Positions 1 to 64,000 of a stretch of 64,000 nucleotides of DNA are shown in pieces. Both the position numbers and the translations under genes were made by a program. The first letter of the stretch is position 1; each line of letters begins with the position of its first letter. The notes beneath the pieces were generated by a model. It worked only from the letters and a program-made list of their open reading frames with translations, was not told the DNA's origin and did no database searches. The stretch is from Tichowtungia aerotolerans. GTDB taxonomy: Bacteria; Verrucomicrobiota; Kiritimatiellia; Kiritimatiellales; Tichowtungiaceae. The stretch is taken from the NCBI RefSeq assembly GCF_009905215.1, contig NZ_CP047593.1:372001-436000 (forward strand), given 5' to 3'.

Positions 1-19
1 CCGAATGGAAGGCCCCGTT

Positions 20-250
20 ATGACTGAAAAAACTGTTGATTTTGAAAAATCCATGGAACGCCTCGAAACCATTGTGAATGAAATGGAAAGCGGCGAGCTC
101 CCGCTCGAGCAGATGATCAAGCACTTCGAGGAAGGGTCGAAACTGGTGACCCTCTGCTCCACTAAGCTGACCGAAGTGGAACAGAAGATCGAAAAGCTGG
201 TTAAAAAAGGCGACGGTCTCGGCACCGAGCCTTTCGAGCCGCAGGCTTAA
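20..250 (+). CDS. xseB: Exodeoxyribonuclease VII small subunit
   Basis: This 76-residue protein matches the XseB family: a short acidic helical hairpin with the FEKSMERLETIVNEMESGEL signature, a (L)PLEQ turn and a second helix that ends in EQKIEKL. XseB packs along the long XseA subunit, and the complex degrades single-stranded DNA in the cytoplasm. An in-frame ATG exists at 5, but the GGAAGG at 7-12 sits correctly for the ATG at 20, so I prefer 20. The gene probably follows xseA outside the window. Its stop overlaps the stop of the convergent HAD gene by four bases. Confidence 0.93.
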   Translation: MTEKTVDFEKSMERLETIVNEMESGELPLEQMIKHFEEGSKLVTLCSTKLTEVEQKIEKLVKKGDGLGTEPFEPQA

Positions 251-885
251 AAAATCGATCGGTCGACTGACTGGATATCTCTGGCGGAGTATGTGTTTTT
301 GTCATACTCACAAACGGCATAAACACCCAGCGAATCCATATTTCCGGCAACGGCCGCATCAATACCGGCCTCGGCATCTTCAACGACCAGGCATTTTTCA
401 GGAGCCACGCTGAGCATCTCTGCAGCTTTCAGGAAAACTTCCGGGTCGGGTTTGCTGTTTTCAATGTTGGTCCCGTCGGAGATGGCTTCGAAGGTATCGA
501 ACATACCGATCTGCTTCAGAATGAATTTGGCGTTTTTGCTCGAAGAACCGATGGCGATCCTGATGCCGTTTCCGGTGAGAAAACCGAGAAAGTCCTTAAC
601 GCCTTCAAACACGTGATCCGGCGTCAGATCCTGAAGTGACTCGCGGTAAAAATCGTTTTTAAAGGTGGCCATTTCGATCTTTTCATCTTCCGTATATTCC
701 TTTTCCGCGCGCTCGAGAATAATCGCCAGGCTTTCCATTCGGCTTACGCCGCGCAGGCGCTCATTGATTTCGCGGTCAAAATAGATCCCTTCACGATCGG
801 CCAGCTTTTTCCAAGCCTTGTAGTGAAAATCATCCGTGCTGAGAATCACCCCATCCAAATCAAAAAGTACGGCTTCGTATTTCAT
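247..885 (-). CDS. HAD hydrolase, beta-phosphoglucomutase type
   Basis: The protein is a 212-residue HAD-superfamily enzyme. Motif I is FDLDGVILSTD (nucleophile Asp9, acid/base Asp11), motif II is the Ser of IAIGSSS, the motif III Lys lies in NSKPDPEVF, and motif IV is VVEDAEAG. The cap domain follows motif I, which is the subfamily layout of beta-phosphoglucomutases and related sugar-phosphate phosphatases. Phosphoglucomutase is the best guess, but the substrate cannot be fixed from the sequence. Its ATG overlaps the stop of the upstream aldo/keto reductase gene (ATGA), so the two are probably translationally coupled in one operon. Confidence 0.85.
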   Translation of the reverse strand: MKYEAVLFDLDGVILSTDDFHYKAWKKLADREGIYFDREINERLRGVSRMESLAIILERAEKEYTEDEKIEMATFKNDFYRESLQDLTPDHVFEGVKDFLGFLTGNGIRIAIGSSSKNAKFILKQIGMFDTFEAISDGTNIENSKPDPEVFLKAAEMLSVAPEKCLVVEDAEAGIDAAVAGNMDSLGVYAVCEYDKNTYSARDIQSVDRSIF

Positions 886-1823
886 CGTATTCCTTCAATT
901 GTTTGTTCGAGTTTCTGCCGAAGTTCGGCATTAAGCGGTAAGTATTCTGCGGCAGCAATCGCCGCACGATAATCGTCGATATTTTTCGCACCCATGCAGA
1001 TGGTATGGGCTCCGGGATGATCCAGAATCCAGCGGATAGCGGCCTGTGCCATGGTCATACCTTCCGGCAGGCAGTCTGCCAACGGGGCAAAACGGGAATA
1101 GTCTTCGCTTTTGCACCAGTTGGACCGGTTGTCGTCAGAGCGAAATGCCGGGGTGTTCTGAAAATATTTTCCGCTGAGGCGGCCCTGTGCCATCACCCCG
1201 CGCACCTGCGTGCCGAGGCGGTTCTGCTGACAAAGTTTCCAAACATTGGAACTTTCATCCAGCAGATTGGAAGCAAACTGAACCACCTCAACAGCATCAT
1301 GTTTCACCATCGCCTCGATCAGTTCCGCATTGTTGGTGGAAATTCCGTACGAACGGATTTTTCCCTGCTCCCGCGCTTTTTCGAGCACCGCGCGGCCGTC
1401 ATCGATCCATTCCATTTCCGGCGCGCAGTGATAGAGATACACGTCAATAAAATCGGTACGAAGCCGTTTCAGCGATCCTTCAAGGCTGGGCATAATGGTT
1501 TCCGGTGCAGAACAGTCTTCTCGTGTGTTATTCGGCCCGACCCTGAACCCGAACTTTGTTGAAACGACCCATTGATCGCGGCGGTCCCGGAGCGCCTCGC
1601 CGACCCGCCGCTCCGATTCGCCTGCGCTGTACTGCTCTGCCGTATCGATGGCATTGACACCCAGATCGTCCAGTTCGTGAATCATGCGGATCACATCTTC
1701 TTTACCGGGATCGGGATGCCCGTCCGGCTTGCCGTCAAAAAAGAGCGGTCCGCCCAGCTGCCATGCACCGATTGTAATCGGCGACACTTCGATTCCTGTT
1801 TTCCCAAGTACATTCCGTTTCAT
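882..1823 (-). CDS. Aldo/keto reductase
   Basis: This is a TIM-barrel NADPH-dependent oxidoreductase of about 313 residues. It has the catalytic Asp/Tyr region NAIDTAEQYSAGESER, the Lys of STKFGF, the His of YLYHC, and a C-terminal nucleotide-binding helix around PGAHTICMGAKN. I chose the ATG at 1823 because GGGGGAG lies six bases upstream; a Met further upstream (1838) has no such site. The start forms TAATG with the stop of the HAD-UbiA gene. A perfect copy of the dispersed palindrome (1237-1251) is read here as SNVWK. The substrate is unknown. Confidence 0.88.
   Translation of the reverse strand: MKRNVLGKTGIEVSPITIGAWQLGGPLFFDGKPDGHPDPGKEDVIRMIHELDDLGVNAIDTAEQYSAGESERRVGEALRDRRDQWVVSTKFGFRVGPNNTREDCSAPETIMPSLEGSLKRLRTDFIDVYLYHCAPEMEWIDDGRAVLEKAREQGKIRSYGISTNNAELIEAMVKHDAVEVVQFASNLLDESSNVWKLCQQNRLGTQVRGVMAQGRLSGKYFQNTPAFRSDDNRSNWCKSEDYSRFAPLADCLPEGMTMAQAAIRWILDHPGAHTICMGAKNIDDYRAAIAAAEYLPLNAELRQKLEQTIEGIR
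1237..1251. repeat. Dispersed palindrome, perfect copy
   Basis: TTCCAA-ACA-TTGGAA inside the aldo/keto reductase gene. Confidence 0.9.
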
Positions 1824-3262
1824 TAAAAACTCCCCCAAATCAAAACCGCCACTCCCAGCGCCCCGAGCAGAAAGGTCTGTCGATCACGTGCGGCAAAATC
1901 GAGCGGATCATCGGAGAGAGCGCCGCGGATTGCAAGCAGCCAAATACGACTGATCCAATAAACAACCAGCGGACAGAGAAACCAGAGCACGTGCGGCGTC
2001 TGATAAAACTGTGTGACTTTGTCGCTGGTGATGTAGAGCCCCAGCACCACGCCTGAGAGCACGCCGGAGGCAATCCCCGCCCGGGACAGCCACGGCAGGT
2101 GGCGGGCATGGTAGCCGCGACCGCGGGCGCCGATTTTTTCGGGGTGCACCTGCAACGCTTCGCGCAATTCGGCATAGCGCTTGACGAGAGCCAGGCTGAA
2201 GAAAATGGCGACAGAAAAAGCAATCAGCCAGCCGGAGGTTTCAACACGGTAAGCCGCCGTGCCCGCCAGAATCCGGATGGTGTAAAATGCCGCGAGGGTC
2301 AGCACATCGATCAGCACCAGCTGCTTCAGCCGCCAGGAATAAAAGGTCGTCAGAAAAAGGTAGACCAGCAGGATTCCGCTGAAGGCAGGCTGAAGCGTCT
2401 GGGCCATCAGAAGCGATGCAACCATCAGCAGGGGCACCGAAACAGCGGCGGCGAGCAGGCTCAGATTGCCGGCGGCGAACGGCCGGTGACACTTGCGCGG
2501 ATGATGCTGGTCAGCATGCAGATCCATCAGGTCATTAACTACATAAATGGATGAAGCAAGAAAGCTGAATGCAAAAAAGGCGGCAACGGCCTGTACATAA
2601 AGAATCGGGGTCGTCAATTCATGAGCCAGAAGCATTGGCAGGAAAATCAGCACATTTTTCATCCACTGATGCACACGAAGGGCCTTCAGCCAGGTCTTCC
2701 ACCTCGGCGGTCGATCTTCAAATACTCGAATATCTCTGCCCTGCAGTGCACGGCGAGCCGGAGGACAGGGATTCACAGCGATAATTCCCGAGGATGATTC
2801 CCAAACGACCAGATCATCCGTGGCGTTTCCTGCGTAGTCGAATCCCTTTTCGCCAAAGCGCTCGACCAGTGCGGCGCGCTTGCGGGAAGACTTCAAATTG
2901 ACGATCCCGTCACTGGCCATCACATCATCAAACAGCCCGAGATGCGTTGCTACCGCACAAGCGGGCTTGCGGTCCGACGCGGTAACAAGGATCAGCGGAC
3001 GCCCGGCGGCCTTTTCTGTTTTTAAAAATGCAAGGAGGCCAGAGTGATACGGAAGAGCGGCCGGATCCAGCTGAACTTCATGGGCCACCTTCTGTTTAAA
3101 AGCAGCCAATCCGCGTTTTGCCCACCCGGGAACAGCCAATAAAGAAGCCGGCCGTGTACGGACCAAAAGCAAAAGCGCCTGCGCAAATGTATCGGTTTTA
3201 ACCAGCGTGCCATCCATATCGACACAAAGCGGCCGCGACACAGTTGTAGATGGTTCAGACAT
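1823..3262 (-). CDS. HAD phosphatase-UbiA prenyltransferase fusion
   Basis: The 479-residue protein has two domains. Residues about 10-185 are a HAD phosphatase (DMDGTLVKTD with Asp15/Asp17, then LVTASDRK). Residues about 195-479 are a polytopic UbiA prenyltransferase with NDLMDLHAD at 243-251 and the family opening RVHQWMKNVLIF. Proteins with this second domain include the decaprenyl-phosphate phosphoribose synthase (DPPR synthase) group, which transfers phosphoribose to a polyprenyl phosphate. The fused HAD domain would then remove the 5-phosphate. That pairing is an inference from the fusion. It heads the operon with the aldo/keto reductase and the HAD enzyme. Confidence 0.85.
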   Translation of the reverse strand: MSEPSTTVSRPLCVDMDGTLVKTDTFAQALLLLVRTRPASLLAVPGWAKRGLAAFKQKVAHEVQLDPAALPYHSGLLAFLKTEKAAGRPLILVTASDRKPACAVATHLGLFDDVMASDGIVNLKSSRKRAALVERFGEKGFDYAGNATDDLVVWESSSGIIAVNPCPPARRALQGRDIRVFEDRPPRWKTWLKALRVHQWMKNVLIFLPMLLAHELTTPILYVQAVAAFFAFSFLASSIYVVNDLMDLHADQHHPRKCHRPFAAGNLSLLAAAVSVPLLMVASLLMAQTLQPAFSGILLVYLFLTTFYSWRLKQLVLIDVLTLAAFYTIRILAGTAAYRVETSGWLIAFSVAIFFSLALVKRYAELREALQVHPEKIGARGRGYHARHLPWLSRAGIASGVLSGVVLGLYITSDKVTQFYQTPHVLWFLCPLVVYWISRIWLLAIRGALSDDPLDFAARDRQTFLLGALGVAVLIWGSF

Positions 3263-3312
3263 TCAAAACAGTATTCAGGAGATGCAAAATGAGATCAATC
3301 CTGTTTTGAACA

Positions 3313-3969
3313 TCACAAACGGAAACCGCGCATCAACTCCTGCATCTGAAGGGATAGAATATGCTCATGCTCGGGCAGGCAGAATCCCATCAGGATGTAA
3401 CTGTCGCGATTCACTCCGCTTACCCGGCAGGCCTCATAGCTGAATTCCGTCCGTCCATGCTTCGGACCTGCATAGTACCACCCTTTACGTTCATACGCCT
3501 GGCCCGAGATCTTCAGGGCCTCCAGCCGACTGTCTCCAACGGCCATCCGTTCAGTATGCGAGGCATTATACATCGGAAAAAGCTGGCGCTGCATTGCAAT
3601 TTCATGATCTGCCCACTCCGTATCCAGCGGCGCCAGGCGGTCATTCAGTACGGTAACCAGCAGAAATGAAGTATGCTCCGAAAACATCAGAAAGCTTTCA
3701 TAAAAAGTTTCATTGCCGGCCGGGTGATACGACTCGTTCAAGTCATAGATTCGAATCGCCATCTGCTGCACATCACCATATTTCGTCGGAACATCCGTCG
3801 CAGGATCATACAGCTCGAACCCGTCGGGTACTGCAAACGAAAAACCGAAGAAACCAAGAGACGGGTTGCTGATCGTTCGATCATTCACGGTTGCACCGGA
3901 CTGCTTAATTGCCGCGCACCCTGCCAAAAAAAGAACAACTACCCCATAAAATATTTTTTGCGTTTTCAT
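3313..3969 (-). CDS. Predicted lipoprotein, unknown function
   Basis: This 218-residue protein begins with a lipoprotein signal peptide (Lys, a hydrophobic stretch, then the lipobox LAGC with Cys18). The mature part has alternating hydrophobic strands and no domain that I recognise. It probably sits in the outer or inner membrane facing the periplasm. It is transcribed in the direction of the HAD-UbiA operon but is separated from it by 50 bases. A divergent promoter region is shared with trmJ. Confidence 0.7.
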   Translation of the reverse strand: MKTQKIFYGVVVLFLAGCAAIKQSGATVNDRTISNPSLGFFGFSFAVPDGFELYDPATDVPTKYGDVQQMAIRIYDLNESYHPAGNETFYESFLMFSEHTSFLLVTVLNDRLAPLDTEWADHEIAMQRQLFPMYNASHTERMAVGDSRLEALKISGQAYERKGWYYAGPKHGRTEFSYEACRVSGVNRDSYILMGFCLPEHEHILSLQMQELMRGFRL

Positions 3970-4036
3970 TTCGTTATCCTCCGGCTGTTTGTACTCTACT
4001 GTTTCATTGCTGTTTACTCAAATTAGATTTCTATTT

Positions 4037-4792
4037 ATGAACGCTCTTAAAAACATTCGAATCGTACTTGTTGAACCCCAAAGTTCCGGAAACATCGGTT
4101 CCGTCTGCAGAGCCATGATGAATATGGGCATCACGGATCTGGCCGTCATCAACCCCCATGACCGGCACGATTGGGACGAAGCCCGCCGACTGTCCTGCCA
4201 TGCCGACACGCTGCTGGACGCCCGCAAAACCTTCCAAACACTGGAAGAAGCCATTGGCGACTGCACCGTCGTCGCCGGGACCAGCGCCCGCACCGGTCTC
4301 TATCGCGACCACGGCCTGCTGCCCCGCGAAGCGGCTCCCATACTTCTCGACTCCGCAGCACATCATCAAACCGCGCTGGTGTTCGGACGCGAAGACACCG
4401 GCCTGACCAAAGAGGAGCTGGCTCTCTGCACCCATATCATCAACATTCCCTCCAGCGAAATCTATCGTTCACTCAACCTCTCACATGCCGTAATGGTCTG
4501 CTGTTACGAACTGTTCCTGCTTTCCGGAAATCCCTCCTACCGCCCGCCGGAAGAACGTTCTCCGGAAGCAGACGTGGCTATGCGCGAACGCGTTTATGCC
4601 CGATGGCAGGAGATGATGCTCGCCACCGAATTCTGTCCTCCCGAAAAACTCGAACACATGATGCTTGGAGTACGGCGCATCTTCAACCGCGGGAAACTCA
4701 CCGACAACGACGCACGTATTTTACTCGGCCTGGCCCAGCAGTCGCTCTGGGTCTGCGATCAGTGGAAAAAAGCTGCACCGGACAAATCCTGA
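4037..4792 (+). CDS. trmJ: tRNA 2'-O-methyltransferase, TrmJ type
   Basis: A SPOUT-class methyltransferase of 251 residues. The opening IRIVLVEPQSSGNIGSVCRA, the LVFGREDTGL loop and the knot-forming IPSSEIYRSLNLSHAV are the three signature SPOUT/TrmJ motifs. TrmJ methylates the ribose of nucleotide 32 in the anticodon loop of some tRNAs. I start at 4037, where the homology begins; no clear ribosome site precedes it, and an in-frame start at 3989 would add 16 unrelated residues. A one-mismatch palindrome copy at 4232-4246 is translated FQTLE. Confidence 0.9.
   Translation: MNALKNIRIVLVEPQSSGNIGSVCRAMMNMGITDLAVINPHDRHDWDEARRLSCHADTLLDARKTFQTLEEAIGDCTVVAGTSARTGLYRDHGLLPREAAPILLDSAAHHQTALVFGREDTGLTKEELALCTHIINIPSSEIYRSLNLSHAVMVCCYELFLLSGNPSYRPPEERSPEADVAMRERVYARWQEMMLATEFCPPEKLEHMMLGVRRIFNRGKLTDNDARILLGLAQQSLWVCDQWKKAAPDKS
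4232..4246. repeat. Dispersed palindrome, one mismatch
   Basis: TTCCAA-ACA-CTGGAA inside trmJ, read FQTLE. Confidence 0.75.
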
Positions 4793-4816
4793 CATAAACA
4801 TATCCCTTGCAATCAT

Positions 4817-4867
4817 TTGACTCTTCCCGACCGCAAATATAAAATCGCCCTATCTCAAGAGATAGGC
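4817..4867 (+). promoter_or_regulatory. Promoter with inverted-repeat operator
   Basis: TTGACT at 4817-4822 and TAAAAT at 4840-4845 are separated by 17 bases, which makes a good sigma-70-type promoter for the gene at 4912. The predicted start of transcription falls inside a perfect inverted repeat, CCTATCTC-AA-GAGATAGG (4849-4866), which could be a repressor operator or a 5' hairpin in the message. Confidence 0.55.
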
Positions 4868-4911
4868 AGCGAACAAATGGGTAAATCCAATTAAGGAGGG
4901 GGACTTTTACG

Positions 4912-5304
4912 ATGCAACCACTGGAGACGTTTATCAGTCAAACTCCGAAATATCTGTTTTGCACCACATCCGGGGACTTCACCCTGCCCGAAGGCATAAA
5001 AACCATCGATACCGTACTTTCCGCTGTTTTGCAGACAAAAACAGCTCATGTACTCATGGACGTTTCACAAATCAGCAATCCCTGCGATGAGACAGAAAAA
5101 ATCATGTGGGCATATGAGGTTCAACGTGAAATGAATCTATTCGAAGCAACCCATGGATTCCTGCCGAGAGTCGCCCTCTACGGCTCGCTGCCATTCATTA
5201 CAGAAGACAAAGCAACGTCTGATTATTTCCGATCCGTGAATATTCCCATCCAGACGTTTGACTCAAAAGAAGAAGCCAAAAGCTGGCTGCTGGAAGCAGC
5301 CTGA
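4912..5304 (+). CDS. SpoIIAA/STAS-fold-like small protein
   Basis: A 130-residue cytoplasmic protein without signal peptide or membrane segment. The alternating beta-alpha pattern (HVLMDVSQIS, then a helix, then RVALYGSL) and the ending QTFDSKEEAKSWLLEA resemble SpoIIAA-like/STAS-fold proteins, whose last helix often reads as an F-D-x-EEA-x-xWL motif. The function is unknown. The start has a strong AAGGAGG site. The gene is single, has its own promoter with an inverted repeat, and ends seven bases from the convergent mtaB. Confidence 0.55.
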   Translation: MQPLETFISQTPKYLFCTTSGDFTLPEGIKTIDTVLSAVLQTKTAHVLMDVSQISNPCDETEKIMWAYEVQREMNLFEATHGFLPRVALYGSLPFITEDKATSDYFRSVNIPIQTFDSKEEAKSWLLEAA

Positions 5305-5311
5305 GACATCC

Positions 5312-6580
5312 CTACCCGACAAGCCCGCGACAATCAGCAGAGCGAACCACAACCGGAACCACTGATCCGGACTGATCTTCCGAACCTTGGAATTTCACCG
5401 GAACATAATGTTCCGAAACGCCGGAACAGACACCGTTCCCGCAGCGTTCCACCAACACATGAACCGTCTGCCCGACAAAAGACTGGTTGAACGCCAGCGA
5501 CATTTCATCTGCTAACGCGGCAAGTCGCTGATGGCGCGCCTGAGCCGTTTGCGCGTCTACCGGATCCGGCAGTTCGACCGCCCGGGTCCCGGGACGCGGT
5601 GAAAAGCTGAAAATGTGCATCTGGGCGAACCCGATCCGTTTGCAGAACTCAAAAGTCTCTTCGAATTCCGCATCCGTTTCCCCGGGAAAGCCGACGATCA
5701 CATCGGTGGTAATCGCGGGATGGTCAAGGGCTGCACGAGCACGCTCCACCGCTTCAGCATACTCTACTGCTGTATAACCGCGGACCATCCGGGAAAGGAC
5801 TCCGTCCGAACCGGACTGAAGCGAAAGATGCAGATGCGGCATCATGTTCGGAGCCGAGGCCCAGACCTTCAGAAGATCCTCTGTCAACTCGGCCGGATGC
5901 AGGCTCGACATGCGGACTCTTCCAATGTCTGGAACCTTCAGGATTTTGGCTAATACATCACTTAATGACACATCGCTGCCTCGGCCGTACAGACCAACAT
6001 GAACCCCGGCAATAACGATTTCCTTATAGCCGCACTGAGTCAGCACCGCTGCCTCGGCAACCGCGGAATCCATCGACTTGTCACGAGGCGTCTTCCGCAA
6101 CTGCGGCACAATACAGTAGGCGCAGCCCGCATCACAGCCATCCTGAATTTTCAGGAAAGCCCGGGTTTGCCCCCCGAATTCTTCAACCGCCAGATCATCG
6201 GAATTTTCGGGAAGATGAAAATCTGGATTCGGCAGGGAAAATGTCTGCAGCTCGTCCGCCAGCATCTGAATCCATCCAGCTCCTGCAGCAACCCGGGCAT
6301 CGATATTATCCAGCCTGTCCGTAACATCTTCCGCAGCCGCGCAACCGGTCAGGAAAACAACAGCTCCGGGATTTTTGCGAGCCAGACGGCGAACGGTCTG
6401 CCGCGATTTCTGCACCGCCGTAGCAGTCACTCCGCACGTATGCACCACCACCAAATCTGCCGGCTCACCATCCGCCGGCCGCAGCCCAAAGCCTTCGAGC
6501 AGGCGAGCAATCTGCCTCGCATCGTACTGGTTGACCTTGCACCCCAGTACATCCAGAGCATATGTATTCAGAGATTTCAT
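5312..6580 (-). CDS. mtaB: tRNA t6A37 methylthiotransferase MtaB
   Basis: This 422-residue radical-SAM methylthiotransferase shows the UPF0004 N-terminal domain (LGCKVNQYDARQI, HTCGVTATAV, LTGCAA), whose three Cys bind one Fe-S cluster. The radical SAM motif follows in DGCDAGCAYCIVPQ. A C-terminal TRAM-like segment (VGQTVHVLVER) ends it. GCKVNQ is typical of MtaB rather than MiaB. It converts t6A37 to ms2t6A37 in tRNA. Two one-mismatch palindrome copies lie inside (5378-5392, read FQGSE, and 5920-5934, read PDIGR). Confidence 0.9.
   Translation of the reverse strand: MKSLNTYALDVLGCKVNQYDARQIARLLEGFGLRPADGEPADLVVVHTCGVTATAVQKSRQTVRRLARKNPGAVVFLTGCAAAEDVTDRLDNIDARVAAGAGWIQMLADELQTFSLPNPDFHLPENSDDLAVEEFGGQTRAFLKIQDGCDAGCAYCIVPQLRKTPRDKSMDSAVAEAAVLTQCGYKEIVIAGVHVGLYGRGSDVSLSDVLAKILKVPDIGRVRMSSLHPAELTEDLLKVWASAPNMMPHLHLSLQSGSDGVLSRMVRGYTAVEYAEAVERARAALDHPAITTDVIVGFPGETDAEFEETFEFCKRIGFAQMHIFSFSPRPGTRAVELPDPVDAQTAQARHQRLAALADEMSLAFNQSFVGQTVHVLVERCGNGVCSGVSEHYVPVKFQGSEDQSGSVVPVVVRSADCRGLVG
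5378..5392. repeat. Dispersed palindrome, one mismatch
   Basis: TTCCGA-ACC-TTGGAA inside mtaB. Confidence 0.75.
5920..5934. repeat. Dispersed palindrome, one mismatch
   Basis: TTCCAA-TGT-CTGGAA inside mtaB. Confidence 0.75.
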
Positions 6581-6638
6581 AAAAAAGGAGCGCGGATGTT
6601 ATCACCCGCACTCCCATCCTCCAACACTCCATATTGGC

Positions 6639-7094
6639 TTATTTTTCAACCCGCGTAGTTCCATCGCGACCGGTCAGGACCCGCACGCGATCCCCGACAG
6701 CAAACATCACGTCGTCTTCCTGAACAACCGCAAGCACGTCTCCGTTATCAAGCTTCACGGTAATTTCAAGCCCATTGAATTTGGTCAGCTTTTCTTCAGC
6801 TGCATGGCCGGCCAATGCACCCAGTGCTGCGCCGCCCAACGCCGCCAGTGTAGAGCCTTTACCGCCGCCGATCGTACTGCCCGCGACTCCCCCGGCAATA
6901 CCGCCGGCGGCCGCCCCGAGACCGGACTTGGAGCCTTCAACCAGAACCTCTTTAACAAATTCAACCGTGCCCAGACGAACCGTCATTGACTGACGGGCCT
7001 GATCGCGACTGTACACCTCGCCGGATTTACTGCTCACACAACCTGTTGCCAAAGCAACGACCGTTAAACCCGTGATAATTCCAAGTGTTTTCAT
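6639..7094 (-). CDS. Glycine-zipper outer-membrane lipoprotein (SlyB-like)
   Basis: A 151-residue lipoprotein with the lipobox ATGC (Cys19) and a central Gly/Ala-rich zipper (AAAGGIAGGVAGSTIGGG onward) that could insert in a membrane as two helices. The C-terminal half is a small beta domain ending in DRVRVLTGRDGTTRVEK. This matches the SlyB/Pcp 17-kDa antigen layout. The frame stays open upstream to 7406, but the ATG at 7094 has a perfect AAGGAGG and begins the signal peptide, so I start there. The upstream frame only crosses the palindrome cluster. Confidence 0.8.
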   Translation of the reverse strand: MKTLGIITGLTVVALATGCVSSKSGEVYSRDQARQSMTVRLGTVEFVKEVLVEGSKSGLGAAAGGIAGGVAGSTIGGGKGSTLAALGGAALGALAGHAAEEKLTKFNGLEITVKLDNGDVLAVVQEDDVMFAVGDRVRVLTGRDGTTRVEK

Positions 7095-7133
7095 GATCCC
7101 CCTCCTTGTTTCCAGCCATGATTCTACGCAGTT

Positions 7134-7219
7134 TTCCCAACCTTGGAAGCCGGAAGTTCCCGCGTGTAATCCTTTTCCCAAGCCCTGAAAAAAGAACCGG
7201 GATTTCCCAAACCTTGGAA
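7134..7219. repeat. Cluster of three palindrome copies
   Basis: The short gap between the lipoprotein and the HTH gene holds one-mismatch copies of TTCCAA-NNN-TTGGAA at 7134-7148 and 7205-7219. A worn copy lies between them near 7173-7190 (CCCAAGCCCTGAAA). Confidence 0.8.
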
Positions 7220-7254
7220 AACCCCGGATCTTCATATGTTTATGACCGACAGCT

Positions 7255-7701
7255 TTACTCCTGCGGCAGATCGCGCACACCCATGCCTTTAATTTCCTGG
7301 AGACGATCAAAGACTTCCTTGCGGCGAATATTGAGTTTGTTGCCTTTGTTTTTGGAAGACTCCCAGTTAGCAACGGTCGGCAGACTGACTCCGGCCAGTT
7401 CTGCAAAAGCTTTCTGGGAAAGTTTCAGACGTTTGCGCATGGAACGAATTCCGGCAGCAGTAATCCATGCACGACCGGCGTCTTCCTCCGGCTCCGGCTG
7501 CGGCACTGCGGCACCGAGTTTTTCCAATTGACGAGCAAGCTGTTTGTTTTCTTTTTCAAGATCACCAAGCTGACGGCGCAAGTCAGCAATATATTTGCGC
7601 TGCGCGGCGTTCACCGATTTAATCGGAGAAAGCGCGGACTTAATCTCACTGCGGGCGATACGGGAAATTTCCGCTTTCAGTTCTTTCATTACATTCGCCA
7701 T
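7255..7701 (-). CDS. Coiled-coil plus XRE-type HTH protein
   Basis: 148 residues. Residues about 1-65 form a charged coiled coil (SEIKSALSPIK, then a Leu-rich heptad region to LEKLG). Residues about 85-130 are an XRE/Cro helix-turn-helix (MRKRLKLSQKAFAELAGVSLPTVANWE). It is probably a DNA-binding protein that oligomerises through its N-terminus; targets are unknown. The start has AAGGAAA upstream. A TTGACA on the minus strand at 7840-7845 may be part of its promoter. It lies downstream of yidC but has about 190 bases of leader. Confidence 0.7.
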   Translation of the reverse strand: MANVMKELKAEISRIARSEIKSALSPIKSVNAAQRKYIADLRRQLGDLEKENKQLARQLEKLGAAVPQPEPEEDAGRAWITAAGIRSMRKRLKLSQKAFAELAGVSLPTVANWESSKNKGNKLNIRRKEVFDRLQEIKGMGVRDLPQE

Positions 7702-7895
7702 AAGATTTCCTTTCTTACATTTCTCTTATCGTTCCCTGAAAAGCAACAGCCTAACCCTTTGTATTGCAACAGTTAGAACAGAGAACCACTACCTTCGCTA
7801 TTAAGTAGATCATAATAATCAGATTCTAAAAGCAAAAACTGTCAACTTTAAGAAGCGCATTGTCAGTGGTTTTAGACTGAATATCTGATCTGAAT

Positions 7896-9632
7896 TTAAG
7901 CCGAACGAACCTCTTTTTTCTTTCTGATAATCAATTGCGCGATCATCAGGATCTGACTGGTGGTCCAGTAGAGAACAAGACCGGACGGCATCGTATAGAA
8001 GAAAAACAGCATCATAATCGGCATCATAACCGCCATCATCTTCTGTTGCTGCTGCTGTTCCGGTGTCGCAGCGGCTGAGCCAGTCGTCAGTTTCTGCTGC
8101 CACATCATGGTGGCCGCCATCAAAATCGGAAGAATGTTCAGGGAATCCCATCCAACCAGAGGAACGGTGAATGTCCCGGCGAAGAGGTTTTCCGGCTCTG
8201 AAAGGTCTTTGATCCAGAGGAATTTTGAAAAACGCAGCTCAATGGCACTGCGCAGAACACGGAACAACGCGATAAACACCGGAATCTGAATCAGCATGGG
8301 GAGGCAACCACCCATCGGATTGATTTTATGCTCCTTGTAAAACGCCATGGTCTCCTGCTGCATGCGCTGAGGATTATCTTTATATTTGGCCTGGATCTCT
8401 TTGATCTTCGGTTGAAATTCCTGCATGCGCTTCATGCTTTCGGTGCTCTTGTGTGTGAGCGGCCAGAAAAGCACGCGAACGATGATCGTCAGAATCAGAA
8501 TCGCGATTCCGTAATTCCCAAAGGGAGCCAAATGAATCAAACCCCACAGCAAAGCCAGTTTGATGGGATACATAATCGGATTCATGAATTTCCAGAAACC
8601 GACGCTCTTAAACTCCATCACTTCGGACTGATTCATCCCCAGTGTTTTAAGGGACTCGAAATCCTTGGGACCGATATAAGCACGCACAGTGCGGGAAACC
8701 GTTTCATTTGCACCGACCAGCTCTTTATTGAACTGCAGGGCCGCTGAAACTTCCGACGCTTCCTGTTTTTTGCCTTCGCCTTCCCGACGGACGGTAAAGT
8801 CAAAACCGGTCGCAGTCTGCTCCGGAATCAGGATTTGGACAAAAAACTTGTTTTTCGCAGCAACCCAGTCAACAGGAGTGGTTGTGACCAGCTGCGGCGT
8901 GGTCGTAAATTCCAAAACGCCGGCGGAAATTTTTCGGAACTGTTTTGCCCAGTGCGTGATTCCTTCAACCGGAGCAAAAGTATCGACCCCCAGCGTCGTA
9001 ATGCCTTTCATAGCGCTGGTGCCCTGCGGATTGCTCATCGGACCGGTAGGGAGCCGCAGCTCCGGCAGCGCCCACGGGACATCGGAGGTATTAACAAACT
9101 CATCCTCCACAACCAGTTGATACTCTCCTTCGAGAGCGAGCTTACGCTTAAAAAGCTGTCCGTCACCCAGTGATGCAGTATACACAATCCCGTCTTCTGT
9201 TTCCGTTAATGTTCCGGCAGCAAGCGGGAGCCCGCCATAACACAGGGCAGGAGCATTGGAAAAATTGAGCGTCAAAGGCGGACTGTCCGGTTCGTTCAAT
9301 TCCGGGTAATCGTTCAGAACTGCAGAAACGATCGCTCCGCCGTGTGAGGAAACCGTCAGTTCGATCTGATCGTTGGATAACAAGAGCTGCTGTTCAGGAG
9401 CCAGCAGTTCATCGACCTTCTCTGCGACAGCATCCGCCGCGTCCTTAACTGCCGGAGCCGTCAGAGCGGGAGCGGCCTTCTCCCCGGCCGGAGCCGGAGC
9501 TTGTGCAGAACCCGTCTCAGCAACCGGCGGCTCCGGTGAAGAAACCGGTTTTTTTGTGCTCGGGAAGAAATACATCCAGCCGAACATCAGGACGAGAAGA
9601 ATACCAACGATAATAAAATCAGTTTTTTTCAT
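7896..9632 (-). CDS. yidC: Membrane protein insertase YidC
   Basis: This 578-residue YidC has an N-terminal membrane anchor (residues 5-24), a Pro/Ala-rich linker, the large periplasmic beta domain (about 80-350) of Gram-negative YidC, and the conserved membrane core (about 355-570) with the cytoplasmic hairpin MQEFQPKIKEIQAKYKDNPQ and the segment NPMGGCLPMLIQIPVF. It inserts and folds inner-membrane proteins. A Gln run lies near residue 525. Its start overlaps yidD by 14 bases in the conserved rpmH-rnpA-yidD-yidC order. Confidence 0.96.
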   Translation of the reverse strand: MKKTDFIIVGILLVLMFGWMYFFPSTKKPVSSPEPPVAETGSAQAPAPAGEKAAPALTAPAVKDAADAVAEKVDELLAPEQQLLLSNDQIELTVSSHGGAIVSAVLNDYPELNEPDSPPLTLNFSNAPALCYGGLPLAAGTLTETEDGIVYTASLGDGQLFKRKLALEGEYQLVVEDEFVNTSDVPWALPELRLPTGPMSNPQGTSAMKGITTLGVDTFAPVEGITHWAKQFRKISAGVLEFTTTPQLVTTTPVDWVAAKNKFFVQILIPEQTATGFDFTVRREGEGKKQEASEVSAALQFNKELVGANETVSRTVRAYIGPKDFESLKTLGMNQSEVMEFKSVGFWKFMNPIMYPIKLALLWGLIHLAPFGNYGIAILILTIIVRVLFWPLTHKSTESMKRMQEFQPKIKEIQAKYKDNPQRMQQETMAFYKEHKINPMGGCLPMLIQIPVFIALFRVLRSAIELRFSKFLWIKDLSEPENLFAGTFTVPLVGWDSLNILPILMAATMMWQQKLTTGSAAATPEQQQQQKMMAVMMPIMMLFFFYTMPSGLVLYWTTSQILMIAQLIIRKKKEVRSA

Positions 9633-9867
9633 GTTTCTTTTTCTTCGTTTTCGGTTCCGGCACGGGATCAGTTCCGCCCGGATTCCACGGATGACAACGG
9701 CAAATGCGCCGCAAACTTAAATAAAGGCCGGTTACTATGCCATGCCTGCGCAGGGCTTCAATCGTATAATCGGAACAAGTCGGATAAAACCGGCAACGGG
9801 CGGGCATTATACAGGAGACCGTTTTCTGGTAAATCCGCACCAAAACGATAAGCAGGCGGCAAATCAT
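9619..9867 (-). CDS. yidD: Membrane protein insertion factor YidD
   Basis: An 82-residue YidD/haemolytic-domain protein with an amphipathic N-terminus (LLIVLVRIYQKTVS) followed by the family Cys motif (RCRFYPTCSDYTIEALRRHG) and the C-terminal CHPWNPGGTDPVP. YidD helps YidC-dependent membrane insertion. The ATG overlaps the rnpA stop (ATGA) and its end overlaps yidC, so the three are tightly coupled. Confidence 0.94.
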   Translation of the reverse strand: MICRLLIVLVRIYQKTVSCIMPARCRFYPTCSDYTIEALRRHGIVTGLYLSLRRICRCHPWNPGGTDPVPEPKTKKKKHEKN

Positions 9868-10217
9868 TTGACCAGCCCCGCCTTTCCGGCCAGCCGCAGC
9901 ATCTCTTTTTCCACATCCTCGTGAGAGGCAGAAAGAATATTGCGACGGGCAATAATCACCACATCCACTGCTCCGCCGAACTCCGGGCGATGTTCACGAT
10001 AGACAGCACGCAGGATTCGACGGGCTCGATTGCGATCAACAGCCCGGTTACTCACCTTTTTACTGCTCACCACACCGAGCCGCAAAGAGGCACCCTCTCC
10101 CTGACGGAGCCAAATCACCATAAACCGGCCGACAAAACTCTTTTTCTGTGCAAAAGCCTCCCTGAACAGAGAGGCTTTTACGAGTCGTTGTTGTCTGGAA
10201 AGAGTATTTCCTGTCAC
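9864..10217 (-). CDS. rnpA: Ribonuclease P protein component
   Basis: This 117-residue basic protein carries the RnpA signature [19 protein letters not shown] with the RNR motif, the N-terminal [10 protein letters not shown] and a central strand ([10 protein letters not shown]). It binds the RNase P RNA and assists 5' maturation of tRNAs. It follows rpmH by 24 bases and overlaps yidD by four, which is the classical order. Confidence 0.94.
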
Positions 10218-10241
10218 CGGGAGTTCTCCGGTTGATCCTGT

Positions 10242-10385
10242 TTACGCATCGGCGACAGTCAGGCGCTTACGGCCTTTCTGGCGGCGGCGTTTCAGGATAG
10301 CGCGACCATCTGCAGTCTGCATGCGTTTGCGAAAACCGTGCTTACGGGCGCGTTTAATTTTTGAAGGTTGCCATGTACGTTTCAT
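10242..10385 (-). CDS. rpmH: 50S ribosomal protein L34
   Basis: I translated this 47-codon gene by hand. It starts [20 protein letters not shown] and ends [11 protein letters not shown], a complete bL34 of normal length. The usual L34 opening MKRT(F/Y)QPS is here [13 protein letters not shown] lies ten bases before the ATG. It heads the rpmH-rnpA-yidD-yidC operon and has its own promoter on the minus strand. Confidence 0.95.
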
Positions 10386-10423
10386 TGTTCAAATCTCCAC
10401 TGAAATTCCCAAAAGAGCGCAAC

Positions 10424-10451
10424 ACAGTACCAGTTCGCGTCCCTGTGTCAA
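10424..10451 (-). promoter_or_regulatory. Predicted rpmH promoter
   Basis: On the minus strand TTGACA (10446-10451) and TACTGT (10424-10429) are 16 bases apart. The start would lie near 10417 and leave a leader of about 30 bases before rpmH. The -35 box is perfect and the -10 box is weak. Confidence 0.5.
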
Positions 10452-10512
10452 ACTTTTTAACTGCACTTTAACCGCACCAAACGCTACTCTGCCGTTCAGG
10501 AGGAAAACAAAT

Positions 10513-11970
10513 ATGGCCGCCATCCTAGCGCTCGACCAGGGAACCAGCAGCTCACGAAGCATTGTTTTTGACGAAAACGGCGCCGTTCTCGGCACTGCAC
10601 AGCAGGAATTTCCGCAGATTTATCCTCAATCCGGCTGGGTCGAACACGACCCTTCCGAACTCTGGAATTCCCAGCTCGAAACCGCCCGCCAAGCTCTCCT
10701 GCAGTCCGGAATCAGCGCTCCGGACGCCATCGGCATCACCAATCAGCGCGAAACCGTCGTCCTGTGGGACCGCGCCACCGGCGAGCCGCTCCATAACGCC
10801 ATCGTCTGGCAGGACCGTCGCACCGCGCCGTTCATCGAACAGCTCAAGGCCGATGGATATGCCCCCCTCATCCGCAAAAAAACCGGACTGCTTCCCGACC
10901 CCTACTTTTCCGCCACAAAGATCGCATGGCTGCTCGACCATATCGACAGCGCGCGCGACCGCGCCCAACGCGGCGAGCTGGCCGCAGGAACCGTAGACAG
11001 CTGGATCCTCTGGAATCTCACCAAAGGCCGCGTCTTCGCCACCGACGTCACCAACGCCTCACGCACCTCTCTCTTCAACATTCATAGCTTAGACTGGGAT
11101 CATGAGCTGCTGGACCTTTTTCGCGTGCCTCACACCGTTTTACCGGACGTTAAACCCTCCGGAGGGCTGTTTGCTGAAGATACCCTGCTCGGCGCCCCCG
11201 TCACAGGAATCGCCGGAGACCAGCACGCCGCGCTCTTCGGCCAGCTGTGCACCGAACCCGGCATGGCCAAAAACACCTATGGAACCGGATGCTTCATCCT
11301 CATGCAGACCGGCACCAACCCGGTCGCCAGCCGCAACCGCCTGCTCACCACCATCGCGTGGCAGCTCGAAGGCCGCCCCGCGAAATATGCACTTGAAGGA
11401 AGCATCTTCATCGCCGGAGCTGCCATCCAGTGGCTGCGCGACGGACTCGGCATCATCAGAACAGCGCCCGAAATCGACAAACTGGCAGCAACCGTCCCCG
11501 ACAACGGCGGCGTCACTGTTGTGCCCGCATTTACCGGACTCGGCGCGCCGCACTGGAATCCGGACGCGCGCGGAATCATCAATGGGCTTTCGCGCGGAAC
11601 CACAGCCGCGCACATCGCCTATGCCACGCTCGAATCCATCGCCTGCCAGTCCGCCGACGTACTGCGCGCCATGGAATCAGACACCGGAACCCCGATCAAA
11701 GAAATGCGCGTCGATGGCGGCGCCTCACAAAGCAATCTGCTCATGCAGATGCAAGCCGACCTCCTCGACATTCCGGTGCGACGGCCGAAAACCATCGAAA
11801 CCACCGCCCTCGGTGCCGCCTATCTGGCAGGCATCGGGTCCAAGGTTTGGAAAAATACAGATGAACTGAAAAACCAGTGGCAAATCGACCGAACATTTGA
11901 AAGCGTCATCAGCGAGGCTGAACGCAAACAGATCCGATCGCGCTGGTCCAACGCCGTCAGCAAAGCCTGA
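10513..11970 (+). CDS. glpK: Glycerol kinase
   Basis: This 485-residue FGGY-family kinase has the GlpK hallmarks: the opening [19 protein letters not shown], the substrate-binding [17 protein letters not shown], the ATP-binding [13 protein letters not shown] and the loop [11 protein letters not shown]. It phosphorylates glycerol to sn-glycerol 3-phosphate. The start at 10513 has AGGAGGA just upstream; the open frame continues to 10321 across the rpmH promoter and is not used. It stands alone, without glpF or glpD. A one-mismatch palindrome at 11838-11852 is read SKVWK near the C-terminus. Confidence 0.95.
11838..11852. repeat. Dispersed palindrome, one mismatch
   Basis: GTCCAA-GGT-TTGGAA inside glpK. 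Confidence 0.75.
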
Positions 11971-12214
11971 CGGACAGAATCACGATAAAAATTCATAATG
12001 CTGGCAACGAGTCGGTGGCTCATGCCGTGGCGGTCAACCAGAGAAACATTGTCGATTACGCAGTTCCAAACGTCCGGAACGCTCAAGCGTCAGCATTCCG
12101 TTTTCAACGGAACCTCTGCAGCTTGCGTTCGGTGGAATTTTCATAAGATTTGATATTCAGCATACGAAAAGGACTAAAGGCCAGGCCTGTAACATTGATG
12201 TTTCCATGTTCTGA
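11971..12214. other. Convergent intergenic region
   Basis: glpK and nadB end into this gap from opposite sides. It holds a perfect 7-base inverted repeat with a 3-base spacer (TTCCGTT-TTC-AACGGAA, 12096-12112), and a worn GTTCC...GGAAC dyad at 12063-12080 with the same design as the dispersed palindrome. I see no gene here; these dyads may act as weak bidirectional terminators. Confidence 0.5.
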
Positions 12215-13831
12215 TTACTCTAGATTCAGCGGGCCGCCGGGTTTGTCCTGAATAATGGAATGGTCCGCAACGGTGTTTTTTTCGGGCCAGTCACGATTGT
12301 AGTGCAGGCCGCGGCTCTCCTTACGGCACTGAGCGGAACGAACAATCAGTTCCGCGACAGCGGCAAGGTTGCGCAGCTCGATCAGGTCGGCCGTCACCAG
12401 ATATTCGCGGTAATAGCTTCGGATTTCTTCGCGAATGGTGTGAATACGTCGACGAGCGCGCCGAAGAAGCCGGTCGGAGCGCACGATGCCGACGTAGTCC
12501 CACATCACGGACCGCACTTCGTTCCAGTCGTGTTCCACCACAACCGCTTCTTCACTGGAAACCGCATCACCGCATTCCCATCGCGGAATCTCGACCCCAT
12601 CAACTGAATTGTTTTTCCAAACCTTGGAAATTTTTTCGGCACACCGACACCCGCAGACCGTCGCTTCGAGCAGCGAATTGCTGGCCAGTCGGTTGGCGCC
12701 ATGCAGACCGGTCGAAGCAACTTCGCCGATGGCATACAACCCCGGCATGGCAGTGGAACCATCCACATCGGCGACGACGCCGCCGCAGGAATAGTGCGCA
12801 GCCGGAACCACCGGCACCGGCGCGAGGGCCATATCGAACCCGAACTGCAGACAGGTTTTATAGAGCGTCGGGAAACGCTTCTGGAGAAAATCCGCATCGC
12901 GATGGGAAATGTCGAGATAGACAAACGGATCCCCGTACTTTTTCATGACGGAGTCGATGGCGCGCGCAGTTACATCGCGCGGAGCGAGTGCGCCGCGCGG
13001 ATCAAAATCATATACGAACTCACGCCCCCGCCGGTCGATCAACCGGGCCCCTTCTCCGCGTACAGCTTCGGAAATCAGGAACGACTTTGCATCCGGATGA
13101 TACAGGCAGGTGGGATGGAACTGAATCATCTCCATATCACGCAACGGAAGCCCGGCACGCCATGCCATGGCGATGCCGTCGCCGGTGGCGACGTCGGGGT
13201 TGGAAGTGTAAAGATATACCTTGCCCAGCCCGCCGGTTGCCAAAATCGTGGCAGGGGCGCGTACAGCCAAAATTTCACTGGTCGTTTTATCGAGAAAATA
13301 GCAGCCGACACAACGGTTTGGACCGGCCAGTCCGATCCAGCCGGTCGGAACCACATCAATCGCCAGCCAGTTTTCAACCAGCGTGATATTGGCATCTGCC
13401 CGAACCCGTTCCAACAGCCGCTTGATCACCTCTCCGCCGGTTACATCCCCGGCATGCAGCACGCGGCGGCGGGAGTGCCCGCCCTCCTGTCCAAGATCAT
13501 ATTCTTCCGGTTTGTCCGAGCGATGCTCAAAATGCACCCCCGCCGCTTCGAGCTGGGCAATACGGGCCGGACCGCCTTCAACAATGGCACGGACGGCGGC
13601 TTCCTCGCTGAGTCCGTTGCCGGTTTCCAGCGTATCGGCAATATGCTGAGCCATTGAGTCGTCAGGGTCCACCACACAGGAAATTCCGCCCTGAGCGTAA
13701 CGGGTGTTCCCTTCCGCAGCCTCCTGCTTGGACACCACAAGCACTTTACCGTGTCGACTGAGCTCCAGCGCGGCGGTCAGTCCGGCCAGCCCGCTGCCGA
13801 TAATCAAAAAATCTGTATCGCGTATCTGCAT
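12215..13831 (-). CDS. nadB: L-aspartate oxidase
   Basis: A 538-residue flavoprotein of the fumarate reductase/succinate dehydrogenase family. It has the FAD-binding IIGSGLAGLTAALELS, the TRYAQGGISCV loop, the HPTCLYHPDAKSFLISEAVRGEGARL active region and PAAHYSCGGVVAD. NadB oxidises aspartate to iminoaspartate for de novo NAD synthesis. The partner nadA is not in the window. A perfect palindrome (12615-12629) is read SKVWK in the linker between the FAD domain and the helical C-terminal domain. Confidence 0.95.
   Translation of the reverse strand: MQIRDTDFLIIGSGLAGLTAALELSRHGKVLVVSKQEAAEGNTRYAQGGISCVVDPDDSMAQHIADTLETGNGLSEEAAVRAIVEGGPARIAQLEAAGVHFEHRSDKPEEYDLGQEGGHSRRRVLHAGDVTGGEVIKRLLERVRADANITLVENWLAIDVVPTGWIGLAGPNRCVGCYFLDKTTSEILAVRAPATILATGGLGKVYLYTSNPDVATGDGIAMAWRAGLPLRDMEMIQFHPTCLYHPDAKSFLISEAVRGEGARLIDRRGREFVYDFDPRGALAPRDVTARAIDSVMKKYGDPFVYLDISHRDADFLQKRFPTLYKTCLQFGFDMALAPVPVVPAAHYSCGGVVADVDGSTAMPGLYAIGEVASTGLHGANRLASNSLLEATVCGCRCAEKISKVWKNNSVDGVEIPRWECGDAVSSEEAVVVEHDWNEVRSVMWDYVGIVRSDRLLRRARRRIHTIREEIRSYYREYLVTADLIELRNLAAVAELIVRSAQCRKESRGLHYNRDWPEKNTVADHSIIQDKPGGPLNLE
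12615..12629. repeat. Dispersed palindrome, perfect copy
   Basis: TTCCAA-ACC-TTGGAA inside nadB, with T and A extending both arms. Confidence 0.9.
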
Positions 13832-13911
13832 GAGTCGTCATTCACTTCTTTTAAAAAAGTGCTTTCTGAAAAGCCTCAGGTCTAATGTATTGAAAAAAGC
13901 TATCTCACTTT

Positions 13912-13926
13912 TTCCAACCATTGAAA
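13912..13926. repeat. Dispersed palindrome, one mismatch
   Basis: TTCCAA-CCA-TTGAAA in the 170-base gap between nadB and the surface-repeat gene. Confidence 0.7.
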
Positions 13927-14001
13927 ACTAAAAACCGGAGCGTTTGACTCGAGGATTGTTTTTGTGTCGACTCAAAGAGCTGTGCTAAAAAGCGGTCCAT
14001 T

Positions 14002-15069
14002 ATGAAAAAGATAATTCTCCTCTTCGCTCTGACGGCCGGGTCTGTTTTTGCAGCAATGCCGGCCGAAAAGACTATTACCCATGTCAGCACGCCGTTTCAG
14101 CTCGGTTTTGATGAAAACCATTGCCTCTATCCGAAAGAATACGGTGTGCACGGACTGCGAATGAACTGTTTTTTTGTCGAAAACCGCTACATGCACGGTG
14201 TCGACCTCGGCTTTTGGAATGTTTCCGAGGACGCCGGCGGCTTTCAGTTCGCACTCTACCGCGCACAGACCTACAGCTTCGGCGGCATTCAGATTGCCGG
14301 CTGGAGCACAGAGACCAAACACGTCGGCGGCTTCCAGTTCGCCTTCGTTGAAACGGATGCAGAGGACGTGAACGGCATGCAGCTGACCGGCCTGCTCGGC
14401 AAAGCACGCGGCGTTGATGGATTCCAGATTTCCGGGCTTTCCGCGGTTTCGGAGTCCGAAACCGGCGAGGTTCTGATGAACGGCATGCAGATGGGGCTGT
14501 TTGAAGCCCGTGCTGAGAACATGAACGGAGTCCAGGTTGGCGGGGTCTTCAGCGAAGCCGAACTGGATGCCAACGGCATCCAGCTGGCCGCCCTGTTCGC
14601 GGAATCAACCGATACCCGCGGCGTACAGATCGGCGGACTGACCGCCCGAAGCAAACGGACCAAAGGAGTTCAGATCAGCGGCGTTCTGTCGCGCTCGGAA
14701 CTGGATGCAGACGGCTTGCTGCAGGCGTCCGGAATTCTCGCGGAAACCGGCCAAATGAAAGGCTGCCTGCAGCTGGCCGGGATTGCGGCCAACGTCATCG
14801 GCGAATCCGACGGCGTACAGATCGGCGGAGCCAGCACCATGGCCGGATCGCTGAACGGATGGCAGACCTCGCTTCTGTGGAATTACGTGTTTGAACACGC
14901 CAACGGCCTGCAGCTCTCCGCAATTTACAACCACGCACAAAGTATACACGGCGTGCAGATCGGGCTGATCAACCATTGCTCACGACTGGAAGGCGTGCAA
15001 ATCGGCCTTTTGAATACGGTTCAGGAAGCCCGTTTCAGCACCTGCCCGCTTCTCCGGGTCGATTTTTAG
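14002..15069 (+). CDS. LA_2272-like surface repeat protein
   Basis: 355 residues with a signal peptide (cut near SVFA, residue 17-18) followed by about 17 tandem units of roughly 18-22 residues. Each unit is built around G-(V/I/M/F)-Q-(I/L/V/F)-x-G-(L/V) (for example NGVQVGGV, RGVQIGGL, HGVQIGLI). The periodicity suggests a beta-solenoid or outer-membrane beta structure. The pattern resembles the LA_2272 surface-repeat family first named in Leptospira; this is recognition by eye. There is no anchor motif at the C-terminus. The gene is monocistronic or precedes fabI by 87 bases. Confidence 0.65.
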   Translation: MKKIILLFALTAGSVFAAMPAEKTITHVSTPFQLGFDENHCLYPKEYGVHGLRMNCFFVENRYMHGVDLGFWNVSEDAGGFQFALYRAQTYSFGGIQIAGWSTETKHVGGFQFAFVETDAEDVNGMQLTGLLGKARGVDGFQISGLSAVSESETGEVLMNGMQMGLFEARAENMNGVQVGGVFSEAELDANGIQLAALFAESTDTRGVQIGGLTARSKRTKGVQISGVLSRSELDADGLLQASGILAETGQMKGCLQLAGIAANVIGESDGVQIGGASTMAGSLNGWQTSLLWNYVFEHANGLQLSAIYNHAQSIHGVQIGLINHCSRLEGVQIGLLNTVQEARFSTCPLLRVDF

Positions 15070-15156
15070 TTAACAAAAGGCTTTTCTTAGGCGCTGAGTC
15101 TGGCACAGTCCCGCGCTTTCGATAATGACAGCCCATCCGGGCGGAAAGGAACCAGC

Positions 15157-16041
15157 ATGATCAAAAAAGGCGGAACCTATGTTGTGATGGGGCTTTTGAA
15201 TACAGACTCCATCGCTTATGCCACCGGAAAAATGATTGAAGATCTCGGTGGAAAAGTAATTTATACCGTACAGAACGAGCGCATGAAACGGGTTTTCTTC
15301 GACCGCGGCTGCTCGGATCTTCCGCAGGAGATCAAAGACGAGATGGACATCCGCTACTGCGATGTCACCATCGAAAACGAAGTGCGCAACCTGTTCGACG
15401 GCATCGACTCTCTCGACGGGGTGGTTCACTCCATCGGATTTGCCAACCCGAAAACCTGTCTCGGCGACAAAGTCTACACCAATGCGTTCGAAGACATTAA
15501 ACAGGGCTTTCACATCAGCTGCGCCTCGCTGGCAACCGTTGCCGAGTTCGCACAGCAGAAAATGAACAAAGGCGGATCGGTCGTCACGCTATCGTTTGCC
15601 TCGCAGCTGGCGTTCCCCTACTACAACTGGATGGGCGTCAACAAAGCCGCGCTCGAAGCGCTGGTACGCGCACTGGCACGCGAATACGGTCGCGAGCACG
15701 TCCGCGTCAATGCGGTTTCCGCCGGACCTCTGGCGACCAAGGCGGCCAAGTCGATTCCGCACTTTGCACACCTGGCCCGTACCTGGAAAAAAATCAGTCC
15801 GCTTCCTTGGGATGTCATCAACGACAAACAAGAGGTCGCCAACACGGTGGTGTTCATGCTGGGAGAGTACTCCAAGAAGATCACCGGCCAGACCATCTAT
15901 GTGGACGGCGGAGCTTCCGCAGTCGGCGGCGAACTGCTCAAGCATGAAAAGCCGTTCAAAACCATGCCGGCCAAGAAGAAAAAAGCTGCCCAGGAACGAC
16001 TGGAGCGCATGCGCGCCCTGCAGAAATCGCACCAGCAGTAA
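15157..16041 (+). CDS. fabI: Enoyl-ACP reductase, FabI type
   Basis: This 294-residue short-chain reductase has the FabI N-terminal SIAY signature, DGVVHSIGFA, and the Tyr-x6-Lys pair in YNWMGVNKAALEA (Tyr156/Lys163 of E. coli FabI). The VNAVSAGPL and ITGQTIYVDGGAS segments also fit. It performs the last reduction of each fatty-acid elongation cycle. Against E. coli [17 protein letters not shown] this protein reads LSFASQLAFPYYNWMG, so the position of Tyr146 is Phe and one residue is missing. A lysine-rich tail of about 35 residues extends past the usual end. Confidence 0.85.
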   Translation: MIKKGGTYVVMGLLNTDSIAYATGKMIEDLGGKVIYTVQNERMKRVFFDRGCSDLPQEIKDEMDIRYCDVTIENEVRNLFDGIDSLDGVVHSIGFANPKTCLGDKVYTNAFEDIKQGFHISCASLATVAEFAQQKMNKGGSVVTLSFASQLAFPYYNWMGVNKAALEALVRALAREYGREHVRVNAVSAGPLATKAAKSIPHFAHLARTWKKISPLPWDVINDKQEVANTVVFMLGEYSKKITGQTIYVDGGASAVGGELLKHEKPFKTMPAKKKKAAQERLERMRALQKSHQQ

Positions 16042-16045
16042 ATTT

Positions 16046-16060
16046 TTCCAACCCTTGGAA
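16046..16060. repeat. Dispersed palindrome, perfect copy
   Basis: TTCCAA-CCC-TTGGAA with arms that extend to 16043-16063 as T and A runs, just before the fabI terminator. Confidence 0.92.
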
Positions 16061-16064
16061 AAAG

Positions 16065-16095
16065 AAAAGCCGCCCGTCGACGGGCGGCTTTTTTT
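16065..16095 (+). terminator. Rho-independent terminator after fabI
   Basis: AAAAGCCGCCCG / CGGGCGGCTTTT forms a perfect GC-rich stem around the loop TCGA, followed by a T run. The stem is symmetrical, so it can serve the convergent CBS gene too. A perfect dispersed palindrome (16046-16060) sits directly in front. Confidence 0.9.
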
Positions 16096-16113
16096 GTGGA
16101 TTGACCGAGCAGG

Positions 16114-16551
16114 TCAGAGCCCGGGACCGGAGATATAGCTCTGGAGGTTCCTGATTTCAAAATCCTTTTCATCCACCAGATATTTTACGATATCGCCCAG
16201 CGAAATAATGCCAGCCACTGTGCCATCCTCCACCACCGGCAGATGGCGGATCCGCTTGTCAGTCATAAGGCCCATGCATGTGTCGAGTTCGTCATCCGGC
16301 GTAACGGTCGTCAGGTTGGCTGACATAATTTCTTTTACAGCCCCCCCCTGGCCGCATTTATTCTTCAAATATAGTTTCCGGATAAAATCCCGCTCAGAAA
16401 TAATCCCCACGAGTTGGTTTCCGTCCATCACGAGCGCGGTTCCGGCTGAAATTTTCGCCATTTTTTCAATGGCATCAAAAACAGGAGTGTCCGGGCTGAC
16501 TGACAAAATCCCGGATTCTTTCTTTCCAATCACCTTGCTCACTGTGGACAT
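16114..16551 (-). CDS. CBS-domain pair protein
   Basis: 145 residues made almost entirely of two CBS domains: about residues 12-65 (GTALVMDGNQLVGIISERDF) and 75-130 (IRHLPVVEDGTVAGIISLGDIVK). Stand-alone CBS pairs bind adenine nucleotides or S-adenosylmethionine and act as energy or ligand sensors, but the partner here is unknown. The promoter region contains a run of 15 G at 16653-16667. Confidence 0.85.
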   Translation of the reverse strand: MSTVSKVIGKKESGILSVSPDTPVFDAIEKMAKISAGTALVMDGNQLVGIISERDFIRKLYLKNKCGQGGAVKEIMSANLTTVTPDDELDTCMGLMTDKRIRHLPVVEDGTVAGIISLGDIVKYLVDEKDFEIRNLQSYISGPGL

Positions 16552-16652
16552 AAGATACCCCTTTCGTTATTTGTTCCAAAACCGGAATGATTATAAAGAA
16601 CAACAGCAAGCCCATCAAGCCCGATGAAAAACTTATCCATCTTTAAAAACAA

Positions 16653-16667
16653 GGGGGGGGGGGGGGG
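16653..16667 (+). repeat. Poly-G tract (15 G)
   Basis: An uninterrupted run of 15 G follows an A-rich stretch, between the dapA terminator and the start of the CBS gene (about 100 bases upstream of its ATG, where it reads as 15 C in the gene direction). Such runs are prone to slippage and to sequencing error. Confidence 0.9.
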
Positions 16668-16692
16668 TATAAAAACCCGGTCGCCAAGGCAT

Positions 16693-16721
16693 AAAAAAAC
16701 CGCCCCGGAACTCCGGGACGG
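16693..16721 (-). terminator. Rho-independent terminator after dapA
   Basis: On the minus strand CCGTCCCGG-AGTT-CCGGGGCGG forms a nine-pair stem (one G-U) followed by seven T. It lies 25 bases past the dapA stop. Confidence 0.85.
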
Positions 16722-16745
16722 CCTCAGCAAACAATGCACCGGGGA

Positions 16746-17615
16746 CTACAGCAGCTCCAGATCCGTCATCACCTTTTTCAGCTCTTCTTTCAGAGCATCT
16801 TCCATGGAACAAAGCGGAAGGCGATACACTTCTTTTGTTTTGCCCATCATCGCCAGCGCGGCTTTCACCGGAATGGGATTAGTATCGACAAACATGGCAT
16901 CGAACAGCGGAAGATAGCGGTCGTGCAGCAGCTGAGCCGCATTCCACTGGCCGTCCAGCGCCGTATGCACCAGAGTGGCTACCACGCCCGGAACCACATT
17001 CGATGCCACGCTGATCAGGCCGGTGGCCCCATCGCGCATCATGGGCAATGCCAAACCGTCATCACCGGAAAGTACCTCGATGCTGCAGGCGTCCAGCGTC
17101 TGCTTCACTCGCGCCACATCGCCGCCAGCCTCTTTTACCGCCACCACCTTAGGGTGCTTCGCGAGCCGAGCGACGGTTTCAATGGCGATTTCCCGACTGG
17201 ACCGACCGGGAACGTTGTACAGCACCACCGGAACGCCGAGGTCCGCAACCGCTGAAAAATGGCGGTAGAGCCCTTCCTGATTGGGCTTGTTGTAATACGG
17301 AGTCACCTGCAGGGTGGCGTCAATGCCAAGGTCTTTCGCCTGAGCGGTCAGCTCCAGCGCCTCAGCTGTTGAGTTGGCGCCGGTTCCGGCGATCACTTTT
17401 GCGCGGCCATTCACAAGATGAACGGTCTGCTCAATCACCTTCATGTGCTCCTGCGTATTGAGCGTGGGAGACTCCCCGGTAGTTCCAACCGGCACAATTC
17501 CGTCGATCCCGTTTTCAATCTGAAAATCAATCAGCTCACGCAACTTCCCGTAATCAACCGATTCATCGGCATTAAACGGGGTGATAATGGCTGTATGGGC
17601 TCCTTTTAACATCAT
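16746..17615 (-). CDS. dapA: 4-hydroxy-tetrahydrodipicolinate synthase
   Basis: A 289-residue DapA of the class I aldolase family. Signatures are the opening HTAIITPFN, GTTGESPTLN (Thr44/45-type pyruvate site), YNVPGRSSREI with the catalytic Tyr, and VVAVKEAGGD with the Schiff-base Lys. It condenses pyruvate and aspartate semialdehyde in lysine/diaminopimelate synthesis. A GGAGG lies eight bases upstream of the ATG. lysA lies upstream on the same strand, separated by a gene remnant. Confidence 0.96.
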   Translation of the reverse strand: MMLKGAHTAIITPFNADESVDYGKLRELIDFQIENGIDGIVPVGTTGESPTLNTQEHMKVIEQTVHLVNGRAKVIAGTGANSTAEALELTAQAKDLGIDATLQVTPYYNKPNQEGLYRHFSAVADLGVPVVLYNVPGRSSREIAIETVARLAKHPKVVAVKEAGGDVARVKQTLDACSIEVLSGDDGLALPMMRDGATGLISVASNVVPGVVATLVHTALDGQWNAAQLLHDRYLPLFDAMFVDTNPIPVKAALAMMGKTKEVYRLPLCSMEDALKEELKKVMTDLELL

Positions 17616-17649
17616 AAATCCTCCAAGCTAAGGTAATCGGCATGAGGCA

Positions 17650-17890
17650 TCAGTGCCGACTCCGAAGTTTTCCTGACAAAGCAATTAGCATTTTTTCAAT
17701 TTCTACACAAAGTGCAAGGGCTTCCTTAACAATATCTTCATTCACGGGACAAAGTCGAACGGACAGCTCCAGCTGTGCCTACAGCTCATAAGAACTCAAA
17801 CGAGACCTGCAGACAATTCTTCAACAACTGCAGATACGAGCCTGTAAAACCCATGGCTTTCTGCCGCACGATGAAGGTACGAAAACTCTT
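17650..17890 (-). pseudogene. Decayed S23-type four-helix-bundle gene
   Basis: Between lysA and dapA the minus strand encodes two fragments in different frames. An N-terminal-like piece reads SFRTFIVRQKAMGFTGSYLQ (about 17890-17810), reminiscent of the F-x-x-F-x-V-W-QKAM opening of four-helix-bundle (23S intervening-sequence) proteins. A C-terminal-like piece reads LELSVRLCPVNEDIVKEA and continues with CVEIEKMLIAL (17778-17650), like the last two helices of that family. The middle is missing and stops separate the pieces, so I call a remnant. Recognition is by eye only. Confidence 0.4.
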
Positions 17891-17901
17891 TATCTCCCCA
17901 T

Positions 17902-19155
17902 TCACGCCTCAAAGGTCTCCAGACCTTTGAAATCCAGCGTGGCAAAATAGTCCTCGACCGTTTCCGCACGACGGATCTGGACGGTCGTTCCGTCCTCACG
18001 CAGCAGCAGCTCGGAAGAGCGAAGTTTTCCGTTATAGTTGAAGCCCATGGAATGGCCGTGCGCTCCGGCATCGTGAATAACAACGAGGTCGCCGATTTCC
18101 GGTTCCGCCAAAGCCCGGTCGATGGCAAACTTGTCGTTATTTTCGCACAGCGATCCGGTGACATCACAAACAAAGTCATGCGCCTGCTCTTCTTTTCCTG
18201 GCACGGTGATATGGTGATACGCACCATACATTCCCGGACGCATCAGGTTGGCCATGCAGGAATCCAGTCCGACATACTGCTTGTAGGTGTGCTTTTTGTG
18301 AAGCACCCGACTGACCAGCCAGCCGAAAGGACCGGTAACCATGCGACCGCACTCCATCCGCAGATCCAGCGACGTGAATCCCGCCGCTTCATACAGCTCG
18401 CGAATTCCCTCGCCAACCATTTGCAGGTCCACAGGCATCTCTTCCGGTTTATATGGGATTCCGATTCCTCCGCCGATATTGATAAATTCAAACTCAATCC
18501 CCAGTTCCGCCGACAGTTCTTTCACCAAATCAAACAGGATATGGGCGGTCTCAACGAAATACTTCGCATCCAGTTCGTTGGAGGCGACCATCGTATGCAG
18601 ACCGAATCGTTTCACACCTTTGTCACGCAGAATTCGATAGCCCTCAAACAGCTGATCGCGGGTGAAGCCATACTTCGCCTCTTCCGGATTGCCAATGATC
18701 GCGTTGCCCTCTTTGAGCGGACCGGGGTTGTAGCGGAAGCAGACCAGTTCCGGAATTCCGGCACACTGTTCGAGAAACTCTATATGCGTAAGGTCGTCGA
18801 GGTTAATGATTGCCCCGAGCTCCACGGCTTTTTTGTATTCATAGGCCGGCGTGTCGTTTGACGTAAAAATAATCTCCTCGCCGCTCAGACCGATCGACTC
18901 AGACAGCAGCAGTTCGGGATACGACGAACAGTCCGCCCCAAACCCCTCGCTCTTCAGAATCTTCATCAGGTATGGGTTCGGCGTCGCCTTGACGGCAAAA
19001 TATTCCTTGAAGCCCGGATTCCAGGCAAACGCCGCCTTCAGCGCACGGGCGTTTGCGCGAATCGCGGCCTCATCATACAGATGAAACGGCGTTGGAAATT
19101 CTTTAGTCAGCTCTTCGAGCTGTTCACGATTTAAAGGGCATTTCTTTTCTGACAT
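17902..19155 (-). CDS. lysA: Diaminopimelate decarboxylase
   Basis: 417 residues of the alanine-racemase-fold, PLP-dependent decarboxylase family. The PLP Lys lies in KEYFAVKATPNP near residue 53. The glycine loop is INIGGGIGIPY, followed by the MECGRMVTGPFG strand, and the second active-site element is DVTGSLCENNDKFA (Cys) before DLVVIHDAGAHGHSMGFNYN. It makes lysine from meso-diaminopimelate, so together with dapA it forms a lysine branch. Near the stop a worn palindrome half (TCTCCAGACCTTTGAAA) is visible. Confidence 0.94.
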   Translation of the reverse strand: MSEKKCPLNREQLEELTKEFPTPFHLYDEAAIRANARALKAAFAWNPGFKEYFAVKATPNPYLMKILKSEGFGADCSSYPELLLSESIGLSGEEIIFTSNDTPAYEYKKAVELGAIINLDDLTHIEFLEQCAGIPELVCFRYNPGPLKEGNAIIGNPEEAKYGFTRDQLFEGYRILRDKGVKRFGLHTMVASNELDAKYFVETAHILFDLVKELSAELGIEFEFINIGGGIGIPYKPEEMPVDLQMVGEGIRELYEAAGFTSLDLRMECGRMVTGPFGWLVSRVLHKKHTYKQYVGLDSCMANLMRPGMYGAYHHITVPGKEEQAHDFVCDVTGSLCENNDKFAIDRALAEPEIGDLVVIHDAGAHGHSMGFNYNGKLRSSELLLREDGTTVQIRRAETVEDYFATLDFKGLETFEA

Positions 19156-19166
19156 TTATACTCTCC

Positions 19167-19336
19167 GGTTTCCAATGGCTGGAACCCTACTGCATAGGGA
19201 CACTTCTGTCTTTCCAGACCTTGAAAAAGCACACAGGCCGCAGCGCCGTTGCTTCCAATCATTGGAAAAACAGCACACAGCCTTTTCCAATCCCTGAAAA
19301 AAATGAAGCAAAAACTTCCAGAGTTTAGAAACAAGT
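19167..19336. repeat. Cluster of five palindrome copies
   Basis: The 208-base gap between lysA and the next gene consists largely of palindromes. It has a one-mismatch copy at 19170-19184 and a perfect copy at 19253-19267 (spacer TCA). Worn copies lie at 19212-19226 and 19285-19299, with a further trace at 19316-19330. No gene is visible; the open frames across it are by-products. Confidence 0.85.
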
Positions 19337-19363
19337 GGAGTCTGAACCCGATATTTTCGGAAA

Positions 19364-20797
19364 TCAGACCGGGTCACTGATGATACCGGCGATCACTTCA
19401 ACCTCAAGCAATCGGGAAAACAACGCCTGGCGAAGAATCCGCAGGTCGGTTACCAGTGATCGGGTGTGAGCGTAATAGAGCGCATCCATCTGCCGATCTA
19501 TCTCAGCAAATGCGTCTGAATGAGTGAAGACGGCCGGAAAATAGCGATTTCCCTCGTTGAAGCCATCGGACCCGCAAGCTTTGGGGACCTGACCGCAAAG
19601 CCAAAGCTTCCCGGAAAGAACGCTGAGTAACTGGGGAAAACGATCCAGAGAAGCACCATAGAAAATCATCAGCAGCACGCTGGGCACGACATCGGTTGCC
19701 ACAAAACAGGAGGTTACAATCCGTTTTCCGCCGATCCCCCACACCGGTTTTTTAATGAACACTCCAAGTCGCCGCAAACGGAGAACCGTATAAAGCAGAA
19801 TGAACGGAACCAACTGAATCAGAACTAAAAACAACGCGCATTCCCAGCCGAAAACTGTGCGCAGGAAATCACGCATATAATTTTTCGACTGAGTATGGGC
19901 CACCAGCCAGGGGTCTTCGATATCGACAAAACTCCCGTCGGCAGGATCAATAATGCGGTTCCCGGCAACGATCTTTCCGTTGATTTCCAGATTCCGGCCG
20001 ACATACGTGTCGGAAAGAATAATGCTCTCAGACAATTCGCTCTGACGATCAATCAGTACATGATCTGAAATAACAACATCCGGACCAACCGAACAAATCG
20101 CACCGAGGCGGCAGTCGTTGCCAATGGCCAAAGGCGGATTAAAAGAAACCGATGGCGGCGTGATGACATTATACCCGATCGCAGCACTGTCGGAGAACGA
20201 GTAGCCGCTGGAGAGATAGCGGTCCATTTCGCTCCGCACAATGGTCATATTCAAATCATAGTATTGGGAAATGTCATGGATTAATGTGATATCCAGCCCA
20301 ACCTGCTTCGGAAAAAGGCATGACTGGCAGGTGCATCGTCCGTTCCGAATAAATGCATCCACCATTTCGGGATTGTCACTCACAAAGAAAGCGGGACTTC
20401 CATTTTCCGTATAACAGGCTCCGGGGAGCAGGTCTTTAAGCCGGTCCGAAGAGAAATCAGCCAAACGACGGGGGAACAGCGCTCCGGACAGATACAGGAG
20501 ACCATCACGCCAACGCGCAGGATCACGAGCGAGGTATTCCTGCGGAGAATCCCCGGGACGAATGAAGCTGTAGTTGATATTCAGGCCCCATTTTTCGCCG
20601 TTGCCGCAAAACAACTCAATATGCTCGGCATCCTGGCCAAGAATCAGCTGCAGTTCCGTAATCCCAAGGTCTACACACAACTCAAGCCAATAGGTGAGTA
20701 AAGGGCGGCTGCCAACCGGCAACAGGGCCCAGGGCCGCTCGCCTAACACGGCGGCCCATGGCTGTCTGCTGCCTGTATAAAACACTGCCCTCATCAC
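19364..20797 (-). CDS. Nucleotidyltransferase/beta-helix/sugar-transferase-like hybrid
   Basis: 477 residues in three parts. Residues about 1-150 resemble a sugar-nucleotidyltransferase fold (LLPVGSRPLLTYWLEL) but lack the usual Gly-rich GGxGTRL loop. Residues about 205-285 show hexapeptide-like turns of a left-handed beta helix (IGNDCRLGAICSVGPDVVI). Residues 318-410 have a membrane segment, then VWGIGGKRIVTS and LDRFPQLLSVLSGKLWLCGQ, a degenerate echo of the sugar-transferase signature (LDExPQL-NVL-G-MSLVGPRP). The catalytic Glu and the GPRP are lost, so this half is probably inactive or structural. It ends the STAS/sugar-transferase operon. Confidence 0.6.
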   Translation of the reverse strand: MMRAVFYTGSRQPWAAVLGERPWALLPVGSRPLLTYWLELCVDLGITELQLILGQDAEHIELFCGNGEKWGLNINYSFIRPGDSPQEYLARDPARWRDGLLYLSGALFPRRLADFSSDRLKDLLPGACYTENGSPAFFVSDNPEMVDAFIRNGRCTCQSCLFPKQVGLDITLIHDISQYYDLNMTIVRSEMDRYLSSGYSFSDSAAIGYNVITPPSVSFNPPLAIGNDCRLGAICSVGPDVVISDHVLIDRQSELSESIILSDTYVGRNLEINGKIVAGNRIIDPADGSFVDIEDPWLVAHTQSKNYMRDFLRTVFGWECALFLVLIQLVPFILLYTVLRLRRLGVFIKKPVWGIGGKRIVTSCFVATDVVPSVLLMIFYGASLDRFPQLLSVLSGKLWLCGQVPKACGSDGFNEGNRYFPAVFTHSDAFAEIDRQMDALYYAHTRSLVTDLRILRQALFSRLLEVEVIAGIISDPV

Positions 20798-20815
20798 AGG
20801 AAACGTTCTGCGCAG

Positions 20816-21160
20816 CTATTCACCGGCGGCGCTGAGCGCTTCTTCAACCGTGTCGTAGATCTCAAACACCTTATATGCCCGCGTAATCTCAAACACCATG
20901 CGAGGTTTTTTCTGAAGACACGCCAATTTCATATCACCGCCGCGTTCTGTAATCCGTTTTAGAGCGGCAATCAGGGCCCCCAGGCCGGCACTGTCCATGA
21001 AATCCACGGCCGATAAATCAAACACAAAGTTTTTCACCGCAGCCTCTTCGGCCTGCCATGCGGCAAACTGTTCACGAAATGCTTCCACGGTCGCGGCGGT
21101 CAGCGGCCCCGACAGGCTGATCAGACCGGCCCCGTTTTCTTTGGTACATGCTACACTCAT
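20816..21160 (-). CDS. STAS-domain anti-sigma-factor antagonist
   Basis: A 114-residue single STAS domain with NFVFDLSAVDFMDSAGLGAL. The Ser in DSAGLG is the residue phosphorylated in SpoIIAA/RsbV proteins. It would be phosphorylated by an RsbW-like kinase domain and released by a PP2C phosphatase; both lie in the protein encoded at 21913-23550. It sits between the two exopolysaccharide genes, which suggests that its partner controls polysaccharide output rather than a sigma factor. Confidence 0.88.
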   Translation of the reverse strand: MSVACTKENGAGLISLSGPLTAATVEAFREQFAAWQAEEAAVKNFVFDLSAVDFMDSAGLGALIAALKRITERGGDMKLACLQKKPRMVFEITRAYKVFEIYDTVEEALSAAGE

Positions 21161-21181
21161 GATTTCTCTCCCTCTTCTTTA

Positions 21182-21916
21182 TCAATACGCCCCGCGCCCT
21201 AAGAGGACAGCAGGTACAGTTTTTAACATAATTCGAATGTCGTTCCAGATACTGCGACTGTTGATGTATTCAAGATCCAGGTGAACCTGCTGTTCAAAAG
21301 GAATCTCCGACCGGCCGCCAATCTGCCACAGACAGGTCAGGCCCGGCTTCACATGGAGCCGTTTGCGGTCCTCCAGCGTATACTGAGCCACCTCTGAAGG
21401 CAAAGGCGGCCGCGGCCCGACCAAGGACAGATCTCCGGTGAGCACATTAAAAAACTGAGGCGTTTCATCAATACTGAATCGGCGAATAAAACGCCCGACG
21501 CGCGTAACACGGGGGTCCTGTTTCATCTTAAAGATCACCCCGTCGCTGGATTCATTCTGATTCATCAACTGCTCTCTGATACGATCGGCATCGCGACGCA
21601 TCGAGCGGAACTTGTAGAAGTTAAAAACGCGCCCATTCATGCCGACGCGTGACTGCATATAAAAAACCGGCCACCCATCCTCGATCACAATGCACAACGC
21701 CGTCATAAGAAACAGCGGCATAAAAATGAGAATAGCGGACAGACTGCCAACAATATCAATCACTCTTTTGATCACCAGCAGACTGCTTAAAGCTCCCTCC
21801 CACAACAGCAGGCGCACGCGCTGCTGCCAGCGAAGACGCTTCACATCCGCTTTGGAAACGGGTAAATCCAGCGTTTTAAACAATTCCTGCCGAGCCTGAT
21901 AGACCGATTCGTTCAT
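21182..21916 (-). CDS. Undecaprenyl-phosphate sugar phosphotransferase
   Basis: 244 residues of the bacterial sugar transferase (WcaJ/EpsE-type) family. It has one N-terminal hydrophobic hairpin (IDIVGSLSAILIFMPLFLMT), then FYMQSRVGMNGRVFNFYKFR and SIDETPQFFNVLTGDLSLVG with an intact PRPPLPSE, then KPGLTCLWQIGGR. All catalytic motifs are present. It transfers a sugar phosphate to undecaprenyl phosphate at the inner membrane and starts an exopolysaccharide repeat unit. The start overlaps the upstream signalling gene (ATGA). Confidence 0.9.
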   Translation of the reverse strand: MNESVYQARQELFKTLDLPVSKADVKRLRWQQRVRLLLWEGALSSLLVIKRVIDIVGSLSAILIFMPLFLMTALCIVIEDGWPVFYMQSRVGMNGRVFNFYKFRSMRRDADRIREQLMNQNESSDGVIFKMKQDPRVTRVGRFIRRFSIDETPQFFNVLTGDLSLVGPRPPLPSEVAQYTLEDRKRLHVKPGLTCLWQIGGRSEIPFEQQVHLDLEYINSRSIWNDIRIMLKTVPAVLLGRGAY

Positions 21917-23550
21917 GAGTCAGACTGTCTCCTGAAAAGGTAACTTACAACATTCCTGGAATCCCGTCTATAACGCTCCACAAAATCCGCCGCCACATTG
22001 GTAATAGCCAGTCCTCGGCCACCCTCTGCATACTGATCAAGTTCGAAATTTACAGATTCAGCCAAGGCATGATCCCATTCCCGCCCGGCATCGGAAAAAA
22101 TCAGACGATAATCGCAGCCGTCCATCAGTAACTGAGTCCAAATCGCACTGGAAGCATCCAAACCGCTGTGTTCCACCACATTCATGGCATGCTCCATCGC
22201 AACAAGTCTGATCCGGGCCGCAATATCCTCTTCCTCATGCGTCAGAACCAGCTCCTCCATTTTCTCACAAACCATTGAAACAGAATCCATATCCACCGGA
22301 ATCTCTGTTTCAAGCAACACACTGGAAGACTCAGTCATGCGAATAACCACTGCGGTACAATCATCGCTGCCAACCGCATAATTCTCGCTTTCAATCAGGT
22401 CCAGCAACGCCTCCGGTTTTTCAACCTTCGATGAATCAGACAGCACTTGAGAAAAAAACCGGCGCAGATTCTCTTCGCCGCACTCTTCGCCGGTTTCATG
22501 ATGAGTCGCCTCACTCAATCCATCGGTGTAAAGCAGCATCTTCAGTTTCTCACAATGCTCAAGTATTGTCTGATCGCCCTCGTCGTATGGGCGATCAGGG
22601 CCCAGCGCCAGACCTACCGGAATTCCGCCGCCGCCCGCCGGAAAGGGAACCTGCTTTTCTCCACACACAAGTATCGGATCCGGATGACCGCAATTCATGC
22701 AGACCCATCGTTTGGGGATCGGCTCATAAAGAGCCATAAACATGGTTGCATAATACGCTGGATTGTTAATCGCCGCACAGAGACGAACATGTAGTTCGTT
22801 GCAGATATAGGCCGGTCCTCGCTCATAAAAAGAGCTGATCAGTTCGGTCGCAGACGCTTTCAGCATCGACGAAATCATGGCCGGAGCCACGCCATGACCG
22901 GATACGTCGGCCAGATAAACACAGCAACGCCCGTCCGGAAGATCCAGCACATCAAAAGCATCCCCGCCAATATCCATCGATGCTTTGTACTTCACCCGAA
23001 TTTCAAATGACTTGGAAAAAAAAGGAGTATCTGAAAACATCGACTGCTGAATGGCTCCGGCCAGCTCCAGTTCATGGGACATTCGCCGCTTCCAGCGGGC
23101 AAGAGCCTCCCGACTGCGCTTCAAGGCAAGCGCATTCCCTACCCGGAGCACCAACTCCCGGGCATCAAAAGGCTTCCGGATATAATCCATGGCCCCGAGA
23201 TCAAATCCTTTTTTGAGGTCATCAATGTGACCCTTGGCGGTAACCATGATCACGGGAATGTCGCGTGTAGCGGACAGCTCTTTAATGGCTCCGCACAGCT
23301 CAAAGCCGTCCATATTGGGCATTACAACATCGGCCAACACCAAATCCGGACGCTGGATATGCACAGTCTCCAGAGCTGTTGGTCCATCCGGAGCCATCAA
23401 CACTTCGCAACCGTAGGATGACAGCAGCTTTTTCAGGTACAGGCGATTGGGAAGCTCATCATCCACCACCAGAACCGTTCCACCCAACCCCCCTCTGGAA
23501 AAATCCGGTACAGAGCGCGCCAAAGCCTGATCTGCCAAAGGGTTACTCAT
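21913..23550 (-). CDS. REC-PP2C phosphatase-RsbW kinase regulator
   Basis: 545 residues with three modules. The receiver domain is at about 25-145 (Asp74 in LADVVMPNMDG, Lys in IRKPFDA). The SpoIIE/PP2C phosphatase is at about 165-405 (GGDAFDVLDL, ADVSGHGVAPAM, YTDGLSEA, GSDDCTAVV). The C-terminal GHKL/RsbW-like ATPase is at about 420-540 (EHAMNVVEHSG, EGGRGLAI). Phosphorylation of Asp74 could switch between phosphatase and kinase action on the STAS protein encoded at 20816. The domain set equals that of Vibrio SypE in another order. It overlaps both neighbours by ATGA. Confidence 0.88.
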   Translation of the reverse strand: MSNPLADQALARSVPDFSRGGLGGTVLVVDDELPNRLYLKKLLSSYGCEVLMAPDGPTALETVHIQRPDLVLADVVMPNMDGFELCGAIKELSATRDIPVIMVTAKGHIDDLKKGFDLGAMDYIRKPFDARELVLRVGNALALKRSREALARWKRRMSHELELAGAIQQSMFSDTPFFSKSFEIRVKYKASMDIGGDAFDVLDLPDGRCCVYLADVSGHGVAPAMISSMLKASATELISSFYERGPAYICNELHVRLCAAINNPAYYATMFMALYEPIPKRWVCMNCGHPDPILVCGEKQVPFPAGGGGIPVGLALGPDRPYDEGDQTILEHCEKLKMLLYTDGLSEATHHETGEECGEENLRRFFSQVLSDSSKVEKPEALLDLIESENYAVGSDDCTAVVIRMTESSSVLLETEIPVDMDSVSMVCEKMEELVLTHEEEDIAARIRLVAMEHAMNVVEHSGLDASSAIWTQLLMDGCDYRLIFSDAGREWDHALAESVNFELDQYAEGGRGLAITNVAADFVERYRRDSRNVVSYLFRRQSDS

Positions 23551-23909
23551 TGATTTGCAGTAACAAATTCACGGGACCACTGGACCAAAGCCAGGCAGAG
23601 GGTTTTGCTTCGATCCTGATCTCCGGACCGAACCGCCAGCTCAATATCCTGAGCAAGCACAGAAATCTCCGGAAGCCCCATGGTCCCCCCCATCCCTTTC
23701 ACAGAATGCGCGGCCACCCGGATCTTTTCCTCGTCCGATTCATCCAATCCGGCCTGCAGGTCTCCTCCGACCCGGGCAAGCTCTTCACAAAAAGCACCGA
23801 TCAGTTCCTGATCCATCTCAAAGGTTTCAACTTCGAACTGGCTGATTCTGCCGTCGAGGTCAGGAACCAGTTCACGAACCATCTCGATTGCGCGCGGGAT
23901 TGCTGTCAT
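23547..23909 (-). CDS. HPt phosphotransfer protein
   Basis: 120 residues forming a single HPt four-helix domain with VAAHSVKGMGGTMGLPEI; the His of AHSVKG is the phosphorylatable residue. Its stop overlaps the start of the REC-PP2C gene (ATGA). It probably passes phosphate from a hybrid histidine kinase encoded elsewhere to Asp74 of that protein. It is the first gene of the five-gene operon. Confidence 0.85.
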   Translation of the reverse strand: MTAIPRAIEMVRELVPDLDGRISQFEVETFEMDQELIGAFCEELARVGGDLQAGLDESDEEKIRVAAHSVKGMGGTMGLPEISVLAQDIELAVRSGDQDRSKTLCLALVQWSREFVTANQ

Positions 23910-24054
23910 ACTTTCACCTTATTGCTGATCGTCAAATACAGGTGCGCAGGATAACCCTTTTTACAGAAGAGAGGCAAGCCTTTCACCGAACAGGGAATTT
24001 AAAAGCAAGAGATTGAAGCCGCACGCTCATTACGCCAAGATACCAGGACTGTTT

Positions 24055-26226
24055 ATGCAAAATGTATCTATAGATTACCCTGCTGTTCCATGGGAGCCGG
24101 ATTGGCGGCTTTGCTCCGAACCGGAAGATTCTGTACGTTTCATAACCCAAAACATTCCGGGCGCAATTACAACGCCGGGCTCCGACTGGACGCTGCAGCT
24201 GACTAAACCGTCTCTTCCATTACGCTCGCGGCTGTTTCATAACGGTCTTTCGATCCATATACGCAAACAGAAAAAAAACAAAAGCATTACTGCATTTTCA
24301 ACCGGAAATGGAATCCTGAACGGATTGGTTACCGGACTTCCAATGCCGGAACTATCAGGCAGTGAACAATCCTCGCCGACTGCCGGCGAAACATGGATCA
24401 GAAAACCAGGCAACAACACCCTGCTGCTCTGTAAGGAATCCCGCTTTGTTCTGATCACAGGAAATCTCCCCGACGAACTGGCCATTGCAAAAGCGGAAGA
24501 AGCCCTCGACCAGAATTTTGATGCCATCGCTGCAGACGAAACGAAACAGCGCGAACGCATTTCAAAACTGTTCAGCATTAACCCCCGCCACAACCCGCCG
24601 GTCGCACTGGCCGCGGAAACCCTGCACCAGCGACTGCGAGGCCGCACACCGTCAATACACGGAGTCTGGAGCACATCAGACGGGTTCGAAAACGAAACCT
24701 TTTCCCTGAACGAGCTTTATCCGTTGACCCGAGCATGGCTGCTGCTCTGTCCGGAAACAGCACTTGAGCTGGTGCAGACGGCTCTTGCGCTTCAGCTTCC
24801 ATCAGGGGGATTCCCTGCATGGATCAACGACCAGGGAGCCGTTTCGTCCGTTGCTCCGTGGCCCATGATGATCCAAAGCTTTGAGCTGGCCTGGCAAAAA
24901 GAGTCGAATTCAGCTCTGCTGAAAAAACATCTTCCGGCGATGCGTAAATACATGCAGTGGGCTCTCCGTTACTACGATCCCCACCGCGACCGAATTCCCG
25001 CCTGGCAAAGTGACATGGAGGTATTTGTTCCGAACAGCTTTGAGCGCAACAAAGCCACTCCCGACCTGACCGTCATGCTCATGGGAGAACTGGAGGCGTT
25101 GCTGCGCCTCTGCCGGAAAAACGAATATGCCCAAACCGCAATAGATCAGCTGAACGAAGAACACGCACAGCTGACCCATACCCTGACCAGCGTCTTCTGG
25201 AACCCGGAAACCAAAGCATTTTCCAATGTTTGGAAAGATGGACACATTCTCCATGAACCCTCTTTCGGTTCATTCACCCCGCTGTGCCGCCCCGACCTCC
25301 CTGCTCAATTCAAGAGCCCTCTGCTCGAAAACTTTGAAGAAACCCATGGTTTTCCCGGCCGCGATAACCCATCCAGCTGGAAAAAAGAACAAATTGATGA
25401 CACGACGCACCTCCCGGCCATTCAACAGTTTATGGCCTTTGACGCCCTGCGGTGCTCCGATGACGGCCGGGCCCTGCTGATGCTTTTTGTCCGCCGGGCA
25501 CGCGAAGGATTCGCAGCATGGTTCGAACGGGAACGTATTGATACCGCCCGGCACGAAGCTCACGAAGAACGCTCCGAAAAACACATTTTTTCTCTCGGCC
25601 CCATCACAGCAGCCCTGATCCTGACCACTCAGAAGGAATTTCAGCGCGAAGCCGTCAAAAATGCTCCGGCAGTTAAAACCCTGCAGCGCTGGGCCCACCG
25701 CTTTCGTTTCGATGCAACCGACCTGCGTATTATCATTGGGGTCGGCATTACTATTCTGCTCGTACACTTGCTGTACCACCCGATCCGGCCCGCCAACGAG
25801 GCCACCCGCATGTCCGAAGCAGCCCTCAACTACAAACAGGGCAACTTAACCAAAGCTCTGCAGATCTGCCGACAGTATCCGGACAATCCGCTCTCCTGCT
25901 TCCTGAGAGCCAACCTGATGATGCTTACAGAAAACCCCGCCGAAGCGGAAAAGCTGTACCTGAAAACACTGAACGAAAAGATTGAAAGCCCATCAGCCCT
26001 TTTCGGATACGCTCTGTCTCTGCAAATGAATGAAAAATTTGATCTGGCGATTCGCCGATACAATGACTTCATCGATATCCATGAAGCAAAACTGAGAAAC
26101 CCCAATCAAACAGACCTGATTGACCTGGCTTATGAATACCTGCGTTTGACAGAAGAAAAATTCACGAAACCACCAAAATGGAAACGGGCCTATATGCTTC
26201 CGGAAATGAATGACCTTGGATTATGA
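24055..26226 (+). CDS. (alpha/alpha)6 hydrolase-like membrane protein with TPR
   Basis: About 723 residues. The first 550 look like an (alpha/alpha)6-barrel protein of the GH63/GH37/amylo-glucosidase type, with repeated paired helices, Trp-rich loops (YDPHRDRIPAWQSDMEVF) and an Asn-Arg stretch (FERNKATPDLTVMLMGELE). A single membrane helix follows near residue 575, then a TPR-like region (NYKQGNLTKALQICRQYPDN onward). I chose ATG 24055; a TTG at 24013 is an alternative. A perfect palindrome (25221-25235) is read SNVWK in the barrel. The substrate is unknown. Confidence 0.55.
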   Translation: MQNVSIDYPAVPWEPDWRLCSEPEDSVRFITQNIPGAITTPGSDWTLQLTKPSLPLRSRLFHNGLSIHIRKQKKNKSITAFSTGNGILNGLVTGLPMPELSGSEQSSPTAGETWIRKPGNNTLLLCKESRFVLITGNLPDELAIAKAEEALDQNFDAIAADETKQRERISKLFSINPRHNPPVALAAETLHQRLRGRTPSIHGVWSTSDGFENETFSLNELYPLTRAWLLLCPETALELVQTALALQLPSGGFPAWINDQGAVSSVAPWPMMIQSFELAWQKESNSALLKKHLPAMRKYMQWALRYYDPHRDRIPAWQSDMEVFVPNSFERNKATPDLTVMLMGELEALLRLCRKNEYAQTAIDQLNEEHAQLTHTLTSVFWNPETKAFSNVWKDGHILHEPSFGSFTPLCRPDLPAQFKSPLLENFEETHGFPGRDNPSSWKKEQIDDTTHLPAIQQFMAFDALRCSDDGRALLMLFVRRAREGFAAWFERERIDTARHEAHEERSEKHIFSLGPITAALILTTQKEFQREAVKNAPAVKTLQRWAHRFRFDATDLRIIIGVGITILLVHLLYHPIRPANEATRMSEAALNYKQGNLTKALQICRQYPDNPLSCFLRANLMMLTENPAEAEKLYLKTLNEKIESPSALFGYALSLQMNEKFDLAIRRYNDFIDIHEAKLRNPNQTDLIDLAYEYLRLTEEKFTKPPKWKRAYMLPEMNDLGL
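25221..25235. repeat. Dispersed palindrome, perfect copy
   Basis: TTCCAA-TGT-TTGGAA inside the barrel-domain gene. Confidence 0.9.
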
Positions 26227-26264
26227 GGTTTACCCCAACGCCATTCCCTATTATTTTCAGCGAT

Positions 26265-26594
26265 ATGAAAAAACAGCTTCTCTACTCAATCTTTCTCGTC
26301 GCAGCACTGCTCTCAGCGGCCTGCCACCGCAATGACATCCGGACAGAAACCTTTCAGATTGAACAGCTCCGGTCTGACGAAGGAGTTCAACTGATCGCCA
26401 AAGCTCTGAAAACACTGCCCGGAATCCAGGAAATCCGACCGAACCTGGAAACCCACACCCTGACCGTTGTTTTCAACGGACGCATGCTCTACCTGAAAAA
26501 CATCGAATACACTATCGTTCACGCAGGCTTCAGCCTGCCGTACTGGCCCGCTCCGGATGAAGCCAAAGCCAGCCTTCCCGAGGAGCTTCAGTAA
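26265..26594 (+). CDS. Lipoprotein with HMA-like fold
   Basis: 109 residues if begun at 26265, where MKKQLLYSIFLVAALLSAAC is a clean lipoprotein signal with lipobox SAAC. The ATG at 26223 overlaps the previous stop but would place 14 extra residues before the signal. The mature part (SDEGVQLIAKALKTLPGIQE, then TLTVVFNGRMLY) has the beta-alpha-beta pattern of heavy-metal-associated domains but lacks the CxxC metal site. It is coupled to pepA by TAATG. Confidence 0.6.
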   Translation: MKKQLLYSIFLVAALLSAACHRNDIRTETFQIEQLRSDEGVQLIAKALKTLPGIQEIRPNLETHTLTVVFNGRMLYLKNIEYTIVHAGFSLPYWPAPDEAKASLPEELQ

Positions 26595-28057
26595 TGAAAT
26601 ATTGCCTGACCAGTCGCTCCGCCGACACCGTCGCAAAAGACGCGCTCATCGTATTCGTCGAAGACAAAAAACCTCTTTCTGAGCAACCCGAAGCACTCTC
26701 CAGACTGCTGACTGAACAAATCAAAAAAAATCAGTTCAGCGGCGACGCCCTGCAAACAGCGGTTTTTCCAAGCTTTGGAAAAATCAAGGCAGAGCGGATT
26801 ATCCTGGCAGGCCTCGGAGCCAATAAGGTATTTCGCATGGAGACGCTGGAGCGCGCGGCGGCGGCTGTACGCGCAGGCATTCAGGCCGGAGCAAAAAACT
26901 TCGCCATAGCCGCCTGTCCGGGAAACAACAGCCCTGAATCCCTCCACGCAGTCGCGCGCGGCGCAGCCTGGGGAACGTACAGCTTTACCACGTTCAAAAC
27001 CGGCAAAAAAACCGGCACGTCCTGCTCGCTGACTTTCTCCGGCATCACTAAGCACACAGCCGCCTTCCGCAAGGCGCTGACCGACGCTGACGCCGAAAGC
27101 AAAGCGCTTCTTTCCACCGCCGATCTTGCCAATCTGCCGGGCAATATCGCCACGCCGCAAAAAATCGCCAGCTGGTCTCGCTCCATGGCAAAAGAGAACG
27201 GACTCACCTGCTCCGTGCTCAGCAAGGCGGAACTCAAAAAACAGCACTGCAACGCTCTGCTCGCCGTGGCCGCAGGCAGCGATCTGGACGCAAAAATCAT
27301 CACGCTCAAACACAAGGGAACCGACCCTAAAGCCAAACCGGTTGTGCTGGTGGGCAAAACCATCACCTTCGATTCCGGCGGAATTTCGCTCAAGCCCGGC
27401 AAGAACATGGGATGGATGCTCTACGACAAATGCGGAGGGATGGCGGTGCTGACTGCAATGCAGATGGTTGCCCGCCTCAAACTGAAAACTCCTGTAATCG
27501 GCATATTGACTGTCGCAGAGAACATGCCCAGCGGCGGCGCCACCCGCCCGGGGGACATCGTCAAATCACGTTCCGGGAAAACCATCGAAATTCTCAACAC
27601 TGATGCCGAAGGTCGGCTGGCACTCTGCGATGCGCTCGACCTGGCACTGACGCATAAACCCGCGGCAGTGGTGGATCTGGCAACATTAACCGGCGCAGTC
27701 ATTGTCGCGCTCGGCCACACCGCATCGGCGGTTATCGGCAACAACAGCAACCTCACTGAAAAGCTGACGCAATCCGCCGAAGCCGCAGGCGAACGCCTCT
27801 GGGAACTGCCGCTGTGGCAGGAGTACAAAGACCAAATGAAGGGCACTTTCGCCGATCTGCAGAATATCGGAAAAGACGGCACCGCCGGCACCATTACCGC
27901 CGGAGCATTCCTGAGTGAGTTTGTGCCCGAAAATATTCCGTGGGCGCACATCGACATTGCCGGAACCGCATGGGTGGAAAGCCCGAAACCATGGATGGCT
28001 CCCGGAGCCACGCTCTACGGCGCACGCACGCTGATTGAATGGATTAAAAATCTCTGA
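26594..28057 (+). CDS. pepA: Leucyl aminopeptidase (M17)
   Basis: A 487-residue M17 cytosol aminopeptidase. Metal and catalytic motifs are intact: VGKTITFDSGGISLKPG, AENMPSGGATRPGD and NTDAEGRLALCD. The GT-x-TAGAFL and W-x-HIDIAGTAW elements complete the family. It is a zinc/manganese enzyme that releases N-terminal residues from peptides and forms hexamers. A perfect palindrome with extended arms (26763-26783) is read FPSFGK in the N-terminal domain. It starts in TAATG and ends in TGATG with the next gene. Confidence 0.95.
   Translation: MKYCLTSRSADTVAKDALIVFVEDKKPLSEQPEALSRLLTEQIKKNQFSGDALQTAVFPSFGKIKAERIILAGLGANKVFRMETLERAAAAVRAGIQAGAKNFAIAACPGNNSPESLHAVARGAAWGTYSFTTFKTGKKTGTSCSLTFSGITKHTAAFRKALTDADAESKALLSTADLANLPGNIATPQKIASWSRSMAKENGLTCSVLSKAELKKQHCNALLAVAAGSDLDAKIITLKHKGTDPKAKPVVLVGKTITFDSGGISLKPGKNMGWMLYDKCGGMAVLTAMQMVARLKLKTPVIGILTVAENMPSGGATRPGDIVKSRSGKTIEILNTDAEGRLALCDALDLALTHKPAAVVDLATLTGAVIVALGHTASAVIGNNSNLTEKLTQSAEAAGERLWELPLWQEYKDQMKGTFADLQNIGKDGTAGTITAGAFLSEFVPENIPWAHIDIAGTAWVESPKPWMAPGATLYGARTLIEWIKNL
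26766..26780. repeat. Dispersed palindrome, perfect copy
   Basis: TTCCAA-GCT-TTGGAA inside pepA; arms extend to 26763-26783. Confidence 0.92.
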
Positions 28058-28755
28058 TGGATCTTAACGGAAAACGAGCGTTAGTTACCGGAGGTGCAGT
28101 CCGGATCGGTCGCGCAATTTCTGAAGCACTGGCCGATGCGGGCGCAGAGGTGATTGTGCATTTCCGAAGTTCAGAAAAAGCAGCGAAGGCTTTGGGGCCG
28201 AATGTGATCCAGGCTGATCTGGATGATCCGGCGCAATGCGAGAACCTGATCCAGAAGGCTTCTGAGCGGTTCGGTCCACTGGACATCCTCGTTAATAACG
28301 CAGCCGTGTTTCACCAGTGCAGCCTGAGGGAATCCACTCAGGAGGCGGTGCTTAAAGAACTCCAGCCGAACCTGTTTGCGCCGCTGACGCTCATCCGTGA
28401 ATTTGCAAAACAGAAGCGGCCCGGAAAAATCATCAATCTGCTTGATCGACGCATCACCAGTCATGACACCGCATATGTACCTTATATGCTGAGCAAGAAA
28501 AGTCTCGAAGAACTGACCAAGCTGGCTGCACTGGAGCTGGCCCCCGAAACTACAGTGAATGCAATTGCTCCCGGCGCAGTCCTTCCACCGCCTGACAAAA
28601 AGGATGACACCACCTGGGAACCCGCAGGCGTAATCCCGCTCGATAAGCGTCCTGCGCCAAAAGACATTGCAAATGCGGTTGTTTATCTTCTGGAAACCGA
28701 CATCATCACCGGCCAGACGCTTTTCATCGATGGCGGCCAGCATTTGACAGGCTGA
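28057..28755 (+). CDS. Pteridine reductase-like SDR (FolM type)
   Basis: A 232-residue short-chain dehydrogenase. The nucleotide motif is RALVTGGAVRIGRA, and Arg in the GAxRIG position is typical of pteridine/dihydromonapterin reductases. NNAAVF follows, and the active site shows Tyr-x3-Lys in YMLSKKSLEEL together with LLDRRI in place of the usual Ser. The VNAIAPGAVLPP loop ends the core. It probably reduces a pterin, but the exact substrate is open. It follows pepA by TGATG and converges on the Sel1 gene with two bases between the stops. Confidence 0.8.
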   Translation: MDLNGKRALVTGGAVRIGRAISEALADAGAEVIVHFRSSEKAAKALGPNVIQADLDDPAQCENLIQKASERFGPLDILVNNAAVFHQCSLRESTQEAVLKELQPNLFAPLTLIREFAKQKRPGKIINLLDRRITSHDTAYVPYMLSKKSLEELTKLAALELAPETTVNAIAPGAVLPPPDKKDDTTWEPAGVIPLDKRPAPKDIANAVVYLLETDIITGQTLFIDGGQHLTG

Positions 28756-28757
28756 GG

Positions 28758-29663
28758 CTACCCAGAAAACCAGTCAAACCCCTTTTCTTCAGCATGATTC
28801 CGGGCAAAATGCAGTCCTTGTTTAACCTGCATTTTTGTCATTCTGGTCAACAGCCCGTCGGCCTGAGCTCCAGCAGATCGATGGCCTCGGGCCGCGGCAA
28901 GCATATAGAAGCCATATGCCTTGGGAAGAAAAGAAGGAACCCCGGCTCCCGACTCATAACATTGACCAGCAAAATATAATCCGCCGGACTCTCCCTGGTC
29001 TGCGGCCTTCAAATACCACTCGGCAGCTTTAACTCGATTCTGCTGAACAATAATACCATCGCGATAATAATGCCCCACTTCGACCTGAGCTGGAGAGAAT
29101 CCAGATTCAGCAGATTGCATTAACATGTTAAGTGCTCTTGCACGCTCCTTCAACACCCCGCGCCCGGTCTTATACCGGAGGGCTGCTTTGTACAGCGCAA
29201 TCGGATCACCGGATCCTGCCATTTTACAAACCAGCCATCCTCGATTCCTTAAAATACAACATAGACTTTTCAACACAATAACCGCCGCCAGCACCACGGA
29301 GAAAACCCAAAAGGCCGGTTTCAAAAGCATCCGGAACAGAAAGGCAGCAATCGCCTTGCGATACAGCCCGAAAGCTTCTTTAGTGGATCGCTCAACTCCA
29401 CTGCCAGAAAGATAAAGAGAGCCCAAACGAACCGTGGCCATTATATGGCCCTCTTTAGAAGCAGACTGAAGCAACTCAACCGGATCAGATGAATCAAGAC
29501 ATAACTCAGGACGGTGAAGCCAACGCACAGCCAGTTCGTATTTTTGGGCAGCGGATCCCGAAACCAAACAGTCTTCAACAGACGAATTCGGCGAAGCAAA
29601 AGAAGTCCCGAAAGAAAAGAGCAGGCACCCTAAAACATATTTGAAGAAAAAACGATTGACCAT
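28758..29663 (-). CDS. Sel1-repeat membrane protein
   Basis: About 301 residues from the ATG at 29663, which begins a signal-like sequence (MVNRFFFKYVLGCLLFSFGT). Sel1/TPR-like repeats appear near residues 65-105 (MATVRLGSLYLSGSGVE) and from about 155 to the end (PIALYKAALRYKTGRGV, PAQVEVGHYYRDGI, GLYFAGQCYESGAGV). A membrane helix lies between them (FWVFSVVLAAVIVL). Sel1 repeats mediate protein contacts; the partner is unknown. The frame extends upstream to 29690 without a better start. Confidence 0.7.
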   Translation of the reverse strand: MVNRFFFKYVLGCLLFSFGTSFASPNSSVEDCLVSGSAAQKYELAVRWLHRPELCLDSSDPVELLQSASKEGHIMATVRLGSLYLSGSGVERSTKEAFGLYRKAIAAFLFRMLLKPAFWVFSVVLAAVIVLKSLCCILRNRGWLVCKMAGSGDPIALYKAALRYKTGRGVLKERARALNMLMQSAESGFSPAQVEVGHYYRDGIIVQQNRVKAAEWYLKAADQGESGGLYFAGQCYESGAGVPSFLPKAYGFYMLAAARGHRSAGAQADGLLTRMTKMQVKQGLHFARNHAEEKGFDWFSG

Positions 29664-29859
29664 ACCTCTACAGGAGCCGAGATCCGGCACCTGTCCTCAT
29701 AAATTAACAAATCCCCTAAAACAAAACCCATTAGGACTGGCGCCAGATGTTAATCACGAAGAAATAGTCATCAATCATTTTCTGTTAAAAAATTTCCAGA
29801 TACAGAAAAGAAAAATCAGCAATGCTCACCCAAAACGATTCATTCGCAGACAGCTTTGC

Positions 29860-31902
29860 TTAGCGACGAGTCGATCGTTTTTTACGACCCACATAAAGCT
29901 TCCGCGCTCCTTTCGTCGCCGGGGCTGTCGGTTCCTGCTGTGATTTCAGCTCATACAACTCGTCACGAAGAAGTGCCGCCCGCTCAAACTCCAGCTTGGC
30001 AGCTGCATCGAGCATCTCCTGCTCAATTTCCCGGATTGCCTGATTGACGTCATAGCTTTCCCCCGTCTCACAAACAACCATCTCCTCGACTTCTTCCGCA
30101 CCTTGCTTCAGCGTTTTCAGACTGTCCGCAATCTCTTTCTGAATGGCCTGCGGCACAACACCGTGCTCCTCATTATAAGCCATCTGTCTCTCACGTCTGC
30201 GGTTCGTGACATCAATCATTCGCTGCATCGAGCCGGTGATGTTATCGGCATACATAATCACTCGGCCCTCAATATGGCGAGCGGCACGGCCTGCAGTCTG
30301 TACCAACGCGGTTTCGGAACGCAGAAAGCCTTCCTTATCCGCATCGAGAATGGCGACCAATGATACCTCCGGCAGGTCGAGGCCTTCGCGAAGCAGGTTG
30401 ATCCCAATCAGGCAGTCAAACTCCGCCTTGCGCAATCCGCGCAGAATCTCGACCCGCTCAATGGCATCAATGTCCGAATGCAGATACTGCACGCGCAAAT
30501 CGACTTTCTTCAGGTAATCAGTCAAATCCTCGGCCGTCCGTTTCGTCAACGTGGTCACCAGCGTCCGCTCGCCACGCTCGGCGCGCGAGCGGATTTCCTC
30601 CATGACATCGTCAATCTGCCCAGAAAGCGGACGAACTTCAACCGGCGGGTCGATAATGCCGGTCGGACGAATCACCTGCTCTACCGGAGTCCCGGATTTC
30701 TGAACCTCGAACGGACCTGGCGTCGCCGTCGTAAAGATCATCTGCCCGGTGATATCCATAAATTCATTAAATTCAAGCGGACGGTTATCCAGCGCAGACG
30801 GAAGACGAAACCCGTGTTCAACCAAGGTCCGCTTGCGAGCCTGGTCTCCGTTAAACATGCCTCGAACCTGAGGAAGCGTCACATGGGACTCATCGATAAC
30901 GGTCAGGAAATTATCTGGGAAATAGTCGATCAGGCAGGCGGGCCGATCGCCCGCCTGCCGGCCGCCGAGGTGGCGGGAATAGTTTTCGATGCCTCCGCAA
31001 TAGCCGATCTCACGCATCATTTCGATATCGTACGCCGTGCGCATCCGGATGCGCTGGGCCTCAATCAGCTTGTCGCGCTGCTCAAACCATTTCACCCGTT
31101 CCTCCAGCTCTGCCTCAATTCGAGCGATTGCCGGCTCCAGTTTTTCGGCGGGCATCACAAAATGCTTCGCCGGAGAAATCGTGATGCGATCCATGTTTTC
31201 CTCGATCTCTCCAGTCAAAGGATCAATCCGTTTAATCGAATCCACTTCATCTCCGAAGAACTCCACCCGAATTCCATGCGTCGCGTAGGAAGGGAAAATA
31301 TCAACCGTATCGCCGCGCACCCGAAAGGTTCCCGGCTGCGGTTCATAGTCGTTGCGGTCATACTGAATGCTGACCAGCTTTTCGAGCACATCATCCCGCC
31401 CAAAGGTCTCTCCGGCATGCGCCGAAAGCACCATTTCGCGGTAATCTTCCGGCGAACCAAGACCATAAATACAGGAAACTGAGGCAACAATAATCACATC
31501 ATCACGACCGAGCAGACTGTCGGTTGCCGCCAGCCGCAGCCGCTCGATCTCTGAATTGATTGAGGCATCCTTCTCAATAAATGTATCTGTTTGAGGGATA
31601 TAAGCTTCAGGCTGATAGTAATCGTAATAGGAAATAAAGAATTCTACGGCATTATGCGGAAAAAAGGACTTCAGCTCGGCATAAAGCTGAGCCGCCAGAG
31701 TCTTGTTATGCGAAATCACCAATGCAGGCCGCTTTTGGCGGGCAATGACATTTGCGATTGTAAAGGTTTTCCCCGAACCGGTCACACCTTCCAGGGTTTG
31801 GAAACGCCGCCCTGTTTCCAGTCCTGCACACAAAGCATCAATCGCCGCAGGCTGATCTCCGGTCGGTTTATAAGCCGAAACAAGCTGATAAGGATACTTC
31901 AT
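29860..31902 (-). CDS. uvrB: Excinuclease ABC subunit B
   Basis: A 680-residue UvrB. It has the opening SAYKPTGDQPAAID, Walker A GVTGSGKTF, the beta-hairpin region YYDYYQPEAYIP, the DEAD-like VIDESHVTLPQ, helicase motifs in VTTLTKRTAEDLTDYL and QTAGRAARH, and a C-terminal UVR domain. It verifies damage in nucleotide excision repair. I start at 31902, where homology begins; the frame runs to 31971 across palindromes. The usual QTLLGVTG reads FQTLEGVTG here because a one-mismatch palindrome covers 31789-31803. Confidence 0.96.
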   Translation of the reverse strand: MKYPYQLVSAYKPTGDQPAAIDALCAGLETGRRFQTLEGVTGSGKTFTIANVIARQKRPALVISHNKTLAAQLYAELKSFFPHNAVEFFISYYDYYQPEAYIPQTDTFIEKDASINSEIERLRLAATDSLLGRDDVIIVASVSCIYGLGSPEDYREMVLSAHAGETFGRDDVLEKLVSIQYDRNDYEPQPGTFRVRGDTVDIFPSYATHGIRVEFFGDEVDSIKRIDPLTGEIEENMDRITISPAKHFVMPAEKLEPAIARIEAELEERVKWFEQRDKLIEAQRIRMRTAYDIEMMREIGYCGGIENYSRHLGGRQAGDRPACLIDYFPDNFLTVIDESHVTLPQVRGMFNGDQARKRTLVEHGFRLPSALDNRPLEFNEFMDITGQMIFTTATPGPFEVQKSGTPVEQVIRPTGIIDPPVEVRPLSGQIDDVMEEIRSRAERGERTLVTTLTKRTAEDLTDYLKKVDLRVQYLHSDIDAIERVEILRGLRKAEFDCLIGINLLREGLDLPEVSLVAILDADKEGFLRSETALVQTAGRAARHIEGRVIMYADNITGSMQRMIDVTNRRRERQMAYNEEHGVVPQAIQKEIADSLKTLKQGAEEVEEMVVCETGESYDVNQAIREIEQEMLDAAAKLEFERAALLRDELYELKSQQEPTAPATKGARKLYVGRKKRSTRR
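31789..31803. repeat. Dispersed palindrome, one mismatch
   Basis: TTCCAG-GGT-TTGGAA inside uvrB at the Walker A region. Confidence 0.75.
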
Positions 31903-31923
31903 TGCCTGTAGAATACGTCGTTT

Positions 31924-31980
31924 TTCCAAGGGTTGGAAGCCACAGCACAAAACAATCTGCGGTATTTCCAAAGATTGGGC
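31924..31980. repeat. Two palindrome copies upstream of uvrB
   Basis: A perfect copy with spacer GGG lies at 31924-31938, 21 bases ahead of the uvrB start. A worn copy follows at 31966-31980 (TTGGGC right arm). Confidence 0.85.
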
Positions 31981-32029
31981 ACTCTTGTGCTGCAGGAGGT
32001 GTTTGAGTTCGCTTATTTTACTGTTTGTT

Positions 32030-32045
32030 TGGCACAGGCTTTGCT
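32030..32045 (+). promoter_or_regulatory. Sigma-54 (-24/-12) promoter of the pilin gene
   Basis: TGGCACAGGCTTTGCT matches the RpoN consensus TGGCAC-N5-TTGCW, with GG and GC ten bases apart. Transcription would start near 32056, ahead of an AAGGAGAG ribosome site at 32066. Confidence 0.75.
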
Positions 32046-32080
32046 ATTTTACACAAATACTATTTAAGGAGAGTCGAGTT

Positions 32081-32395
32081 ATGAAAAAAGCATTTACCCT
32101 GATCGAAATTATGATGGTTGTCGCCATCATCGCCCTGCTTTCAGCAATCGGAATTCCCGCTCTGCTCCACTCCCATGAAGGAGCAAAAGAACAGGTTAAA
32201 GAGGTCAACATCGACACGGTCAATGCAGCGAAAGACCAATGGGCACTGCTCAATAACAAGCCGGCGGGCACAACCGTTAACTGGGACGACATCAAGTACT
32301 ATATCGGCGGAAGGATTGAATACCAGACCGATCTCGATGTTAATGGAGATACGATTATCCTGAACAATGTCGGCATTTCCGCAAAATACCCATGA
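32081..32395 (+). CDS. Type IV pilin-like protein
   Basis: 104 residues starting at the ATG behind AAGGAGAG. The N-terminus MKKAFTLIEIMMVVAIIALL is a class III prepilin signal: cleavage after Ala4 leaves FTLIE with the usual Glu5. Ala instead of Gly before the cleavage site is tolerated by prepilin peptidases and common in Verrucomicrobia-like species. The short C-terminal domain suggests a minor pilin or pseudopilin of a type IV pilus or type II secretion system. No other pilus genes are in the window. Its stop abuts the stop of the convergent kinase gene. Confidence 0.85.
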   Translation: MKKAFTLIEIMMVVAIIALLSAIGIPALLHSHEGAKEQVKEVNIDTVNAAKDQWALLNNKPAGTTVNWDDIKYYIGGRIEYQTDLDVNGDTIILNNVGISAKYP

Positions 32396-34144
32396 TTACT
32401 CACCGGGAGATGCTTCCAGGACGGTTCGAACCGCAGTCACCAACCCGTTGTTCTGGAACGGCTTCTTAATAAAACCGGTGTGCGGGATCTGCTCAAAACG
32501 GGCCATCACCTCTTCCCGCGGATACCCGCTCATAAACAGCACGGGCACTTTGGGGTTGATGTGCCGGATTCTCATAACAGCTTCCTGCCCGTTTAAGCCC
32601 GGCATATTCACATCCATCAGCAGGAATGTGATATCGCCGGCATATTCGGTATACAGATCGACGGCCTTCATTCCGTTCGATGCAGTCAGTACGCGGAACC
32701 CCAACCGCTCCAGGAGTGCATTGGTTACATCCAGAATGGCTTCTTCGTCATCTGCAATCAAAGCTGTTCCGAACCCTCGCCAATCGGAAGCCTCTCCGCC
32801 AAAAATACAGACTTCATCTTCCCGCGCCTGTTTCTCAACCGGGAAATACACTCGGAAAACAGTCCCTCTGCCGAGATCACTCTTTACTTCCACCGATCCG
32901 TTATGGCGCTCAACGGCATTCAGAAGTGACGCCAATCCAAGCCCCCGACCACTGACCTTTGTGGTGAAAAGAGGATTGAAAATTTTCTGACGGGTTTTTT
33001 CATCCATCCCGGAACCGGTATCAGAAACCTCAAGACGCACATAGGGTCCTTCCGGAGAACTGCCCATCGGATACACATCTTTCAGCTCGCCCGCTCTCAG
33101 ATGCACCTTGTGAATACTGATGGCAATCACACCTTCACGATCTCCAATGGCTTCCGAGGCATTGGTGATCAGATTCATAGCCACCTGGCGAATCTGAGAC
33201 ACATCTCCCCGAACGAACGGAATATCATCTTTCAGGCAGTATTCAATTTTTACCTTCTTGGAAATCGAAACATCAAGCAATGCGCCCATCTCCCGAACAA
33301 CGGAGGAAAGGTTGATACTGCTGACAACCAATGTGGTCTTCCCTGTATAAACCAGCATCTGGTTCGCCAGTTCAGCGGCCCGCAGAGTCGTTCTCTTAAT
33401 CTCATCGAGAACGCTGTCATCTGTTCCTCCGCACTCAAGCAGAGCCAGTTCGGCATTTCCCAGCACCACCGTCATCAGGTTGTTGAAGTCGTGCGCAATT
33501 CCGCTGGCCAGCAACCCGAGCCCGGCCATTTTCTGACTTTCCTGAAATTTACGCTCCAAGATCCGCACGCTGTCTTCAAGCCGTGTAATCTGTGTCACAT
33601 CACGGACCGACCCGCTCACAACAGCCGCTTTTCCGGACTCATCGTAGCTGATATACAAATGATCGCTCATCGAACGGCACAGACCATCTTTATGGATTAA
33701 GCGATACTCAATCACTCCCTGCCAATCATCTGCTTTCGAACGACTCTGAAGTTCCGACATCAACCGAAAAACAGTTTCCTGATCATCCGGATGAATAAGC
33801 TGAAGCCTGTCCTTAAAACTCAATGCGTCCAGCTCCTCGGCGGTCAAACCGGTAAGGCTGAAACAGGCCGGACTCAGAAATTCAAATTTCTGTGCCCTGA
33901 TATCATATTTATAAATGGCTTCACGCGAATGCTGCAAAACCTGTCGCAACTGAGCCTGAGCCTGTTCACATCCATACGCACTCCTGCGCATGCTTGCATT
34001 GCGCCGCAGATGCACGACTCCCCAAACCAGTGCCGCACCGCAGACAAAAGTCCATAGAGCCATATAATGAAGCGCCACCGAGTCATACATAACCGGAAGA
34101 GCAGCGGACCCACACACATTGTAAACAGGACTGATCAGGCTCAT
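32396..34144 (-). CDS. PAS hybrid histidine kinase
   Basis: A 582-residue membrane sensor. One membrane helix lies near residues 27-45, a PAS domain at about 80-200 (YKYDIRAQKFEFLSPACFSL), and the HisKA box is SGIAHDFNNLMTVV. The HATPase has NLITNASEA and SDTGSGMDEKT, and the C-terminal receiver domain at about 455-575 has the Asp in FLLMDVNMPGLNG. It is the common PAS hybrid type in this group of bacteria. The response regulator upstream overlaps its start (ATGA), so they form a pair. The stimulus is unknown. Confidence 0.88.
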   Translation of the reverse strand: MSLISPVYNVCGSAALPVMYDSVALHYMALWTFVCGAALVWGVVHLRRNASMRRSAYGCEQAQAQLRQVLQHSREAIYKYDIRAQKFEFLSPACFSLTGLTAEELDALSFKDRLQLIHPDDQETVFRLMSELQSRSKADDWQGVIEYRLIHKDGLCRSMSDHLYISYDESGKAAVVSGSVRDVTQITRLEDSVRILERKFQESQKMAGLGLLASGIAHDFNNLMTVVLGNAELALLECGGTDDSVLDEIKRTTLRAAELANQMLVYTGKTTLVVSSINLSSVVREMGALLDVSISKKVKIEYCLKDDIPFVRGDVSQIRQVAMNLITNASEAIGDREGVIAISIHKVHLRAGELKDVYPMGSSPEGPYVRLEVSDTGSGMDEKTRQKIFNPLFTTKVSGRGLGLASLLNAVERHNGSVEVKSDLGRGTVFRVYFPVEKQAREDEVCIFGGEASDWRGFGTALIADDEEAILDVTNALLERLGFRVLTASNGMKAVDLYTEYAGDITFLLMDVNMPGLNGQEAVMRIRHINPKVPVLFMSGYPREEVMARFEQIPHTGFIKKPFQNNGLVTAVRTVLEASPGE

Positions 34145-34752
34145 GCCTCCTCTTTCTTTTTCAGCATCGGCTCCACATGCTTCTTATAGCAGGCCGGACA
34201 GATTGAATGGCTGAACTCAACATCCGAAAACCGTGTGATATAACTTTCCACCTGCTCCCAGTAGTCATCATCGTTCCGGATTTTGTTGCAATAGGAACAA
34301 ATCGGAAGCAGGCCGCGCAGCTGTTTCACATCCTCCAGAGCCGACTCCAGCTGATGCACCTTTTTGGCAAGCATGCGCTCCAAACCAATCACCCGAACGC
34401 CCACATCGATTCGAGACCGCAGTTCGCGTCCGACAAAAGGCTTGGTTACATAATCATCGGCACCTGCATTCAATCCCTCAATCAGATTATCAACGCCCTG
34501 TCGGGCGCTCAGGATGATCAGATAAAAATATTCTTCCGGAAATCTATCACGAACCCGGCGGCAAAGCTCCGGTCCCTCCATCTCCGGCATCAGCCAGTCA
34601 ATAATGCACATCCGCGGCGGATCAGGCTCGCAAAGCCGCAGCCACGCAGCATCTCCATTCGGAAAAGCCTCCACTTCAAAACCCCACTGGCTCAGCACCT
34701 TTTCAAGCCGCATTCGGGTCACTTTATCATCCTCTGCAATCAAAACACGCAT
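34141..34752 (-). CDS. Response regulator with C-terminal Cys motif
   Basis: About 203 residues: a receiver domain (residues 1-125; Asp in MCIIDWLMPEMEG, Lys in VTKPFVG), a coiled coil (LERMLAKKVHQLESALEDV), and a C-terminal segment LLPICSYCNKIRNDDDYWEQ. The tail holds paired Cys (CSYC and CPAC) and could bind zinc; it is widely seen as an output or dimer element in PAS/REC proteins. I start at ATG 34752, with GGAG upstream, rather than the GTG two codons earlier. It is translationally coupled to the hybrid kinase. Confidence 0.85.
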   Translation of the reverse strand: MRVLIAEDDKVTRMRLEKVLSQWGFEVEAFPNGDAAWLRLCEPDPPRMCIIDWLMPEMEGPELCRRVRDRFPEEYFYLIILSARQGVDNLIEGLNAGADDYVTKPFVGRELRSRIDVGVRVIGLERMLAKKVHQLESALEDVKQLRGLLPICSYCNKIRNDDDYWEQVESYITRFSDVEFSHSICPACYKKHVEPMLKKKEEA

Positions 34753-34826
34753 AGGCACTCCATATAAATCGAACTTAGCCTACTGGAAGGACTGCAACAA
34801 GCCACATTTCCAATGCTCGGAAAATT

Positions 34827-36587
34827 CTACACCACCATAAACTGCACGGCATGAGCCCATCCGAGATCCAACTGTTTAAGCTGCATCGTCAGCCTCACCC
34901 GTTCTTCGATCTGATCAGTGCGCTGCCGCCTTGCCTTTAATGCACTGCGCCAAAGCTTCATAACCACATCCTGCGCCGCCGCAGCCGGTGAAGCGTCCTT
35001 ACCCAGCAGTCGGGAGTCCTCCATCTGAATTCGCACCGCCAGCTTTTGCACCGCCGCTCGTCCTTCCGGGATCCGCTCCAGCAGATTTTGCGAATCATCC
35101 AGCAGCAGCTCATAAACCAGCCGACAGTCAGAATCCGTCACATACTCCGGCGGAAGATGGTCGGCAACAACGGGAAAAACCTCTTCATGATAAAGACAGA
35201 GGAGCTGAGTCAAGGCAACCTCCACCGGCGGATGGGAGACTTGGACAGCAACCGGTTTCGATTCAGAAACATCTGACTTTGCAGGCGTCACTGTTCGTCG
35301 CTGATGTCGGCTCATATCGCGCCGCAAAGCTGACTGCGAAAGCCCCAGCCGTTCCGCCGCGCGCTGAACCATCCGATCTCGCTGCACCGCTCCGGAAGCA
35401 CACGCTATCAGATTCTGCACCGCCCGCGATGTACGCATCAGACCGGCATCCGTTCTGAGATTTTCCGTTTTCGCCGACGTATCGATCAGAAAATCAAGCG
35501 CGGACACTGCGGAGTTTACTTTCGCCATAAATGCATCCGGCCCCTGCGAAAGAATCAGAGAGTCGGGATCTTCCCCCGCCGGAAGTGACGCCACACGCAC
35601 ACTCAGCTCCTCAGCAATAAATGCTTCCGAAGACCGCAGCGCCGCTTTCTGCCCCGCAGCATCGGCATCGAGCACCAGAATCACCTCATCCGCATAACGG
35701 CGAATCATCCGACCGTGATCAGACGTCAGCGCGGTTCCCTGAGAAGCCACCACGTTCGTTACGCCGGCTTCATGGCAGCGAATACAATCCAGCTGGCCTT
35801 CCACCACAATCGCAGTACGTTTATCTGCCATTGCCCGGCGTGCTTTATCAATCCCGAACAATACCCGGCTTTTACGGAACAAAGGTGTCTCGGGACTGTT
35901 CACATACTTACCACCCCGGTCATTCGGATCAATCAGCCGACCGCTGAATCCAATCACCCGCCCCGCCTCGTCAAGAATCGGGAACATCAGCCGCTTGCGA
36001 AAACGGTCATAAACCGACCCTCGCTCCGAACGAGCTGTCAGCCCGGCCTCCTCCATCAACGCCGACGGGACGTTCTGATGCGCCGCCCATTTTTCAAGCG
36101 CATCAAACCGGTCCGGCGCGAATCCGATATTAAATGCCTCCACCGTCTCCGGCTTCAAATTGCGAGTCATAAGGTATGCCCGACCGGCCTCGCCTTCAGG
36201 ATGTTCGAGCAAGATTTTGTGATAAAGCTGTGCAACGCCTTCATGAATGCGAAACAGTTCGCGCTTATTGGAGCTTCTTCCATCCCCGTCTTCAAAATTC
36301 AGCTCCATACCGACCCGGTCCGCCAGCATCTGAAGCGCCGTCAGGAAATCCACCTTTTCGTACTCCTGAACGAACCGGATCACATCGCCACCGGCATCAC
36401 AGCCGAAACAGTGATAAATCTGGCGGTCCGGACTGATCGTAAACGACGGGGTTTTTTCCTTATGAAACGGGCAAAGCGCCTTAAACCGTCCACCCGCATT
36501 TTTCAGAGACAGATAAGAGCCGATCACATCGACGATATCGTTACGCGACCGGATCTCATCAATCGTTTCTCTCGGAATCTGCTTCAT
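34827..36587 (-). CDS. dnaG: DNA primase
   Basis: A 586-residue DnaG. The CHC2 zinc ribbon is CPFHKEKTPSFTISPDRQIY followed by HCFGC. The RNA polymerase core has GFSGRLIDPNDRGGKYVNSP, and the Toprim acidic elements are VVEGQLDCI and VILVLDADAAG. The C-terminal helicase-interaction domain is recognisable by helices near residues 450-580. It makes RNA primers at the replication fork. It overlaps the cvpA-like gene (ATGA). rpoD, its frequent neighbour, is absent. Confidence 0.94.
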   Translation of the reverse strand: MKQIPRETIDEIRSRNDIVDVIGSYLSLKNAGGRFKALCPFHKEKTPSFTISPDRQIYHCFGCDAGGDVIRFVQEYEKVDFLTALQMLADRVGMELNFEDGDGRSSNKRELFRIHEGVAQLYHKILLEHPEGEAGRAYLMTRNLKPETVEAFNIGFAPDRFDALEKWAAHQNVPSALMEEAGLTARSERGSVYDRFRKRLMFPILDEAGRVIGFSGRLIDPNDRGGKYVNSPETPLFRKSRVLFGIDKARRAMADKRTAIVVEGQLDCIRCHEAGVTNVVASQGTALTSDHGRMIRRYADEVILVLDADAAGQKAALRSSEAFIAEELSVRVASLPAGEDPDSLILSQGPDAFMAKVNSAVSALDFLIDTSAKTENLRTDAGLMRTSRAVQNLIACASGAVQRDRMVQRAAERLGLSQSALRRDMSRHQRRTVTPAKSDVSESKPVAVQVSHPPVEVALTQLLCLYHEEVFPVVADHLPPEYVTDSDCRLVYELLLDDSQNLLERIPEGRAAVQKLAVRIQMEDSRLLGKDASPAAAAQDVVMKLWRSALKARRQRTDQIEERVRLTMQLKQLDLGWAHAVQFMVV

Positions 36588-37123
36588 TCCGCCGGCACTT
36601 CCAGTCTTCCGCCGCTGAAAACCGGCAACTCCAGCACTCTCGGATAAACCCAGGGAGTCAGGCGATCACAGACCCAGCCGCCCACTGCCGACTTTTCAGA
36701 AAGCATCACGTATGCCCTTTCCTGAGGCAGCAAACTCAAAGTACACAACACGCTGATCCCAAGAAGCGCGCCGAAAACCATCCCCAGAAGCGCTCCGAGA
36801 ATTCGGTCAAAAAAGACTCCGACCTGCTCCTTCAAAGCCCGGCGCAGAATGATTTTCAACAGCATAAACAAAAGAAACGCGCTCAGAAGAAGTGCCGCAG
36901 CCGTAACGGCCTGAACCGCTGCCGGAGGCAGCGCCGCCCACTGCCGGGCGGCCAACTGTGAAAGTTGGGGGTAAAAAAGACAGGATACTGCCAGCAATAC
37001 AGCCAGTGTAATCAGTCGGGCCAGTTCACCGGCCAGACCGCGCAGCATGCCCGCCACACCGAACAGCAGCACAAAAACACCGAACAGCACGTCGATCGTA
37101 TAAAATGTATCTGGAAAACCCAT
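36584..37123 (-). CDS. CvpA-family membrane protein
   Basis: 179 residues with four to five predicted membrane helices (FGVFVLLFGVAGMLRGL, ITLAVLLAVSCLFY, VTAAALLLSAFLLFMLL, ILGALLGMVFGALLG), in the CvpA/colicin V production family. FFDRILGALLGMVFG is its most conserved part. The family is linked to membrane or envelope stress, without a known reaction. It is immediately upstream of dnaG and overlaps it, so both are probably co-transcribed. Confidence 0.8.
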   Translation of the reverse strand: MGFPDTFYTIDVLFGVFVLLFGVAGMLRGLAGELARLITLAVLLAVSCLFYPQLSQLAARQWAALPPAAVQAVTAAALLLSAFLLFMLLKIILRRALKEQVGVFFDRILGALLGMVFGALLGISVLCTLSLLPQERAYVMLSEKSAVGGWVCDRLTPWVYPRVLELPVFSGGRLEVPAE

Positions 37124-37178
37124 TGTTGCAAACTCCAGCTATTTCTATAGCACAACCGCCCTGCAGAAAACATGCTTT

Positions 37179-37193
37179 TTCCGAATATTGGAA
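37179..37193. repeat. Dispersed palindrome, one mismatch
   Basis: TTCCGA-ATA-TTGGAA upstream of the cvpA-like gene. Confidence 0.75.
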
Positions 37194-37238
37194 ACACAGC
37201 CCACATCTTCGAAAAACAAATCAGCTTACCGGAACAAC

Positions 37239-37268
37239 TTGTCCCATACATTTAAATGTACGGGACAA
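37239..37268. repeat. 30-base near-perfect palindrome
   Basis: TTGTCCC-A-TACATTT / AAATGTA-C-GGGACAA is self-complementary except for one A/C pair, giving two 15-base arms with no loop. It is a candidate operator for a dimeric regulator of one of the divergent operons. Confidence 0.7.
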
Positions 37269-37315
37269 ATAAACATGCAACATATTTTATATAAACATAC
37301 TACAATTTTTATATA

Positions 37316-37330
37316 CTGATTTATAATCAG
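37316..37330. repeat. Small dyad CTGATT-TAT-AATCAG
   Basis: A perfect inverted repeat with 6-base arms and a 3-base spacer in the AT-rich part of the gap, 48 bases past the large palindrome. Confidence 0.5.
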
Positions 37331-37486
37331 ATTCACAGATATCCCAATTGTGAAGAACTTAAAAATGAGCTTTTGCCGGCTCCAATGGTCAGATAAATAA
37401 TCTCCAGATTGGCCAATGTCAGAAAGTCAGGCGAGAGGACAGATGCCGGTTCACAGTAAAACGACCCGGCAAAACAGCGACGCGGC

Positions 37487-37514
37487 TTGACTGCGCAGGC
37501 GGGTTGCCCATAAT
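37487..37514 (+). promoter_or_regulatory. Predicted promoter of the ABC operon
   Basis: TTGACT (37487-37492) and CATAAT (37509-37514) with 16 bases between them. Transcription would start about 25 bases before the ATG at 37547. Confidence 0.55.
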
Positions 37515-37546
37515 GTCGCCTTCATTTTCAGGGCGGATTTTTACGT

Positions 37547-38494
37547 ATGATTAAAGTAAGCAATTTGACCAAACGATTTTCCGGCTATACGGCGGTGGAT
37601 GATATTTCGTTCGAGGTGGACCGAGGAGAAATCATCGGATTCCTAGGCCCCAACGGTGCCGGGAAAACCACAACGATGCGAATGCTGACGGGATTTCTGC
37701 ATCCGACCCGCGGCAAGATAGAGATTGCCGGATGCAATGTGATGACGAATCCGCTCGAAGCTCGCCGCCACATCGGCTACATGCCGGAAAGCTGCCCGCT
37801 TTACACCGAAATGCGCGTTGATGAATACCTGAAATTCCGTGCAAAAATCAAAGAAGTGCCGCGTCGGGACCTCAAGAACCGGCTGGGGGCCGTAAAGGAG
37901 CAATGTGGACTGACGCAGGTCGGCGGACGGATCATCGGACAACTGTCCAAGGGGTACCGTCAACGCGTCGGACTGGCCGACAGCCTGCTCAATGAACCTG
38001 ATCTGCTGATTCTCGATGAACCTACAGCCGGACTTGACCCCAACCAGATCCGCGAGGTGCGCGAACTGATTGGGCGACTGGCGGAACGGCATACGCTGCT
38101 GCTTTCCACTCATATTCTCCCGGAGGTGGAAATGGCCTGCAAACGGGTTCTTATTATAGATAAAGGAAAGATCGTTGCATCCGATTCTCCTGAAAGCCTG
38201 CAAAAACGCCTGCTGGGCGATGCTCAGATCAGCGCGGATATCCTGGGAGACGCTCAAGTTGTTGAAGACGCCCTGAAGGCTCTTGAATCTGTCGATCTGG
38301 TAATCAGTTCTCCGCAAGAAGACGGATGGACCCGTTTTACAATTGATTCAGCCTCGCCGGACATTCGCTGCCACATTTTTGACTGCGTGGTTTCCAATGG
38401 CTGGAAACTGCGCGAACTGCATACGGAAAACCGATCTCTGGAAGATCTTTTTGTAACCATTACCCGCGGAAATCCTGTTGTGGAGGAATCCTGA
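37547..38494 (+). CDS. ABC transporter ATPase (GldA type)
   Basis: A 315-residue ATPase with Walker A GFLGPNGAGKTTTMRML, the signature QLSKGYRQRVGLADSLL, Walker B LLILDEPTAGLDPNQ and the switch His STHILPE. About 80 residues follow the ATPase, as in GldA/NatA-type exporters. The following genes encode one permease and a GldG-like protein, so it is the motor of a gliding-type ABC complex that may act in secretion or surface-component handling. Near its C-terminus a one-mismatch palindrome (38392-38406) is read SNGWK. Confidence 0.9.
   Translation: MIKVSNLTKRFSGYTAVDDISFEVDRGEIIGFLGPNGAGKTTTMRMLTGFLHPTRGKIEIAGCNVMTNPLEARRHIGYMPESCPLYTEMRVDEYLKFRAKIKEVPRRDLKNRLGAVKEQCGLTQVGGRIIGQLSKGYRQRVGLADSLLNEPDLLILDEPTAGLDPNQIREVRELIGRLAERHTLLLSTHILPEVEMACKRVLIIDKGKIVASDSPESLQKRLLGDAQISADILGDAQVVEDALKALESVDLVISSPQEDGWTRFTIDSASPDIRCHIFDCVVSNGWKLRELHTENRSLEDLFVTITRGNPVVEES
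38392..38406. repeat. Dispersed palindrome, one mismatch
   Basis: TTCCAA-TGG-CTGGAA inside the ABC ATPase gene. Confidence 0.75.
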
Positions 38495-39225
38495 TGAGAA
38501 GCTTTTTGACCCTTTGGCGGCGGGAGTTTTCCGCGCTGTTCCTCTCGCCAATCGCCTATGTTATGCTGATGTTTTTCCTGCTGGTGACCGGCTGTGGATT
38601 TTACTGGCTGATTAAGGAAAATCTTGAGCTGCTCCACTCAATCCAGGGGCTGATGGTCGTCATCTGGGCCTGCATGCTGATTGTGATTCCGATTTTGACT
38701 ATGCGCTCGTTTGCTGAAGAGCGTAAAAACGGCACATTTGAAACTCTGATGACCGCCCCGGTCAGCGACACCACCGTGGTCGCGGCCAAGTTCATCGGCG
38801 TTCTCAGCTTTTTTCTTCTGATGTGTGCACCGACACTAGCCTATCTGGCCATCATCGGCTGGATTAAACCGGACATTATCAGCAACATGGATCCCGGCTG
38901 CATTGGCGGTGGGTACCAGATGGTCGCTTTGATTGCATCGGCGTTCATTGCCTTGGGACTGTTCGCTTCAGCACTCACGTCCAACCAGATTATTGCGGCA
39001 ATTTCCACATTTGCCGTGATGAGCATTCTGTTTTTCGGGGGTCTCTTTGAACCGCATCTTTCAAAAACCCCTTTGGTCCGAGAAGTCGGCAGCTATATGT
39101 CAGCGGCTCTGCATCTGATGGAAGCATCCCGCGGCGTATTTGACTCTCGTTCTGTTGTGCTTTATCTCAGCGCAACACTCTTCTTCCTTTTTGCAACCAC
39201 CAAAGCCGTTTCGGCCAGACGATAA
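38494..39225 (+). CDS. ABC permease (GldF type)
   Basis: 243 residues with six predicted membrane helices (SPIAYVMLMFFLLVTGCGFY, WACMLIVIPILTMRSFAEER, and so on to the end). The MRSFAEERKNGTFETLMTAPV stretch is the typical ABC-2 permease cytoplasmic loop. It starts in TGATG with the ATPase. It would form the membrane channel of the complex. Confidence 0.88.
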   Translation: MRSFLTLWRREFSALFLSPIAYVMLMFFLLVTGCGFYWLIKENLELLHSIQGLMVVIWACMLIVIPILTMRSFAEERKNGTFETLMTAPVSDTTVVAAKFIGVLSFFLLMCAPTLAYLAIIGWIKPDIISNMDPGCIGGGYQMVALIASAFIALGLFASALTSNQIIAAISTFAVMSILFFGGLFEPHLSKTPLVREVGSYMSAALHLMEASRGVFDSRSVVLYLSATLFFLFATTKAVSARR

Positions 39226-39243
39226 AAAGCCAAATTCCGCCTT

Positions 39244-40677
39244 ATGAAAACCCGCAGACACCGTTTCTGGATTGGACTCAACACCGGCACCGCACTGATT
39301 CTGGCTGCCGTCATTGTGCTGATGATCAATTATCTCTCCTATCGGCATTATTACCGGACCGACTGGAGCCGATCCCAGCGTTACACCCTTTCGCCCAAAA
39401 CCATCAGCCTGCTGGAATCGCTGAAAAGGCCGGTAAATATCACGGTGTTCTTCCAGCCGAGCAATGTTCTCTATGAAGACATTCATAACCTGCTGCGCGA
39501 ATACCAGTTCCACTCCAAACTGCTGAATATCCACTGGGTCGACCCGGACCGCGACATCGCCATGACCGAAGAAATGGCGGCAAAATATCAAGTCACGGAT
39601 CTTAATGTCGTGGTTTTCGAGTGCGAAGGGCGCACCGAATATGAGCGGACCGATGAAATCGCACAGACGGATGCCTCATCCGGCGTTGAGCGCATTCTGG
39701 CTTTTCGCGGAGAACAGTCGTTTTCATCCGCGATTCAGGGTGTTGTTCAGGCGCTTTCGCCAACCGTTTACTTTCTCACAGGACATGGAGAGCGCGACAT
39801 TGACAGTTTCGACCGGCGCAAAGGATTCTCCGCGATCCGCCAAATGATTGAGCGTGACAATGCCACCGTCCATAAGCTGGAGCTGAGTGCTGAAAAACAA
39901 ATCCCGGAAGACTGTGATGTACTGATTATTGCCGGAGCGTCACAGCGCATGTCCGAAGCTGAAGCCGAACTGATCAGCACCTGGCTCAACCGAAACGGAC
40001 GGTTGATGATTCTGGATGATGCCGGATATACCACGGGACTTGAAATGATGCTGCGCAACTGGGGCGTTATTGTTCGAAACGACATTGTTCTCGATCCGGA
40101 ACGAACCATGACGGGGCGCGAGGTGTTTGTCAGCGGCTACAACACGAAACACCCTATCACCGGCAAACTCGGAACCACAGCCGCAATTTTCCATCTGCCT
40201 CGGTCTGTGGAATCCGGAATCGGAGCATCAACCGGCGCCGACCGCCCGCAGATAACTCCGCTGGCCTTTTCATCCGACAGCAGTTGGTCGGAAAGCCGCC
40301 CGGATCAGTCACCGGCAAAATATGACGAAGGAGTCGACTTGCGCGGACCGATATCCATGGCTGTTGCTGTGGAAAAAGGCGCTACGCCCGGCCTGCTCGA
40401 CATGCAGATCCGCCCGGCGCGCATGGTCGTTTTTGGAGACTCCGGTTTTGTTTCCAATGGCGGCCTGACCGGCGGAGACACCAGTCTTTTTATGAGCTCC
40501 CTGAACTGGCTGCTCAGCCGGGAAGAACTGATGGCAATCGCTCCGAAAGAGGCAAATGACTCCCGGTTGAAACTGGCTCGATCCGATACCCGCGTTCTCT
40601 TCCTGAGCACCGTCTGCGGCATCCCTGCACTCGCCGCCCTGTTCGGCATCCTGCTTTGGCTTCTCAGAAGAAAATAA
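39244..40677 (+). CDS. GldG-family ABC-associated protein
   Basis: 477 residues with an N-terminal membrane helix (LNTGTALILAAVIVLMINYL), a large periplasmic domain and a C-terminal helix (TRVLFLSTVCGIPALAALFG). The motifs YTLSPKTISLLESLKRPV and TVYFLTGHGERD are typical of GldG-family proteins found beside ABC-2 permeases. It may bind substrate or scaffold the complex. Only 18 bases separate it from the permease, and DUF4340 follows after four bases. Confidence 0.8.
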   Translation: MKTRRHRFWIGLNTGTALILAAVIVLMINYLSYRHYYRTDWSRSQRYTLSPKTISLLESLKRPVNITVFFQPSNVLYEDIHNLLREYQFHSKLLNIHWVDPDRDIAMTEEMAAKYQVTDLNVVVFECEGRTEYERTDEIAQTDASSGVERILAFRGEQSFSSAIQGVVQALSPTVYFLTGHGERDIDSFDRRKGFSAIRQMIERDNATVHKLELSAEKQIPEDCDVLIIAGASQRMSEAEAELISTWLNRNGRLMILDDAGYTTGLEMMLRNWGVIVRNDIVLDPERTMTGREVFVSGYNTKHPITGKLGTTAAIFHLPRSVESGIGASTGADRPQITPLAFSSDSSWSESRPDQSPAKYDEGVDLRGPISMAVAVEKGATPGLLDMQIRPARMVVFGDSGFVSNGGLTGGDTSLFMSSLNWLLSREELMAIAPKEANDSRLKLARSDTRVLFLSTVCGIPALAALFGILLWLLRRK

Positions 40678-40681
40678 ATTT

Positions 40682-42463
40682 ATGAAACAGAAATTTACCA
40701 CAGGAATGCTGTTCATCAGCGCGATTCTGCTCGGCGCGTTTATCTGGTTTGTTGAACGCAACAGCGAAGATTCCAGACTGCAAGAAGTGCGCACCCAGAA
40801 AATCTTTGCAGCGTATCCGGCTGAAATCAGCTGGATCCACATGGAACGCGAAGGAGTGACGATTGAATGCGTTCGGACAGCCGGAATATGGCGCATGACC
40901 ATCCCGGTTGATGCCCCGGTTAACAGTGCCGTAGTCGAAAAAATGATTGCAGGAATGGCCAACGTGGAACGCGGTGAACTGATTACCGCCAAAACGATGA
41001 AGGAGCGCAGTCTGACACCGGCAGATTACGGATTCGAAGAACCTCGTGCAAAAATCACGTTTCGCAACAACAGAGGTACGTTCACATGGCTGATCGGTCG
41101 CGATGCACCGCTCGGTGATGATTTGTATGTCATGGCGTCCGGCAACCAGAATATTATCTCTGCCCCTCAAACGCTGTTGAACCTGATCCCAAAAGATCCG
41201 GCATGGATCCGTGATCGCACTCTTTTCAAAAATACAGCGGCCTCTGTTCGGGGAATCGACCTTCGACGAACCGGCGGGTTTATCCAGCTGCGACAAACTG
41301 AAGAAAACAGATGGATCATCCAGCAGCCTTTTACCGGCAGTGCCGACTATCTGCAGGTGCACCAGCTAATTGATCATGCTGTTGCTGCAACCATTCGTGA
41401 TTTCATTCTGGACGAACCGACCGATCTGACCGTTTACGGTCTGGAGGACCCCGAAACAGAGCTGTCACTGATCGACCAAAATGAGCATCCGCAGTCGCTG
41501 CTGATCGGCAAGCCGCTGGCAGAAAAGCCGGAGACACGCTATGCAAAATGGGCTGACAGCCCATCCGTTTTTACCGTGGCGTCAGACTGGGCTACCGCAT
41601 TTGAGCTGGACAGTTCATTGCTGCGAAGCCGTCAAATCGTCGACGCACAACTGCCCCGCATCTCCAAAGTCAGCATTACATCAGGGGATGGCCAGATCGA
41701 CCTGTTGCGCACAAACAACCTATGGAAGATAAAACGCCCGACCTTGTGGGATGCAGAACCCAAATCGGTTCAAACACTGCTGGAGACCCTGACCGCCGGA
41801 ACCGTTGCAGAATTTATTGACGCCCCGACAGCCGCCCAAACTGATAAAATCAAGAATCCTCAGTGGACTGTTGAAATTACTGCCGGCAACCGAACCCGCA
41901 CCCTGCGAATCCACCGCACCGACACCAAAGACCAGCTGATTATTCAGCGCGATGATGAATCATCTTTCTGCATCACAGAAAAGACCCTTTTCAAAAAACA
42001 GTTTGCAGATCCCCTGTTCTTCCGGAGCCGTACTCTTCTGGAAATCAATCCGCCTCAAATTAAAAGTATTGAACTGCAAAAAGCAGACAAAAGCTTCCGG
42101 GTGGAAAAAGAAGAAGATCGATTCATCACGCAGGACCGGACCCAAAGCCCGGCCGCAGACACTCTGTCTGAACTGACCGCGCAGCTGATTAAACTTCGTA
42201 CCGATGAATTTGTTGCCTTCAACCCGGAGTCTCTGGAAACATACGGTCTGGAAACTCCGGAAGCCCAGCTGACCGTCACCCTGAACAGCACCAATACGTT
42301 AGGACAAGTGATACTCTTCGGAAAACCTGCTGAAGGCGGCCGCTATGCCATGCTTAGAGGCCAACCCGTTGTTTTTGTCCTCCCGAAAAAAACTGCGGAA
42401 ATTTTAACCCGGGAATTAACACAGCCTGTTGAAGAACAACCTACAGAAAACGAACGGCCGTAA
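40682..42463 (+). CDS. DUF4340-family envelope protein
   Basis: 593 residues with one N-terminal membrane helix (GMLFISAILLGAFIWFV) and repeated modules in the periplasm. Each has a strand followed by a TPADYGFEEPRAKITF-like motif (residues about 115, 250 and 520: LTVYGLEDPETELSL, LETYGLETPEAQLTV), which is the DUF4340 pattern. Members occur with GldG-like proteins in ABC operons. The function is unknown. Its end overlaps the next gene by 35 bases. Confidence 0.8.
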   Translation: MKQKFTTGMLFISAILLGAFIWFVERNSEDSRLQEVRTQKIFAAYPAEISWIHMEREGVTIECVRTAGIWRMTIPVDAPVNSAVVEKMIAGMANVERGELITAKTMKERSLTPADYGFEEPRAKITFRNNRGTFTWLIGRDAPLGDDLYVMASGNQNIISAPQTLLNLIPKDPAWIRDRTLFKNTAASVRGIDLRRTGGFIQLRQTEENRWIIQQPFTGSADYLQVHQLIDHAVAATIRDFILDEPTDLTVYGLEDPETELSLIDQNEHPQSLLIGKPLAEKPETRYAKWADSPSVFTVASDWATAFELDSSLLRSRQIVDAQLPRISKVSITSGDGQIDLLRTNNLWKIKRPTLWDAEPKSVQTLLETLTAGTVAEFIDAPTAAQTDKIKNPQWTVEITAGNRTRTLRIHRTDTKDQLIIQRDDESSFCITEKTLFKKQFADPLFFRSRTLLEINPPQIKSIELQKADKSFRVEKEEDRFITQDRTQSPAADTLSELTAQLIKLRTDEFVAFNPESLETYGLETPEAQLTVTLNSTNTLGQVILFGKPAEGGRYAMLRGQPVVFVLPKKTAEILTRELTQPVEEQPTENERP

Positions 42464-44975
42464 AGCACGAAACAGGCATATCCTGCACGTCCTCAGACTG
42501 GCTGGATTCACCTCCGGCCTGATTATCCTTTTGGCCCTGTTTCACCTGTTGACCATCGGCATCCCGGCCCCGCTGACCCGGCACATAACGGATCAACTCC
42601 AGCAAAAGGGTATCCTGCTGCATATCGACTCGATTACGCTGTCTCCCCGCCGCGGATGGGTCCTGCATAACCTGCGGCTGTACAGCCACTCGCCGGACAA
42701 CCTGCAACCAATCATTAAAACGAAGAAACTGTACCTGAACATCCTGCCTGACCGATGGACCCGCCTGTCCGAAACCGACTGGCTGATATCCATATCCGGA
42801 ACAAACATCCGTTTGTCTCCAGAGTATCAGGGGCGGGCCATCCTGCCCAACGAACATCCGCTCAGAATCATCAGCCAGTTACAGGCACACCTGTCGCTGA
42901 GCCGGAAAAACCTTCGAATCGAAAATGCCGAACTTTTATGGGGCAACACGGTCTTCAGAACATCAGGCACAATGGCATTGCCGCCCCCCATACAGCCGCT
43001 CTCCAATAATACAGCCGAATCCGACCAACAGCCGAAACCTGCTATCTGGACTCATGCTGCGGAGATTATAAAAACAGCGACAGCAATCTCCTTTGATTCG
43101 ACTCCGGAGATAAACCTTCAATTTGAGATCCCTCCGGAAGGCTTCCCCCGAACGTCTGCCCAAGTCTCATTTTTCGCCTTCGGACTTCATTGGAACGACC
43201 GAGCCTATGAACAAATCGGCGGAGTATTAAGCCTGCGAAACCGAAAACTGTCTCTCGACTCTCTCAAGATCGAAGGAAATGACGGAGCATCCTTAAGCGC
43301 TTTCGGCCGCTGGGACATTCCCCGGAGAAACGCCCTGATTAACCTGAGCAACTCGCTTCCTGCCGAAGACCTGATCGACCTGCTTCCGCCAGCAGTTGCC
43401 GACAAGCTCTCTCAAACCGGGATAAGGCCATTCGGTAAACTGGAGTTTGATATTATCGCCGGTCCCGCCCAACCGGAAAAACTTCTGGAACAAGTCAATC
43501 TGCACGTACACTCCATGCAGATCACTCGAGACGATCTTTCTTTAGACCAACTTCGTTTTGATCTCACCCGGAATGGTCAACAACTTGAAGTCAACAACCT
43601 CGCAGCGATTGCAAACGGCGGCCCTGTTTCCGGAAATCTTGACATGGACCTCGGCTCCGGCGCATGGAGTGCATCCGCCGAAGGTCGGGTTTCGCCCACC
43701 CCAATCGGAAAGCTGCTGGGAGGTGAAGCTCAGGAGTGGATCGATCGGTTCGATTTCACAAATCACGTTCCGGATATCAGTATTGAATTATCGCAGGATA
43801 AAAAAGGAGATCATCTCTACTTCACAACCGCAGTCTCCGCGCAGAATTTCCTCTGTTCAGGAATTCCATTCGACACCATGAATACAACAATGGTGTACAG
43901 CAACCATACATTCTCCCTGTCTCCACTCAAAGCGACACAAGATCATCGCTCCATCAAAGGTTCGGTAAAACTCGATTTCCAGAAGAAACTGGCGTATTTC
44001 AATGCAACCAGCGAATTTGAACCGGCCGTTATCGCCCACATTATCGCGCCTTCATACCCCACAGTTTTAACCAATTTCACATTCAACGGTGTTGTTTCCT
44101 GCGCGGGCTCCGGGCGGATCGATTTCAGTGGAGGCACCAACCACGCGGCTCAGGGAACCATTCAGGCTGAATCCGTTTCCGCAGCCGGATTCACGGCAAA
44201 GTCCTTCCGCAGCCGGGTCGAAGCCCGAAACAGCCAGCTGATCTTCAGCAGCAGCTCCGCAGACCTGTTTGGCGGCCAAGCAGAAGGAACGGCCGTCTTT
44301 GACCTTCAATTTAACGACCATCAAGCCCCCTATCGGCTGGATATCGACGCAACCCGACTGGATCTGAACCAGATCGCCCGCCATGTAAGCACTAACGACT
44401 TCAGCAGCACCAAAGGCCTCGTCTCTGCCACCGTGAATATCAGTGCCGATGCTGCCGGTGGATTCTGGGAATCGGCCACGGGGTACGGCGAGGCTGAAAT
44501 CGAAAAAGGTCAACTGAAAGACCTGCCGGTTCTCGGAGGGTTTTCGCGGCTGATCCGCACGACCGTTCCCGGATTCTCTCTTTTTTCCATCACCACGCTT
44601 TATTCCAAATATAAACTGCAGGATGGAACGTTTTACACCGACAACCTCGAACTCGGCGGCACACTGCTCAGCGCAACAGCTCACGGGACCTATTCGCCGA
44701 CCGAAGGGCTCGATTTCATAGTCCAGGCCGAACCCCTGCGCCAAATCCGTACCGACAAGAAATGGTATATGCTTCATCTCTGGTTTGCGGATGCGCTCAA
44801 ACAGGGAACGGCCCCGCTCTTCCGCCTGCTCGAATTCGAACTGAAGGGGCCGCTGAACGCCCCGAAATGGAGATTGATCAACCTGCCGAAAGAAGTCTCC
44901 CAGATCCTGCAGATGCCAGTGAAAAAATCCGACACCGAAACGGATGAACCGCCCGTGCAAACCGAAAGCCCTTAA
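42429..44975 (+). CDS. AsmA/TamB-like envelope protein
   Basis: 848 residues with an N-terminal membrane helix (LAGFTSGLIILLALFHLLTI) and a long series of beta-rich repeats. DUF3971/AsmA-like stretches include the C-terminal ATGYGEAEIEKGQLKDLPVL and FSLFSITTLYSKYKLQDG. These proteins bridge the periplasm and are thought to carry phospholipids to the outer membrane. The start is a TTG at 42429 inside the DUF4340 gene, with no better ATG near the membrane helix. It would be the last gene of the operon. Confidence 0.75.
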   Translation: MKNNLQKTNGRKARNRHILHVLRLAGFTSGLIILLALFHLLTIGIPAPLTRHITDQLQQKGILLHIDSITLSPRRGWVLHNLRLYSHSPDNLQPIIKTKKLYLNILPDRWTRLSETDWLISISGTNIRLSPEYQGRAILPNEHPLRIISQLQAHLSLSRKNLRIENAELLWGNTVFRTSGTMALPPPIQPLSNNTAESDQQPKPAIWTHAAEIIKTATAISFDSTPEINLQFEIPPEGFPRTSAQVSFFAFGLHWNDRAYEQIGGVLSLRNRKLSLDSLKIEGNDGASLSAFGRWDIPRRNALINLSNSLPAEDLIDLLPPAVADKLSQTGIRPFGKLEFDIIAGPAQPEKLLEQVNLHVHSMQITRDDLSLDQLRFDLTRNGQQLEVNNLAAIANGGPVSGNLDMDLGSGAWSASAEGRVSPTPIGKLLGGEAQEWIDRFDFTNHVPDISIELSQDKKGDHLYFTTAVSAQNFLCSGIPFDTMNTTMVYSNHTFSLSPLKATQDHRSIKGSVKLDFQKKLAYFNATSEFEPAVIAHIIAPSYPTVLTNFTFNGVVSCAGSGRIDFSGGTNHAAQGTIQAESVSAAGFTAKSFRSRVEARNSQLIFSSSSADLFGGQAEGTAVFDLQFNDHQAPYRLDIDATRLDLNQIARHVSTNDFSSTKGLVSATVNISADAAGGFWESATGYGEAEIEKGQLKDLPVLGGFSRLIRTTVPGFSLFSITTLYSKYKLQDGTFYTDNLELGGTLLSATAHGTYSPTEGLDFIVQAEPLRQIRTDKKWYMLHLWFADALKQGTAPLFRLLEFELKGPLNAPKWRLINLPKEVSQILQMPVKKSDTETDEPPVQTESP

Positions 44976-45045
44976 CCGGATTTTCTAAAGGATTTAGCGA
45001 CACTTCCGCAGAAAAACCGTCTTTCCGGATTCCCCCGGTTTGACC

Positions 45046-45074
45046 TTGACCCGCTTCTGCAACGGGCGTAAATT
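45046..45074 (+). promoter_or_regulatory. Predicted nusA operon promoter
   Basis: TTGACC (45046-45051) and TAAATT (45069-45074) are 17 bases apart. The leader before nusA would be about 90 bases. Confidence 0.55.
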
Positions 45075-45170
45075 CTCGGCTTTGCAATTGGTCTCGGATC
45101 GAGAGCGGGCTGAACAGTCTGCTCTTTTTTACTCCCTGGCCCTTGGATTTTTGACAGTTGGAGGAAAACG

Positions 45171-46442
45171 ATGAACAGCGAATTGAGTGCCGTCGTAGAA
45201 TACATGGAACGTGAGCGCGGAGTCAGCCGCGAGACGATTATTCAGGCGATTGAGTCCGCCCTGCAGAATGTGGCTGACAAAAATACAGGCGATGCCGAGC
45301 ACCTTCGGGTCAAAATCGACCGTGATTCTCTGGACATCAAAGCTTTTGCAACTAAAAAGGTCGTCATTGCCGTCAATGACCGTTACTCCGAGGTCAGCCT
45401 CGCCGAAGCGCGTCGCGCCGACCCTTCCGCCCAGCTTGACGAAATGATCGAGATTGAATCAACTCCCCGCAATTTCGGACGAATCGCCGCGCAAACTGCC
45501 AAACAGACCATTCTTCAGAAAATCCGTCAGGCAGAAAAAAGCAACATTTTTGAGGTTTACCAGGATCGCACCGGAGAAATCGTCACCGGTTCCGTACGTC
45601 GTTTTGAGCGCAGCACGGTTGTGATCGACATGGATCACGGCGCCGAAGGCGTCATGCCCTCCAAAGAACGTGTGCCGACCGAAGAGTATGAAGTCGGCGA
45701 ACGCATTCGTGCCTACATTGTATCTGTCAAGGATCGCGAGGCCGGCCCGGAAATTCTGCTTTCCCGCAGCCATCCGGACTTTGTCCGCCGCCTGTTCGAA
45801 CTCGAAGTTTCAGAAATCTCTGACGGCACTATGGAGATCAAAGGCATCGCCCGCGAAGCCGGATATCGCAGCAAAGTAGCCGTTATTTCCCACGATGAAC
45901 GCGTAGATCCGGTTGGAGCCTGCGTAGGAATTCGCGGCATGCGCGTCAAAAACATTGTTCGCGAACTCAACGGCGAAAAGATCGACATTGTCCGCTGGAG
46001 CGAAGACATCAAAACGCTCGTAACCAATTCTCTGGCCCCGGCCAAACTCAAAACCATCGAAATTGATGAACCGACCCACACCGTTACTGTCACCGTCGAT
46101 GCCGACCAGCTCTCGCTGGCAATCGGCAAACGCGGGCAGAACGCCCGCCTCACCTCGAAGCTGATCGGCTGGCGCGTCGACATCCAGAAGGATGAAGAAG
46201 ACATGGACTTCGAAGAACGCGTTGCTGCGGCCGTTGCCAAACTGGCAATGATCGACGGCATTGGCGACGAATGGGCCGAAAAACTGGTTTACGCCGGATT
46301 CCTCAGTATTGAGGGAGTCATGGCTGCAGAAATTAGCGACCTCCTCGAAGTTATCGAGGACATCTCACCCGAACAAGCGAAGGCCCTGTGGTCTGCCGCA
46401 GAAAAAGCCTACACGGCACAACATGGTGAAATTACAGAATGA
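45171..46442 (+). CDS. nusA: Transcription factor NusA
   Basis: A 423-residue NusA. It has the N-terminal polymerase-binding domain (about 1-125), the S1 domain (GEIVTGSVRRFERSTVVIDM), two KH domains (EKIDIVRWSEDIKTLVTNSL, IGKRGQNARLTSKLIGWRVD) and a single C-terminal helix-hairpin-helix region (IDGIGDEWAEKLVYAGF). It acts in pausing, termination and antitermination. A GGAGG precedes the ATG. It leads nusA-infB-rbfA-truB-ribF; rimP, often the first gene of this cluster, is absent. Confidence 0.95.
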   Translation: MNSELSAVVEYMERERGVSRETIIQAIESALQNVADKNTGDAEHLRVKIDRDSLDIKAFATKKVVIAVNDRYSEVSLAEARRADPSAQLDEMIEIESTPRNFGRIAAQTAKQTILQKIRQAEKSNIFEVYQDRTGEIVTGSVRRFERSTVVIDMDHGAEGVMPSKERVPTEEYEVGERIRAYIVSVKDREAGPEILLSRSHPDFVRRLFELEVSEISDGTMEIKGIAREAGYRSKVAVISHDERVDPVGACVGIRGMRVKNIVRELNGEKIDIVRWSEDIKTLVTNSLAPAKLKTIEIDEPTHTVTVTVDADQLSLAIGKRGQNARLTSKLIGWRVDIQKDEEDMDFEERVAAAVAKLAMIDGIGDEWAEKLVYAGFLSIEGVMAAEISDLLEVIEDISPEQAKALWSAAEKAYTAQHGEITE

Positions 46443-48661
46443 AAGTTCACGAACTAGCAGTAGATTTAGAAGTATCCGTCGAAGAGCTCCTTGAGATTCT
46501 CGGCGACGTTGAAATTGAGGCGTCTGATGGCGACAGCCTTCTGGCTGATGCCGAAGTAGCCATTGTTTGCGACGAACTCGGATTCGCATCCATTGAGGAG
46601 GCCCGCGCGGCCAAAGCTGAATCTGATGCCGCCGCAGCCGCCGAGGCGGCCAAAGCTGAAGCCAAAGCGAAAGCTGAGGCAGAAGCTGCAGCCAAGGCCG
46701 CTGCGGAAGCGAAAGCCAAAGCTGAAAAGGAAGCCGCAGAAAAAGCTGCAAAAGCGAAAGCCAAAGAAGCTTCGGCGAAAAAAGCAGCCGAGCCGAAACC
46801 GGCCAAACCGGAAGTCAAAGAAGTTCCGGCAGAAGAAAAACCGGAGCCTGAAGAAGAGGAAGTCGATAAAACCATCATCTTCCCAAAACCTCAGGTGGCA
46901 GTGAAAGAGCTGGCTGAAAAGATGGATATGAAGCCGAATCAGCTTATTGCCGAGCTGATGCGGATGAACATTTTCGCGTCGATCAATCAGGATATCGACA
47001 TCAAAGTCGCCATCCAGATCGGTGAGAAACACGGGTTTACGATCGAACAGAAGAAGAAAGAAAAACCGCAGCCGAAACCGGTTGCGGAGAAGAAAGTTCA
47101 CAAACCGGAACCGGCCAAAGAAAAAGACCGGCCCGAAGACCTCGTAACCCGCCCGCCGATTGTTACCTTCATGGGACACGTCGACCACGGCAAAACCTCC
47201 CTGCTCGACCGCGTTCGCAAAACCAAGGTCGTCGCCGGAGAGTCCGGCGGAATCACACAGCATATCGGGGCCTACACGGTCGACATGGATGACCACAAAA
47301 TCACGTTCCTCGATACGCCCGGCCATGCCGCCTTTACCGCAATGCGGGCCCGCGGAGCCAACCTGACGGATATTGCCGTTCTGGTTGTGGCTGCCGAAGA
47401 CGGTGTGATGCCGCAGACCATTGAAGCCATCAACCACGCAAAAGCAGCCGGCGTCACCATCATCATTGCGATGAACAAAATGGACCTGCCTGCTGCGAAT
47501 CCTGATCGACTGAAGCAGCAGCTCAACGAACACGGCGTGATGGTGGAAGACTGGGGTGGATCCATTGGATGCGTTCCGGTCAGCGCAGAAACCGGTATGG
47601 GAATCGACGACCTGCTCGAGCGCATCACTCTCGAAGCTGAAATGCTCGAACTCAAAGCCAACAATCGCAAACGCGCCACCGGCTATGTGATCGAAGCGCA
47701 GATGGAGCCGGGCATGGGCCCGACCGCCACCCTGCTCGTTCGTGACGGAACACTCAAAGTCGGCGACAGCGTGCTTTGCGGAGCACAGTACGGCCGCATC
47801 AAAGCACTCATTGACTGTCAGGGCAAGAAGGTCCGCACAGCAGGTCCGTCCTACGCAGTGAAATGCCTCGGACTCACCGGCGTTCCCGGCGCAGGAGACG
47901 AATTCTCTGTCTGCACCAACGATAAAGAAGCCAAACAGCTTTCCGCTGAAATGCTTGCCGAAATCAAGGAACAGGAACTCACTCAGGCCGTTCCGCGCAA
48001 CAAACTGTCCCTCGACGACCTGTTCGGCGCAGCCGGAACCGGAGATATCAAAGAACTGCCGGTGATTATCAAATGCGATGTGCAGGGATCGATTGAAGCG
48101 ATCCAGCACTCACTCGAAAGCATCAAAAGCGACAAGGTTAAACTGAACATCCTGTCTATCAGCGTCGGAAATATCACCAACAGCGATGTCATGCTGGCCA
48201 GTGCATCCAGCGCCATCATCCTCGGCTTCCACGTCGCCAAAGAAAACGGCGTCACTGCAGAAGCCAAACGCGAAGGTGTTGAGATCCGCCTTTACAGTAT
48301 CATCTACGAACTGCTCGAAGAAGTGGAAGCCGCCATGTGCGGATTGCTCGAACCGGAACTCCGCGAAGAGCACCTCGGAACCGCGGAGATCCGCCAGGTC
48401 TTCGAAATGGGCAAACGCAATAAGATTGCCGGCTGTATGGTTGTCCAGGGAAAAATCACTTCGCGCGCCAGCATCCGCATCAAACGCAAAGACGATGTAA
48501 TCTTCAAAGGCTCGATCGGGTCGCTTAAACGCTTCCAGAACGATGCCTCTGAAGTACGCGATGGTCAGGAATGCGGGATCCGTCCGGACAACTTCACCAG
48601 CTTCGAGGAAGGCGACATCATCGAAGCCTACACAATCGAAAAAGTTGCCCAGAAGCTGTAA
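46439..48661 (+). CDS. infB: Translation initiation factor IF-2
   Basis: A 740-residue IF-2. The N-terminal domain is [20 protein letters not shown], followed by a 70-residue Ala/Lys/Glu helix-forming tract (residues about 58-140, encoded by repetitive GCX/AAA/GAA codons). The G domain has GHVDHGKT near residue 245, DTPGHAAF near 291 and NKMD near 345. Domains II-IV follow to the end. It brings initiator tRNA to the 30S subunit. The ATG overlaps the nusA stop (ATGA). The repetitive tract makes long false frames on other strands. Confidence 0.96.
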
Positions 48662-48698
48662 TGCTTTTTCCAATGGTTTGGGAAACGAGACTTTAACT

Positions 48699-49073
48699 AT
48701 GGCCAGCGGACGCATCATTCGGGTGAACGAACTGCTTAAGCGGGAAATCGCTGCAGATATTCTTCGCCTGTTCTCGAACAGTCGATTCGATACCGGATCG
48801 ATCACGGTCACGCGCGTGGAAACCGCGCCTGATTTGCGCGACGCCAACGTCTCCATTTCCATTTTCGGACATGAGGAAGAACGGACGGAGATGATCCGGT
48901 TTCTCAATCATCACCGTAAAGAGGTGCAGGCCCGGCTGAGTAAAAACGTTAAAATCAAATACACGCCCCGACTGCACTTCAAGCACGACAGCTCGCTGGA
49001 AGATGGCGATCGTGTACTCGGGATTCTTGAATCCCTCGACATCCCCGACGAAGAGGATACCCCTGATGCGTAA
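48699..49073 (+). CDS. rbfA: Ribosome-binding factor A
   Basis: A 124-residue KH-type RbfA, with RIIRVNELLKREIAADILRL at the start and SITVTRVETAPDLRDANVSI plus KYTPRLHFKHDSSLEDG in the core. It assists 16S processing of the 30S subunit. I start at 48699; the open frame upstream lies in infB. Between infB and rbfA sits a degenerate palindrome (about 48667-48684). The last eight bases overlap truB. Confidence 0.93.
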   Translation: MASGRIIRVNELLKREIAADILRLFSNSRFDTGSITVTRVETAPDLRDANVSISIFGHEEERTEMIRFLNHHRKEVQARLSKNVKIKYTPRLHFKHDSSLEDGDRVLGILESLDIPDEEDTPDA

Positions 49074-49782
49074 ACGCAACCCGCACCAGCCCGACCCGGA
49101 CGGTGTTCTGCTGATTGACAAACCTCAGGAGTGGACATCGCACGACGCCGTTGCGAAGATCCGCAATTTTTTTCAGCTCAACAAAGTGGGCCACGGCGGC
49201 ACGCTTGATCCCAACGCCACCGGACTGATTGCCATCCTGATCGGTCGCGGCACAAAGCTGTCGCAGCGGGTCATGAGCGGCGATAAAACCTATGAAGGCG
49301 AAATCCTGTTCGGAGTCGAAACTAATTCGCAGGACACAGACGGCGAAATTGTGGCCGAAAAAGATCCTTCCGGAATCACCGAAGAGCTGCTGCGCAAAGA
49401 AATGCGCGCCGCGGTCGGCGATCAGATGCAGGTCCCCCCGATGGTTTCCGCCATCAAAAAAGATGGGGTTCCGCTCTATAAACTGGCCCGCAAAGGTCAG
49501 GAGATCGAACGCGAACCGCGTTTTGTCCATATCTATAAATTCACACTGGACAGCTTTGAGCCGCCACGCGCCACCTTTGAGGTCAAATGCACCAAAGGGA
49601 CCTACGTGCGTACCATTGCTCATGACCTCGGACAACGCCTCGGCTGCGGAGCCTGCCTTTCGCAGCTGCGCCGAACGCAGTCCGGCAATTTTGATATTTC
49701 CAAGGCTTGGAAACTGGATGAGATCCTCACCTGGGACCGCGACCAGCTTGCGGCAAACATGATCTCGATGGATCAGATTTAG
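49066..49782 (+). CDS. truB: tRNA pseudouridine-55 synthase
   Basis: A 238-residue TruB. The opening GVLLIDKPQEWTSHD and the catalytic GHGGTLDPNATGL (Asp) are conserved, and VPPMVSAIKKDGVPLYKLAR and KGTYVRTIAHDLG complete the core. It is short and lacks a C-terminal PUA extension. It makes pseudouridine 55 in tRNA. The ATG at 49066 has AAGAGGA upstream and overlaps rbfA by eight bases. A perfect palindrome at 49698-49712 is read SKAWK near the C-terminus. Confidence 0.95.
   Translation: MRKRNPHQPDPDGVLLIDKPQEWTSHDAVAKIRNFFQLNKVGHGGTLDPNATGLIAILIGRGTKLSQRVMSGDKTYEGEILFGVETNSQDTDGEIVAEKDPSGITEELLRKEMRAAVGDQMQVPPMVSAIKKDGVPLYKLARKGQEIEREPRFVHIYKFTLDSFEPPRATFEVKCTKGTYVRTIAHDLGQRLGCGACLSQLRRTQSGNFDISKAWKLDEILTWDRDQLAANMISMDQI
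49698..49712. repeat. Dispersed palindrome, perfect copy
   Basis: TTCCAA-GGC-TTGGAA inside truB. Confidence 0.9.
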
Positions 49783-49811
49783 AGTCTGAATTCCGACCCG
49801 GCAGTCTAATC

Positions 49812-49826
49812 GTCCAAGGTTTGGAA
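49812..49826. repeat. Palindrome copy between truB and ribF
   Basis: A one-mismatch copy (GTCCAA-GGT-TTGGAA) in the 99-base gap between truB and ribF, 30 bases past the truB stop. Confidence 0.8.
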
Positions 49827-49881
49827 ATTCAAAATCGGAAAATGGTTTTGAATTTAAAAATTAGAGCTTAGGATTCAGTCC

Positions 49882-50817
49882 ATGTTGATCGTCACAGATA
49901 TTTCAAAGACATCCTCCGGTAACAAGCCGATCATTCTTGCGATGGGCTGCTTTGACGGAGTTCACCTCGGCCACCAGAAAGTCATTTCAACCGCCGTCGA
50001 ACAAGCCGCCGAACTGGGCGGAGAAGCCTGGGTCTACACATTCGATCCTCACCCGGCAAAAGTGCTCGTTCCCGAAAAAGCTCCGCCGCTGATCAGTGCT
50101 AAACCCTGCCGTCTTCGCAAAGTGGAGGATTTAGGCGTCAGCGGCGTTATCGAAACGCCGTTTACCCGCGAATTCGCCGCGCTGTCTCCGGAAGACTTTC
50201 TTAACGATCTGATTGCAAAAGCCCCGCAACTGGCCGGCATTGTCTGCGGAGAAGACTGGTCGTTCGGGCATCGGGCATCGGGCAATTTCCAAACATTGGA
50301 AACATTTGGAAAAACACACGGGTTTAAAGCCACAGCAGTTTCTCCACTGATGGACGGCGATAAAAAAATATCCAGCTCAACAATCCGCAAAGATCTTGCC
50401 GCCGGGAATATTCCTGATGCAGCCAGACTGCTGGGCCGGCCCTTTACCCTCTTTGGAAAAGTTGTCTCCGGAAAAAAAATCGGACGCGAACTGGGCTTTC
50501 CCACAGCAAACATCGATCCACTCAACGAACTTATTCCCGGCAATGGAGTGTATGCCGCGCGCACCCTGACGAACGGAACCTGGGTTGACAGCGCAGTCTT
50601 CATCGGAAACCGGGAAACATTCGGCTGCCATCAGCACGTCATCGAATCCTATCTGATCGGTTTCAACGGGGATCTCTATGGAAAAGATCTGGAAGTGGTC
50701 CTGATTGAAAAAATCCGAGGCGTAAGCCCGTTTCCCTCCCGGGAAGCACTCATTGAACAGATCGAAAAAGATGTGGCGCAAATCCGGAAACTCCTCGTAA
50801 AAAACAGCAACTTCTGA
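49882..50817 (+). CDS. ribF: Riboflavin kinase/FAD synthetase
   Basis: A 311-residue bifunctional RibF. The FAD synthetase half opens with ILAMGCFDGVHLGHQKVIST and contains TFDPHPAKVL and CGEDWSFGHRASGN. The kinase half (from about residue 180) shows GKKIGRELGFPTANI and GVYAAR. It makes FMN and FAD. A perfect palindrome (50287-50301) is read FQTLE exactly where a helix follows the FGHRASGN motif. It ends the nusA operon, with a strong terminator after it. Confidence 0.94.
   Translation: MLIVTDISKTSSGNKPIILAMGCFDGVHLGHQKVISTAVEQAAELGGEAWVYTFDPHPAKVLVPEKAPPLISAKPCRLRKVEDLGVSGVIETPFTREFAALSPEDFLNDLIAKAPQLAGIVCGEDWSFGHRASGNFQTLETFGKTHGFKATAVSPLMDGDKKISSSTIRKDLAAGNIPDAARLLGRPFTLFGKVVSGKKIGRELGFPTANIDPLNELIPGNGVYAARTLTNGTWVDSAVFIGNRETFGCHQHVIESYLIGFNGDLYGKDLEVVLIEKIRGVSPFPSREALIEQIEKDVAQIRKLLVKNSNF
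50287..50301. repeat. Dispersed palindrome, perfect copy
   Basis: TTCCAA-ACA-TTGGAA inside ribF. Confidence 0.9.
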
Positions 50818-50860
50818 AACGCATCGATTCACCCACAACTTCGATCCGATAATCCTGAAT

Positions 50861-50896
50861 AAAAAAACCGTCGTTCATACACTGAACGACGGTTTT
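50861..50896. terminator. Bidirectional terminator between ribF and rho
   Basis: AAAAAAACCGTCGTTCA and TGAACGACGGTTTTTT pair around the loop TACAC. The A and T runs on both sides allow it to end ribF (plus) and rho (minus). Confidence 0.92.
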
Positions 50897-50919
50897 TTCG
50901 CAAACGATGCGACTATACG

Positions 50920-52545
50920 TTATCCCTGAAGTGTCATCAGAAACTCGGCATTGCTCTTCGTCTTTTTAAGGCGATTGATCAGCAGCTCCATCGCTTCGAT
51001 GGCAGGCACATCTTTGAGCGCTTTACGCAGCGTCCAGATTTTGGCCAACTCATCTTTATGCAGCAGCAGTTCCTCTTTGCGGGTTCCGCTCGCTTCAATA
51101 TTGATGGCCGGGAAGATACGTTTTCCGACCAGATCCCGGTCAAGCGCCAGCTCCATGTTTCCGGTTCCTTTGAATTCCTCAAAGATGACCTCGTCCATTC
51201 GGCTTCCGGTATCGACCAGCGCCGTGGCAATGATGCTGAGGCTGCCGCCACCTTCAATATTGCGGGCCGCACCGAAGAAACGTTTCGGTTTATGCAACGC
51301 TTTTGCGTCCACACCACCGGACAGGATTTTTCCGCTGTGCGGCTGAATGGTGTTGTAGGCGCGAGCCAGACGGGTGATAGAGTCCAGCAGAATGATGACA
51401 TCTTCGCCGTTTTCAACACGACGCTTGGCCATTTCGATGACCATTTCCGCAACCTGAGCATGGCGTTCGGGCTGCTCATCAAATGTTGATGCCAACACTT
51501 CGGCCTGCGTATTACGGTGCATGTCTGTAACTTCCTCAGGACGCTCATCAATCAGAAGAATGATCAGCTTCGACTCAGGATTGTTCTTTGAAATGCTGTT
51601 GGCAATCTGCTGCAGCAGAACTGTTTTTCCGGTTCGCGGCGGAGCCACGATCAAACCGCGCTGCCCCTTACCAACCGGCGTAGCCAAATCCATTACCCGC
51701 ATGGAAATTCCATGGGGTTCCGTCTCAAGACGAAGACGTTCATCCGGAAACAGCGGGGTAAGGTTTTCAAACGGAATACGATTGCGGTTTTTCTCCGGCG
51801 CATCGTTATTCACCTTATCCACAGACAGCAGACCAAAGAAGCGTTCTTTTTTCTTCGGCGTGCGGATGGGGCCGGCCACCAGGTCTCCTGTCCGCAACCC
51901 GAAACGGCGGATCTGAGCCGGTGAAACATAAATATCTTCCGGGTTCGGCATATAATTGTTTTCGGAGGAACGCAGAAAACCGAATTTATCAGGCAGAACT
52001 TCAAGTACTCCGCGGGCAAAGGATTCATTCCCCCAGCGGATCTGTTTTTTGAGGATCTCGAAAATAAGATCATGTTTTCCAAGCCCTGCCGGATCTTCAA
52101 TCAAGTACTGTTCGGCCAGTGTTTTAAGCGCAGGAACATCTGCTTTCTGCAACTCATACAACTTCAGCGGCGGCATTTCTTTTGCATCAGGATCGGGTTC
52201 AAACACCTCCGGCTCACTGTTTCCTTTATTGCGGCGGTTATTGTTGTTGCGGCGGTTATTGTTGTTGCGGCCCCAATTTCCCTTCTGGTTGTTATTACGA
52301 CCATTATTGCTGCGGTCGTTTTCAGAAGGCCGGTCGTCCCCGGAAGAATTCCCTTCAGCAGGTTTTTTTTCCTGAACCGGTTCCTTTTCTTCGACCGAAG
52401 CATTTTCAACAACCGGGGCGCTTTTCGGCTCCGGAGAACTTTTTTTAGCAACAACTCGTTTTCTCGCAGGGGCTTTCTTCTTTTTAGGCGTTGCCTCTGC
52501 GGGGGCCTCAGCAGCCGCTTCTATATTTTCTTTTTCTTCACTCAT
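50920..52545 (-). CDS. rho: Transcription termination factor Rho
   Basis: A 541-residue Rho. Residues 1-120 form an acidic and Lys-rich, then Asn/Arg-rich disordered extension with [12 protein letters not shown] runs, absent from E. coli Rho. The conserved RNA-binding domain ([20 protein letters not shown]) and the ATPase core follow: Walker [16 protein letters not shown], Walker [14 protein letters not shown], the Q-loop and the R-loop. AGAGGAA precedes the ATG. The NR-rich segment is of the kind that can drive phase separation in other bacterial Rho proteins. Confidence 0.95.
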
Positions 52546-53150
52546 TCAGTATTCCTCTGGTTCCGGATGCGCTGGATCGTGCTGCACACTTGCTCATGAA
52601 GCGCATCCAGGGTTCCACTGTTCCTAATTATAAAATCTGCCCGCTTTTCTTTTTCATCCAGCGGCATCTGTGCCGCGACCCGACGACGGGCATCCGCCTC
52701 GTTCAGCCCGCGTTTTTCCAACCTTTGAAAAACCGTTCTCTCATCTGCACTTACACAGATGATCGCATCCCACGGATCAATCCAGCCCGTCTCAAACAGC
52801 AACGGAACCATCACTGCCGCATCGCCGTTCTGGTTGGACTTCCACTGTTCTGCAGCATCTATCACTGCCGGGTGCACCTGCCGGTTAAGATCTTCCAGTG
52901 CCGCCGGATCCTCAAAAACGATCTTCCCCAGCGCTGCCCGGTTAATCTCCCCATCAATCCCAATCACCTGGTCGCCAAACTGCTCAACTACCCGTTGAAA
53001 CACCGGACCCCCTGCTTTCATTAGCTGGTGCGCCAGAAAATCTGTATCCAGCACTGCGAATCCTTGTTCTTCAAGAATCCGGCCGGTTTCTGATTTTCCA
53101 CAGGCAATACCGCCGGTCAGGGCGAGAATGATCGGTTGATGAGATGTCAT
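52542..53150 (-). CDS. coaE: Dephospho-CoA kinase
   Basis: A 202-residue CoaE from the ATG at 53150. The P-loop is [15 protein letters not shown], followed by [13 protein letters not shown] and VPLLFETGW, then the lid [20 protein letters not shown]. It completes CoA synthesis by phosphorylating the ribose 3' hydroxyl. The frame begins 11 residues earlier, but homology starts at [14 protein letters not shown]. Its stop overlaps the rho start (ATGA). A one-mismatch palindrome at 52716-52730 is read FQRLE in the lid. Confidence 0.92.
52716..52730. repeat. Dispersed palindrome, one mismatch
   Basis: TTCCAA-CCT-TTGAAA inside coaE. Confidence 0.75.
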
Positions 53151-53236
53151 AAATGGAAATCGACGCAACTTGAGCTTCAGCAAACGATAATGTGAATAAA
53201 AGAAAACGATATGGGATAACGCGTCGGAATGGTGAG

Positions 53237-53265
53237 ATACTTATTAGAAACAGGTGTTTTGTCAA
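53237..53265 (-). promoter_or_regulatory. Possible coaE-rho promoter
   Basis: On the minus strand a perfect TTGACA (53260-53265) is 17 bases before a weak AAGTAT (53237-53242), about 87 bases ahead of the coaE start. The gap from 53151 to 53349 otherwise shows no gene. Confidence 0.4.
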
Positions 53266-53349
53266 CATTTATTCCATCATGCCGCATCAAAAATTATTAT
53301 CTGAATTATCGGCACCAACTGAACGAGAGCGCGCAAGACAACCAGACAG

Positions 53350-54723
53350 CTATATTTTAGAAACCAGATAATCGCGCACGGCAGCTTCATCATTGGCAAT
53401 GGTGTCGCAGCGGGTTTCGGCATCCGCAAGAGCATCGAGCACCGGATGATGCGCCGCAGTGCCGGTCGCCTGCTCAATGGCATCGGTAAATTTGGCCGGA
53501 TGCGCCGTCGCCAAACAAACGGTCGGGATGTTTTCCGAGGTCTGAAAACGCTCAGCAACCGCCACACCGACAGCCGTATGCGGGTCGAGTGTGTAACCGT
53601 ATTCTTCGCTGTATCTACGAATGACAGAAAGAGTCTGCTCTGTATTACCTTCCCCGGCCGCAAACAGTTCATCGGCCCCCTCAACCGTCACCGCACCGGT
53701 TTGACTGAAGCAGCTCATCATCTCTGCCAGCTTTTCAGAATTCTTTCCGGTGCGATAGTACAGATAGCGCTCAAAATTGCTGGCCACCTGTATATCCATC
53801 GACGGACTGAGTGTCGGCACGACCTTGCCCACGCTGTATTCCCCTGTATTGAAAAAGCGCGATAGAATATTGTTTTCATTAGTGGCCAGAATCAGTTTTC
53901 CGGCAGGCAGGCCCATCTGCACCGCAAGATAGCCGGCGAGAATATCACCAAAGTTTCCGGTCGGCACCGAAAACCGGACTTCGGCAGCGCCGGTGCGCTC
54001 CTGGACACGGAAGAAAGCATAGAAATAGTAAACCGTCTGAGCCAATACACGAGCCCAGTTGACCGAGTTGACCGAACCAAGCGAATGTCCGGTTTTAAAA
54101 TCGACATCTGCAAAAATGGTTTTCATCAGGTGCTGGCAATCGTCGAACGTTCCCTCGACAGCAAGATTAAACACATTGTCGTCCAGCACACTGGTCATCT
54201 GTCTTTCCTGCACGGGACTGGTGCGACCCTTTGGATGCATGATAAAAATGTTGATGTTTTCTTTACCGCGCACACCGTAAATCGCAGCAGAACCGGTGTC
54301 ACCGCTGGTTGCTCCGAGAATGTTCAGCTCTCCGCCGCGTTTCTGCAGAATATATTCAAACAGGTTGCCGAGAAACTGCAATGCAACATCTTTAAATGCC
54401 AGCGTCGGACCGTGCCAAAGTTCCAGAATAAACAGCTCGCCAACCGGAACCACCGGAGCAACTTCCGGACTGCGGAACGTGGAGTAGCTTTTTTCAATCA
54501 GGATTTTAAGGTCGTCAGCCGGTATATCGGTCGCAAACAGACTCATGATCTCAAACGCCAGATCCTGATAGGACAGCTTCGACCATGTTTCCAGTCGGCT
54601 TGCAATGTCTGGAAGCTCTTCCGGAAGCAACAGCCCGCCGTCGGGCGCCAGCCCGGTCATCACTGCATCCAAAAAGCCGATCGGCTCCATCTTTCCTCTG
54701 GTACTGATATATTTCATCTGCAA
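53350..54723 (-). CDS. thrC: Threonine synthase
   Basis: A 457-residue PLP enzyme. The opening MKYISTRG is followed by the N-terminal Arg-rich helix region, the PLP-binding Lys in HGPTLAFKDVALQFLGN and the glycine loop in GATSGDTGSAAIYGV. NFGDILAGYLAVQMGLP is conserved. It converts phosphohomoserine to threonine. The first in-frame start (54723) and a second Met at 54717 (MKYISTRG) are both possible; the second matches the family start better. The other threonine genes are not nearby. Confidence 0.93.
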   Translation of the reverse strand: MQMKYISTRGKMEPIGFLDAVMTGLAPDGGLLLPEELPDIASRLETWSKLSYQDLAFEIMSLFATDIPADDLKILIEKSYSTFRSPEVAPVVPVGELFILELWHGPTLAFKDVALQFLGNLFEYILQKRGGELNILGATSGDTGSAAIYGVRGKENINIFIMHPKGRTSPVQERQMTSVLDDNVFNLAVEGTFDDCQHLMKTIFADVDFKTGHSLGSVNSVNWARVLAQTVYYFYAFFRVQERTGAAEVRFSVPTGNFGDILAGYLAVQMGLPAGKLILATNENNILSRFFNTGEYSVGKVVPTLSPSMDIQVASNFERYLYYRTGKNSEKLAEMMSCFSQTGAVTVEGADELFAAGEGNTEQTLSVIRRYSEEYGYTLDPHTAVGVAVAERFQTSENIPTVCLATAHPAKFTDAIEQATGTAAHHPVLDALADAETRCDTIANDEAAVRDYLVSKI

Positions 54724-54904
54724 TCCAATTAATCACTGCTGGAAACAAAAAATGGAGCATAGACAAGTGATTCGCTGGAATAAACCTAAAACTGCGGCCT
54801 TCTCCCCACCTCTCAATCCTTTACATTTCGCTAACGTTCTTTTTCTTTCCCTAAGCCATGCAAATATGTATTAGTTACTGTTTTACTGAACGGAGAATGG
54901 ATAT

Positions 54905-56272
54905 ATGACAAAGATTCTGTGCATTGGAGCCGGTTACGTCGGCGGTCCGACCATGGCCATGATCGCCAAAAAGAACACGAACGTCCAGGTCACCGTCGTG
55001 GACATCAATCAGCAGCGCATAGATGCATGGAACTCCGACAATCTTCCAATTTATGAACCCGGCCTTGACGAAGTCGTCAACGAAGCTCGCGGGCGCAACC
55101 TTTTCTTTTCGACGGACGTCGAGAAAGGCATCGCCGAAGCCGACATTATCTTCGTCAGCGTCAACACTCCGACAAAAACCTTCGGGCACGGCGCCGGATG
55201 TGCCGCCGACCTGCAATACTGGGAAAAGTGTGCCCGTCAGATCCTTGAGGTTGCCACCTCGGACAAAATTGTAGTCGAAAAAAGCACCCTGCCCGTCCGC
55301 ACTGCTGCGGCCATGGAACGGATCCTCAACAGCGGCAGGAACGGCGCACATTTTGATGTTCTGTCCAACCCTGAGTTTCTGGCCGAAGGCACAGCGATTG
55401 CCGACCTCGACAATCCCGACCGCATCCTGATCGGCGGACACTCAACCCCCGAGGGCAAAAAAGCCGTACAGGCATTGGTAGACGTCTACGCAGCATGGGT
55501 TCCGCAGGAAAAAATTATCACGACAAATCTCTGGTCAAGCGAACTCTCCAAGCTGACCGCCAATGCATTCCTCGCCCAGCGTGTCAGTTCGATCAACTCT
55601 ATCTCAGCCCTGTGCGAAGCTACGGAAGCTGATGTCGGCGAGGTGGCTTATGCCATCGGCACCGACAGCCGTATCGGCCCTAAATTCCTGAAAGCCAGTG
55701 TCGGCTTCGGAGGGTCTTGCTTCAAGAAAGACATCCTGAACCTCGTTTACCTCTGCGAAAGCTACGGCCTGCACGAAGTCGCTGAATACTGGCGCCAGGT
55801 CGTCAAGATGAATGAATATCAGGAACGGCGCTTTGTTGACCGCATGCTGAAAGAAATGTTCAACACCATTGCAGGAAAGCGCATCGCGCTGTTCGGGTTC
55901 GCCTTCAAAGCAGACACAGGCGACACACGCGAAAGTCCGGCCATTCTGATTACCCGGGAGCTCCTGGAAGAAAATGCAGAAGTGGTCATTACCGATCCGC
56001 AGGCCCTCAAACATGCGGAACAGGATCTCGCAGATGTCATCGACCGGGTCGTTTTTGAACCGGATCCATACAAAGCCGCCGAAGGAGCCCACGCCGTTGC
56101 CCTGCTGACCGAATGGAAAGAGTACAAAGAGCTCGACTACCAGAAAATTTTCGACCGCATGGCCCAGCCGGCTTTCCTGTTTGACGGCCGCAACCATCTG
56201 GATCATCAGGAACTGTTCGGCATCGGCTACAACGTGTACTCCATCGGAAAAGCTCCGTTGAAACACATTTAA
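54905..56272 (+). CDS. UDP-glucose 6-dehydrogenase, eukaryote-like type
   Basis: 455 residues. [20 protein letters not shown], the [20 protein letters not shown] motif, [14 protein letters not shown] and the catalytic Cys in [20 protein letters not shown] are almost the sequence of animal and plant enzymes, which are longer and more divergent from the common bacterial Ugd. It oxidises UDP-glucose to UDP-glucuronate for polysaccharide synthesis. It opens the operon with the glycosyltransferases, 51 bases before the next gene. Confidence 0.9.
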
Positions 56273-56322
56273 AGCGGAACAAGGTTTTCCTGCACGAATC
56301 CAACTGCTAAAATTCCGACTCT

Positions 56323-57450
56323 ATGAATATCGGGTTTTCAGCATTTGTGATGCAGGGCGGCCGCTCGGGCGTGGCATCCTATATTCGGGAACTGATTCGA
56401 ACCCTTCAGGAGACAGACCGGACGAACCGCTATGACATTATGCTGCCGGCCCGGGAAACAGACCTGATTGAGCTGACTGCGCCGAACTTCCAGAAATCAC
56501 TCTACCCCGGTCTGATTGCCAACCCTGTGGCCAACATCGCGTGGCACAACTGCATTCTTCCAATCCTTGGAAAAAGATTTGATCTGCTGCATGTTCCGAG
56601 CTACCGCCGCATTCCGCTCATGAAGCGCTGCCCGGTCGTCGCCACCGTTCACGATGTCGCCACACTGACGATGGATGCAAAATACGACGCGGCACGCATG
56701 TTCTACAACCGCCGTATCGTTCCGGCCCAGATTCGCAATGCGGACGAGATTATCACAGTCAGCCATTATTCAAAAAAAGACATTGTCGAGCTGGTCGGCG
56801 TACCGGAAGACAAAGTGACCGTCATCTACTCCGGCATCAACCACGCGATTTTCCAACCTTTGGAAAAAGAGGCCGCACGTGCAAAACTCGCCGAAACCTA
56901 CAGTATCGACGCGCCATTCATCATTTACCTCTCCCGCCTCGAACACCCGGCAAAAAACCACGTTCGGCTGATTGAGGCTTTCGAACGCTATAAAGCCGAT
57001 ACCGACAGCGCCCACAAGCTGGTCCTGCCGGGGGCCGACTGGAACGGAGCCGATGTCATTCGGCAGCGAGCCGCCACCAGTCCGGTCCACCACGACATTA
57101 TTTTCCCAGGCTTCGTGCCGCTGGCCGACCTTCCCGCTTTTTACAGCGCCTGCGACCTGATGGCGTTCCCGTCGCTTTTCGAAGGCTTCGGCTTCCCGAT
57201 CGTCGAAGCGCTCGCCTGCGGTGCGCCGGTGATCTGCTCGGACACCTCGTCGATGAGCGAAATCGCCGGAGACGTCGTTCCTAAATTTGACCCGCTCAGC
57301 ATCGACTCCATTTTCCAATGTTTGGAAAAAGTTCTCTCCGACGGATGGAGCGACGAACAGCGCACCGCCGGCCTCGCTTATGCCCAACAGTTCGATTGGA
57401 ACAAGGCGGCGCAAAAGACCCTCGAAATTTACGAAAAGGCCGCATCATGA
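56323..57450 (+). CDS. Glycosyltransferase, GT4 type
   Basis: 375 residues with a GT-B fold. The GT4 signature is PSLFEGFGFPIVEALACGAP (E-x7-E), preceded by a linker (IYSGINHAIF), YLSRLEHPAKNHVRLIEAF and SHYSKKDIVELVGV. It likely transfers a sugar from a nucleotide donor to a growing lipid-linked polysaccharide. The gene carries three perfect palindrome copies (56558, 56851 and 57313), read PILGK, FQPLE and FQCLE. Its stop overlaps the next start (ATGA). Confidence 0.85.
   Translation: MNIGFSAFVMQGGRSGVASYIRELIRTLQETDRTNRYDIMLPARETDLIELTAPNFQKSLYPGLIANPVANIAWHNCILPILGKRFDLLHVPSYRRIPLMKRCPVVATVHDVATLTMDAKYDAARMFYNRRIVPAQIRNADEIITVSHYSKKDIVELVGVPEDKVTVIYSGINHAIFQPLEKEAARAKLAETYSIDAPFIIYLSRLEHPAKNHVRLIEAFERYKADTDSAHKLVLPGADWNGADVIRQRAATSPVHHDIIFPGFVPLADLPAFYSACDLMAFPSLFEGFGFPIVEALACGAPVICSDTSSMSEIAGDVVPKFDPLSIDSIFQCLEKVLSDGWSDEQRTAGLAYAQQFDWNKAAQKTLEIYEKAAS
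56558..56572. repeat. Dispersed palindrome, perfect copy
   Basis: TTCCAA-TCC-TTGGAA inside the GT4 gene, read PILGK. Confidence 0.9.
56851..56865. repeat. Dispersed palindrome, perfect copy
   Basis: TTCCAA-CCT-TTGGAA inside the GT4 gene, read FQPLE. Confidence 0.9.
57313..57327. repeat. Dispersed palindrome, perfect copy
   Basis: TTCCAA-TGT-TTGGAA inside the GT4 gene, read FQCLE. Confidence 0.9.
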
Positions 57451-58286
57451 GCCAAGCTGCTGTTATTATGCGCTCCAAAGACGAAATGCCGCACGTTCCG
57501 CCGGCACTGCAGAGTCTGCACAGCCAGACCTTCAAGGATATTAATCTGTGGGCTGTCGATTCCGGATCAACCGATGGTTCGCTCGAAGAACTGCAGAAAG
57601 AAGTTCCCAAAACACAGATGGTTCAGATCCCGCCGGAAGAATACATTCCGGGGATAGTGCTCAACGACATGATCGCCCGCACCTCGGAAGACATCATTGT
57701 GTTGCAGAATGCCGATTCCATTTTTCAAAGCGACGATGCGCTCGCAAAACTTCTGCAACCGATCTTTGACGGCGAAGCAGATGCCGCCATGTGCTCACAG
57801 CGCACCCGCCCTGATGCAAAATTCATCGTCACCTACGATTACCTGCGCGCCTATGACCCGAAAAATATCAAAGGCGATAATGCTGATTTTTTCTCCGCGG
57901 TCACCTGTGCTTTTCGACGACAGCTGTGGGAAGAAACCCGATTTCCGGAAGAAGGCTACGCAGAAGACGTAGCCTGGGCCAGAGCCTGCCGAGCCAAAGG
58001 TGCCCACTTTAAACTGGTGGCCGATTCCGTGGTGGAACATTCACACAACTACACGCTGAAAGGTCTCTACCGCAAAAAATTCCGGCATGGAGTAACGTTC
58101 GCCCGCGAGTACGGGCGGCGGGCGAACCTGTTTTTCCAAACATTGGAACTCTGCAAGGAATGGGCGCGTGATTTTCTCTACGCACTTCGCAAAGGTCGGA
58201 TCGACACCATCCCGTATAACATCGCTTACCGAGCGGTCATTCACACCGGGCTTTATCAAGGATTGAAAGAAGGTTCTCGTGGGTAA
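57447..58286 (+). CDS. Glycosyltransferase, GT2 type
   Basis: 279 residues from the ATG at 57447. A GT-A fold is suggested by the early Asp-rich stretch AVDSGSTDGSLEEL and the later NADSIFQSDDALAKLL. A conserved EDVAWARACRAKGA matches the acceptor side. It is a GT2-type transferase. The frame continues upstream as a by-product of the GT4 gene. A perfect palindrome (58134-58148) is read FQTLE near the C-terminus. The last eight bases overlap the next gene, which starts with GTG. Confidence 0.8.
   Translation: MSQAAVIMRSKDEMPHVPPALQSLHSQTFKDINLWAVDSGSTDGSLEELQKEVPKTQMVQIPPEEYIPGIVLNDMIARTSEDIIVLQNADSIFQSDDALAKLLQPIFDGEADAAMCSQRTRPDAKFIVTYDYLRAYDPKNIKGDNADFFSAVTCAFRRQLWEETRFPEEGYAEDVAWARACRAKGAHFKLVADSVVEHSHNYTLKGLYRKKFRHGVTFAREYGRRANLFFQTLELCKEWARDFLYALRKGRIDTIPYNIAYRAVIHTGLYQGLKEGSRG
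58134..58148. repeat. Dispersed palindrome, perfect copy
   Basis: TTCCAA-ACA-TTGGAA inside the GT2 gene, read FQTLE. Confidence 0.9.
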
Positions 58287-59388
58287 ATATTCAGTTAAAG
58301 GATCTCCAGCATTCGATGCACTGATCGATCAGCACATGAAACAGATCGCAGATGAAGTCTGGACGTCTTCGTATTCCAAACACTGGAAGGCATTGGTCCT
58401 GCTCGGCGGTTACGGGCGCGGAGAAGGCACACCGCTTACCGTCAAAAACAGCGAAGAAAAGCCGTTCAATGACTACGATCTGGTCGTGGTGACAACCCGA
58501 TCCGACTCCCTGGTCCGCGGGGCACTCAGGCATTTGGAAAAACGACTGACAGCGCAGCTCGGACTTCCGGTGGATCTCTATCCCTATCTCAAAAAAAATC
58601 TTCCGAAATGCGAATTTTCATTGCTCAACTATGAAATGAAATACGGCCATCGTGTCATTCGGGGCGACGAAAAAATCCTCGACCGTATGCCGGATTATCC
58701 GCATGACGCCATTCCGCTTTCAGAAGGAACCCGTCTGCTGATGAACCGCGGGAAACTGCTGCTGGACATTAAACGTCGACTGTCTACAGGACAGCCGCTG
58801 ACCACGGAAGAACGGCTGCGTTTCAGTAAGTTTATTTTCAAAGCCAATCTGGCATTCGGGGACTGCGCCCTGCTGATGCGCAATGCCTACGACATTTCGT
58901 ATTCGGTCAAAAAAGAACGGATCAGGTCTATTGACCTTCACGGAATTGATGATTCAGAGGGCCTTGTCGACGCCTATCTTGAGGCCGTAAACTTCAAAGA
59001 AAACGGGAATTTTCGCCCATACGAAACGGCAAACATTCACTTATGGATGACCGAAACAGTGCGGCGCTTTCTGGATTTCTTCCTTTGGTACGAGCAACGC
59101 TCGCTGAACCATAAGTTCCGAACCGTCTCCAAGTACGCCCACGCTTTTCCGAACCTTGGAAACGAAGGGTCCCCGCTGAAAAATGCAGCGCATAATCTGC
59201 GCACACTCGGCCTTTACGCGTTGCCTCACCCGCTCATTCACCCGCGCATTCGACTTTATCCTGCCATCGCACTGCTGCTGGATGACACGGCCGATCCAGC
59301 AGATGTCCGGTGGCTGCTGGGCTCCCGGCAGCAGACGTTTGAAGGACTCTGCGACGATTTTGTCGATCTCCAGCAAAGGTTTTCATGA
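58279..59388 (+). CDS. Nucleotidyltransferase-fold protein
   Basis: 369 residues beginning with GTG at 58279. The N-terminal half shows VLLGGYGRGEGTP and FNDYDLVVVT, which is the GxGRxE and DxD pattern of the nucleotidyltransferase superfamily. The C-terminal half is helical (about 180-360). A role in the polysaccharide operon is inferred from position; the reaction is unknown. Two one-mismatch palindrome copies (58374-58388 read SKHWK, 59147-59161 read FPNLG) lie inside. It overlaps its neighbours by eight and four bases. Confidence 0.6.
   Translation: MGKYSVKGSPAFDALIDQHMKQIADEVWTSSYSKHWKALVLLGGYGRGEGTPLTVKNSEEKPFNDYDLVVVTTRSDSLVRGALRHLEKRLTAQLGLPVDLYPYLKKNLPKCEFSLLNYEMKYGHRVIRGDEKILDRMPDYPHDAIPLSEGTRLLMNRGKLLLDIKRRLSTGQPLTTEERLRFSKFIFKANLAFGDCALLMRNAYDISYSVKKERIRSIDLHGIDDSEGLVDAYLEAVNFKENGNFRPYETANIHLWMTETVRRFLDFFLWYEQRSLNHKFRTVSKYAHAFPNLGNEGSPLKNAAHNLRTLGLYALPHPLIHPRIRLYPAIALLLDDTADPADVRWLLGSRQQTFEGLCDDFVDLQQRFS
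58374..58388. repeat. Dispersed palindrome, one mismatch
   Basis: TTCCAA-ACA-CTGGAA inside the nucleotidyltransferase-fold gene, read SKHWK. Confidence 0.75.
59147..59161. repeat. Dispersed palindrome, one mismatch
   Basis: TTCCGA-ACC-TTGGAA inside the nucleotidyltransferase-fold gene, read FPNLG. Confidence 0.75.
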
Positions 59389-60539
59389 AGAAGAAAAAGC
59401 TGAGCCTGTTTTTGTTTATCGACGCATTCGGCTGGGAAGTGCGCAAGCGCCACCCTTTTTTCCTTAAAGACCGAACTGTCGATCAAAAAAAACTCGATAC
59501 CATTCTTGGATATTCATCCGCCTGTGACCCATCGATTATTTCCGGCCGTCTGCCGCAGGACCACCTCATGTGGTCCTCATTTTATTACGATCCCAAGGGG
59601 TCTCCATTCAAATGGACCAAGGCACTGGCCATCCTTCCCGATGCCGTTTTCCGCCGCGGACGGGTTCGCCATTATCTGAGTAAATGGATTAAAAAGGCTC
59701 AGGGGTTCACCGGCTACTTTCAGCTCTACGGAGTTCCGTTCAAATATCTGCCGCTGTTTAATTATGCGGAGAAAAAACGGATCTGGGAACCGAACGGTCT
59801 GCTGCGCGGCGAAACGATTTTTGATGAACTGCACCGCCGGGGAATCCCGCATTACGTTCATGACAGCGCAGTCAACGACGAAACCAAGCTCGCCCGCCTT
59901 ACGGCGGACATTACAGCACAACGGATCGATTTCGCTTATTGTTCACTGGGAAAGCTCGACGCTTTGATGCACGCGGTCGGCACACAGGACCCTAAAGTGT
60001 CCGAACTGATCCATTGGTATGACAAACAACTCGAACAACTGATTCAGACTGCGGAAGAGCACTATGAAGAAGTAGCGTGGTATGTTTTCACAGATCACGG
60101 GATGCATGACATCACGGAAGGATACAACCTGATTGCGGACATCCAAGCGACGGGCCTGCGCTGGAATAAAGATTATGTTGCATTCTACGACTCCACCATG
60201 GCCCGTTTCTGGTTTCTCAACAAAACTGCCAGAGAAAAAATCACAGATGCATTAACCAACCATTCTAAAGGAAGGATCCTCCCCGAAAATGAACTGAAAG
60301 AACAGGGTACTTTCTTTGAAGACGGCATGTATGGAGAGCTCGTTTTCCTGATTAACTCCGGCATTCAGATTGTTCCGAGCTTCATGGGTGTCAAACAGAT
60401 CAAAGGCATGCATGGGTATCATCCGTCGGATGCCGACTCCGCCGCCGCCATTGCCGCAAACCGGTCTTTACCCGAAGACTTGACAAAAATTCATAAAATC
60501 TATCATCTAATGCGGAAGGAGCTTGGCCTAAGTGAGTAA
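59385..60539 (+). CDS. Alkaline-phosphatase-superfamily protein
   Basis: 384 residues with the metal Asp in LFLFIDAFGW, a Ser/Asp-rich nucleophile region GYSSACDPSIISGRLPQDHL, the second metal site VFTDHGMHDIT, and the third His in KGMHGYHPSDAD. This is the type I phosphodiesterase/nucleotide pyrophosphatase layout, with Ser at the nucleophile position. It may modify or cleave a phosphate ester in polysaccharide synthesis; the substrate is not known. It overlaps the previous gene by four bases and the next by eight. Confidence 0.65.
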   Translation: MKKKKLSLFLFIDAFGWEVRKRHPFFLKDRTVDQKKLDTILGYSSACDPSIISGRLPQDHLMWSSFYYDPKGSPFKWTKALAILPDAVFRRGRVRHYLSKWIKKAQGFTGYFQLYGVPFKYLPLFNYAEKKRIWEPNGLLRGETIFDELHRRGIPHYVHDSAVNDETKLARLTADITAQRIDFAYCSLGKLDALMHAVGTQDPKVSELIHWYDKQLEQLIQTAEEHYEEVAWYVFTDHGMHDITEGYNLIADIQATGLRWNKDYVAFYDSTMARFWFLNKTAREKITDALTNHSKGRILPENELKEQGTFFEDGMYGELVFLINSGIQIVPSFMGVKQIKGMHGYHPSDADSAAAIAANRSLPEDLTKIHKIYHLMRKELGLSE

Positions 60540-61200
60540 TCAATCCGCCCCCAGATCAAAAGAAAAAGACGCCGTTCTGATTGTCGATGATGACGCATTC
60601 ATGCTGAAGGTTCTCTACCGCGTTCTGCAAAATGATTACACGTTATATCAGGCAGGATCAGCAGAAGAGGCGGTTGAGGTCCTTCGCGGACGGAATGTCA
60701 AAGCCATTCTCTGCGATCATGTTCTTCCCGGCCAAACCGGACTTGATTTCCTGATTGCCCTGCGCCAGCGAAATGCTCGCATTAAAAGCGTTCTGTTCAG
60801 CGCCGCTCTTGAAACCGAACAGTTTATTAAAGCCATCAACCATGGCCAGGTATTCCGCTTCATCAAAAAGCCGGCATCGCCGACAGACATTCTGTCCGCT
60901 GTACGCGAAGCAATCCGACAATATGATATCGAAGACCTTCAGCAACAGATTCAGATCGACCAGAAAGACATCGATAAACAGCTCTACAGCACGGCAGCCC
61001 CTTACTGGCTGTATCGCTTGCGGGTGATTGCCCAGCAGTCTTTCCGCTATGGGGCGCCGCTGTTTGGAAATGTACTGGCCCTGCTGCTGGCGCTAGGCGT
61101 TATCGCCCTGAGCGTCGGAATCTGCATCATGCTGATCCTCTACTTTGTGAAAAGCTACCTCGGAATCGACATCCTGCACAACAGCCATCTGTTCAACTGA
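60532..61200 (+). CDS. Membrane-anchored receiver-domain protein
   Basis: 222 residues. The receiver domain (15-130) has the acidic pair LIVDDD, Asp62 in AILCDHVLPGQTG and Lys in FIKKPASP. A linker of about 45 residues leads to a strong membrane helix (179-206, VLALLLALGVIALSVGICIM), with no DNA-binding output. It starts with GTG. An anchored receiver at the end of a polysaccharide operon could regulate the synthase complex directly. The partner kinase is unknown. Confidence 0.75.
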   Translation: MSNQSAPRSKEKDAVLIVDDDAFMLKVLYRVLQNDYTLYQAGSAEEAVEVLRGRNVKAILCDHVLPGQTGLDFLIALRQRNARIKSVLFSAALETEQFIKAINHGQVFRFIKKPASPTDILSAVREAIRQYDIEDLQQQIQIDQKDIDKQLYSTAAPYWLYRLRVIAQQSFRYGAPLFGNVLALLLALGVIALSVGICIMLILYFVKSYLGIDILHNSHLFN

Positions 61201-61219
61201 TTTCCAAAAATCTGTAAAA

Positions 61220-62140
61220 TCAGCAGTCCAGGCAGGCGGAACGGAACGAAGCACAGCGTTCATCAATCTGCATCCGGTTCAGCTCTGCCAGTCGTTCAAG
61301 GCTGAACTCTTCCACACCGAAGGATGCCGTAACGGTCCCATAAGCCATTGCCTGCTGAATGGCGGCGGCATCGGTTTTTCCCGATTCCGCCAGAGCTCCC
61401 ATCAGGCCGCCGGCAAACGTGTCGCCCGCTCCGGTCGGATCCTTAAAGTCATCAAGTTGATAAGCCGGAATAGAAAAGGATCCCTCGGCAGAGAAAAGGA
61501 TACTGCCGCTTTCTCCTTTTTTGATCAGCACAAATTCCGGGCCCATTTTCAGAAGCTCGGCAGATGCCTCATTCAGGCAGTCTTTTCCGGTAAAGAGTCG
61601 GGCCTCCGATTCGTTGAGAGTCAGCATATCGCATTTACCAACCACCTGAATCAGCTCATCCCGGGCAATGTTGATCCAAAGATCCATAGTATCAATCAGC
61701 ACAAACTTCGGAGAGTGCAGTTGCTCCAGAACGTGCAGCTGCAATGCCGGGTGAATGTTGGCCAGAAAAAGATACGGAGCATCGCGATATGCCTCCGGCA
61801 GCTCCGGAGAAAAATGCTCAAATACATTCAGCTCCGTGAACAGTGTCCGGCGATTATCCATGTTTTTTTCATAAACCCCGGACCAGCGGAAGGTTTTCCC
61901 CTCTTCGGTCTGCAGGCCGGAAAGGTCGATTCCCATTCCTTCCCACAGCTCACGGCATTCCTTGGGGAAGTCGGTTCCAACCACACCAACCATACCGGTT
62001 TTCACAAAAAAAGAACCGGCGGCACAGGCATAACTGACTGAACCGCCGAGGATTTCCTCCCGTTTTTCACGCGGGGTTTCAATCGTGTCGATGCCGATCG
62101 AGCCGACAATCACCAATTCGGGAGCGCTGGAGTTATTCAT
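61220..62140 (-). CDS. PfkB-family sugar kinase
   Basis: About 306 residues from the ATG at 62140 (a TTG at 62152 is an alternative). The opening ELVIVGSIGIDTIETPREKR with GGSVSYACA and the anion-hole DPTGAGDTFAGGLMGALA are the two PfkB motifs. It phosphorylates a sugar or nucleoside; the substrate cannot be named. It ends the accC-asp23-amaP run on the minus strand. The convergent receiver gene ends 19 bases away. Confidence 0.85.
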   Translation of the reverse strand: MNNSSAPELVIVGSIGIDTIETPREKREEILGGSVSYACAAGSFFVKTGMVGVVGTDFPKECRELWEGMGIDLSGLQTEEGKTFRWSGVYEKNMDNRRTLFTELNVFEHFSPELPEAYRDAPYLFLANIHPALQLHVLEQLHSPKFVLIDTMDLWINIARDELIQVVGKCDMLTLNESEARLFTGKDCLNEASAELLKMGPEFVLIKKGESGSILFSAEGSFSIPAYQLDDFKDPTGAGDTFAGGLMGALAESGKTDAAAIQQAMAYGTVTASFGVEEFSLERLAELNRMQIDERCASFRSACLDC

Positions 62141-62144
62141 AGAC

Positions 62145-62684
62145 TTAATCAATTGGAGATGCCGGAGGCGCTCCGACTATTTCCTGAACTTTCACTTTGA
62201 TTTCACGCACATCCACAATTCCCAGGCCATCACGAATGCTCTCACGCACGCGCCCCTGAAGTTTTTCAGACAACTCGGGAAGCCGGCTGCCGGTCTGAAT
62301 CTTCACATCCAGATCGATGCAGAGCATATTTTTTTCCGAATGGATTTTCGGGTCCATGCTTACAACAGAACCGAACTCATCACCGATTTTGCGCACAAAA
62401 TCACGCACGGCATTAATGCTGATGGAAACAGATCCGCTTTCTGATTCGAATGAAATATAGCGCTTGCGCGAGCGGGGCCGTCCAAAGGTTCCCAGATAGA
62501 CCAGCACCAGCAGAATCAGGATCAGTCCGAATACCACTCCCACAAACGGGCTGTCGGTCATGGTGCTGAAGATAAAGTCACGGAAACCGGTATTGAAACC
62601 GTTTCCGTAAACCAGCAGAGCGCTCCAGACCAGCGGGGTCAAAAAAATGAGCGCTCCGGCAAGTGCGTGCAAAAGCTTTTTCAT
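62145..62684 (-). CDS. AmaP-like Asp23 membrane anchor
   Basis: 179 residues from the ATG at 62684. Two membrane helices lie at the N-terminus (LLHALAGALIFLTPLVW and FVGVVFGLILILLVLVYL), then an Asp23-like domain (ISINAVRDFVRKIGDEF onward). This is the AmaP layout, the partner that ties Asp23 to the membrane. It starts two bases past the asp23 stop. The frame upstream is a by-product. Its end lies just before the PfkB start. Confidence 0.78.
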   Translation of the reverse strand: MKKLLHALAGALIFLTPLVWSALLVYGNGFNTGFRDFIFSTMTDSPFVGVVFGLILILLVLVYLGTFGRPRSRKRYISFESESGSVSISINAVRDFVRKIGDEFGSVVSMDPKIHSEKNMLCIDLDVKIQTGSRLPELSEKLQGRVRESIRDGLGIVDVREIKVKVQEIVGAPPASPID

Positions 62685-62686
62685 GC

Positions 62687-63118
62687 TCAGCCCTCCGCCG
62701 TTCCGGCCTCTGTCCGGCGCAACCCCTGCACCGACACATTCACCGCCTGCACAACCTTTCCTGTCATATCTTCCACTGCCTGACGAACTTCGGCCTGAAG
62801 TTTGCCGCATGTTTCAGGAATATTTACGCCGTATTCCAACACAACCGTCAGTTCGACTGTGATGGTGTTTTCAGACTCCACAGCAACACGAATGCCGCGA
62901 TCCCTGGGTTTTTTGCCGATGATATCAGCCAGTCCGTCCACCAGCGTTCCGGACAGCTCAACCACACCGGGAACCCGATCGGCAGCTTCATGGGCAATCA
63001 CTGAGATCACATTGTTATGAATACGAACGGATCCGAGCCCTGCATCATCCTGCTTGGCTTCCGGAACCGGATAATTCTGTCCAGGCGGCAGTGTGGTTTT
63101 GTTTTCCTTGTCACTCAT
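62687..63118 (-). CDS. Asp23/Gls24 envelope protein
   Basis: 143 residues with the Asp23 core GSVRIHNNVISVIAHEAADR, VPGVVELSG and VELTVVLEYGVNIPETC, followed by EDMTGKVVQAVNVSVQGL. The family is known from Gram-positive alkaline shock protein and YqhY. Its position next to accC is the same as yqhY in Bacillus. YqhY is linked to control of acetyl-CoA carboxylase, and the same link may hold here, but that is an inference. Confidence 0.85.
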   Translation of the reverse strand: MSDKENKTTLPPGQNYPVPEAKQDDAGLGSVRIHNNVISVIAHEAADRVPGVVELSGTLVDGLADIIGKKPRDRGIRVAVESENTITVELTVVLEYGVNIPETCGKLQAEVRQAVEDMTGKVVQAVNVSVQGLRRTEAGTAEG

Positions 63119-63140
63119 GGCAATGTCTCCTTCCTATCGT

Positions 63141-64000
63141 TCAACGACAAAACTTATCATGCATAAACTTTTCGAGAAAAGCCGTATTATATTCCCCTTT
63201 ACGGAACCGCTCATCCTGCAGCAAGGCTTCTCCCAGCGGCACACTGGTGTTCGGCCCGCTGATTTCAAACTCCTCCAGTGCACGATGCAGCCGATTCAAC
63301 GCCTCTTCTCGGGTTGCTCCGCGAGCAATGATCTTGGCAATCATGCTGTCGTAATAAGGAGAAATGGTATAGCCACTGTACACATGGGAATCCACGCGGA
63401 TTCCAGGGCCACCCGGAAAATGGACCGCTTCCACATTCCCCGGAGACGGCGTGAAGTTCTTATAGGGATCTTCCGCATTGACACGGAATTCAATGGCATG
63501 GTGATGAACGCTGACTTCATCCTGCGTAAATGCAAGTTTTTCACCCGCAGCAACACGAATCTGTTCTTTCATCAGATCGATGTCGGTCACTTCCTCACTG
63601 ACGGTATGCTCCACCTGGATACGAGTATTCATTTCCATGAAATAGAACTTCTGTTCCTTTTCATCGTAGAGAAATTCGATCGTTCCGGCACTGTTGTAAT
63701 TCACCGCTTTGGCAGCCCGCACAGCAATGGCACCGAGCTCTTCACGCTGCTCATCGGTCAGTGTCGGACACGGGGACTCTTCCACCAGCTTCTGGTGACG
63801 ACGCTGGATGGAGCAATCGCGCTCACCGAGATGCACCACATTGCCGTGTTTATCGCCAATAATCTGCACTTCCACATGACGAGCCGACTCAATGTATTTT
63901 TCCATGAAGCAGTCCGGGTTGCCGAAAGCACTTTCCGCTTCGTTCTGAGCCATCATGAACCCCTGCGCGAGACTGACATCGTTATGCGCCACGCGCATTC
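63141..64000 (-). CDS. accC: Biotin carboxylase (partial)
   Basis: The C-terminal 286 residues of a biotin carboxylase; the gene continues beyond the window edge. HVEVQIIGDKHGNVVHLGER, the CSIQRRHQKLVEESP loop, FMEMNTRIQVEHTVSE (substrate and metal Glu) and EFRVNAEDPYKNFTPSPG are intact. It carboxylates biotin for acetyl-CoA carboxylase in fatty-acid synthesis. It leads the asp23-amaP-pfkB run on the minus strand. Confidence 0.95.
   Translation of the reverse strand, partial: MRVAHNDVSLAQGFMMAQNEAESAFGNPDCFMEKYIESARHVEVQIIGDKHGNVVHLGERDCSIQRRHQKLVEESPCPTLTDEQREELGAIAVRAAKAVNYNSAGTIEFLYDEKEQKFYFMEMNTRIQVEHTVSEEVTDIDLMKEQIRVAAGEKLAFTQDEVSVHHHAIEFRVNAEDPYKNFTPSPGNVEAVHFPGGPGIRVDSHVYSGYTISPYYDSMIAKIIARGATREEALNRLHRALEEFEISGPNTSVPLGEALLQDERFRKGEYNTAFLEKFMHDKFCR

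Follow-up and report, generated by a model that had tools for sequence, protein, structure and literature searches.

Here we report a five-gene operon of Tichowtungia aerotolerans that probably encodes a phosphorelay-fed partner switch with an exopolysaccharide-priming membrane complex as its predicted output. The operon is located within the window, i.e. the whole 64,000-nucleotide genomic stretch that was analyzed, and encodes an HPt phosphotransfer protein, a REC-PP2C-RsbW kinase protein, a small monotopic phosphoglycosyl transferase (PGT), a single-domain STAS protein, and a hybrid protein, named HYB. Judged solely against the open-access literature searched and general knowledge, this module is a partner-switching variant that has not been described before.

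Results

Organization of the operon

Inspection of open reading frames identified the HPt, kinase, PGT, STAS, and HYB genes on the minus strand at positions 19364-23909 of the window, confirming the preliminary description of a same-strand set of five overlapping or nearly touching genes. The kinase gene overlaps both the HPt and the PGT genes by 4 bp, and the PGT-STAS and STAS-HYB pairs are separated by gaps of 21 and 18 bp, respectively. STAS and HYB are in frame with each other in the window and in few relatives. Rfam matches were absent from the window, and consensus promoters and terminators occurred around the operon about as often as in shuffled sequence. The operon is flanked by housekeeping genes (lysA/dapA-like and leucyl aminopeptidase-like), and two other loci of this genome have PGTs of their own. 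In T. aerotolerans, the operon is thus located outside an exopolysaccharide (EPS) locus; location within EPS loci is seen in more distant relatives.

Signaling proteins and their conserved residues

The HPt protein (23547..23909, minus strand; 120 aa; Pfam Hpt, 1.2e-12) contains His68, which is kept in 25/25 aligned orthologs. In most relatives, the HPt gene is found beside the kinase gene or is fused to it; HPt is joined to the kinase N-terminus at three loci (L083, L078, and L075), and in L070/L071 it forms the C-terminal end of a hybrid histidine kinase. The second protein (21913..23550, minus strand; 545 aa) matches the Pfam families Response_reg (4e-29), SpoIIE (1.1e-26), and HATPase_c_2 (2.4e-6), with the receiver at its N-terminus (residues 26-137). 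The phospho-acceptor Asp74 of the receiver is invariant or nearly so among 34 relatives. Both the N-box of the RsbW-type GHKL kinase (Glu453 and Asn457) and the metal-binding residues of the PP2C domain (Asp197, Asp215, Asp343, and Asp396) are intact, being invariant in the 33-34 copies with letters at these positions. The STAS protein (20816..21160, minus strand; 114 aa; Pfam STAS, 1.4e-24) carries the phospho-acceptor Ser57 within the DSAGLG motif, and this residue is present in 31/32 aligned copies, the sole exception being a frameshifted one. An apparent STAS-PGT fusion in L067/L121 was rejected, since this 446-aa ORF only extends upstream in the frame of STAS and overlaps the PGT gene; it slightly contaminates the STAS profile.

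STAS is the best conserved of the five proteins within the genus and the order (87/68%); the values are 81/64% for PGT and 62/33% for the kinase domain, which is the least conserved part. Conservation of STAS and PGT far above that of the kinase domain would be anticipated for a STAS protein with a further conserved partner.

The priming enzyme and the hybrid protein

The third gene encodes a PGT (21182..21916, minus strand; 244 aa; Pfam Bac_transf, 2.4e-66) with the re-entrant helix region, Lys-x-Arg motif, and Asp-Glu dyad of small monotopic PGTs (PF02397). The catalytic dyad Asp150-Glu151, as well as Lys102 and Arg104, are invariant in 27/27 sequences. The protein has a conserved N-terminal extension of ~47 aa, which, along with a G[KR]GAY C-terminus, is common to PGT and the STAS-linked PGTs of other phyla.

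The probable start of the HYB gene (19364..20797, minus strand) is an ATG located one codon past the listed GTG, as in its orthologs. As identified by profile matches and a structure model (AlphaFold2, mean pLDDT 78), HYB consists of a degenerate nucleotidyltransferase (residues 1-190), a left-handed beta-helix (about 200-292), and a degenerate PGT half with a membrane helix (about 304-470). In Pfam, only sub-threshold LbH matches were obtained; in NCBIfam, residues 19-77 matched nucleotidyltransferases and residues 302-405 matched a sugar transferase. In a profile search against PDB, the N-terminal part matched nucleotidyltransferases and residues 304-468 matched PglC (8e37) and also WbaP. 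The GxGTR-type loop of the nucleotidyltransferase part is unconserved among orthologs and other residues occupy the position of the catalytic Lys, while the similarity to the nucleotidyltransferase fold persists. In the PGT half, Asp385 is kept in 25/27 sequences and the dyad Glu is replaced, by Arg in 21/27.

Catalytic residues are kept throughout HPt, REC, PP2C, kinase, STAS, and PGT and are lost in HYB, which is probably a pseudo-enzyme, so that the active priming enzyme of the operon is probably the product of the third gene. The STAS gene does lie between the two genes previously described as synthesis genes, only the second of which would seem to have lost its catalytic function. We regard it as very unlikely that HYB is instead an active enzyme, e.g. 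a nucleotidyltransferase or an unusual sugar-phosphate transferase, and the regulated target rather than an adaptor. Its conservation wherever the module occurs, the beta-helix as its best conserved part, and the retained Asp of the PGT dyad would fit an active enzyme; the loss of the G-loop, the catalytic Lys, and the dyad Glu argues against it, as does the intact PGT that is always found close to HYB in untruncated loci.

Linkage and protein fusions in other genomes

Loss of linkage in relatives, which had been named as grounds for rejecting the proposal, fails as an objection: the kinase, PGT, STAS, and HYB genes stay together in 28 mapped genomes from several families, a count that leaves out L112-L131, largely duplicates of other mapped genomes. 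The arrangement is not a chance one. At all untruncated loci mapped in Verrucomicrobiota/Kiritimatiellae, STAS and HYB are no more than 6 kb apart. Outside the phylum, in Acidobacteria and Riflebacteria, HYB and PGT accompany STAS in 6/10 loci, four of which (L135, L137, L140, and L141) have PP2C or RsbW parts; among the other four, two (L132 and L139) have HYB and PGT with no STAS detected, and two are truncated.

In several relatives, parts of the module are fused. In three Pontiellaceae-type genomes (L087/L107, L105, and L106), an RsbW-type kinase domain is appended to the C-terminus of HYB, and in each case a STAS gene adjoins or overlaps the fusion gene. One of these fusions is found within an export locus (L105) with the order PGT, HYB-kinase, STAS, Wza-type export gene, short ORF, Wzz, and Wzx. 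A similar context is seen in L109, where genes for a GAF/PAS-SpoIIE-kinase protein, PGT, HYB, and STAS precede Wza-type export, Wzz-like, and flippase-like genes. A further fusion protein, WecG-STAS, joins a WecG glycosyltransferase to STAS domains; its gene adjoins the operon in L111, L176, and L177 and the kinase gene in L077, and is found together with HYB-STAS-PGT in the EPS cluster of L183. The presence of WecG-STAS tracks that of the operon in 58 relatives (33/3/1/21, uncorrected for phylogeny). The T. aerotolerans copy has the first STAS domain only, and this domain is without the canonical DS motif. A literature search for STAS with PGT, WecG, or pseudo-enzyme hybrids yielded nothing relevant in the open-access literature searched, and a paper on Pontiella EPS mentions neither STAS nor a sugar transferase (PMC7356697). 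Taken together, the linkage, the natural fusions, which run both ways (HYB-kinase, WecG-STAS, and HPt-kinase), and the relatives in Wza/Wzz/Wzx context favor the earlier suggestion of a partner switch wired to polysaccharide priming.

Alternatively, STAS and HYB may be structural scaffolds of the priming complex, with the Ser switch as a minor or unrelated input. Such an arrangement might be read from L088 (G044) and L108 (G060), which have STAS-PGT-HYB with no kinase within 6 kb, and from the first STAS domain of the WecG-STAS proteins, which lacks the DS motif. We consider this explanation improbable given the invariance of Ser57 in intact STAS proteins, the preserved catalytic residues of kinase and phosphatase, and the kinase or phosphatase genes present in nearly all operons, the kinase being sometimes fused to HYB.

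Sigma factors as an alternative output

In a classical sigma switch, the kinase domain would sequester a sigma factor or STAS would bind an anti-sigma factor; co-transcription would then be the only tie to the sugar-transferase genes. The domain set and order are those of HsbR/CrsR, which act on sigma factors, on an anti-sigma factor, or on a diguanylate cyclase. A search with PF04542 found five sigma-70-type genes in the T. aerotolerans genome, and in some relatives kinase-STAS pairs occur without PGT/HYB: the two genes are present with PGT/HYB not adjoining in L073, L074, L076, and L080. In G053, kinase and STAS are at separate places and the HYB match is weak. The switch may therefore have other outputs. 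However, none of the five sigma-70-type genes is in the window region, and no FlgM, HsbD, sigma, or anti-sigma domains were detected in the operon neighbors scanned, so that the nearby sigma or anti-sigma partner that could have explained the STAS protein was not found; a target of this kind may still be encoded elsewhere in the genome. In addition, the fusion partners of the kinase and STAS domains are sugar-transferase-like rather than sigma-related proteins, the HYB/PGT pairing holds in other phyla despite different gene arrangements, and the kinase domain is poorly conserved relative to the rest of the module. We therefore view a sigma switch as unlikely, if the least unlikely of the alternatives. 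Recurrence of the pairing across several phyla, with parts sometimes fused, suggests direct control of an enzyme complex and not of a sigma factor.

Discussion

Comparison with known systems

By domain architecture, the closest signaling relative of the module is HptB-HsbR-HsbA of Pseudomonas aeruginosa and CrsR-CrsA of Shewanella, which combine a REC-PP2C-kinase/anti-sigma protein with a single-domain STAS protein phosphorylated on Ser (PMC6482189). The HPt donor, which is known in the Pseudomonas system, the REC-PP2C-kinase order, and the single-domain STAS with its Ser are shared with HptB-HsbR-HsbA. HsbR/CrsR-type systems are known to act through FlgM/FliA, through the diguanylate cyclase HsbD, or through RpoS, which is sequestered by CrsR (PMC6482189), whereas the conserved neighborhood partners in our case are PGT, HYB, and WecG-STAS.

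SypE-SypA of Vibrio fischeri, previously named for comparison, is more distant. It shares with the module a dual kinase/phosphatase response regulator, a STAS protein, and a link to polysaccharide. In SypE, the receiver is placed between two effector domains. The view of a SypE-like but reordered domain set with a dedicated HPt proved correct, as the receiver here is N-terminal and the HPt is encoded within the operon, which also sets it apart from syp. No HYB-type gene is known to have been described in the syp locus. The SypE receiver is described as central (PMC3610818), and SypA acts downstream of SypE, below transcription, in polysaccharide production (PMC10120452).

In terms of output, a parallel is provided by Myxococcus xanthus, where phosphorylated EpsW directly activates the initiating PGT EpsZ (PMC12802240); a phosphorylation-controlled signaling protein would likewise act on an initiating PGT in the present module. 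EpsW is a single-domain response regulator binding a large monoPGT, in contrast to the STAS switch, small monoPGT, and pseudo-PGT hybrid here. The HmpU/V/W partner switch of Nostoc punctiforme has a non-sigma STAS output in hormogonium motility and polysaccharide (PMC8256260), with no priming enzyme known as a target, while here a priming PGT gene is linked. With respect to PglC/WbaP, the third gene product has the full catalytic signature, while HYB, matching PglC and WbaP by profile at residues 304-468, is without the dyad Glu and combines its PGT half with a degenerate nucleotidyltransferase and a beta-helix.

Proposed mechanism

In the proposed model, a hybrid histidine kinase would transfer phosphate onto His68 of HPt, which would pass it to Asp74 of the REC domain. 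Phosphorylation of REC would set the balance between the PP2C phosphatase, removing phosphate from Ser57 of STAS, and the RsbW-type kinase, adding it. STAS, probably in its unphosphorylated form, would then leave the kinase domain and bind the priming complex, in which the active PGT would load sugar-1-phosphate onto undecaprenyl phosphate. The dead PGT half of HYB could pair with the active PGT, its nucleotidyltransferase/beta-helix part may serve as a docking scaffold, and the WecG-STAS glycosyltransferase, encoded elsewhere, would add a second sugar. Binding of STAS would turn the PGT-HYB-WecG assembly on or off post-translationally. The genes, their intact catalytic residues, the linkage, the fusions, and the EPS context in relatives are observed; we infer the direction of phosphate flow, the direct contact between STAS and HYB/PGT, the sign of the effect, and the identity of the polymer, and the direct action of the switch on the priming enzymes is a prediction from genomics.

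We lean slightly toward the existence of a multi-phylum class of partner switches, undescribed so far, in which STAS does not antagonize an anti-sigma factor but is a direct allosteric subunit of a complex priming lipid-linked sugars, formed by the active PGT, the pseudo-PGT/nucleotidyltransferase hybrid, and WecG-STAS, with glycan initiation gated by Ser phosphorylation. The targets of the polysaccharide-controlling STAS proteins SypA and HmpV are still unknown (PMC8256260, PMC10120452), and the module offers a testable answer for such non-canonical STAS proteins. Its fusions and linkage point to a concrete STAS target, the complex committing undecaprenyl phosphate to exopolysaccharide, and thereby give a testable role to the widespread unnamed pseudo-enzyme HYB and to the WecG-STAS fusion. 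If this is true, a module best known for controlling sigma factors would also gate glycan initiation directly, in parallel to EpsW-EpsZ.

Results

The five genes of the operon span 23909 to 19364 of the minus strand, in the order HPt, REC-PP2C-HATPase_c_2 kinase, Bac_transf, STAS and the hybrid gene, HYB. As the preliminary description held, these same-strand genes overlap or nearly touch, with 4-bp overlaps between HPt and kinase and between kinase and the third gene, which is followed by gaps of 21 bp before STAS and 18 bp between STAS and HYB. The third gene is predicted to encode a normal small monotopic phosphoglycosyl transferase (PGT) whose N-terminal extension is conserved. Essentially all aligned copies from relatives keep the HPt His, Asp74 of REC, the PP2C Asp residues, the Glu and Asn of the kinase N-box, Ser57 of STAS and the Asp150-Glu151 dyad of the PGT.

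Linkage, whose loss in relatives had been raised as a concern, is retained: kinase, PGT, STAS and HYB stay together in 28 mapped genomes from several families of the class, and in all untruncated mapped loci of the phylum no more than 6 kb separates STAS from HYB. In the sister family housekeeping genes flank the operon, with RecJ on its downstream side and TGT, YajC, SecDF and a gene for cation efflux on its upstream side, and the order of the block is thus kept across two unrelated neighbourhoods. A gene oriented divergently from the operon (24013-26226), whose 737-aa product has no Pfam or NCBIfam match, is kept beside it in six members of the genus (L061-L064, L089, L091).

Mean identities to the window proteins within the genus and order are 87/68% for STAS, 81/64% for PGT and 84/65% for REC, and 65/40% for HYB and 62/33% for the kinase domain. 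Because STAS is far better conserved than its kinase, this pattern suggests an additional conserved STAS partner.

HYB (477 aa) has no confident family in a Pfam search; weak Pfam and NCBIfam matches to a nucleotidyltransferase, a left-handed beta-helix and a sugar transferase follow in line. Using a profile built from 17 relatives (alignment A1), we matched PDB nucleotidyltransferases to the N-terminal part, PglC to 304-468 and WbaP to 367-461. The AlphaFold2 model (mean pLDDT 78, pTM 0.48), with nucleotidyltransferases as top Foldseek matches, has a Rossmann-like part, short strands across the beta-helix range, a long helix (307-341) and a terminal alpha/beta part. Neither feature tested for enzymatic function was found: the PGT dyad has lost its Glu, with Arg in its place in 21 of 27 aligned copies, and the nucleotidyltransferase loop lacks conservation among the aligned relatives, so HYB looks like a pseudo-enzyme.

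In three Pontiellaceae-type genomes a second HYB-like protein ends in an RsbW-type kinase domain, and its gene adjoins or overlaps a STAS gene (L087/L107, at L087:1936-3870; L105:6535-8481; L106:8445-10655). L105 is an export locus, in the order PGT, HYB-kinase, STAS, Poly_export/SLBB protein, short ORF, Wzz and polysaccharide flippase; in L109, PGT, HYB, STAS and similar export genes follow the gene for a GAF/PAS-SpoIIE-kinase protein. In L083, L078 and L075 HPt is joined to the N-terminus of the kinase protein, and in L070/L071 it forms the end of a hybrid histidine kinase, consistent with an HPt-to-REC relay. A STAS-GPP34 (Golgi phosphoprotein 3-like) fusion (L083:716-1735) lies ~3 kb from the operon of genome G047.

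A WecG/TagA/CpsF glycosyltransferase with one or two STAS domains (WecG-STAS) directly adjoins the operon in three loci (L111:5124-6572; L176:7728-9311; L177:7854-9332), adjoins the kinase in L077:5323-6903, and shares an EPS cluster with HYB, STAS and PGT in L183:7847-9292. In WecG-STAS the DS motif is retained by the second STAS domain; the T. aerotolerans copy (C1:934516-935553; L174:9005-10069) has the first STAS domain only. Across 58 relatives, WecG-STAS occurs together with the operon in 33, both are missing from 21, and one is present without the other in four (Fisher p = 1.2e-11, which ignores phylogeny).

The T. aerotolerans genome, a single 3.88-Mb contig whose nearest named relatives are Kiritimatiellales/Verrucomicrobia MAGs, has two further loci with their own PGTs (L149, C1:3014000-3033500; L150, C1:3095000-3114500). 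Both were annotated by eye from ORF starts, and L150 contains several glycosyltransferase- and flippase-like ORFs.

When 84,980 species genomes were scanned once with the HYB alignment, matches outside the phylum came from Acidobacteria, Deltaproteobacteria, Riflebacteria and an Armatimonad-type genome. STAS is near HYB in six of ten loci outside the phylum, all from Acidobacteria-type and Riflebacteria genomes, four of them also with PP2C or RsbW-type parts; two others are truncated and in two no STAS was detected nearby. In several such loci a degenerate PGT-WecG fusion, its catalytic dyad apparently lost, sits between active PGT and HYB (L140:6505-7947; L137:4122-5495; L135:6814-8004; also L132, L139, L141).

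Discussion

Direct observation covers the components with their intact active sites, the ways in which they are linked and fused, and the EPS context in relatives. By analogy with known systems, HPt would phosphorylate REC, which would tip the kinase/phosphatase balance as in HsbR (PMC6482189) and SypE (PMC4517449), and the state of Ser57 would direct STAS either to the kinase domain or to the priming complex. More speculatively, the dead PGT half of HYB may pair with the active PGT, as in the functional WbaP dimer and the EpsW-stabilised EpsZ dimer (PMC12802240). A PAS-HATPase-REC hybrid kinase ~8 kb away (32396-34144) is a candidate phosphate donor to HPt.

SypE, the comparison first proposed, has a central receiver (PMC3610818). 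The signalling half shares its domain order with HptB-HsbR-HsbA/CrsR-CrsA and probably works in the same manner; the output half may work like EpsW-EpsZ. We do not assign the operon to any of these systems, and known HsbA/CrsA outputs were not found near it. Some relatives have kinase-STAS pairs without PGT or HYB nearby (L073, L074, L076, L080), and in G053, where only a weak HYB match occurs, kinase and STAS are split to separate places (L072, L152), with STAS adjoining an epimerase-like gene; the switch may therefore have further outputs.
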